Made by a program: the position numbers and the translations under genes
Shown here: in pieces, positions 1 to 31,946 of the stretch
How the letters are laid out: each line of letters begins with the position of its first letter
How positions within the stretch are numbered: the first letter of the stretch is position 1
IMG/VR virus record: IMGVR_UViG_3300032242_000873
Coordinates: 1-31,946 of that record
Direction: 5' to 3' (one strand)
Length of the DNA: 31,946 nucleotides
Origin: a virus
Notes under the pieces: model-generated
The model's database searches: none
What the model saw: only the letters and a program-made list of their open reading frames with translations
Told to the model about the DNA's origin: nothing

Positions 1-198
1 CTGGAGGTTCTGTTTTAGGTGTGGTCTTAGTTGCCGGTGGCTCAGTTTTAGGTGTGGTCTTAGTTGCTGGAGGTTCTGTTTTAGGTGTAGTTTTGGTTGC
101 CGGTGGCTCAGTTTTAGGTGTGGTCTTAGTTGCCGGTGGCTCAGTTTTAGGTGTGGTCTTAGTTGCTGGAGGTTCTGTTTTAGGTGTAGTTTTGGTTG
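1..198. repeat. 33-bp coding tandem repeat, six copies
   Basis: Six complete 33-bp units run from base 1 to 198, with a degenerate seventh starting at 199. On the minus strand each encodes PPATKTTPKTE. Three nucleotide variants occur in the order A-B-C-B-B-C. Bases 12-99 and 111-198 are identical, so the array shows a recent 99-bp duplication on top of the 33-bp unit. It may continue beyond the left edge. Confidence 0.93.
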
Positions 199-949
199 CC
201 GGCGGTTCAGCTTTTTTTGGTGCAGCGCCGGCTTCTCCTTCTGCTTTCTTGAATCTGCCAGTAGTTGCATCACGTTCTGGCATTTTTGGCACCTTTGGTT
301 TTGCTTTCTGTATAGCATCAAGCATTTCCTCGTGTCTGCGTATTTCATTCTTATATGCTGTATCACCAAAGTCTTTGGCTATTTCACTACGTAATTTCTT
401 TTCTTCTAGGTCATGCTTCATAACAGCATAGATTTTACTAGCAATAGTTGCCGCACCATCACCTGTACGTAGTTTTGGATTATCTGTAGGCACAATATTA
501 GCGTACAAGCCAGAATTTACCGTAGTTAACTTTTTAGGCTTCATTTGACCAAACATATTTGAAATGTTATTTGGCTTAAATTTACTTTTTATACTTTCAG
601 CCGCAGTTTCAATTTTTTCTGAATCTGGTTGAGGTACTTCTTCCGGTTCTTCTCCTTGTTGCTGCTTTACGTATCGACCTGTTTTAGGGTCACGAACTTT
701 TTTTTGTTCTGCTAAGATTTTTTTAATCAGCGGAGTAAGAATATGTTCTTTGTAACCAGGTTGACTAGCAAGGTCACGTTGAAGTCTTTGAAGTTCTTCT
801 TTTCCTAGTTTTTTTCCAAGTGCAATCAACTGTTCAATTTGTTTTACAGACAGTTCTCCACTGTTCAGGAGTTCATTAATTTTGTTCTCCTTGAACATTG
901 TCTCAAATACACCTGAGTCTAGCAGTTGCTTGAATACTTCGTTTTTCAT
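1..949 (-). CDS. Probable tail tape-measure/structural protein, N-terminal part (runs off left edge)
   Basis: The frame opens at ATG 949-947, overlapping the stop of the upstream short frame as ATGA, and stays open to base 1, giving 316 residues without a stop. Residues 1-85 are charged and helical. Residues 86-95 and 226-235 carry two copies of an RDxxTGR[YF]xK linker motif. Residues about 155-215 form a charged helical segment (GDGAATIASKIY, then EIRRHEEMLDAI) of a kind I associate with tape-measure proteins of environmental T4-like phages. From residue 249 the chain is an 11-residue Pro/Lys/Thr repeat (PPATKTTPKTE). The position directly after a putative frameshifted tail-assembly chaperone is the lambda gene-H position and supports tape measure. 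The catalytic or hydrophobic C-terminus, if any, lies outside the window, so a tail-associated hydrolase or other hub protein is possible. Confidence 0.5.
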   Translation of the reverse strand, partial: MKNEVFKQLLDSGVFETMFKENKINELLNSGELSVKQIEQLIALGKKLGKEELQRLQRDLASQPGYKEHILTPLIKKILAEQKKVRDPKTGRYVKQQQGEEPEEVPQPDSEKIETAAESIKSKFKPNNISNMFGQMKPKKLTTVNSGLYANIVPTDNPKLRTGDGAATIASKIYAVMKHDLEEKKLRSEIAKDFGDTAYKNEIRRHEEMLDAIQKAKPKVPKMPERDATTGRFKKAEGEAGAAPKKAEPPATKTTPKTEPPATKTTPKTEPPATKTTPKTEPPATKTTPKTEPPATKTTPKTEPPATKTTPKTEPP

Positions 950-1131
950 CTACGTTCAGAATTCCGTTGTTTTATCTTTTCGTTTTCTTCTTCTATATAC
1001 TGCGAAAGCATACTAACGTAAACGTCCCTTTCCCAAGGGATCATTGTTTCCAATTCAGTCAAACTATATTTGTGATGCTGCACTAACGCAAAGTTTGTGG
1101 TATAATAATTTCTTAGGTTATCATGCCGCAT
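946..1131 (-). CDS. Short frame downstream of gp26; probable C-terminal part of a frameshifted tail-assembly chaperone
   Basis: The frame lies -1 relative to gp26, overlaps its 3' end and closes at TGA 948-946. Two expression routes are possible. From the internal ATG at 1131-1129, two bases after the gp26 stop, it gives 61 residues. By -1 frameshifting at 1140-1149 it adds 64 residues to gp26 for a 304-aa fusion. Its core (TTNFALVQHHKYSLTELE, then MIPWERDVYVSML) has the look of the small proteins found next to gp26 in T4-like phages; the tail is a charged helix ending SERR. Its place between gp26 and the probable tape-measure gene mirrors the lambda T region of the G/GT pair, whose product recruits tail-tube subunits onto the tape measure. 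The internal ATG lies in the 5' arm of a predicted stem and has no clear Shine-Dalgarno sequence, which favours frameshifting. Confidence 0.75.
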   Translation of the reverse strand: MRHDNLRNYYTTNFALVQHHKYSLTELETMIPWERDVYVSMLSQYIEEENEKIKQRNSERR

Positions 1132-1134
1132 CAC
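1072..1134 (-). other. Predicted frameshift-stimulating stem-loop
   Basis: On the minus-strand transcript GTGATGC (1134-1128) is perfectly complementary to GCATCAC (1078-1072). After one G/A mismatch (1127/1079) the helix continues with G-C, C-G, A-T and a T/G wobble (1126-1123 with 1080-1083). The loop is about 39 nt. The stem begins 5 nt after TTTTTTC and 8 nt after AAATTTT, within the usual spacing for a stimulatory structure. The 5' arm contains the internal ATG (1131-1129) of the short downstream frame. No folding energy was computed. Confidence 0.6.
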
Positions 1135-1859
1135 TACCCGAAAAAATTTTCGAGGCCCTCCACATCGATAGTATGGTGAAAGCCACACTTCTTGCAGTCC
1201 ATCTCAATTTTCTTGTTTAGTGTTGGTAAGTTATCAAAGAATTGTTCAATTTTGGCAAACTGTTCTTGATTCAACGATTCAATAAACTCCATGATTTCAG
1301 CGGGTTCAGCTTCGTTGGCATAATAGAACTGTTCACCATCAAAAATATGAATGACTGAATCAACAATCATGTTGAATGCCATGTCTGTTACACTTGAATT
1401 TTCATTTACTGTATTAAGTGCAGAGAACTTTGGGTAACTTAACTTGATACTGATATTGTCAGTCAATTGAATCTCATCTTTAATGTCATCATTCTTTGTA
1501 ATCTGAATGTCTAGTAGATTAAACTTAACATCCATCAGATTACCACAAGGTGCATCACCGACAGGATTCTCACACTTATATTTGTTTTCGACTACTTCGC
1601 CCACAGAACGTGCACGTAGTTGAATAAAATAGTATTCAATATCAATGATAGGTAGAGAATCAATATCAACATCCTCTGTCAATGTGCAGTTATGTAATAC
1701 TTGTTTGATATTCTTCTCAATTGTTTCTCTATCTTCTGACTCCATAGCCATCATTAGATTACGTTGTTCTTTCACCAAGAAAGGACGAAAACGAATATGT
1801 TTCTTCGACAGTGGTAAAGTCAGTTCATAAATGGGTGTATCAATTTTTGGTAAAGCCAT
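1134..1859 (-). CDS. 26: gp26-like baseplate hub subunit / tail assembly protein
   Basis: A 241-aa protein of the T4 gp26 baseplate family (T4 gp26 is 208 aa); the N-terminus with FRPFLVKEQRNLMMAMES is characteristic. In T4 gp26 is needed for hub assembly. Four cysteines, C96, C105, C222 and C225, the last two as CKKC, could bind a metal ion. The ATG at 1859 follows TAGGAAA, a fair ribosome binding site. The gene lies 29 nt after the gp54-like gene and belongs to the minus-strand hub/tube operon. The last codons hold a -1 slippery site and the 3' end overlaps the short next frame, so a minor 304-aa extended form is likely. Position before a probable tape-measure gene suggests the pair works as tail-assembly chaperones rather than only as a structural hub subunit. 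Confidence 0.86.
   Translation of the reverse strand: MALPKIDTPIYELTLPLSKKHIRFRPFLVKEQRNLMMAMESEDRETIEKNIKQVLHNCTLTEDVDIDSLPIIDIEYYFIQLRARSVGEVVENKYKCENPVGDAPCGNLMDVKFNLLDIQITKNDDIKDEIQLTDNISIKLSYPKFSALNTVNENSSVTDMAFNMIVDSVIHIFDGEQFYYANEAEPAEIMEFIESLNQEQFAKIEQFFDNLPTLNKKIEMDCKKCGFHHTIDVEGLENFFG
1140..1149 (-). other. Putative -1 ribosomal frameshift slippery site
   Basis: Reading gp26 on the minus strand, the last codons are GAA AAT TTT TTC GGG TAG. Two overlapping heptamers fit X_XXY_YYZ in the gp26 frame: A_AAT_TTT (1149-1143) and T_TTT_TTC (1146-1140). A -1 slip at either one enters the downstream frame and reads CGG GTA GTG ATG. The gp26 stop is only two codons after TTC, typical of tail-chaperone frameshift sites. 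Prediction from sequence only. Confidence 0.75.
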
Positions 1860-1888
1860 ATTTTATTTCCTATTCAATCAAATATAAT

Positions 1889-2569
1889 TTATTGTGTAGT
1901 TCCACCTGTGGGTGAGTTTGGAGTACCAGAAAGATTGGTGGTTCCAATACTTATTGGTCGTTGAACTGTTGGTCCAGCCAAGCCGCCGTTATTAGTTAAA
2001 ACATCAGCTACGCCAGGTTGTAATGTACTGAAACCAAATTGTTGGGTGAAGTTATTTTGCCAGTATCTGTATGCAAACACCACAGTCAATTTGTGGTGAC
2101 CTTCGTTAGACCAGTCTAGGTCCAATTGGTTAACAGCTATTGGAAAAGCATCAATCAAGTTGATTGAGTATGTTAATTTGTTATCGACACCATACTGATT
2201 GATTGTCAGAGTAGAGATGTAATCATTTTTATAACTAAAATCAAAAGTTAGAGTTGGATTGATATACTCCATCCATGCATCAAAGAAAACCTTTTCAGAC
2301 ATATCATCAGAAACAATGAAAGTCATTTCAGACTCATTGTAGTTTGATTGGTAAGCATATCTTGTAATAGGATTTGAACCTATTTTTTGGTCTGCTGTTG
2401 CAAAAGTTCTGCTAGGTAATTGAGCAGATTCACAACGTAAAGTTAATAGTGCACCTATGTTAAAGTAAGCTACCATCGACAATGGAGGCGGGATAAAAAC
2501 ATCGAACCTATTTGGTCGTGCAATGTCCGTATTGAAGGAATTAAGGAAATTTGTAATGTTTGAACGCAT
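1889..2569 (-). CDS. 54: gp54-like baseplate tail-tube initiator (T4 tail-tube family)
   Basis: A 226-aa protein of the T4 tail-tube fold family, which includes gp19, gp54 and gp48. The N-terminus NFLNSFNTDIARPNRFDV and the segment around residues 75-175 (FIVSDDMSEKVFFDAWMEYI, later HHKLTVVFAYRYWQ) match the tube-initiator versions of environmental T4-like phages. gp54 forms the ring on the hub from which the inner tube polymerises. It is shorter than T4 gp54 (320 aa), and the last 45 residues are Gly/Thr/Pro-rich and probably flexible. The ATG at 2569 lies 2 nt from the stop of the 209-aa gene with only a weak upstream AGAAGAA. The major tube protein gp19 is the main alternative, but the neighbouring hub genes favour gp54. 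Confidence 0.72.
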   Translation of the reverse strand: MRSNITNFLNSFNTDIARPNRFDVFIPPPLSMVAYFNIGALLTLRCESAQLPSRTFATADQKIGSNPITRYAYQSNYNESEMTFIVSDDMSEKVFFDAWMEYINPTLTFDFSYKNDYISTLTINQYGVDNKLTYSINLIDAFPIAVNQLDLDWSNEGHHKLTVVFAYRYWQNNFTQQFGFSTLQPGVADVLTNNGGLAGPTVQRPISIGTTNLSGTPNSPTGGTTQ

Positions 2570-2571
2570 TT

Positions 2572-3201
2572 TTATTCTTCTGAATCTGAGTTAAAGTGTT
2601 TCATGTGTTCTTTCCACTCCAATACCGAATCTCTCCATACTTTTTGTGGTTTCGCACCTCTAAATTGCTGTATTGGTAACATTGTTGCCACATCCCATTC
2701 ATTAGGTTGGATGGTCAACATTCTGGAACGAACATGATTGAACAGGTATCGTTTTAGACAAGGTCTAAACTCCGCATATCTCTTGGATGCTTCAAGGATT
2801 TCATAAGAGATTCGCATACGCTTAATGTCATTGTCTGCTGTCAGTTGTGCAAACCTCATCAGTTTGGACAAGAATGCAACACGAAATTTGACAGGCAAGT
2901 AATGCAAATTCAGACCCATGAAGCCATCATTGTATCTTTCCAGTATCAAAACCATTGGGAATCTATCCCAGTATGGTAAATCAGCCTTAGTTTTAGGATC
3001 ATAGTAGAAGCAATACATCATTCCAATACGAAACTGTGAGGTTTGTCTAAAAGCCTCTTTGTTTATCGTAGATGGTATTGCAGACGGTCTTTTGATCTCG
3101 TCAATTTTTTCTTGCAGCCAAGCAACGGAATCACGGGACATAGTTTTATGCCCTGCTGCCTTTTTTTGTTCTGCAAGTGAGGTAAGTTTAGATGTAGCCA
3201 T
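2572..3201 (-). CDS. Conserved T4-like virion structural protein, role unknown
   Basis: A 209-aa basic, mostly soluble protein with no signal peptide or membrane segment. The central block (residues about 60-100: MMYCFYYDPKT, LPYWDRFPMVL, GFMGLNLHYLP) is a signature I associate with a widespread protein of T4-like phages usually annotated only as a virion structural protein. The rest is helical, with a C-terminal basic stretch containing VWRDSVLEWKEH and an acidic end (SDSEE). It lies 11 nt after gp4 and 2 nt before the gp54-like gene, so it is co-transcribed with head-completion and tube genes. A role at the head-tail junction or in the hub is possible but not shown by the sequence. Confidence 0.7.
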   Translation of the reverse strand: MATSKLTSLAEQKKAAGHKTMSRDSVAWLQEKIDEIKRPSAIPSTINKEAFRQTSQFRIGMMYCFYYDPKTKADLPYWDRFPMVLILERYNDGFMGLNLHYLPVKFRVAFLSKLMRFAQLTADNDIKRMRISYEILEASKRYAEFRPCLKRYLFNHVRSRMLTIQPNEWDVATMLPIQQFRGAKPQKVWRDSVLEWKEHMKHFNSDSEE

Positions 3202-3212
3202 CTTCTATTTAG

Positions 3213-3647
3213 TTATAGACCTAGATGGTCTTCAGTGAATATTTTGAACTCCCAGCCTCGGTCTAGACAGAATTCGGTTGCGGCTTCCCATTTGGCTTGA
3301 TTGATATTGTATGTTGAAACTTCTTGGAGATACTGTTTAGTTACTCGTTTCTTCTTCACCGGCTCTTGTGTCTGCTTCTTAGGCTTAACTTCTATCATCA
3401 AAGTACGTAATTTATTCTCTTTAGTTCTCACTTTGACAACAAAATCTGGAAAGTATCTGTGTCTTTTGCCATCCACAGGAGATATATAAGGGATTGTCAA
3501 TTCTTCAGACGCCCATGATATAACATCTTGGTTTTTGTCTAGCCACGACATAACCTTCGCTTCCCACGTTGAGCGATAAATAATATTAGTATAGTCACCC
3601 ACATATTTTTGTGGATTCTTGGGGATAAATCTTCCAGAATAAGCCAT
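3213..3647 (-). CDS. 4: gp4-like head completion protein (TnsA-like nuclease fold)
   Basis: A 144-aa protein close in length and sequence to T4 gp4 (also called gp50). Shared features are the N-terminus MAYSG[RK], the YRSTWE box, HRYFPDF, the IEVKPKK core and a C-terminal FKIFTEDHL. E29, D68 and the E86-x-K88 pair fit the acidic/Lys active site of TnsA-type endonuclease folds. In T4 the protein acts late in head completion, before tail joining. The ATG at 3647 is fixed by family similarity; a GGTG lies 14 nt upstream, a long spacing. It is the first gene of the minus-strand block, 32 bp from divergent gp48. A plus-strand late-promoter box overlaps its start codon. Confidence 0.9.
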   Translation of the reverse strand: MAYSGRFIPKNPQKYVGDYTNIIYRSTWEAKVMSWLDKNQDVISWASEELTIPYISPVDGKRHRYFPDFVVKVRTKENKLRTLMIEVKPKKQTQEPVKKKRVTKQYLQEVSTYNINQAKWEAATEFCLDRGWEFKIFTEDHLGL

Positions 3648-3652
3648 AAATA
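3645..3652 (+). promoter_or_regulatory. T4-type late promoter (CATAAATA) for the plus-strand baseplate operon
   Basis: CATAAATA matches the NATAAATA late box of T4-like phages. It ends 28 nt before the gp48 ATG at 3680, leaving room for a short leader with AAGAGA (3671-3676) as a weak ribosome binding site. It lies at the head of a plus-strand block of more than 28 kb. The box is common by chance in AT-rich DNA; position at the divergent junction is the main support. Confidence 0.5.
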
Positions 3653-3679
3653 GTATGTATACACCTTTTTAAGAGAACA

Positions 3680-4720
3680 ATGGCCGATACAATAAGCAAT
3701 GTAGAAATTTCATCTCCTGACACCAATGGTGCTACTGGACCTTTGGCGTTTCTAGAGTCTTCAACCAATAAACTAAATCCTTTGCGTTATCCCTCAGATT
3801 TAGCAACAGACCCAAGTAAATCACATTATGTGAATTTTCTGATAAAAAGAATACAACCTTCAAAAACAGCCACAGGTATAACCAGCGCAGGTGATGTTTT
3901 GCCGGCGGTTAAAAGTGTTGGCCAAGAATTGGTTAGAAACCTGTTATCTGCTTATTACTATCCAAATACAACCGACATTGTTGATGTTATTAGTTTGTAC
4001 ATGCCAGACACATTAAGTTCAAATTACAATGCATCGTATGATGAATTGAGTTTAACTAATGATTTGGGTAAAGGAGTGATGGCGATACAGGGTATCAACT
4101 CAATTGCAGATTATATTGGAAACAAAAATGCTGGTGCAGGTAGATCAGTAGATGCAATCGCTGCGGCCGCTATTGGTGCAGGCCTTGGCACCGCAGCCTC
4201 AGCGGTTGGAGCTTCAGGTTCAGGTATTGCAGATGTGTTTATTCAGTCACAAGGTTTTGCAATTAATCCACAGTTACAAATGATATATCGTGGTTTGGAT
4301 TTTAGACAATTTCAATTATCCTTCACATTCACGCCTGCTTCCAAACAAGAAGCTGACGATACAAATAAAATTATTGCATCATTCAAGTATCATTTTTCAC
4401 CTGATCTGGTAAAAATTGCAAATGCAACGAATGGAATGTTTTTTATTCCACCATCCATATTCAACGTACAATTTATGTTTGGACCCAAAGAAAACCTATA
4501 CTTACCTCGTTACGGTGACTGCGTATTAAAAGATATTGATGTTAACTATGCACCTAATGGTTTTGCAGCACATAATGATGGTTCACCAATACAAACTCAA
4601 TTGACACTTACCTTCCAAGAAATAGAAATCGTCACAAAAGAAAAAATTAGAACTGGTTATTATGCTACTACGGGTGACCAATTAGGTTCAAGTGTTAACA
4701 AAACTGCGGGATTACGATAA
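3680..4720 (+). CDS. 48: gp48-like baseplate tail-tube cap
   Basis: A 346-aa protein, close to T4 gp48 (364 aa). The C-terminal third carries the family pattern: QMIYRGLDFRQFQLSFTFTP, then IIASFKYHFSPD, and CVLKDIDVNYAPNGF, which corresponds to the T4 segment CQIQSIRFDKTPNGN. In T4 gp48 and gp54 form the rings that connect the hub to the tail tube. The Ala/Gly-rich segment at about residues 155-188 (IAAAAIGAGLGTAASAVGAS) replaces the Ser-rich T4 middle region and is hydrophobic. It is the first plus-strand gene, behind a late-type box. Its TAA overlaps the gp53 ATG by one base, so the two are translationally coupled. Confidence 0.83.
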   Translation: MADTISNVEISSPDTNGATGPLAFLESSTNKLNPLRYPSDLATDPSKSHYVNFLIKRIQPSKTATGITSAGDVLPAVKSVGQELVRNLLSAYYYPNTTDIVDVISLYMPDTLSSNYNASYDELSLTNDLGKGVMAIQGINSIADYIGNKNAGAGRSVDAIAAAAIGAGLGTAASAVGASGSGIADVFIQSQGFAINPQLQMIYRGLDFRQFQLSFTFTPASKQEADDTNKIIASFKYHFSPDLVKIANATNGMFFIPPSIFNVQFMFGPKENLYLPRYGDCVLKDIDVNYAPNGFAAHNDGSPIQTQLTLTFQEIEIVTKEKIRTGYYATTGDQLGSSVNKTAGLR

Positions 4721-5379
4721 TGTTTTATTTCAATTCTTTCCCAAATATAAGTTCTACCGATTATAATGGTAACAAAGTTGTACTTTCCAACATATTGGAA
4801 AGAGTTGAGGTTATTCCAACACAACTAAACAACATTAATGTATTTTACAAATATAATATCAAAGACAATGATACTCCAGACATTATTGCCAACAAATATT
4901 ATGGTGATAGTTATAGGTATTGGATGGTTGCATTTGCTAATCAGTTGATAGATGTTCAAGGTGGTTGGCCTATGCCGTCAAACTTATTTAATGATTATAT
5001 TGTAGATAAGTACACAAGTGCAACTGCAAATTCATTAAACATTCCAGCAAATACTGTGACGAGTGGCCAAGTTTTAGCTTATACTCAAAGTACAATATAT
5101 GATTACATCAAATCTGTAACAACCATAGATAGCATTTCATCAAAATCAACTACTATAAAATATATTATTGATGCTGCATCTTATGCTAATGTTACCAATC
5201 AAACTATAACTAAATCGTTCTCTGGTGGTGCAACTGTGACAGAAATAGTTACTGCTTATCCACAATACATCTATGATTATGAGGTTGAGCAGAATGAAGC
5301 AAAAAGAAATATCAGTTTGTTTAAATCTGATTATGCTGGCGCACTAGAAAAGCAACTTTATACATTATTAGGAAATTAA
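4720..5379 (+). CDS. 53: gp53-like baseplate wedge subunit
   Basis: A 219-aa protein similar to T4 gp53 (196 aa). Residues about 40-95 hold the LysM-like core: YKYNIKDNDTPDIIANKYYG, then YRYWMVAFANQLIDVQGGWP, equivalent to T4 YWVLLMCNDNYDPYYGW. The C-terminus (YPQYIYDYEVEQNEAKRNIS) matches the KYPQYEGALAAVDTYEAAVLENEK region and ends in the short helix typical of the family. gp53 binds gp6 and gp25 and is the last wedge subunit added before wedges join the hub. A Ser/Thr-rich insertion at about 105-170 accounts for the extra length. The start is set by the TAATG overlap with gp48. Confidence 0.85.
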   Translation: MFYFNSFPNISSTDYNGNKVVLSNILERVEVIPTQLNNINVFYKYNIKDNDTPDIIANKYYGDSYRYWMVAFANQLIDVQGGWPMPSNLFNDYIVDKYTSATANSLNIPANTVTSGQVLAYTQSTIYDYIKSVTTIDSISSKSTTIKYIIDAASYANVTNQTITKSFSGGATVTEIVTAYPQYIYDYEVEQNEAKRNISLFKSDYAGALEKQLYTLLGN

Positions 5380-5380
5380 A

Positions 5381-6751
5381 GTGGCAGGTATTCTTAATAC
5401 AAGAGACTATAACTTATCCAGACTGGAGATTTTAACTTCAGTTGGAGTGGTAGACTTGCGTTTCATTATGACTGAATTGTCGTACCACGAGGACTTGTTT
5501 GGTGATGCAGTTTCTGGTTATGTTTTAGTTACTGAAGCAAACGCATATTCGGAATTATTCTCATTGACTGGTAATGAATTCTTGTATATAGAATTCAGTA
5601 AAACCAAAGATTTAAATGATAAGATTAGTAGAACCTTTCGTGCATATGCATTAGGTAACAGAAAGTTGTCAGGAAATATGACAACAGAATCTTACAAAAT
5701 AAATTTTTGTTCTGAGGAATTGTTCTTGTCTGAGCAGTACAAGGTATCTAAAGCATACACAAATCAAACAATAGATGCAATGGTTACCGACATTTGCACA
5801 ATGAAACCTGGTTTAAACATTGGTCCTAAAAAGTTTAAACCTGAAAACATCAGTAAAACTTATGGCAATTACAGTTTTGTTATACCAAATCTAAAACCAT
5901 TCGATGCAATCAACTGGTTATCAGTATATGCAAGACCATTACCTGAAGATGGCACTGGTGCGGATATGATTTTTTATGAAAATAAAGATGGGTTCAACTT
6001 CAAATCTTTACAGACACTGACGGGACCTAATGCAGTAGTTCATAATAGATACCGTTATGATCCAAAAAACTTGTATGCTCCAGGTGACGGCGATTTCAAT
6101 TTAAATGAAGAAGTTTATAACGTAACCACTTATGAATTTTTAGATTCATACGATTCATTACGTGCAACTAACTCAGGTATGTTTGCCAATCAATTAATTT
6201 CAGTTGACGTTCTGACAAGAACGAGAAAGACAACAGATTTCAATTACATGGACTATTGGAATGATCCAAATACACACGGTTTAAACTGGAATCCAATCAC
6301 CAATGCATATAAAAATAGAAATGGTGATATGGTCAACGAAACAAGTCAAGCAATGTTGAAGTTGGTGTTTTCAAACTTTGATAGTGGTAATTCTCAGGTT
6401 GCTAAAAATAATCCAGGGGCAGTTGCACCCAATATTTTTGCAGAGACTTACATACCATATAGAACAGCACAACTGGCTTTGGCTAACTATACAAGAATGA
6501 AGATTTCTATACCAGGAGACCCAGTTATAACCGTAGGTGAAGTTATATATTTTGAACTGCCATCTAGAAATCCAAATAATCCTACAGTGGATAGATATTA
6601 CTCTGGCTATTACTTGGTGACAGCAGTGAGACATATGATTACAGAAAGTGATTTTAAAACTGTTGTGGAAATAGCAAAAGAAAGTTCAGTTACTCCTTTC
6701 GCTGATCCACCAAGTGATAATCCAACATGGACGGCAGCTGCCGGTAACTAA
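5381..6751 (+). CDS. 27: gp27-like baseplate hub protein
   Basis: A 456-aa protein (T4 gp27 is 391 aa) starting at GTG 5381, one base after the gp53 stop, with AGGA (5370-5373) 7 nt upstream. The N-terminal beta-rich part (YNLSRLEILTSVGVVDLRF) and the middle NLKPFDAINWLSVYARP followed by MIFYENKDGFNFKSL are typical of gp27/gpD-type hub subunits, which form the trimeric ring carrying the gp5 spike. The C-terminal block (MKISIPGDPVITVGEVIYFE, YYSGYYLVTAVRHMI) is the tube-like barrel found in these hubs. It is immediately followed by the gp5 OB-fold gene, its expected binding partner, via a TAATG overlap. Similarity to T4 gp27 itself is weak, so the family is inferred from motifs and neighbours. 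Confidence 0.78.
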   Translation: MAGILNTRDYNLSRLEILTSVGVVDLRFIMTELSYHEDLFGDAVSGYVLVTEANAYSELFSLTGNEFLYIEFSKTKDLNDKISRTFRAYALGNRKLSGNMTTESYKINFCSEELFLSEQYKVSKAYTNQTIDAMVTDICTMKPGLNIGPKKFKPENISKTYGNYSFVIPNLKPFDAINWLSVYARPLPEDGTGADMIFYENKDGFNFKSLQTLTGPNAVVHNRYRYDPKNLYAPGDGDFNLNEEVYNVTTYEFLDSYDSLRATNSGMFANQLISVDVLTRTRKTTDFNYMDYWNDPNTHGLNWNPITNAYKNRNGDMVNETSQAMLKLVFSNFDSGNSQVAKNNPGAVAPNIFAETYIPYRTAQLALANYTRMKISIPGDPVITVGEVIYFELPSRNPNNPTVDRYYSGYYLVTAVRHMITESDFKTVVEIAKESSVTPFADPPSDNPTWTAAAGN

Positions 6752-7062
6752 TGAAAACAGTAAATAATTTTGCAGGTCTCAATGGTTTTGTTTGGTGGGT
6801 GGGTCAAATTGAAGACCGTAGTGATCCTTTAGGTTTGGGTCGTTGTAGAGTTCGCATCTTTGGTTGGCATACAGACAATAAATCTTTGATTCCCACAGAA
6901 AGTTTGCCTTGGGCAGGTGCAATTTTACCCATAAATAATTCAAAAAGTTTTCAATGTCCCGAATTGAATGATTGGGTCATGGGCTTCTTTATGGATGGAG
7001 AAAGTGGACAGTATCCAATAATGATGGGTGTTATACCTGGCATTTCTCCTGTGAGCCAATAA
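6751..7062 (+). CDS. 5: gp5-like OB-fold domain, stand-alone (spike N-terminal part)
   Basis: A 103-aa protein equal to the N-terminal OB-fold of T4 gp5. The segment GQIEDRSDPLGLGRCRVRIF aligns with T4 GVVEDRMDPLKLGRVRVRVV, followed by PTESLPWAGAILPI (T4 PTEKLPWMSVIQPI), GFFMDG and YPIMMGVIPG. In T4 this domain seats gp5 on the gp27 ring. T4 gp5 is 575 aa and continues with a lysozyme and a beta-helix; here the chain stops after the OB-fold and the beta-helix is a separate gene at 7950. The ATG overlaps the gp27 stop (TAATG). A GGAG right after its stop serves the next gene. Confidence 0.87.
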   Translation: MKTVNNFAGLNGFVWWVGQIEDRSDPLGLGRCRVRIFGWHTDNKSLIPTESLPWAGAILPINNSKSFQCPELNDWVMGFFMDGESGQYPIMMGVIPGISPVSQ

Positions 7063-7074
7063 TGGAGAAAAAAG

Positions 7075-7938
7075 ATGGCAGATAATTTATCAGGTGTAAA
7101 TGCAACATCTATAGAAGTAGTAGATGGTGTTGTTAAAGAGAAAAGCCCACCCGTATTTTCTTTTGGTGGTACTTACCTAACTGCAAATGTGCAAACAACA
7201 CCAAACTTAGCAAGAGGTGTTTTAACCAATACTGGAACAGCTTTCTCTAATGGAAACCTAGCTCATGCATGTGATATAAACTTTGTGTTATCGGGTTTTA
7301 ACATTGATGCAACCGGCTTGTTTCCAAACTTTGGCCTGATTACTGCCGCCATCCAGAATGGCAAGAACGCTGCTGCCAGTGTGGTCCGTTCTGCATTAGC
7401 TAAATTGATTGCAGGTTTCAGAGTTGCAATCAAAGCAATCATAGTTTCTTTGAATTTGGATCCATCAGGTGAGCTTTCGGCCGCATTCTCTAAATACAAA
7501 CAGATCATTCGTGAGATTAATGAAAAGATAAAACAAATTGCACAAATTGTTGCAGATGCTGCTTTCTTTTACTATTTGGCACAAAACATAATACAGATAC
7601 TTGAGTGGATAAAAAGTCTTCCTGCTCAGTTGGCAACATTGTTCAGAGACTGTTTGACGAACTTCAATAATTCACTTAAACGTATTCCTTCACAGTTAAC
7701 CGGTTCAATAAAGCAAGCACAAGCAGCATTATCATCTGGATTACAAGGTTCTTTATCAGCGGCTCAAAATGCAGCGGCTGGAGCCACAGTGGATCCAGCA
7801 CTAATTAAAGCAATTAGTGACCCGTTGAATTCAGGAGTTGATTCTATTAATGCAGCAATTGCAGGTGCTAATGCCGCAGGAACAAATGCAATGTCTGGTT
7901 CTTTTGCAAATCAAAAATCGAATTCTTCTCGACCTTAA
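7075..7938 (+). CDS. Helical protein of unknown function between the two gp5 halves
   Basis: A 287-aa protein I do not recognise. Residues 1-70 are beta/loop-like (VFSFGGTYLTANVQTTP, HACDINFVLSGF). Residues about 95-200 are long amphipathic or hydrophobic helices (SVVRSALAKLIAGFRVAIKA, then DAAFFYYLAQNIIQILEWIK), one of which could be membrane-active. The C-terminus is Ala/Ser/Asn-rich and low complexity. No lysozyme catalytic pattern is visible. GGAG (7064-7067) lies 7 nt before the ATG. It occupies exactly the place of the T4 gp5 lysozyme domain, between the OB-fold and beta-helix genes, which suggests a spike- or hub-associated protein, possibly acting on the host envelope. That function is inference. 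Confidence 0.6.
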   Translation: MADNLSGVNATSIEVVDGVVKEKSPPVFSFGGTYLTANVQTTPNLARGVLTNTGTAFSNGNLAHACDINFVLSGFNIDATGLFPNFGLITAAIQNGKNAAASVVRSALAKLIAGFRVAIKAIIVSLNLDPSGELSAAFSKYKQIIREINEKIKQIAQIVADAAFFYYLAQNIIQILEWIKSLPAQLATLFRDCLTNFNNSLKRIPSQLTGSIKQAQAALSSGLQGSLSAAQNAAAGATVDPALIKAISDPLNSGVDSINAAIAGANAAGTNAMSGSFANQKSNSSRP

Positions 7939-7949
7939 GAATATAAATT

Positions 7950-8780
7950 ATGAGTACACCAACGCCACCAAGTTTCTTTAAGCCTTTTCTTGAACCGGAA
8001 TCGGCCGCTAACACAGCATATCCACCGGTATATCCTTACAATACCGTAACACAAACACCAAGTGGCCACTCATTCGAAATGGATGACACTCCACAGCGTG
8101 AGCGAGTTAGACTGCAACACCGTACAGGAACATTTATTGAAATGCATCCAAACGGTGATGAGGTGCACAAGGTATATGGTAATGGTTACACAATCATTGT
8201 GCAAGACAATAATGTGTTGATTACGGGTAATTGTATTGTAAAAATTGAAGGTGATGCAAACATACAGATCACCGGAGATAAAATTGAAACTGTATTAGGT
8301 AACGTAGAGCAACATATCAAAGGTAACTTCACACAAGTTGTTGAAGGTACAGCTAGTATGACCTCATTACAAGACACAATCATTAACGCCGGCGGCGCTT
8401 TAGGTGGAGGCTTAAAAGTCCAAACCGGAGATTATATGTATGTTGACGGCGATTTCTCTGTAGAAGGTGAAGTTGTTGCAACTAAGATATATTCTCAGGG
8501 TCGAGTAGATGCAGGTACAGGCATGAGTGCAGGTGTATTAGGTTTTGTTACTATTACAGGCGGTGTTTCTGTAGGTATTCCTGTAGCTATACCAACAGAA
8601 ATTAATTCTATAGGTCCAATCAACTCGTTTACTTCGGTTAGTGCACCACTTGGTTTATTTGGAATATCATCGTCTATCCTAGGTTTCGATGTTATCAATT
8701 CATTAATATTCGATACACACATACACGCAGCACCATTGGGATTAACAAGCCCACCACTTACAGACATCATTGAGGCATAA
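7950..8780 (+). CDS. gp5-like C-terminal beta-helix spike
   Basis: A 276-aa protein matching the T4 gp5 C-terminal spike. The segment FEMDDTPQRERVRLQHRTGT aligns with T4 QEFDDTPGQERYRLVHPTGT, followed by a series of about eight-residue turns with VxGx or IxGx spacing (IIVQDNNVLITGN, KIEGDANIQITGD, HIKGNFTQVVEGT) that build the trimeric beta-helix. After residue 150 it differs from T4: a Gly-rich beta region ends in THIHAAPLGLTSPP (HxH at residues 257 and 259), resembling the iron-binding apex of P2 gpV-type spikes. No separate PAAR tip gene was seen in the window. The start has no clear Shine-Dalgarno sequence. The protein should assemble with the 103-aa OB-fold protein as the cell-piercing needle. 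Confidence 0.85.
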   Translation: MSTPTPPSFFKPFLEPESAANTAYPPVYPYNTVTQTPSGHSFEMDDTPQRERVRLQHRTGTFIEMHPNGDEVHKVYGNGYTIIVQDNNVLITGNCIVKIEGDANIQITGDKIETVLGNVEQHIKGNFTQVVEGTASMTSLQDTIINAGGALGGGLKVQTGDYMYVDGDFSVEGEVVATKIYSQGRVDAGTGMSAGVLGFVTITGGVSVGIPVAIPTEINSIGPINSFTSVSAPLGLFGISSSILGFDVINSLIFDTHIHAAPLGLTSPPLTDIIEA

Positions 8781-8786
8781 TATAAT

Positions 8787-9617
8787 ATGAGCAGCATTTA
8801 CGGTAGATTAGGATTTAATTCATCTGATCCAACAACAGCAAACACAGTAACAAATTACACAGCCAATGTAGTTAATGGCATGAATCTTCTTCCAACTTTG
8901 TTGAATGCTTGGCAGACACAAGACCTTGCATCATCAAACACAGGTGGTTATTTTGTTAATCCAGTGGCTAATGTAACACAAACTATTAAGGTGACTTCAA
9001 ATACACTCGTTAGTTTAGCTAACAACTTAACAGGTAGTACACCAACGATCACAACGAACCTACAAAATACACAAATTTATGCAAATACTGTTTTTAATAC
9101 AACAGCGGACAGTTATTTGTATATTACGAACAGACAATCTAATGTTGTTGACGTTGGAACAGATGTAACTACACCTCATTACAAGTTAGCGATGGGTGTT
9201 GGTAAAATGTTATCATACATCACATATCAATCCGATAATGTGCAAAACAACTCACCAATAATGGGTAGTTTCACAAGTGTTACATTAGGAAATACTTTAA
9301 ATTCATTATCATCAACATTAACGAACGTGACCATAATTTTGGCCAATTCTATTACTGTCCGTAGTGGTCGTACTTCAAATATCAGTTTAGCTGATTCGCA
9401 GTTATTAGTAGACACAATGCATCAAATAGCCAATACTATGTACAATTACCCGGTGCAAGATACACAATTTTTCACTAACTCCCGTGATGTTATAAGTGAC
9501 TATCACAATGTGGCTCAGTTTAGCCATATTGGAGCAACAGAGACTTATTTGTTGGACAACTATATTGGATCAGATAAAATCAAGTCCAGAATTAATTCCG
9601 GAACCATAACGAAATAA
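8787..9617 (+). CDS. Unrecognised baseplate-associated structural protein
   Basis: A 276-aa Asn/Thr/Ser-rich protein located between the spike gene and gp25. I cannot assign a family with confidence. The N-terminus (GRLGFNSSDPTTANTVTNYT, then GMNLLPTLLNAWQTQDL) is followed by predicted helices rich in NTL repeats. The C-terminus (DTQFFTNSRDVISDYHNVAQ, ETYLLDNYIGSDKIKSR) looks like a conserved ending seen in proteins at this locus of environmental T4-like phages. No enzyme motif, signal peptide or membrane segment is visible. It starts 6 nt after the spike stop and ends 7 nt before gp25, so it is part of the operon and probably a hub or wedge component. Confidence 0.6.
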   Translation: MSSIYGRLGFNSSDPTTANTVTNYTANVVNGMNLLPTLLNAWQTQDLASSNTGGYFVNPVANVTQTIKVTSNTLVSLANNLTGSTPTITTNLQNTQIYANTVFNTTADSYLYITNRQSNVVDVGTDVTTPHYKLAMGVGKMLSYITYQSDNVQNNSPIMGSFTSVTLGNTLNSLSSTLTNVTIILANSITVRSGRTSNISLADSQLLVDTMHQIANTMYNYPVQDTQFFTNSRDVISDYHNVAQFSHIGATETYLLDNYIGSDKIKSRINSGTITK

Positions 9618-9624
9618 ATAGTAG

Positions 9625-10014
9625 ATGGCAACACAAAAAATATTCTCAGATATAGATTTAACGTTCAAGCGTACACCGGTTACAGGAGATGTAGCCATAC
9701 GTTATAACGACCAGGCCGTTATATCTTCTGTAAGAAACTTGTTGTTGACAAATTTTTATGAGAGACCATTCCAGCCAAATGTTGGTTCCAATTTGACCGC
9801 ATTACTATTTGAGCCTGCAACTAACATCACAGCAAGTATACTTTCAGAAGAAATTGCGAATGTTATTAAGAATTTTGAGCCAAGGGCACTTATAAACGAA
9901 ATACAAGTTACACTAGCTCCAGATCAAAACGCTTTCAATGTTAGAATGAGCTTCTTTATTGGAAATAATACAGCACCGAATAACGTAAGTCTACTTCTTC
10001 AAAGGTCCAGATAA
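9625..10014 (+). CDS. 25: gp25-like baseplate wedge subunit
   Basis: A 129-aa protein, nearly the length of T4 gp25 (132 aa), in the gp25/GpW-type wedge family. Typical elements are the N-terminal DIDLTFKRTPVTGDVAIRYN, the helix AVISSVRNLLLTNFYERPFQ, the P-x-x-G-S-x-L turn and a C-terminal beta pair (NEIQVTLAPDQNAFNVRMSF). In T4 gp25 binds gp6 and gp53 and contacts the first sheath ring, where its EPR motif nucleates sheath assembly; ERPF here is the comparable short motif. An AATAAATA lies only 4 nt before the ATG, too close for a late promoter. The stop overlaps the gp6 ATG as TAATG. Confidence 0.92.
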   Translation: MATQKIFSDIDLTFKRTPVTGDVAIRYNDQAVISSVRNLLLTNFYERPFQPNVGSNLTALLFEPATNITASILSEEIANVIKNFEPRALINEIQVTLAPDQNAFNVRMSFFIGNNTAPNNVSLLLQRSR

Positions 10015-12089
10015 TGGCATCTAATACAAATATTCAAGTTGCATCCCTAGATTTTGGGAGCATCAAGCAAAATTTCATAACCTACTTGCAGTCTCAAGAT
10101 ACCTTTAAAGATTATAACTTTACAGGTTCTGGTTTGTCTACACTTTTGGACGTTTTGGCTTATAACACACAATATAATGCATTCTACTTGAACATGGTTG
10201 CCAATGAGATGTTTTTAGATTCATCTTTACAACGTTCTTCGGTTATATCACATGCAAAAATGTTGAATTATGTACCTATGAGTGCTATGGCACCCACAGC
10301 CTCAATAAATTTGACATTCAATGGTGTCTCCACAAGCACATTTACTCTACCACAGTATACAAACTTTATGTCTGAACCTGTGAATGGTGTTAACTATGTC
10401 TATGTTACAACAGATACAACAACCGTTGGTGTTGTGGCTAACACAGCAACATTGACAGGTGTACAAATAAAACAAGGATCACACGCATCCTATTCATATA
10501 CTGTAAACTCCGCAGCAAATCCCAAGTGTTTATTTGAAATACCTGATGCAAATCTTGATGCAACAACATTAAAGGTTGTGGTCAAACAGTCATCAACAAA
10601 CACAGCATATGAAATTTATAATCCAACAACTAATTATTTGACCCTAACACCAACCGATACAGTTTACTTTTTGCAAGAAGCAATCAACGGAAACTATCAA
10701 ATTTATTTTGGTGATGGTGTATTGGGTAAAAAATTATCAGATGGAAACATTGTCACAGTCGATTATATTTCCACCTCAGGCACAAAAGGTGGACTTGCCA
10801 ACAACTTTGTTTTGATGGGTGCAGCAGGAAATTATTCTTCTGTAGTTGTTTCTCCATATCTATCAGCAACACAAGGTGGTGATAAAGAAACCATTGATTC
10901 GATTAAGTTCCAAGCGCCAAAGGCGTTCGCTGCTCAAGATCGTGCAGTTAGTAAAAATGACTACATCACGATCCTACAACAAAACACACTGGGTGTAAAG
11001 TTTGATGCTGTCTCTGTATGGGGTGGTGAGGAAAACAATCCTCCTGTATATGGACAGGTGTTCATTGCATTGAAGCCAGCTGGTGGTTACAGTTTAACAC
11101 CAACTCAGAAACAAACACTGATAAGTCAAGTCATTAAACCAATTAGTGTTATGACTGTTGAACCTATCATAGTTGATCCCGATTACACATATATGCAAGT
11201 ATCTGCAAATGTGTTGTATCTACCTTCAATGACTCAAAATACATCAAGTATTCTACAAACAACTGTACAGAATGCAATTTATAACTATTCAACGAAAAAT
11301 TTGAATACTTTTAATTCAACATTCAGTTCTTATGACTTGTTGAGTGCTATAAATTCTTCAGATAGATCAATTATTTCTGTTGATTACACATTGAATTTAC
11401 AGAAGAAATTCTATCCTACTTTAGGTACAGCAACAACTTATAATCTAAACTATAATGTGCCTATCAAGAGAGGTACATTTGGCTCAGGTATAACAAGCTA
11501 TCCTGGTTTCCAAACAACAGACCCAACGAACCCAACAAATCTTTTGACTAATGTGTTCTTTGAAGAAGTGCCAGTGTTTACAAGTAATGTAGCATCCATT
11601 TCAGTTCTGAATACAGGTTACAACTATACGGCAGTTCCTTCTGTGGTTATTACTGGTGACGGTACTGGTGCTACAGCTAAAGCCACCTTAGTTAACGGTA
11701 GAATCACTGCTGTGACTGTGACAAACGCAGGCACAAACTATTCTGGTGCGACTGCTACTATCAAACCAGCAACTGGAGATACATCAGGTCAAGGTGCACA
11801 ATTACAAGTTAACTTGAACAACCAGTATGGTACATTGAAGTCCTACTACAATGATCCACTTAAAGGCCAAATTACAGTCAATTCCAACGCCGGCGTGGTT
11901 GACTACATAAATGGTATCGTTACATTGAATAACTTTAACCCTATTGGTATTGATAATCCATTAGGTGAATTAACTTTATCTGTACAACCAACAACTAATA
12001 TCATTTCTTCAACCTATAACAAAATAATTACAATTGATCCATATGATCCAAGTGCGGTTAGTGTAACGGTTAACGCAAAAAGAAGTTAA
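10014..12089 (+). CDS. 6: gp6-like baseplate wedge subunit (baseplate J family)
   Basis: A 691-aa protein (T4 gp6 is 660 aa). The N-terminus holds the conserved FKDYNFTGSGLSTLLDVLAY, NMVANEMFLDSSLQRSSV and AKMLNYVP blocks at residues about 32-90. The baseplate-J core follows, with IYFGDGVLGKKLSDGNIV near residue 228 and KAFAAQDRAVSKNDYITILQ near 304. gp6 forms the inner iris ring joining the six wedges and undergoes the expansion that triggers sheath contraction. An insertion at about residues 525-590 carries the Gly-Tyr beta module (SVLNTGYNYTAVPSVVITGD) shared with gp7, gp8 and the 723-aa protein. Start and stop are fixed by close packing: TAATG with gp25 and 3 nt to the next gene. Confidence 0.92.
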   Translation: MASNTNIQVASLDFGSIKQNFITYLQSQDTFKDYNFTGSGLSTLLDVLAYNTQYNAFYLNMVANEMFLDSSLQRSSVISHAKMLNYVPMSAMAPTASINLTFNGVSTSTFTLPQYTNFMSEPVNGVNYVYVTTDTTTVGVVANTATLTGVQIKQGSHASYSYTVNSAANPKCLFEIPDANLDATTLKVVVKQSSTNTAYEIYNPTTNYLTLTPTDTVYFLQEAINGNYQIYFGDGVLGKKLSDGNIVTVDYISTSGTKGGLANNFVLMGAAGNYSSVVVSPYLSATQGGDKETIDSIKFQAPKAFAAQDRAVSKNDYITILQQNTLGVKFDAVSVWGGEENNPPVYGQVFIALKPAGGYSLTPTQKQTLISQVIKPISVMTVEPIIVDPDYTYMQVSANVLYLPSMTQNTSSILQTTVQNAIYNYSTKNLNTFNSTFSSYDLLSAINSSDRSIISVDYTLNLQKKFYPTLGTATTYNLNYNVPIKRGTFGSGITSYPGFQTTDPTNPTNLLTNVFFEEVPVFTSNVASISVLNTGYNYTAVPSVVITGDGTGATAKATLVNGRITAVTVTNAGTNYSGATATIKPATGDTSGQGAQLQVNLNNQYGTLKSYYNDPLKGQITVNSNAGVVDYINGIVTLNNFNPIGIDNPLGELTLSVQPTTNIISSTYNKIITIDPYDPSAVSVTVNAKRS

Positions 12090-12092
12090 TAA

Positions 12093-15000
12093 ATGATACA
12101 GAGTAATCAGAAAACATCGTTACTGGTTCCGTACCAACTCCCTGAGTTCATTCGGGATAACCCAGACTATGCCAATTTTGTCCTATTCATTCAAGCATAT
12201 TATGAATGGATGGAACAAAATGGTAACACATTGGATGTTACAAAAAATCTTTTGAACTATATGGATGTGGATACAACCACAGAGCAGTTCTTACAGTATT
12301 TTGTGAATGATTTCATGACTTATTTTCCACAGGAGATTCTTGCGGATAAGACAAAGGCTATTAAGATTGCAAAGCAGTTGTATCAAAACAAAGGTACTCC
12401 AGCTTCATACAAATTTTTATTTCGTGTTCTATACAACACAGACGTAGATTTCTTCTACACCAAAGATGCATTGTTGAAGGCTTCAGCCGGTAAGTGGTAC
12501 ATTCCTAAAAGTGTTAAACTCGCCACTAATGACCAAAACTTTCTACAAATTCAAAATCTAAGATTGTTTGGTAACATCTCAAAGTCTATTGCAACCGTAG
12601 AAGCGGCAATCTTTGATGGACTAAAAACAGAAGTTTTCATTTCAGACATTGAACGCCTATTCCAATCAGGTGAAACTGTTACTGTTGTCGATAATAGAAA
12701 CCAACCGGTATACTTTTTGAATGGTCAAATCGTACCCAAAGGTACACTCAATGCGGAAACACTTACAGCACTTATCGTTGGACAAATCAGTCAGATTAAC
12801 ATTGACCCAAATAATCGTGGTTTAACTTATCGTGCGACCGATCCTGTTGTTGTCTACGGTGGTTTAAATCCTAACGTGGCTAATCCTGTTGGCGCAACTG
12901 CTGAAGTTGGTTCAGTAACTTCAGGTTCTATTCAACGTATTACAGTTACAACTGAAGGTTATGGTTATACACTTTCTACTCCAAATAATATAATTGGTGG
13001 TGCAAATACACAAATATTATTTCGTAATTTAATTGGTAATTCACCACAAGCACCAATTGCTACTGTAGGCTCATTAGATTCTGTTGGACAAGCCAATGTC
13101 AGCATGATTCCATTAGACAGCATTCAGCTAAAACAATATCATTACATTGGTAACATTGCGACCAGTTCTGGTGCAAACACATACAATCCAAACACCGGTT
13201 TGTGGACACAACAACAATATCAATTCGCAAACTTAGTAACTGCAAATGCAAACACCACATTAGCTAATGCTTTTACGTTTGGTGGATTTGCAACTTACCC
13301 TATCGCATCTGTTGTTGTACAGAATCAAGGTGGTGGTCTAGATCAACAACCTACAGTTTCCGCAATCTCAGAATATACAACTGATGCATACGGACAAACA
13401 AATCTAGCTAACTTAGGTATTCTTGCACCAATCAAGATTGTGGATGGTGGTAGAAACTATTCAAATGGTGACACAATTGTTTTGATTGGTGGTTCAGGTT
13501 TTGGTGCATATGCTAACGTTACATCGGTTGACGCTAACGGAACAATTCAAGGTGTGTCATATAAAGCAGACACAACCGGAAACTATCCAATTGGTGGCCT
13601 AGGTTACTTTAACAGTTTGCCTACACCAGTTGTTGCAAATACTGCAACAGGTACTATTTCAACAAGCAACACAAGTAATGTAGTTACAGGAACAGGTACA
13701 ACTTTCACCACACAAGTCAAAGCTGGCACATATCTGGTGTCAAACTCCAATGTTATCATTGGTGTGGTCAATACTGTTGCAAACTCAAATACATTGTATC
13801 TGACAGCAAATGCAACTGTAAACTATACAAACAAGAATTTCTACAAAGCAAATAGCCAACTATATGTGCCAGGTTATCTTGGCGCAGGCGCTAGTTTTGC
13901 TCAAGTGTCTAATCGTGTTGGTTCTATCACAACAATTAACCTTTTAGATAATGGCCAAGATTATATCAGTGCACCAAATGTTTCGTTATTGGTACAAGAC
14001 TTAGTTGTATCCAATGTTAATATTTCGTTGTTACCTGCTCCAGGTGATAAAATCTATCAAGGTGCAAACATTAATGTTGCATCGTATATTGCAACCGTAG
14101 ATTCATTGTTTGTATTGCAGCCAAATGCAAATCCTGCGAACACAATCTACCAGATGCGTGTATTTAACTACAACTCTGTTCCAAGACAGAATACTGCTGG
14201 TACAATCACACCATTGAAGATAGATTCAAAAGGTGCAGTAATCAATTTGGTTCCAAATTACACAATTATACACAATACAACCTTCGACAACTCAGCAAAC
14301 AATAGCCTTTTTGACTCTGCTAATGGTGTAATTACTTACGGTGACGGACATGCTAAAGCTAATGCTAAGTTCTTGGACGGTTTGGTGATTGGTCAGGGCC
14401 AATACTTGGATAGTTCTGGTCAGCCAAGTTCATATGACGTATTGCAAAGTACAATCTATAATAACTTCACATATCAAATTACTCTCTCTAAAGAAATTGA
14501 GAAGTATCGTGACGTATTGTTGAACCTGTTGCATCCAACCGGTATGCAGGTTCTTGGTAGAATCGCAATGACCTCCAACAATAACATGAACTTCTATACA
14601 GAAGATGCATTGTTTGGTGGTGAACCAATTCTACACTACACAAACTCAGGTGTCGGTGCAAACATTACAGCAGGTACGATTTCAAGTCCAAGTAACAATA
14701 TCATTAACTTCTCAAACTTGTTAGGTGCAAACCTTGCAAATATCTTTGTTGCGAACACTTCTACAGTGGTATTCTACTACGGAACAGGCAACACCGATGT
14801 GGTTAAATCGTTAGTTACATCTGTGGATGGTAACAATATTACAATCCAAGATAATGTTTGGACATATTTTGCTAATGTTGCTACAGGAAATGCAAGTGCA
14901 GGTAACAACCAAGTCATAAATATATCAACACTGACTGGTAACTATGACATTGTTAATAATGGCCAATACAGTAACACTCAACTGAAGATTGCAGACGTTA

Positions 15001-15272
15001 TTCGTGTTGGTGATACATTGTGGGTTAACGGTTCATCACAAACAGTAACTTCAGTTGCATTATCTAGTAATGTTGCAGCAAGTATTGTCAATTTGAGTGG
15101 ACCATTAGCAAATGGTGCAAACGGATTGATTTCGATTGGCAGAACAATGACTTCATTATATAACAACATTCAGATTTTTGGTCCAGTAGGAACTCAATAC
15201 TACTTAGAATTGACCACGGAAAACGGAAACATATTAATAACGGAAGACGGTAATACACTTCTAATAGGATAA
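12093..15272 (+). CDS. 7: gp7-like baseplate wedge protein
   Basis: A 1059-aa protein (T4 gp7 is 1032 aa). The N-terminal 130 residues correspond to the later part of T4 gp7: FIQAYYEWMEQNG, then NKGTPASYKFLFRVLYNTDV, matching T4 TKGIEASYKFLFKVLYNEEV. LLHPTGMQVLGRIAM near residue 810 matches T4 RFVHPVGFGFIAITLL. The roughly 700 T4 residues before this core are absent; instead about 650 residues of Gly/Asn/Thr-rich beta repeats are inserted between the two matching blocks. These include several copies of the Gly-Tyr module (RITVTTEGYGY; VDGGRNYSNGDT; LLDNGQDYISAP). The end (ENGNILITEDGNTLLIG) resembles short C-terminal repeats of phage fibres. The ATG follows ttaataa without a Shine-Dalgarno sequence. 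Confidence 0.8.
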   Translation: MIQSNQKTSLLVPYQLPEFIRDNPDYANFVLFIQAYYEWMEQNGNTLDVTKNLLNYMDVDTTTEQFLQYFVNDFMTYFPQEILADKTKAIKIAKQLYQNKGTPASYKFLFRVLYNTDVDFFYTKDALLKASAGKWYIPKSVKLATNDQNFLQIQNLRLFGNISKSIATVEAAIFDGLKTEVFISDIERLFQSGETVTVVDNRNQPVYFLNGQIVPKGTLNAETLTALIVGQISQINIDPNNRGLTYRATDPVVVYGGLNPNVANPVGATAEVGSVTSGSIQRITVTTEGYGYTLSTPNNIIGGANTQILFRNLIGNSPQAPIATVGSLDSVGQANVSMIPLDSIQLKQYHYIGNIATSSGANTYNPNTGLWTQQQYQFANLVTANANTTLANAFTFGGFATYPIASVVVQNQGGGLDQQPTVSAISEYTTDAYGQTNLANLGILAPIKIVDGGRNYSNGDTIVLIGGSGFGAYANVTSVDANGTIQGVSYKADTTGNYPIGGLGYFNSLPTPVVANTATGTISTSNTSNVVTGTGTTFTTQVKAGTYLVSNSNVIIGVVNTVANSNTLYLTANATVNYTNKNFYKANSQLYVPGYLGAGASFAQVSNRVGSITTINLLDNGQDYISAPNVSLLVQDLVVSNVNISLLPAPGDKIYQGANINVASYIATVDSLFVLQPNANPANTIYQMRVFNYNSVPRQNTAGTITPLKIDSKGAVINLVPNYTIIHNTTFDNSANNSLFDSANGVITYGDGHAKANAKFLDGLVIGQGQYLDSSGQPSSYDVLQSTIYNNFTYQITLSKEIEKYRDVLLNLLHPTGMQVLGRIAMTSNNNMNFYTEDALFGGEPILHYTNSGVGANITAGTISSPSNNIINFSNLLGANLANIFVANTSTVVFYYGTGNTDVVKSLVTSVDGNNITIQDNVWTYFANVATGNASAGNNQVINISTLTGNYDIVNNGQYSNTQLKIADVIRVGDTLWVNGSSQTVTSVALSSNVAASIVNLSGPLANGANGLISIGRTMTSLYNNIQIFGPVGTQYYLELTTENGNILITEDGNTLLIG

Positions 15273-15275
15273 AAA

Positions 15276-17156
15276 ATGTCACAGATAAAGATTTCTCAAC
15301 TACCATTGATTTCAGCAATCAATTCAAACACCTCAAATACTTTGTTTGCTGGAGTTGATGTTGTTTCAGGTATAACTGGCCAAATTACCGCTCACGTATT
15401 AGCACAGGGACTTTTTTCCAATGAAATATTGAATGTCGGTACTAATCCTGTCACTTTACCGAATACTGTTGCTCAGTTCTCGGCAGCAGGAGATTCTTAC
15501 ATTCAGACAAACCTAGTGAACACAAACGGTGGTGGTACAGCGGATATCGTAATCACAGCAAACAATGGTACAGACTCAACATACTTTATTGATTTAGGTT
15601 TTGCTAATCCAGGTTTCCAACCAGGTTCAGAATTCAATAATCTAGGCACTGCTATCAATCCTTCAGATGGTTATTTGTATGTTCAAGGCGGCGCAATCAA
15701 CGCACCTGGTGGTCCTGGTGGTAATTTGACAATTGGTACAACAACAGCTAATACTGAAGTTAGATTTATTGGTGGTGGCCACGATTATGCAAACGTAGTT
15801 GCTAAGGTTACCGGTGACGGATTCAAGATGGTCAACGGCCATCCAATCTTTTTTACTGATGGCACAACACAAAACACAGCGGCTTCTTCTGTGGCTTATT
15901 CACAAGCGGCATATGCTCAAGCTAACACGAATGCAAATAACATCACTATTAATGGTGCATTTGCAAACGGAGCATTCGCTAAAGCTAATACAGCAGTTCA
16001 AAATACAGCGGTTGTTCAATTGCAAGCATTGACACTGACGGGTAATTTGATTGCAAACTCAATTGGTCAAGGTATCTTTGTTGATTCTTTTTCATCAAAT
16101 TCTGCAACATTTTCTAAAAACTTAACAGTATTGGGTAACTTAACCTCCAACACCCTGTTAGGTAATGTATTTTTCTCAAATGTGACTGTTGGTACTTCAC
16201 AAGCAAACACAATTCAATGGTTTCCACAGTATACTTCACCAGTGCAAACATCAGGTCAAGTTTGGTATTCCGTTAACACAATTTCGTTGGTTCAAGATAC
16301 TGATGTGGCTAATGATAGACCTGCAATTTCAAAAGTTTTGTTTGAACGTGTGTATAATGGAACAGGCTCAACTATTCCAGCAGCTTCGTGGGTTCGTTTA
16401 GCTGGTGCAGTTACACAAAATTCTTGTCCATATATCCAATTAGCTGATGCAACTTCTGCTGCAAACTCTCAGGTTGAAGGTTTCATTAAAGTCGCTATTG
16501 CAAACGGTTCTTATGGTTTCATATACACTAGAGGTGTCGTATCAGATTTTGATATGTCTGCTTATGGTTTGAATGGTCAATTATTGTTCCTATCCACTAC
16601 TCCAGGCCTTGCGTCCAATATTGCACCAACCGGAACAAATTCGGTTGTTCAGGTTGCAAAAATTCTATCCAATGGTTCTTCTAACGGAAAGATTCAAGTA
16701 ACTATTGCAAACCAACAAGCATATGGTAAAGCAAATGGTTCTGTTCTTTTTGCAAACAACAACTTGATTCAAGCAAGTAATACAGCAATTATAGATGAAG
16801 CTAACGCAACATTTTATGTACCAAATGGTATATTATATAATCAAAGATCATATGTTGGTGCACAAACTGCAATCACACTTTCTTTTGCCACAGACACTTG
16901 GGTTAGAGCAAATATTGCAGCAAACATGGCCGTAACCTTAGGTAATTTCAGAGCCGGTTCAGACATTGTATTGTTTATTACAAACACTGCCTCCGGTGGC
17001 GGTTCTAACAAAACAATCACACATGGTTGTTCAGCACTCAATTCAACAGTTGGTGCAACAACATTCACTTTGAGTGGTCAAACAACTGCAAGAATTAAAT
17101 ACTATTGTTTTGATGGTGATCTAGCAAATGTATATGCATCTATCTCCTACAGCTAA
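15276..17156 (+). CDS. Fibre-like structural protein inserted between gp7 and gp8
   Basis: A 626-aa Ala/Asn/Thr-rich protein without an enzyme motif. The N-terminus MSQIKISQLPLIS is a form common at the start of phage fibre and structural proteins. Residues about 130-205 include GGPGGNLTIGTTTAN and FFTDGTTQNTAASS, typical of trimeric fibre shafts. Residues about 208-245 hold the AAYAQAN/GAFAKAN repeat motif also present in the fibre at 26175 and the 74-aa protein at 29617. The C-terminal beta domain (LSFATDTWVRANIAANMAVT, ending YASISYS) looks like a fibre head. AGGA (15266-15269) precedes the ATG. In T4, gp7 and gp8 are adjacent; here this gene separates them, suggesting a wedge-attached short fibre or decoration protein. 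The role is inferred. Confidence 0.65.
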   Translation: MSQIKISQLPLISAINSNTSNTLFAGVDVVSGITGQITAHVLAQGLFSNEILNVGTNPVTLPNTVAQFSAAGDSYIQTNLVNTNGGGTADIVITANNGTDSTYFIDLGFANPGFQPGSEFNNLGTAINPSDGYLYVQGGAINAPGGPGGNLTIGTTTANTEVRFIGGGHDYANVVAKVTGDGFKMVNGHPIFFTDGTTQNTAASSVAYSQAAYAQANTNANNITINGAFANGAFAKANTAVQNTAVVQLQALTLTGNLIANSIGQGIFVDSFSSNSATFSKNLTVLGNLTSNTLLGNVFFSNVTVGTSQANTIQWFPQYTSPVQTSGQVWYSVNTISLVQDTDVANDRPAISKVLFERVYNGTGSTIPAASWVRLAGAVTQNSCPYIQLADATSAANSQVEGFIKVAIANGSYGFIYTRGVVSDFDMSAYGLNGQLLFLSTTPGLASNIAPTGTNSVVQVAKILSNGSSNGKIQVTIANQQAYGKANGSVLFANNNLIQASNTAIIDEANATFYVPNGILYNQRSYVGAQTAITLSFATDTWVRANIAANMAVTLGNFRAGSDIVLFITNTASGGGSNKTITHGCSALNSTVGATTFTLSGQTTARIKYYCFDGDLANVYASISYS

Positions 17157-17166
17157 TAAATAAATC

Positions 17167-18585
17167 ATGGCATACAATCTAAACAAACTTACAACGAACG
17201 CAAAAGTTTCACAAGTTGAACTTGATTATTATTCACCTACGGCAACCATACAGGGTGCTACAGTGAATACAACTTATGCATTTCTAGGGCAAGAAGATTC
17301 TTGGCCAGTTATTAATGGCGTAGAAACACCGACACAACCTACTGAAGATCAATCGTACTTGAAGAAAACTTTCAAAAACATGTTTGCTGCTAAGTTGATT
17401 AACTCCAGCAACATGAGTCCAGTTATTCAGCGTATCAATTGGGCCAACAATGCAAACTATTTTGCCTATGTTGATAATGTGGAAGTAATGGCAAAAGATG
17501 CCAACGGCTTCTTGGTTCACAATTTCTATATCAAGAATCGTTACGACCAAGTGTTCAAGTGCCTTGCTAACAACAACGGTGGTCTATCTACGTCAGAACC
17601 TTTCTTTCAGCCTGGCTCTTATGGTACAAACAACATCTATGAAGGTACAGACCTTTATAAATGGAAATACATGTATACCATCGATGCAGGTTCAAAAAAT
17701 AAATTCATGGATTCAGTATGGATGCCTGTTCCAATTGGTGCAAATACACCACAACCATACTTGACTACAGCCGGCTGGGGTGACATTGAAGTTATCAACA
17801 TCACAAACGGCGGCGCCGGCTACGATGCAATCAACCAATTCATAACTGTTACTGTGACAGGTGATGGTGTCGGTGCAACAGCAAATATCACCACATCACA
17901 AGTTGTTGGTGGTATCATCAAAGACGTTACAGTTAAAAGTGCAGGTAACAACTACACTTACGCAAACGTATCTATCAATGCATATACTTCAGCAAATATG
18001 AAGTTTCTTGCAACAGGTGTCACACCGGCAACGGCGATTGCGCCTATTTCACCTGTTGGTGGACATGCTTATGACCCAATTTCTGAGTTGGGTTGCACAA
18101 ACATCATGTATGCAGTAGAGTTTAACGGTACTGAAAACGGTGTTTTACCTACTGCTGGTGTAAATTACAGACAAGTTGGTCTATTAGTTAACCCACAAGT
18201 CTACGGAACTTCTGGAGCAGCCAGAGCAAACGGTGCAATCTATAATCTTGCAACACAACTATCACTTTCTGCTGCGGCCGGCAACGTTTATGTCGCAGAT
18301 GAAATAGTTTTACAAACGGATACTAATGGAAATATATTATTTTCCGGCACCGTTTTAAACTTTAACGGCCCAATTAGTCTATTACAAGTTATAAATACAT
18401 ACGGCACCCCAGTTATTGGACAGTCAGTTATTGGACAAACATCAGGTGCGTCTAGAGTTTTGTTTTCGGAATCAACCCCTACAATGATACCATTCTCAGG
18501 ACTAATCACATACATAGAAAACAGAGTTGGTGTTTCCAGAAGTGATGATGGAATCGAACAATTCAAGTTTATATTAGGATACTAA
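17167..18585 (+). CDS. 8: gp8-like baseplate wedge subunit
   Basis: A 472-aa protein in the gp8 family (T4 gp8 is 334 aa). Family features are YYSPTATIQGATVNTTYAFL near the N-terminus, SYLKKTFKNMFAAKLINSSN, MSPVIQRINW (T4 DAVIPRRDW), FKCLANNNGG followed by YKWKYMYTIDA (T4 YVWEYLFEIP), MPVPIG, and the C-terminus ITYIENRVGVSRSDDGIEQF (T4 EMIYMENRPPIIMAMDQTEE). gp8 dimers form part of the upper wedge with gp7 and gp10. The added length is an insertion at about residues 208-275 that carries the Gly-Tyr beta module (NITNGGAGYD; VKSAGNNYTYA). AATAAATA lies 4 nt before the ATG, with no Shine-Dalgarno sequence. Confidence 0.85.
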   Translation: MAYNLNKLTTNAKVSQVELDYYSPTATIQGATVNTTYAFLGQEDSWPVINGVETPTQPTEDQSYLKKTFKNMFAAKLINSSNMSPVIQRINWANNANYFAYVDNVEVMAKDANGFLVHNFYIKNRYDQVFKCLANNNGGLSTSEPFFQPGSYGTNNIYEGTDLYKWKYMYTIDAGSKNKFMDSVWMPVPIGANTPQPYLTTAGWGDIEVINITNGGAGYDAINQFITVTVTGDGVGATANITTSQVVGGIIKDVTVKSAGNNYTYANVSINAYTSANMKFLATGVTPATAIAPISPVGGHAYDPISELGCTNIMYAVEFNGTENGVLPTAGVNYRQVGLLVNPQVYGTSGAARANGAIYNLATQLSLSAAAGNVYVADEIVLQTDTNGNILFSGTVLNFNGPISLLQVINTYGTPVIGQSVIGQTSGASRVLFSESTPTMIPFSGLITYIENRVGVSRSDDGIEQFKFILGY

Positions 18586-18594
18586 AGGAATAAA

Positions 18595-21500
18595 ATGTCT
18601 CTAAATTTTAACGTTGGTCCATACTTTGACGATTTCGACCCAACAAAAAACTTCCATCGTATACTATTTAAACCAGGAGCAGCAGTTCAGGCTCGTGAAT
18701 TAACACAGTCTCAAACTATCCTACAGAATCAAATATCAAACTTTGCTTCTGCAATCTATTCACAGAACACACCGGTTGCTGGTGGTCAAGTAACAACCAA
18801 CTTAAACTGCTATTACCTAAAGCTGAATCCTACAGCACCAAGCGGTTCAACTATCACCGCTGCTAACTTTGCTAATCAAATCATCCAGGACGCATCTGGT
18901 GTTGTCCTTGCTAGAGTTATCGCTACAGTTGAAACAACCACAAGCGGTACAGTCATTGGTGACCCACCAACATTGATTATCAGCTACTTGTCTGGTGCAC
19001 ATTTCACCGATGGTATGGTAATTTCAACCACAACCTTGCAGACTACACAGTATGCAACAGTAGCAACATCAAGCACTTCAGCAGGAAATTCAACTGGACT
19101 TTCTTCTACTGTTTCTATTGCTAACGGTACATTCTATATCGTTAATGGTTATTCAGTCTCACAAACAAACGGCCAAAAATATAGTATTGGTAACTTTGTG
19201 GACGTATCTCCACAGACAATCGTGTTGGACAAGTATGACAATACACCTTCAGGTCGTGTTGGTCTACAAATCAATGAAACAATTTATGATTATGTAAATG
19301 ATACTTCATTGTTGGATCCAGCAGTTGGTGCATCGAATTATCAAGCACCGGGTGCAGACCGTTACGTTATTACTCTTACATTAACTTCATTACCGTTGAC
19401 TCCGGGTAATGATGATGGCTTTATTGAATTGTTGCGTATTCAAAATGGTAACATCGTTAAACAAGTTGATGGTACAGTATATTCAACTATTGATGATTAC
19501 TTTGCAAAGCGTGACTATGAAACCAACGGTGACTATATCGTTGAAGGATTGTCATTGACTCCTTCTGCTAATGCTAATACCACCATTAACCAAACAAAGT
19601 ATGACTTGAAAGTTGGTAAAGGTGTAGCATATGTCCATGGTTACAGACTAGAAAACCAATCACAAATTGTTTTAACTAACGATAGAGCGCAGACTACAGC
19701 AAACATTAACAATAATGCAGTGTTTGTTGACTATGGTAACTACTATATTGTGGACACAGCAAACGGTGTTTTTGATATTGGTGTAGTTCCGCAAGTTGAT
19801 TTCCACTCAGTTGGCGCAGACAACATTGTTTCTACAAACAATACAACATATACTTCAACATTGATTGGTACAGGTTTCATGCGTAATATGACATACGTAT
19901 CTGGAACAGGTTCAAACACTAAGACCTACGTATACAACGCTTTTGTATCCGATATTCAATACAACACCTTGACTGGTACAGTTGCTTCAGGTACATCAAA
20001 TTCATTTGTAATCACCGACACAACAGGTAAATTCTCTGCTGTAGCTAATGCTTATTACAATGTAACCGTAAGTGTAACAACTGGTGGTATCACTGACGTT
20101 AGAAACATTGTCAACTATGTTGGTTCAACAAAGACAGCTTACGTTGATAATCTATTCACAATTACACCAACTTCTTCTTCAACATTTAGTTTGAATTTCC
20201 AACAATATGATGTTGAATCTATTGTTAAGACTGTTGGCTCAGGTAACTACGCATTGACAGCTAATGCTAACATTAACTTGGCAACAGGTAAAGTTAATGG
20301 CATTACCACAGGAGATACGATTCTTAACAATCCAGGAACACCTGAGTTGTTGTTCACTGTTGGTTATCCGTATGTTGCACAATTGGCTTCCACCGCATAT
20401 TACTCACAAAGAGTATATCGCAGCAAAACCTTTACTGGTAATACATTGACGATACAAGCTACCTCAGGTAACAGTAGTAGCCCAATCCGTTTTGAAGGTG
20501 CAAGCACATTGTCCGGTGCGGCCGCTGAACAGTTGTTTATCGTTATCGATAACTCGACAGGTAGTATTCTAGATTTCACAACATCAGGTAATACAGTCAC
20601 AATTTCTGGTGATAAAACAACTGCAACGTTTGTTGTAGGTTCCGGTGTTGGTACAAACAAAAACGTAACTGTTATTGCTGAAGTACAAGTAAGTTCAGGT
20701 GATTCTTCTAACTATGTTCTAAAATCAAAGAACTTGATTGTTGGAAATACATCTACTGTTAGCACATCTTTTGGTGGTGCAATTGCTACAAACACAAAAC
20801 AAGACTTGACTAAAGGCCAAGTTATCATCGCAAAAGCTGGTATCACCACAGGCAAAATGTCTCTGTATGTGAATGACGTTAAGCGTATCACAAAGGTTAT
20901 TGATTCCGGTGTAGCAGGAACTGATCCAACTGGCGCATTGGTCAACTATACAGACATAACAAGTTATTTTGTTTTGGATAATGGTCAACGTGACTCATAT
21001 TACGATCATGCAAACATCTCATTGCTTCCTGGTGCTCCTGCTCCAATAGGTAACATTTTGGTTGTGTTTGACTACTACTCACACACTCAAGCATCTTCAG
21101 GTGATGGTTACTTCAGTATTCAATCATACCAAGCAGCAGGCTCAACTTTTGGCGGCGTGTCAACTTCACCAGAAGCATATCCTCAAATTCCATCATATAC
21201 AGCCAACGATGGCGCAGTTTATAAATTGTCCGACTCTATTGACTTTAGACCATGTAGAGTAAACGGACAGACAGCATATGTTTGGGAATATTCAGGTACA
21301 CAATCAGCATCAAATGACATTGGTGTATTGATTCCACAAAACTTAACAAACTTCACCAGCAATTACTTCTACTACTTGGGTCGTAAAGATAAGTTGGTTC
21401 TGACTAAAGATAGAAGTTTCCAAATTGTTCAAGGTACACCTTCTACTGCACCTATTTTACCAGTTGAACCAACGGGTGCATTGGTACTCGCAAACTTGGT

Positions 21501-23766
21501 ACATGACCCTTATACAGCATATGTTCCTGGTGAAATTAATGGTGGAACAAAATCAAATCTTTCGATTGATAAGGTTATACACAAACGCTGGGCAAAATCT
21601 GACATTACAGATTTGGAATCTCGTGTAAACAATCTAGAATATTACACCTCATTAAGCATTCTAGAACAAAATGCACAGTCATTACAAATTCCAGACTCTA
21701 ATGGCCTGAACCGTTTTAAGAACGGTATCTTAGTTGATGACTTCTCATCTTTTGCAACAGCAGATACAACAAATCCTGATTTCTTGTCTAATATCAATGT
21801 TAGACAAAATCAACTATCAGCAATCCAAATTGTTGATAATTATCAGTTGCAAAATCCAGTTGTATTGGCTTCATTGGGAACTTTGGCAAATACTAACACA
21901 TATGCAATTAATAGTATTAATGGAACTCAAACTAACATTTATACTTTGCCGTATACAACAGCAAATGTGGTTATTCAACCTTTAGCAAGTAGTACAGTTT
22001 CTGTTAATCCATTCTCCGTTTCAACACAGCAAGGTACGTTGCAGTTGAACCCTCCGATGGACAATTGGGTTGATAACAAACAGGCACCAGCCGTTTTGAT
22101 TACTGATCCAACATTGCAAATTTATCAAACAACAGGTGGAACAACATTGGTTAACTCTGGTGATTGGCAAACAATTCCTGGAACACCGACTGCAAAAACT
22201 ACCACAACGACCACAGCTATCAGCGGCGGATCTCTAACAACGACAACTACACAGACATATAAAAGTCAATTACAAAACACTGTTTCGAGTGCATACAATC
22301 CGACCTCAAGTATATTTGGACAAAACAATGGTTATTTGACAAACATTGCAGTTCTTCCATACATCAGACCACAACAAATCATTGTTCGTGCAACTGGTTT
22401 ATTGGTTAACTCTAATGTATCTACTTTCTTTGATGGTCAAGATGTATCGAGTTACATGACAGGTCCAAATGTAATTGAGTTGACTGGTGTTACTGGAACA
22501 TTCAAACAAGATGATATTGTAGGTTTCTACGTTTCAAGTCAGTTCTATCCTGTTGCTCGTGTTATTCAAGTCTACAATTATCCTAACGGTACACAATCTC
22601 GTTTGTATGTTGCCGAATTGGTTGGTGTACCAAATACAGTTGGTTCAACGGTACTACAAAATGCATTTTTTGATATAACAGGTGCATATATTGGTTCAAC
22701 AGCAAGTGGTAGCGTACCCGCAAATGCTCTAACAAGTATACACCAAAGTGGTGCTATTAGCGGTGTTGGTGGTGGTTATTCAAACACATTAAATTCTAAT
22801 ACAACAACACAATTTTATGGAACACCAATCGTTCAAGGCTATTCAACATTCTTGAATAACTATGGTATTTGGGGCGATGCTGTAAATGGCACCACTTATA
22901 ACGCAACAATTCCTGTTGTGTTTACAAAAGCAGATACATGGACAATTACAGTTGGAGCAAGTGGTCCAGTAACATTTAAAGCTAATGGAACAAATATTGG
23001 TTCTTCATTACCTGCCGGAAATGCAGGCAGCACAACAACATTCACTTACACAACTACAGGTGCCGCTACAGTGAATTTTGGTTGGGTTGCAACAAGTTCA
23101 GGTACAACAACTTCCGCATTGGCTTGGACAATTTCAGATTCTACAAATAATATACTAACTACATCCATTAACCCTCCAGTTAATTACATTAACGCAGGAA
23201 CTGAAGTTATAATGCCACAAGGCGGCGCTTTGTTTGTCGGTGCAACTCAACTTAGACTTGATCCTGCGTCTGCATCTAATGTAGCAAACTACTATGTTGG
23301 TTCTACCATCAACATTACAACAAAACAAGTTTATTCTTATAATGTATCTGCTACGTATGTTGCTCCTCCACCAGCACCTTCAGGTGGTGGCGGTGGTTGC
23401 TGTGTGGTTGCAACTGCATTGACTGCAAATGGAGAATGGACACCAGAGAAGAAAAATGAACTGGTAGAATGGTCTATAAATACTCTCGATAAGAGTTTCC
23501 TTGGAGAAAGATTGCATAGAGGTTATCACGTTGTTGCATCTAAAGTTATTATCCCATACTTCTTTGGTACAAATAACAAGATAGTTCGTGCTTATTCTAA
23601 ATGGTCGTTTACCAATGCTACAAATATGGTACAAGGTAAAAATTTCAACCCACTCTCTATACCAAACAGTGCAGTGTGGATCGTTGCCATGATGGCCGCA
23701 GGTTTAGTATCAAGCAAAGAATTTGCAGAAACAAGCTGGAAATCTCTTTACAAAGATAAAAAGTAA
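18595..23766 (+). CDS. Giant baseplate structural protein, DUF4815-type, with C-terminal CC-ATA box
   Basis: A 1723-aa protein, the largest in the window. The N-terminus (VGPYFDDFDPTKNFHRILFK, PGAAVQARELTQSQTILQNQ) is the DUF4815-type domain of environmental T4-like phages. Near residue 1002 comes DLESRVNNLEYYTSLSILEQ, then NGLNRFKNGILVDDF, and further on ATGLLVNSNVSTFFDGQDVS, all hallmarks of the giant structural protein of these phages. At residue 1597 five glycines lead into CCVVATALTANGEW and a helical end (LDKSFLGERLHRGYHVVASK) resembling CFI-box C-terminal domains, roughly residues 1602-1723. The usual continuation of this family is instead encoded by the next gene. AAAGGA (18584-18589) precedes the ATG. 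It probably builds the peripheral baseplate to which fibres attach; the precise role is unknown. Confidence 0.8.
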   Translation: MSLNFNVGPYFDDFDPTKNFHRILFKPGAAVQARELTQSQTILQNQISNFASAIYSQNTPVAGGQVTTNLNCYYLKLNPTAPSGSTITAANFANQIIQDASGVVLARVIATVETTTSGTVIGDPPTLIISYLSGAHFTDGMVISTTTLQTTQYATVATSSTSAGNSTGLSSTVSIANGTFYIVNGYSVSQTNGQKYSIGNFVDVSPQTIVLDKYDNTPSGRVGLQINETIYDYVNDTSLLDPAVGASNYQAPGADRYVITLTLTSLPLTPGNDDGFIELLRIQNGNIVKQVDGTVYSTIDDYFAKRDYETNGDYIVEGLSLTPSANANTTINQTKYDLKVGKGVAYVHGYRLENQSQIVLTNDRAQTTANINNNAVFVDYGNYYIVDTANGVFDIGVVPQVDFHSVGADNIVSTNNTTYTSTLIGTGFMRNMTYVSGTGSNTKTYVYNAFVSDIQYNTLTGTVASGTSNSFVITDTTGKFSAVANAYYNVTVSVTTGGITDVRNIVNYVGSTKTAYVDNLFTITPTSSSTFSLNFQQYDVESIVKTVGSGNYALTANANINLATGKVNGITTGDTILNNPGTPELLFTVGYPYVAQLASTAYYSQRVYRSKTFTGNTLTIQATSGNSSSPIRFEGASTLSGAAAEQLFIVIDNSTGSILDFTTSGNTVTISGDKTTATFVVGSGVGTNKNVTVIAEVQVSSGDSSNYVLKSKNLIVGNTSTVSTSFGGAIATNTKQDLTKGQVIIAKAGITTGKMSLYVNDVKRITKVIDSGVAGTDPTGALVNYTDITSYFVLDNGQRDSYYDHANISLLPGAPAPIGNILVVFDYYSHTQASSGDGYFSIQSYQAAGSTFGGVSTSPEAYPQIPSYTANDGAVYKLSDSIDFRPCRVNGQTAYVWEYSGTQSASNDIGVLIPQNLTNFTSNYFYYLGRKDKLVLTKDRSFQIVQGTPSTAPILPVEPTGALVLANLVHDPYTAYVPGEINGGTKSNLSIDKVIHKRWAKSDITDLESRVNNLEYYTSLSILEQNAQSLQIPDSNGLNRFKNGILVDDFSSFATADTTNPDFLSNINVRQNQLSAIQIVDNYQLQNPVVLASLGTLANTNTYAINSINGTQTNIYTLPYTTANVVIQPLASSTVSVNPFSVSTQQGTLQLNPPMDNWVDNKQAPAVLITDPTLQIYQTTGGTTLVNSGDWQTIPGTPTAKTTTTTTAISGGSLTTTTTQTYKSQLQNTVSSAYNPTSSIFGQNNGYLTNIAVLPYIRPQQIIVRATGLLVNSNVSTFFDGQDVSSYMTGPNVIELTGVTGTFKQDDIVGFYVSSQFYPVARVIQVYNYPNGTQSRLYVAELVGVPNTVGSTVLQNAFFDITGAYIGSTASGSVPANALTSIHQSGAISGVGGGYSNTLNSNTTTQFYGTPIVQGYSTFLNNYGIWGDAVNGTTYNATIPVVFTKADTWTITVGASGPVTFKANGTNIGSSLPAGNAGSTTTFTYTTTGAATVNFGWVATSSGTTTSALAWTISDSTNNILTTSINPPVNYINAGTEVIMPQGGALFVGATQLRLDPASASNVANYYVGSTINITTKQVYSYNVSATYVAPPPAPSGGGGGCCVVATALTANGEWTPEKKNELVEWSINTLDKSFLGERLHRGYHVVASKVIIPYFFGTNNKIVRAYSKWSFTNATNMVQGKNFNPLSIPNSAVWIVAMMAAGLVSSKEFAETSWKSLYKDKK

Positions 23767-23780
23767 TTTTGGAAAAATAA

Positions 23781-25952
23781 ATGACAACTCAAACACGTTC
23801 AAGTATTTACAATTATACAGCTAAGATTACAGCATATGATCCTGTGACTAAACTTGTCACATTAGATACCCCTGTAAATTTATCTTTAGGTACCAATGCT
23901 TATGTCGGCGGTGACATTAGTTCTAACTATAGTATTAGTGGTGTGTTAACTAAGGTGGATAGTGCAGTCCAATCAGGACAAAAACTTTCTAAGCCTACGA
24001 CCGATGATAATGGTAACTATGTTGGTATCTTTAATGTGCCTTCAACAACGTTTCAAACTGGTTCTAAAATATTCCGAATCGATAATAGAACAATTATAAC
24101 TGATGCAACGACTGCAACAACATTTGCTGAAGGCACTTTCTTTGCTTCTGGCTTGTCTACAACTTCACAGAAATTAGATTTTGGGCCATCAGTTGATTCT
24201 GCTGCACAATCATTTACACAAGTTAATCAACAATCTTCAACACAGATCAGTGTAACTCAAACGATTACTTTAAATCGTAGAGATCCAGTTGCACAAACAT
24301 TTATTATTGAAAAAGACAACTTTCCAAATGGTGTATTTCTCAACTCAATCAAATTGTTTTTCCAAAATAAACCAGCAGGTAATGCACCGATTACAATATC
24401 TATTATTCCAACAGTTAATGGTTATCCAGGTGGCACAGCATTAAGTTACTCGACTGTAACATTAACACCAAGCCAAGTTAATGTCTCAGCAACTCCACAC
24501 TACTTAGATTCCACAACATATACTCAATTTCAATTTGATGCGCCAGTGTATGTTCAATCTGGTGTACTATATGCTATTGTTGCAAAATCAAGTTCTCCAG
24601 ATTACATTCTTTATTTGGCACAACAGAACCAATTTGCAGTTCCTTCTACAGCAAAAATACTACCAACAGACGCAAACCCAGCAAATCCAACAAAAATTGG
24701 TGCGGCACCTTATGTTGGTGCGTTGTTTGAGTCACAAAATTCCATCACATGGACAGCAGACCAATCTAAAGATTTGATGTTTGTTATTGACCGTTGTGTG
24801 TTCTCAACCACAACCACAGCAAAAGTTCCATTTGTTATTCCCAATAATCTTCCATATAGAAAACTTGGAACACAAGATATTCTTTATAAGTTGGATGCAA
24901 ATAGTGTATCTCAAACAACAGGCAACTTTGCTAGAGATTCAGTAATTGATGCGTTAAATGTTACAACAACAGATTTTTCTCCAACTGCAACACAAATCAA
25001 TTACACATATCAAGCAACATTATTGAATGGTTATAATCCAACTCCAGAAACCAGTATTACTCCAGGTAGATTGGGTAGTCCAACACCAGATCATGTTTAT
25101 TTGAGTGATGGACAAGGAGAACGTGCATTGGTGAGAGCATCCAGCAACTCGTTTAGTTTGTATGCAACTATGTCTACAAAAGATCCTAGCGTGTCTCCAA
25201 TCATTTCAGATGACGGTGTTTCATTGTATTCTATTCGTTATCAAATCAACAACATGGGTATAGGTAACAATGTAATTTCTTTGGTGAATGCAGGCAACGG
25301 ATACTCAAGTCTAACATCTTCAAATATTTCAGTATCTGCACCAGATGTTGGCTCAAATACTGCGGTTTTGGGACTAACAGCAAATGCAAACGGTGCAATC
25401 ACATCGGTGTATGTTGCATATCCAGGTTCAGGTTACTTAACAACACCAACAGTTACGGTCACAGGAGCAAATGGAGTTCAAGCAATCGTAAACATCATAG
25501 GAGAAACATCTCCTAAAGGTGGTAACTCTATAGCTAAATACTTTACTAAGAAGGTTGTGTTGGCTCCAGGTAATGATTCTGGTGACTTGAGAGTATTCTA
25601 TAGTGCATATCGTCCAATAGGAACAAATGTATATGTGTACTACAAGATTCTTTCTTCACAAGACACACAACCATTCGAGTCGGGTAATTGGCAATTGATG
25701 ACAACAATGAATGGTGGGTTAAATCTTTATTCAACAAATAGAGACAACATCATCGAATATGAATGTGCACCAGGCGTATTTGCAAGTGGTGTAGCAAATA
25801 ACTATATTAGTTACTTGAGTACCAACGGTCAAAAATATACTTCTTTCATTCAATTTGCTATTAAGGTTGTATTGGCTACAAATGATAATACAACCGTTCC
25901 ATTTTTAACCGACATTCGTGCATTGGCGTTACCACCAGGAACTGGTATCTAA
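23781..25952 (+). CDS. Second half of the giant baseplate structural protein, separate gene
   Basis: A 723-aa protein starting 15 nt after the 1723-aa gene and in a different frame. Its sequence is what normally follows in the giant DUF4815-type proteins of cyanophage-like myoviruses: FNVPSTTFQTGSKIFRIDNR, then AEGTFFASGLSTTSQ, RDPVAQTFIIEKD near residue 168, GVFLNSIKLFFQNKP, NGYPGGTALSYSTVTLTP, YVGALFESQNSITWTADQSK and DLMFVIDRCVF. The C-terminal 230 residues include the Gly-Tyr beta module (SLVNAGNGYSSLTSS; YVAYPGSGYLTTPTVTVTG; about residues 496-573). The start (MTTQTRSSIYNY) has no Shine-Dalgarno sequence, only an AATAA stretch. It probably forms a complex with the preceding product in the outer baseplate. 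The split is judged from memory of the family and needs alignment. Confidence 0.7.
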   Translation: MTTQTRSSIYNYTAKITAYDPVTKLVTLDTPVNLSLGTNAYVGGDISSNYSISGVLTKVDSAVQSGQKLSKPTTDDNGNYVGIFNVPSTTFQTGSKIFRIDNRTIITDATTATTFAEGTFFASGLSTTSQKLDFGPSVDSAAQSFTQVNQQSSTQISVTQTITLNRRDPVAQTFIIEKDNFPNGVFLNSIKLFFQNKPAGNAPITISIIPTVNGYPGGTALSYSTVTLTPSQVNVSATPHYLDSTTYTQFQFDAPVYVQSGVLYAIVAKSSSPDYILYLAQQNQFAVPSTAKILPTDANPANPTKIGAAPYVGALFESQNSITWTADQSKDLMFVIDRCVFSTTTTAKVPFVIPNNLPYRKLGTQDILYKLDANSVSQTTGNFARDSVIDALNVTTTDFSPTATQINYTYQATLLNGYNPTPETSITPGRLGSPTPDHVYLSDGQGERALVRASSNSFSLYATMSTKDPSVSPIISDDGVSLYSIRYQINNMGIGNNVISLVNAGNGYSSLTSSNISVSAPDVGSNTAVLGLTANANGAITSVYVAYPGSGYLTTPTVTVTGANGVQAIVNIIGETSPKGGNSIAKYFTKKVVLAPGNDSGDLRVFYSAYRPIGTNVYVYYKILSSQDTQPFESGNWQLMTTMNGGLNLYSTNRDNIIEYECAPGVFASGVANNYISYLSTNGQKYTSFIQFAIKVVLATNDNTTVPFLTDIRALALPPGTGI

Positions 25953-25953
25953 T

Positions 25954-26175
25954 ATGAACTTAGTCAAGATTACGGGCACAAATTATGTCCGAGATATTAA
26001 TAGTATGGCTATCATGCCTATAGATAATACTGAAAAAAATGAGTATTATGCTAAACTTCGTGTGATTAAGAACCAAAAAGACGAAATAAATAAGATAAGG
26101 TCTGAAATCGATGACATTAAATCGGATGTCAGTGAGATAAAAGGTCTACTGAAACAACTTATAGGTAAAGAATAA
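25954..26175 (+). CDS. Small coiled-coil structural protein
   Basis: A 73-aa protein. The N-terminus [20 protein letters not shown] is a form found in small proteins at this locus of T4-like environmental phages, which decides the start at 25954 over an in-frame ATG at 25918 that would overlap the previous gene by 35 nt. Residues about 33-72 are a charged heptad helix ([20 protein letters not shown], then [14 protein letters not shown]), likely a coiled coil. It starts one base after the 723-aa gene's stop, and its own stop overlaps the next fibre ATG (TAATG), so production is coupled to the fibre. A trimerisation or attachment role for the fibre is plausible; function unknown. Confidence 0.75.
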
Positions 26176-29100
26176 TGGCAAATACAGTTCCAATTTTAGG
26201 TTATGCTAACACCTTTGGTGATTGGGTTGTTGCGACTAACGCAAATTCAAATGAAATCAACATCATTGGCAAATCAAATTGGACAAAAGATTCTGGCCAA
26301 TTGATTTTAAATGGTGGACCAACAAGTTTACAAGTCGGTAATAATGCTATCATTCAAGGCCAACTCCAAGTTACAGGTACTTCATCGTTTGCAACTATTG
26401 ACAATAACTTAACTGTTGGTGGCCAAGTATATTTAACTAATACAACACAAAGTTTGGCAGTTTCAGGACCTATGTTTGCCAATGGTAAACTATATGCAAC
26501 AAACACTGGCATTAGTTTACAAGTTTCTAACAATACGGTTATGGGTGGTTACTTAAGCGTTGCAGGTAACACCAACATTGCAAACACACTAACAGTTACA
26601 CAAAATACTACACTGCAAGCCAATTTAGCAGTGTCATTGAATGCGAACATCACAGGAAATATTGTTACTCAAAATAACATAAATGTGTACGGCACTTCAA
26701 CATCAAACATTGTACAAGCCAATAACTTAGTAAATACAACTACAATCAGCGTTGTTGGAAATACATATTCAGGTAATATTGTTGCAAACAATGCAATCAA
26801 CACCACAACATTAGTTGCATCAGGTTCAGCAGCTTTTAATACCACCATCACTGTCACTAACGGTGCTACAATTGGTGGCATCAATATCACACCATTTGCA
26901 ATCGCCGCTTATACTGCACAGAATACTACTGCAAACTTTGCGAATGCGGCATTCTTGGTTGCTAACAGTGCTTCAGCAAACACGGTGATAACACAAGGCG
27001 TGGACGCAAACCAAAATACTGTTATTGCTTCGGCGCAGTCTTTTGCTAACAGTGCGTTTTTGGTGGCAAACAGCGCATCATCTAATACTATTGTAACGCA
27101 AGGTGTAGATGCTAACCAAAATACTGTTATCGCCTCGGCACAATCATATGCTAACAGTGCATTCTTGGTGGCCAATAGTGCTTCCGGAAATACTGTTATA
27201 ACACAAGGTGTTGATGCTACACAAAACACCAATATTGCTTCTGCACAATCATATGCTAACAGCGCATATACTTTAGCCAATAATCTCCAAAGTGGTGCAC
27301 AAACACTTACAACACTTACTGTAACAAGTAATACTGCTTTGAATGGATACGCAAATACTAAAGACATTGGTATTGCAGGTAATGTGTATATGTCAAGCAC
27401 AAGCACATTGAATGTTCCAAACTTTTTGGATATGCACAATTCAACATCTAGTGCAAACATTTATAATTTATCTGTTGGTTATGGTGGTCTAAGTGTATTA
27501 GGTAACTTTACTATTCAAGGTTCAACAATTTATAACACACCAACATTCATATTGAGTACCGGCACTCCGTTGGTTACAGGACAATATGCACAGTTTGGTG
27601 TATTCAGAACAGCAAACAACTCTGCGAATGGTGTGTCAGCAAACTCATACATTCGTTGGAATGAAACAAATGGAAGATTTGATGTAACTGCAAACTCTTT
27701 GGTTGGCACTTACTCGAATATGTTGCTTGCTTCTGATATTTCAGACTCTATCAGCACAACAAGTAGCACAACTGTTGCATCAGCTACGGCGGTAAGAACT
27801 ACCGCAAACTTAGCGCAAGCATCATATAATGCACAAAATACAACTGCTATCTTTGCTAATGCAGTATTTACATTAGCGAACACACACTCCAACAACATCA
27901 CAACAATACAAGGTGTTGATACTACTCAGAACACAGCAATCTCTGCGGCTCAAGCAACTGCAAGTGCAGCATATACCGCACAAAATACTACAGCAACATT
28001 TGCTAATGCGGCTTTCACACAAGCAAATGCATGGAATACATTCTATACAACTGGTGGTACAATTACAGGTGATGTTGGTGTTACAGGTAACTTGTTCGTT
28101 AACGGTACAACATCTTACATCAACGTAGCAACGTTCCAAACTGTTGATTCATTAATTGAACTGGCGGCTAACAACCTGTCAGATACAGTTGATATTGGTT
28201 TCTATGGCCAGTATGTGAGTTCTGGTACCAAATTTTCTGGTCTTGCAAGAAAAGCAGGCGGTAATTACGTATTGTTCCAAGGGGTACAGAGTAATCCAAC
28301 AAGTAACAACATTGGTACAATCACTCCAGCAAATTATGCAACTCTGTCTGCAAACATTACAGCAGGTTCAATTACAGCATCACAGGCAATTGGTATTGCA
28401 TCTGGTGGTACTAATCAAACATCATTTACCAACGATACGATCACACTATTTAATGGAACATCGATTGCTTCATTAGCAAATCCATCAATATCAACCGGTT
28501 GGGTTGGTGGTCCATTGTCTATCCCACAAGTTAACATCGACAAATATGGCCGCATTATAGGCGTTCAAGCATATGCGGGTCCAGGTGGTGCACAAGGTCC
28601 AACGGGTGCACAAGGTGCCACAGGTGCTCAAGGTGCACAAGGTTTCCAAGGTGCAACTGGTGCACAGGGTCCACAAGGCGTCCAGGGCGCAACTGGTGCT
28701 CAAGGTGCAACAGGTTTCCAAGGTGCAACTGGTGCGCAAGGTGCACAAGGTTTCCAAGGTGCAACTGGTGCGCAAGGTGCACAAGGTTTCACTTCAGGTG
28801 CTTACTCATTCGTGACAGCTTTGGCGATTGGTGTTCAAGGTTCCCAATCATCAGGTTTCTTAACTGGTTCTAAAGCAAACTTCTCAGATACAACAAATGC
28901 AACATCAACAACAACAGGTGCCATAGTAACAGCGGGTGGTGTTGGTATAGCACAAGATGTGTATGCTGGTGGTAACGTTACAGCTTATTCAGACTTAAGA
29001 TTAAAAGAAAATCTTGAAATTATCCAAAATGCATTAGAGAAAGTTTCTAAGATTAATGGATATACATACACAAGAAAAGATTTTAACAATAGAAAAGAAA

Positions 29101-29261
29101 CGGGTGTTATTGCTCAAGAAATCTTGGAAGTTCTACCTGAAGCAGTGTTTGGTTCTGAATATACCACATACTCTGTTGCGTATGGTAACATGATGGGCTT
29201 AATGATTGAAGCTATCAAAGAATTGAAAGCAGAAATTGAAGAACTAAAGAAGGGTAAATAA
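26175..29261 (+). CDS. Collagen-like tail fibre with C-terminal S74 intramolecular chaperone
   Basis: A 1028-aa fibre protein. Residues 1-255 are beta repeats of the form [10 protein letters not shown] and [13 protein letters not shown]. Residues about 259-363 are three 35-residue repeats ([20 protein letters not shown]). Residues about 640-735 hold a VDIGFYG domain shared with the fibre at 29878. Residues 802-873 are 24 collagen-type Gly-X-Y triplets. The end is a Peptidase_S74 chaperone starting YSDLRLKEN, with Ser939 and Lys944 as the presumed catalytic dyad, then [17 protein letters not shown] and a coiled-coil tail. In this family the chaperone trimerises the fibre and cuts itself off before the serine, here releasing about 90 residues. 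TAATG couples it to the 73-aa gene; a coupled small gene follows. Confidence 0.88.
26949..27263 (+). repeat. Three 105-bp tandem coding repeats in the fibre
   Basis: Copies begin at 26949, 27054 and 27159, each encoding 35 residues starting AFLVANSAS and containing TQGVDA; a partial fourth starts at 27264 (AYTLANN). The protein repeat is well kept while codons differ between copies, for example GCA TTC TTG against GCG TTT TTG. This indicates an old repeat held by selection rather than a recent duplication. Confidence 0.88.
28578..28793 (+). repeat. Collagen-like Gly-X-Y repeat, 24 triplets
   Basis: Twenty-four consecutive Gly-X-Y codon triplets run within the fibre gene, mostly GAQ, GAT and GFQ, with few prolines at X. 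A longer DNA unit encoding [12 protein letters not shown] recurs nearly exactly at the 3' end of the tract. The tract lies just before the C-terminal region that leads to the S74 chaperone, so it would form a rigid triple-helical rod. Confidence 0.93.
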
Positions 29262-29608
29262 TGGCTGCATATCAAGACATTTACCTGGACAAGGGTATTG
29301 ATTTCTCTGAGCAATTGGCTTTGTCTGATGATTATGGAAATTCATACAACCTTGCAAACTTTTCAGTTTCTTCTCAGGCTAGAATTTCTTATATTTCATC
29401 AAACGTGGCAATAGCCTTTGTGTCCACAATCACCGATGCTGCAAATGGAGTAGTGACACTATCAGCCAACTCTGCGGTGACGTCCAACGTTGTTCCAAAC
29501 AATGTAGGTAAGCTGGTCTATGACGTTGTTGTAACCGATAATGTACACGGTAAGAAAAGTCGAGTTCTTGAAGGACAAATCTACGTATCACCAAACACCA
29601 CAAGGTAA
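29261..29608 (+). CDS. Small beta-sandwich fibre/baseplate-associated protein
   Basis: A 115-aa protein with a short acidic N-terminus (YQDIYLDKGIDFSEQLALSD) followed by alternating beta strands (FSVSSQARISYI; GVVTLSANSAV; GKLVYDVVVTDNVHGKKSRV) and the ending EGQIYVSP. The form resembles small Ig-like or receptor-binding-accessory N-domains found beside fibres in environmental T4-like phages, where ligand and function are not established. The ATG overlaps the fibre stop (TAATG) and it ends 8 nt before the next small gene, so all three are likely made in linked amounts. It may cap or link fibres; no enzyme motif. Confidence 0.7.
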   Translation: MAAYQDIYLDKGIDFSEQLALSDDYGNSYNLANFSVSSQARISYISSNVAIAFVSTITDAANGVVTLSANSAVTSNVVPNNVGKLVYDVVVTDNVHGKKSRVLEGQIYVSPNTTR

Positions 29609-29616
29609 GGTGAAAA

Positions 29617-29841
29617 ATGGCAATAAATGTAAAAGTTTCTAGTGGGCCAACAATACATGCTGTGGTTCCGACCGGTGTATCACAGAGAGTTTCTTCCACA
29701 ACAGTTTTCCAAGGTGCATCCAATGCTGACGCAACTGCTCAGGCTGCTTTCGTTCAAGCTAATGCAGCCTTCATACAAGCAAATTCATCTTATACTCTAG
29801 CAAATACCTTGTCCCAAACAATTGATGCTGGCTCATTTTAA
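29617..29841 (+). CDS. Small fibre-associated protein with Ala-Phe-Gln-Ala-Asn repeat
   Basis: A 74-aa protein. The N-terminal half is beta-like (INVKVSSGPTIHAVVPTGVS). The C-terminal half repeats AAFVQANAAFIQANSSYTLA, the same motif found in the fibre repeats at 26949 and in the 626-aa protein at 15900-16010. AAGGTG (29607-29612) lies 4 nt before the ATG, a usable ribosome binding site. It lies between two fibre genes. The shared motif suggests that it co-folds with, or binds, the same part of the fibres. Function is not known from sequence. Confidence 0.65.
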   Translation: MAINVKVSSGPTIHAVVPTGVSQRVSSTTVFQGASNADATAQAAFVQANAAFIQANSSYTLANTLSQTIDAGSF

Positions 29842-29847
29842 TAAATA
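29840..29847 (+). promoter_or_regulatory. T4-type late promoter (AATAAATA) for the second fibre
   Basis: AATAAATA fits the NATAAATA late box and lies 30 nt before the ATG at 29878, similar to the 28-nt distance at the gp48 promoter. It begins at the stop codon of the 74-aa gene and occupies one of the few longer gaps on this strand (36 bp). AGAGGA (29865-29870) follows as a ribosome binding site. A chance match is possible in AT-rich DNA. Confidence 0.45.
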
Positions 29848-29877
29848 GAAGTATAATAATAATAAGAGGACCAAAAA

Positions 29878-31830
29878 ATGGCCGTATCAAATACCAGCAT
29901 CCTGATTAAGCGTTCTAGTACAACGACAAATCCAGGAACCCTAAAATCGGGCGAACTTGCTTACTCATATGCTTCCAACACACTGTATTTCGGTACAGTT
30001 GGTGGTAACGGAACGATGAATATTGGTGGTCAATACTACACCAGTGCGATTGATAACTCTACAAATAATGCAACGGGTGGAACTCTTGTTAAGAGAGATG
30101 CAACAGGTAATGCAGCTTTTAACTACATCACTGCAAACATTATTGGTACAATCATCGGTAATGCAAATACCGCCAGCTACCTATACAATCCACAGAACTT
30201 CTCCATCTCTGGTGGTGATATTGCAGCTTCAGCAGTTGTATTTGATGGTCAACATCCTGTAGCACTAAATGCTTCTCTGAATGCTGTTTCAGGTCTATCT
30301 GCTGGTACATACGGTTCTACTACAGCAATTCCTGTTATCGGGCTTTCTGCAAATGGTCGTGTCACTTCTATCAGTACAGCAGCCATTTCAACATCATTTA
30401 ACATTTCTGATGGTACAAACAGCAACACTATCAATGCTGGTGCCACATTCTATCATCAAGGTGCTGGTGGTATTACAACAACAGTATCTGGCAACACAGT
30501 AACAATTGGTACAAACAATACAATTTTACGTGCAAATACTGCAAGTGCTGGCCAACAAACAATTTCTACAGACTTGACTGTTGCAGGTAACTTGATTGTT
30601 ACTGGTACACAGACAATCATCAACACTTCAACGGTATCAACAAACGATTCTTTGCTTAAATTAGCAGCAAACAACTATGTTGCTGACGTAGTTGATATTG
30701 GTTTTTATGGTGAATCTAATACAGGAACATCCATCGCTTATCATGGTTTGATCCGTGAAGGTTCTGGTGGTACTAATGCAGGTTCATTCTATCTGTTCAA
30801 GAACTTAGCAACAGACCCAACAGGCAATACCGTTAACTATGCAGGTCTATCTAAAGCTACATTGTATGCTGATCTAACAGGCTCTACAGGTCTTCCAGTT
30901 GCAACAGGTATCTCTGGTCTTGCATCTGGTGCAGCAACATTCTTGTCTACACCTTCTAGCACAAACTTTGCTTCATTGTTAACCGATGAAACAGGAACAG
31001 GTGTGGTTGTATTCAATAATACACCAACATTCATTACACCAAATCTTGGTGTTGCAAATGCTGCACAATATAACATTGGTACATTAACATATTCCGCATC
31101 ACAGGCATTTAGTAAGTTACAGACTGATGCAAATAGTTTCTCACAAGTTGTTCTACAGAACTCCAACACAGGAACACAAGCATCCGTAGACTTTATTGTT
31201 TCTAACGGAATTTCAGCCGACAACCATTGGTATGGTGACTTCGGTATGAATGGTCCAAATTTCGTTGGCGATGGAGCATTTGGCGCAGCGAATAGTGTTT
31301 ATTTGTATGCGGATGGTGCAGACCTTGCAATTGGTACAACATCCGCAAATGCAATTCACTTTGTTGTGAATAATGGAACAACAGATGCATTGAAGATTGA
31401 TGCAAATGGTTTCATTTCTACAAGCCAAGCGTTGACAGTTCCTTATGGTGGTACTGGTGGTGCATACTTTGCACCAGGTGGTTTGTTGCTTGGTAACGGA
31501 ACAGGAGCATTTAGCACTCTTGCCAATTCATCAGTCACTGTAACAGGTCTAGGTGCTGCAAACAGTACAGTAACTTCTGTAACAGTAGATGCGTATGGCA
31601 GAACAACTGCTTTAACATACTCTGCAATTTCAGGCCTAACAGTTGGTCAAGGTGGTACAGGTGTGTCATCATTCACCACAAACGGTATCACATACGGCAA
31701 TGGCTCAGGTGCATTGCAGGTAACAGCGGCAGCAGGAACAGCAGATCAAGCATGGACTAACCAAATTATGACAGTAACTAATGCAGGTGTACCAGTTTGG
31801 TCTTCTGCACTAGATGGAGGCACTTTCTAA
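29878..31830 (+). CDS. Second tail fibre protein
   Basis: A 650-aa fibre protein. The N-terminus (SILIKRSSTTTNPGTLKSGE, then LAYSYASNTLYFG) is the LKSGELAYS-type attachment repeat common in phage fibres. Residues about 240-345 contain DSLLKLAANN, VDIGFYG, HGLIREG and YLFKNLATDPTGN, the same domain as in the fibre at 26175. The C-terminus holds GGTG repeats (LTVPYGGTGGAYF; VGQGGTGVSSFTTNGITYGN) ending in LDGGTF. There is no S74 chaperone, collagen tract or enzyme motif, and the protein ends on the plain stop at 31828-31830. AGAGGA 7 nt upstream and a late-type box suggest separate late expression. It may be the proximal part of a fibre whose distal part is encoded downstream, outside the window. 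Confidence 0.78.
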   Translation: MAVSNTSILIKRSSTTTNPGTLKSGELAYSYASNTLYFGTVGGNGTMNIGGQYYTSAIDNSTNNATGGTLVKRDATGNAAFNYITANIIGTIIGNANTASYLYNPQNFSISGGDIAASAVVFDGQHPVALNASLNAVSGLSAGTYGSTTAIPVIGLSANGRVTSISTAAISTSFNISDGTNSNTINAGATFYHQGAGGITTTVSGNTVTIGTNNTILRANTASAGQQTISTDLTVAGNLIVTGTQTIINTSTVSTNDSLLKLAANNYVADVVDIGFYGESNTGTSIAYHGLIREGSGGTNAGSFYLFKNLATDPTGNTVNYAGLSKATLYADLTGSTGLPVATGISGLASGAATFLSTPSSTNFASLLTDETGTGVVVFNNTPTFITPNLGVANAAQYNIGTLTYSASQAFSKLQTDANSFSQVVLQNSNTGTQASVDFIVSNGISADNHWYGDFGMNGPNFVGDGAFGAANSVYLYADGADLAIGTTSANAIHFVVNNGTTDALKIDANGFISTSQALTVPYGGTGGAYFAPGGLLLGNGTGAFSTLANSSVTVTGLGAANSTVTSVTVDAYGRTTALTYSAISGLTVGQGGTGVSSFTTNGITYGNGSGALQVTAAAGTADQAWTNQIMTVTNAGVPVWSSALDGGTF

Positions 31831-31855
31831 ATACATTATTAAATAGGAGTTTGAT

Positions 31856-31946
31856 ATGAGTGATGACCGTTTTATGAAGCATTATGTTAAAGTTGCAAAT
31901 GCTACAATAAGTGAAAGTGTTCTTCGGAGTGTAAATTTACAAGCTA
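31856..31946 (+). CDS. Start of a further plus-strand gene (cut by right edge)
   Basis: ATG at 31856 follows AGGAG (31845-31849) at 6 nt, the best Shine-Dalgarno sequence in the plus block, and the frame is open to the end of the window. The 30 visible residues begin MSDDRFMKHYVKVANATISE and look helical. A TCTAAATA at 31826-31833 is a weak late-box variant. Too short to identify; a structural or fibre-related protein is likely from position. Confidence 0.6.
   Translation, partial: MSDDRFMKHYVKVANATISESVLRSVNLQA

Follow-up and report, generated by a model that had tools for sequence, protein, structure and literature searches.

The question raised by this locus is whether gp26 of a T4-like phage and the short open reading frame behind it are two genes, or one gene whose product is made in a short and a long form by programmed frameshifting. 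The window, by which we mean the whole stretch of DNA analysed, spans 31.9 kb of a T4-like virus record and contains genes for the tail tube protein, the DNA end protector, head closure and the tail tube cap, along with baseplate wedge, hub and fibre genes. Our analysis suggests that gp26 is very probably a short tail assembly chaperone (TAC-N) and that a -1 slip on T TTT TTC, probably aided by a Shine-Dalgarno-like element, gives a fusion protein (TAC-NC).

The gp26 gene and its -1 frame extension

The gp26 gene (1134..1859, minus strand) encodes a zero-frame product of 241 aa that matches PF12322, T4_baseplate (E 4.3e-59), and positions 5-232 of 282 in phrog_150 (E 1.5e-65). As the original prediction had it, the 3' end reads GAA AAT TTT TTC GGG TAG in frame on the minus strand (1149-1134). 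The -1 frame (P0002) is open from the slip site to a stop codon at 946-948, and the extension (946..1143, minus strand) consists of the second slip Phe followed by 64 codons that begin R V V M R H D N. Translation confirmed the predicted fusion of 240 + 64 = 304 aa with the junction ENFFRVV. The extension matches phrog_634, 'baseplate hub assembly catalyst' or gp51 (E 1.4e-29), and aligns with the C-terminus of T4 gp51. It also matches the C-terminal end of phrog_150 (positions 232-278, E 3e-6), the family whose first part matches gp26.

The AlphaFold (AF2) model of gp26, with a pLDDT of 85.5, matched many gp26-type hub proteins among predicted viral structures, while the search against solved structures returned no significant match: the HK97 tail assembly chaperone 2ob9 (prob 0.10) and 3fgx (prob 0.47) were weak, non-significant hits with E about 3. 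A sequence search of solved structures with gp26 gave zero matches. The extension is predicted to be helical with modest confidence, and its sequence search of solved structures yielded only chance coiled-coil matches (gp41), which were rejected.

Conservation of the slip site and of the frame relation

The comparison drew on 80 loci from viral contigs with 70-83% identity to gp26 and on 124 more distant ones, yielding a set of 205 loci (81 close and 124 more distant) that was dereplicated to 131 sequences. The heptamer T TTT TTC (1140..1146, minus strand) ends one codon ahead of the gp26 stop; all 81 close relatives have it in register, and T TTT TT[C/T] was in the correct register at 182 of the 205 loci, counts that cannot be read as probabilities because related sequences are not independent. 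The codons for the slip Phe pair were TTT TTC in 127 and TTT TTT in 4 of the dereplicated sequences, and the base 5' of the pair was T in 131/131. The residue encoded there varies (N, S, G, D or A), yet its codon ends in T in every case. As a control we used the internal Phe-Phe pair at residues 207-208 of the same genes, whose codons vary freely (TTC TTT 61, TTT TTT 32, TTT TTC 15, TTC TTC 11) and which is preceded by any base. Judged against this control, the slip codons are held constant to a much greater degree than the amino acids require.

The original prediction had named two overlapping in-frame heptamers. Both are present, in X XXY YYZ register with gp26, but only T TTT TTC is conserved. 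The second, A AAT TTT (1143..1149, minus strand), is specific to the lineage: the codon before TTT TTC is AAT, AGT, TCT, GGT, GAT or GCT across relatives, and within the window's clade it is AAT in 31/55 and otherwise AGT, TCT or GGT. We therefore rejected AAATTTT as a slip site, and it is probably dispensable. Over-representation was likewise discarded as evidence, since both heptamers occur at or below chance in this AT-rich sequence, with 8 copies of TTTTTTC in the window against 11.8 expected. The heptamer is not rare, and what counts as evidence is where it stands, its codon register and its conservation.

When the loci were searched with a profile built from the extension, 201/205 had it in the -1 frame with respect to gp26, and none had it in the 0 or +1 frame. 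The profile gave no detectable match at four loci, namely T4, one Ackermannviridae record and two Vibrio VP-1 records. Neither the heptamer nor the -1 relation was lost in the close relatives, and the predicted frameshift thus survived the comparison.

Some variants of the locus were noted alongside. In Ackermannviridae (L191-L205, L090, L091 and L094) gp26 is likewise followed by the extension in the -1 frame, but T TTT TTC is absent; the site there is a nearly invariant GAR ATT TTC ATT TAA (TTTTTGAAATTGA), and no start codon lies nearby. The two Vibrio VP-1 loci (L088 and L190) also have a -1 extension after gp26 without T TTT TTC, at the site GTT TTT CGC TAA TG. Three metagenomic copies (L028, L037 and L055) have premature stops in the extension and another (L177) has one in gp26, perhaps due to assembly or sequencing errors.

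The downstream frame could instead be an independent gp51-like gene, started by translational coupling at the in-frame GTG ATG that directly follows the gp26 stop in the window (1129..1134, minus strand; TAGTGATG), with the heptamer being incidental. Many records do list the 'baseplate hub assembly catalyst' as a CDS of its own, and most public records are annotated in this manner. However, the start is not conserved: 54/81 close relatives lack an in-frame ATG in codons 1-20 of the -1 frame, 52 of these 54 have no GTG, TTG or CTG in the first 10 codons either, and an ATG is missing from the first 20 codons at 26/85 cyanophage-type loci. Translation from the ATG at 1131 only, the outcome that the original prediction had set against itself, is thus at odds with the lack of this ATG in two thirds of the close relatives.

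Moreover, the -1 frame is already coding upstream of the proposed start. In close relatives without a near ATG, the differences in codons 2-19 of the -1 frame were distributed as 761/450/1786 over codon positions 1/2/3, with 1465 synonymous versus 946 nonsynonymous codon differences, so that by its substitution pattern the frame behaves as coding sequence ahead of any possible start. A separate gene would also have to account for the fixation of the slip codons and for a GGAGGG that is too distant (~21 nt) to serve the proposed start and lies ~10 nt from the heptamer. With no conserved start and a -1 frame that is coding before it, ribosomes must enter from gp26, and we consider a separately initiated gene very unlikely. 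The conserved slip site and -1 relation, together with the unconserved ATG, support programmed -1 frameshifting well and independent initiation not.

Proposed stimulators upstream and downstream of the slip site

A Shine-Dalgarno-like element (GTGGAGGG; 1156..1163, minus strand), a proposed stimulator of the dnaX type, precedes the heptamer, its GGAGG ending 10 nt 5' of it. The window's clade keeps GTG GAG GGN at codons -6 to -4, with GTG in 52/55 compared to 11% of Val codons and GAG in 41/55 compared to 19% of Glu codons. The mean predicted energy of the duplex with the anti-Shine-Dalgarno sequence was -9.6 kcal/mol in the clade versus -5.4 under synonymous recoding, and the pairing was stronger than expected from such recoding (p<=0.05) in 87% of 45 clade members. 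By these codon and pairing statistics, the element is under selection beyond protein coding in the window's clade.

Relatives of the cyanophage type have a weaker Shine-Dalgarno-like element by the same measures (-7.2 versus -5.4; 24%) and a hairpin 3' of the slip site that is built from several unrelated stem sequences. The hairpin is stronger than synonymous recodings of the -1 frame (mean z -2.76, 74% at p<0.05), whereas no such hairpin was detected against synonymous recoding in the window's clade (z -0.30, 8%); a downstream hairpin in the window itself was rejected after comparison with shuffled sequences (z -1.33). A trade-off between the two elements within lineages was not seen among the non-window loci (Spearman 0.10, p 0.40), and the contrast, as far as predicted pairing and folding can tell, is between lineages only.

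In the window's clade, pairing of GGAGG with the 16S rRNA 10 nt upstream probably aids slipping, as in dnaX, and in the cyanophage relatives the downstream hairpin probably takes the role of the stimulator. The dnaX frameshift has the heptamer A AAA AAG with a Shine-Dalgarno-like element upstream and a hairpin as well. The likeness to E. coli dnaX lies in the spacing of about 10 nt 5' of the slip heptamer, and the differences lie in the heptamer itself and in the hairpin, which is not detectable in the window's clade.

A Shine-Dalgarno-like element without a hairpin in the window's clade, with a hairpin in the cyanophage relatives, is possibly a new detail. We lean slightly towards the broader reading that sister T4-like lineages share the slip site and its products and differ in the helper, mainly upstream rRNA pairing in the window's clade and mainly a downstream hairpin in the cyanophage type, with the T4 group having two separate genes instead of slipping. 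If true, this would be a natural series in which the recoding signal was rewired while the product pair was held constant. It offers a comparative set in which one slip site is seemingly served by either of two stimulators, and which is directly testable.

That the -1 product comes from slippage of RNA polymerase on the T6 run is less probable still than a separate gene, for although the constraint does fall on a homopolymer run, six Ts are short of the about nine or more that such slippage usually takes, and the run is an exact T TTT TTC in codon register that is paired with an element acting on the ribosome, either Shine-Dalgarno-like or a hairpin.

For ribosomal frameshifting, the series of events would be as follows. 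On reaching the codon pair TTT TTC, some ribosomes would shift back by one base on T TTT TTC, bypass the TAG one codon further on and produce a long form of 304 aa (TAC-NC, the counterpart of lambda GT), while those that do not slip would produce gp26 as the short chaperone (TAC-N, like lambda G). Cyanophage gp51 and the C-terminal part of T4 gp51 are homologues of the 64-aa helical C-terminal domain that the long form would carry. If lambda is a guide, gp26 alone would coat the tape measure protein, and the less abundant fusion would recruit tail tube subunits. The slip site, the frame relation, the -1 coding constraint and the homology of both parts are established by sequence comparison, and we infer the occurrence and rate of slippage, the roles of the stimulators and the chaperone action.

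Known chaperone genes and the neighbourhood of gp26

The locus resembles lambda G/GT in having a short chaperone and a minor -1 fusion with a C-terminal extension, a likeness for which no sequence similarity is claimed; it differs in that the slip heptamer of lambda is not TTTTTTC and in that no tape measure gene is recognisable directly next to it here. P2 E/E' is likewise a -1 frameshift chaperone pair of a myophage, from another protein family. In the abstract of the 2022 study taken up below, the frameshift is said to be conserved in several T4-like groups, with T4 using genes 26 and 51 instead.

In our searches, T4 gp51 consisted of a PF12322 domain (1-201, E 8e-55) followed by the same C-terminal extension as in the window (200-245; E 6e-13 with the fusion profile and the search size set to 1000), and it matched phrog_150 end to end. 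T4 gp26 is the short domain alone, and the T4 gp51 gene is located on the opposite strand. With a short gp26 and gp51 as a natural two-domain fusion, T4 thus has both forms as two genes. The long form from the window, PF12322 plus the gp51 C-terminal domain, fits this family, and by homology the two products match TAC-N (gp26) and TAC-NC (gp26 + gp51-like).

The original prediction of a G-like gp26 with a T-like -1 extension is supported by conservation, frame and domain matches, but its suggestion that no such cassette had been described for the gp26 family was mistaken. A 2016 review still listed T4 as an exception (PMC5009743), and TAC genes were since assigned in T4-like phages (Vladimirov, Gautam & Davidson 2022, Virology 566:9-15). 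In that assignment, the gp26 family is TAC-N, a gp51-like sequence is TAC-C and the slip site is poly-T, as in the window, and T4 encodes a short gp26 and a long gp51 in two genes; the two-gene arrangement that we found in T4 agrees with this assignment. Two later papers cite Vladimirov et al. 2022, one for some T4-like phages that carry one short and one fused copy (PRFect, PMC10885494) and the other for poly-T frameshift signals in T4-like TAC-N genes (PMC12846349). The TAC locus of Vandenendeviridae and Andersonviridae also has a poly-T -1 slip that ends TAC-N and a continuous -1 frame, with the motif GTTTTT versus TTTTTTC in the window (PMC12846349). The frameshift in T4-like phages is thus already reported, and the present locus is a well-supported further example. 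A large group of environmental phages would have a single frameshifted chaperone gene where two hub proteins (gp26 'baseplate hub' and gp51 'assembly catalyst') are usually annotated, which leaves many public annotations incomplete.

The next ORF (2..949, minus strand) encodes a virion protein with a Thr/Pro repeat tail; its start overlaps the stop of the extension (ATGA) and it runs off the window. The suggestion that it is a tape measure gene found no support: no tape-measure match was found among PHROG and Pfam families, and complete homologues are 567-830 aa long, some with an endolysin-like domain. With no recognisable tape measure gene next to the extension, the usual order G-GT-tape measure is not evident in the window. 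The only tape-measure-like match was weak (phrog_4200, E 5.8e-5) and located 6 kb away on the other strand; in Pelagibacter phage HTVC008M, the tape measure gene lies two genes on. A 33-bp tandem repeat of 6.2 copies (window 12-215) encodes the PPATKTTPKTE repeat of ORF 2..949, and the record ends inside it.

Elsewhere on the plus strand, a gp5-like hub/lysozyme (phrog_430 positions 9-110 and 327-452) appears to be divided between two ORFs (6751-7062 and 7950-8780), between which a 287-aa ORF (7075-7938) weakly matches tape measure proteins. Similarly, the plus-strand ORFs at 18595-23766 and 23781-25952 match positions 3-1324 and 1299-1611 of phrog_358, as if one protein had been split.
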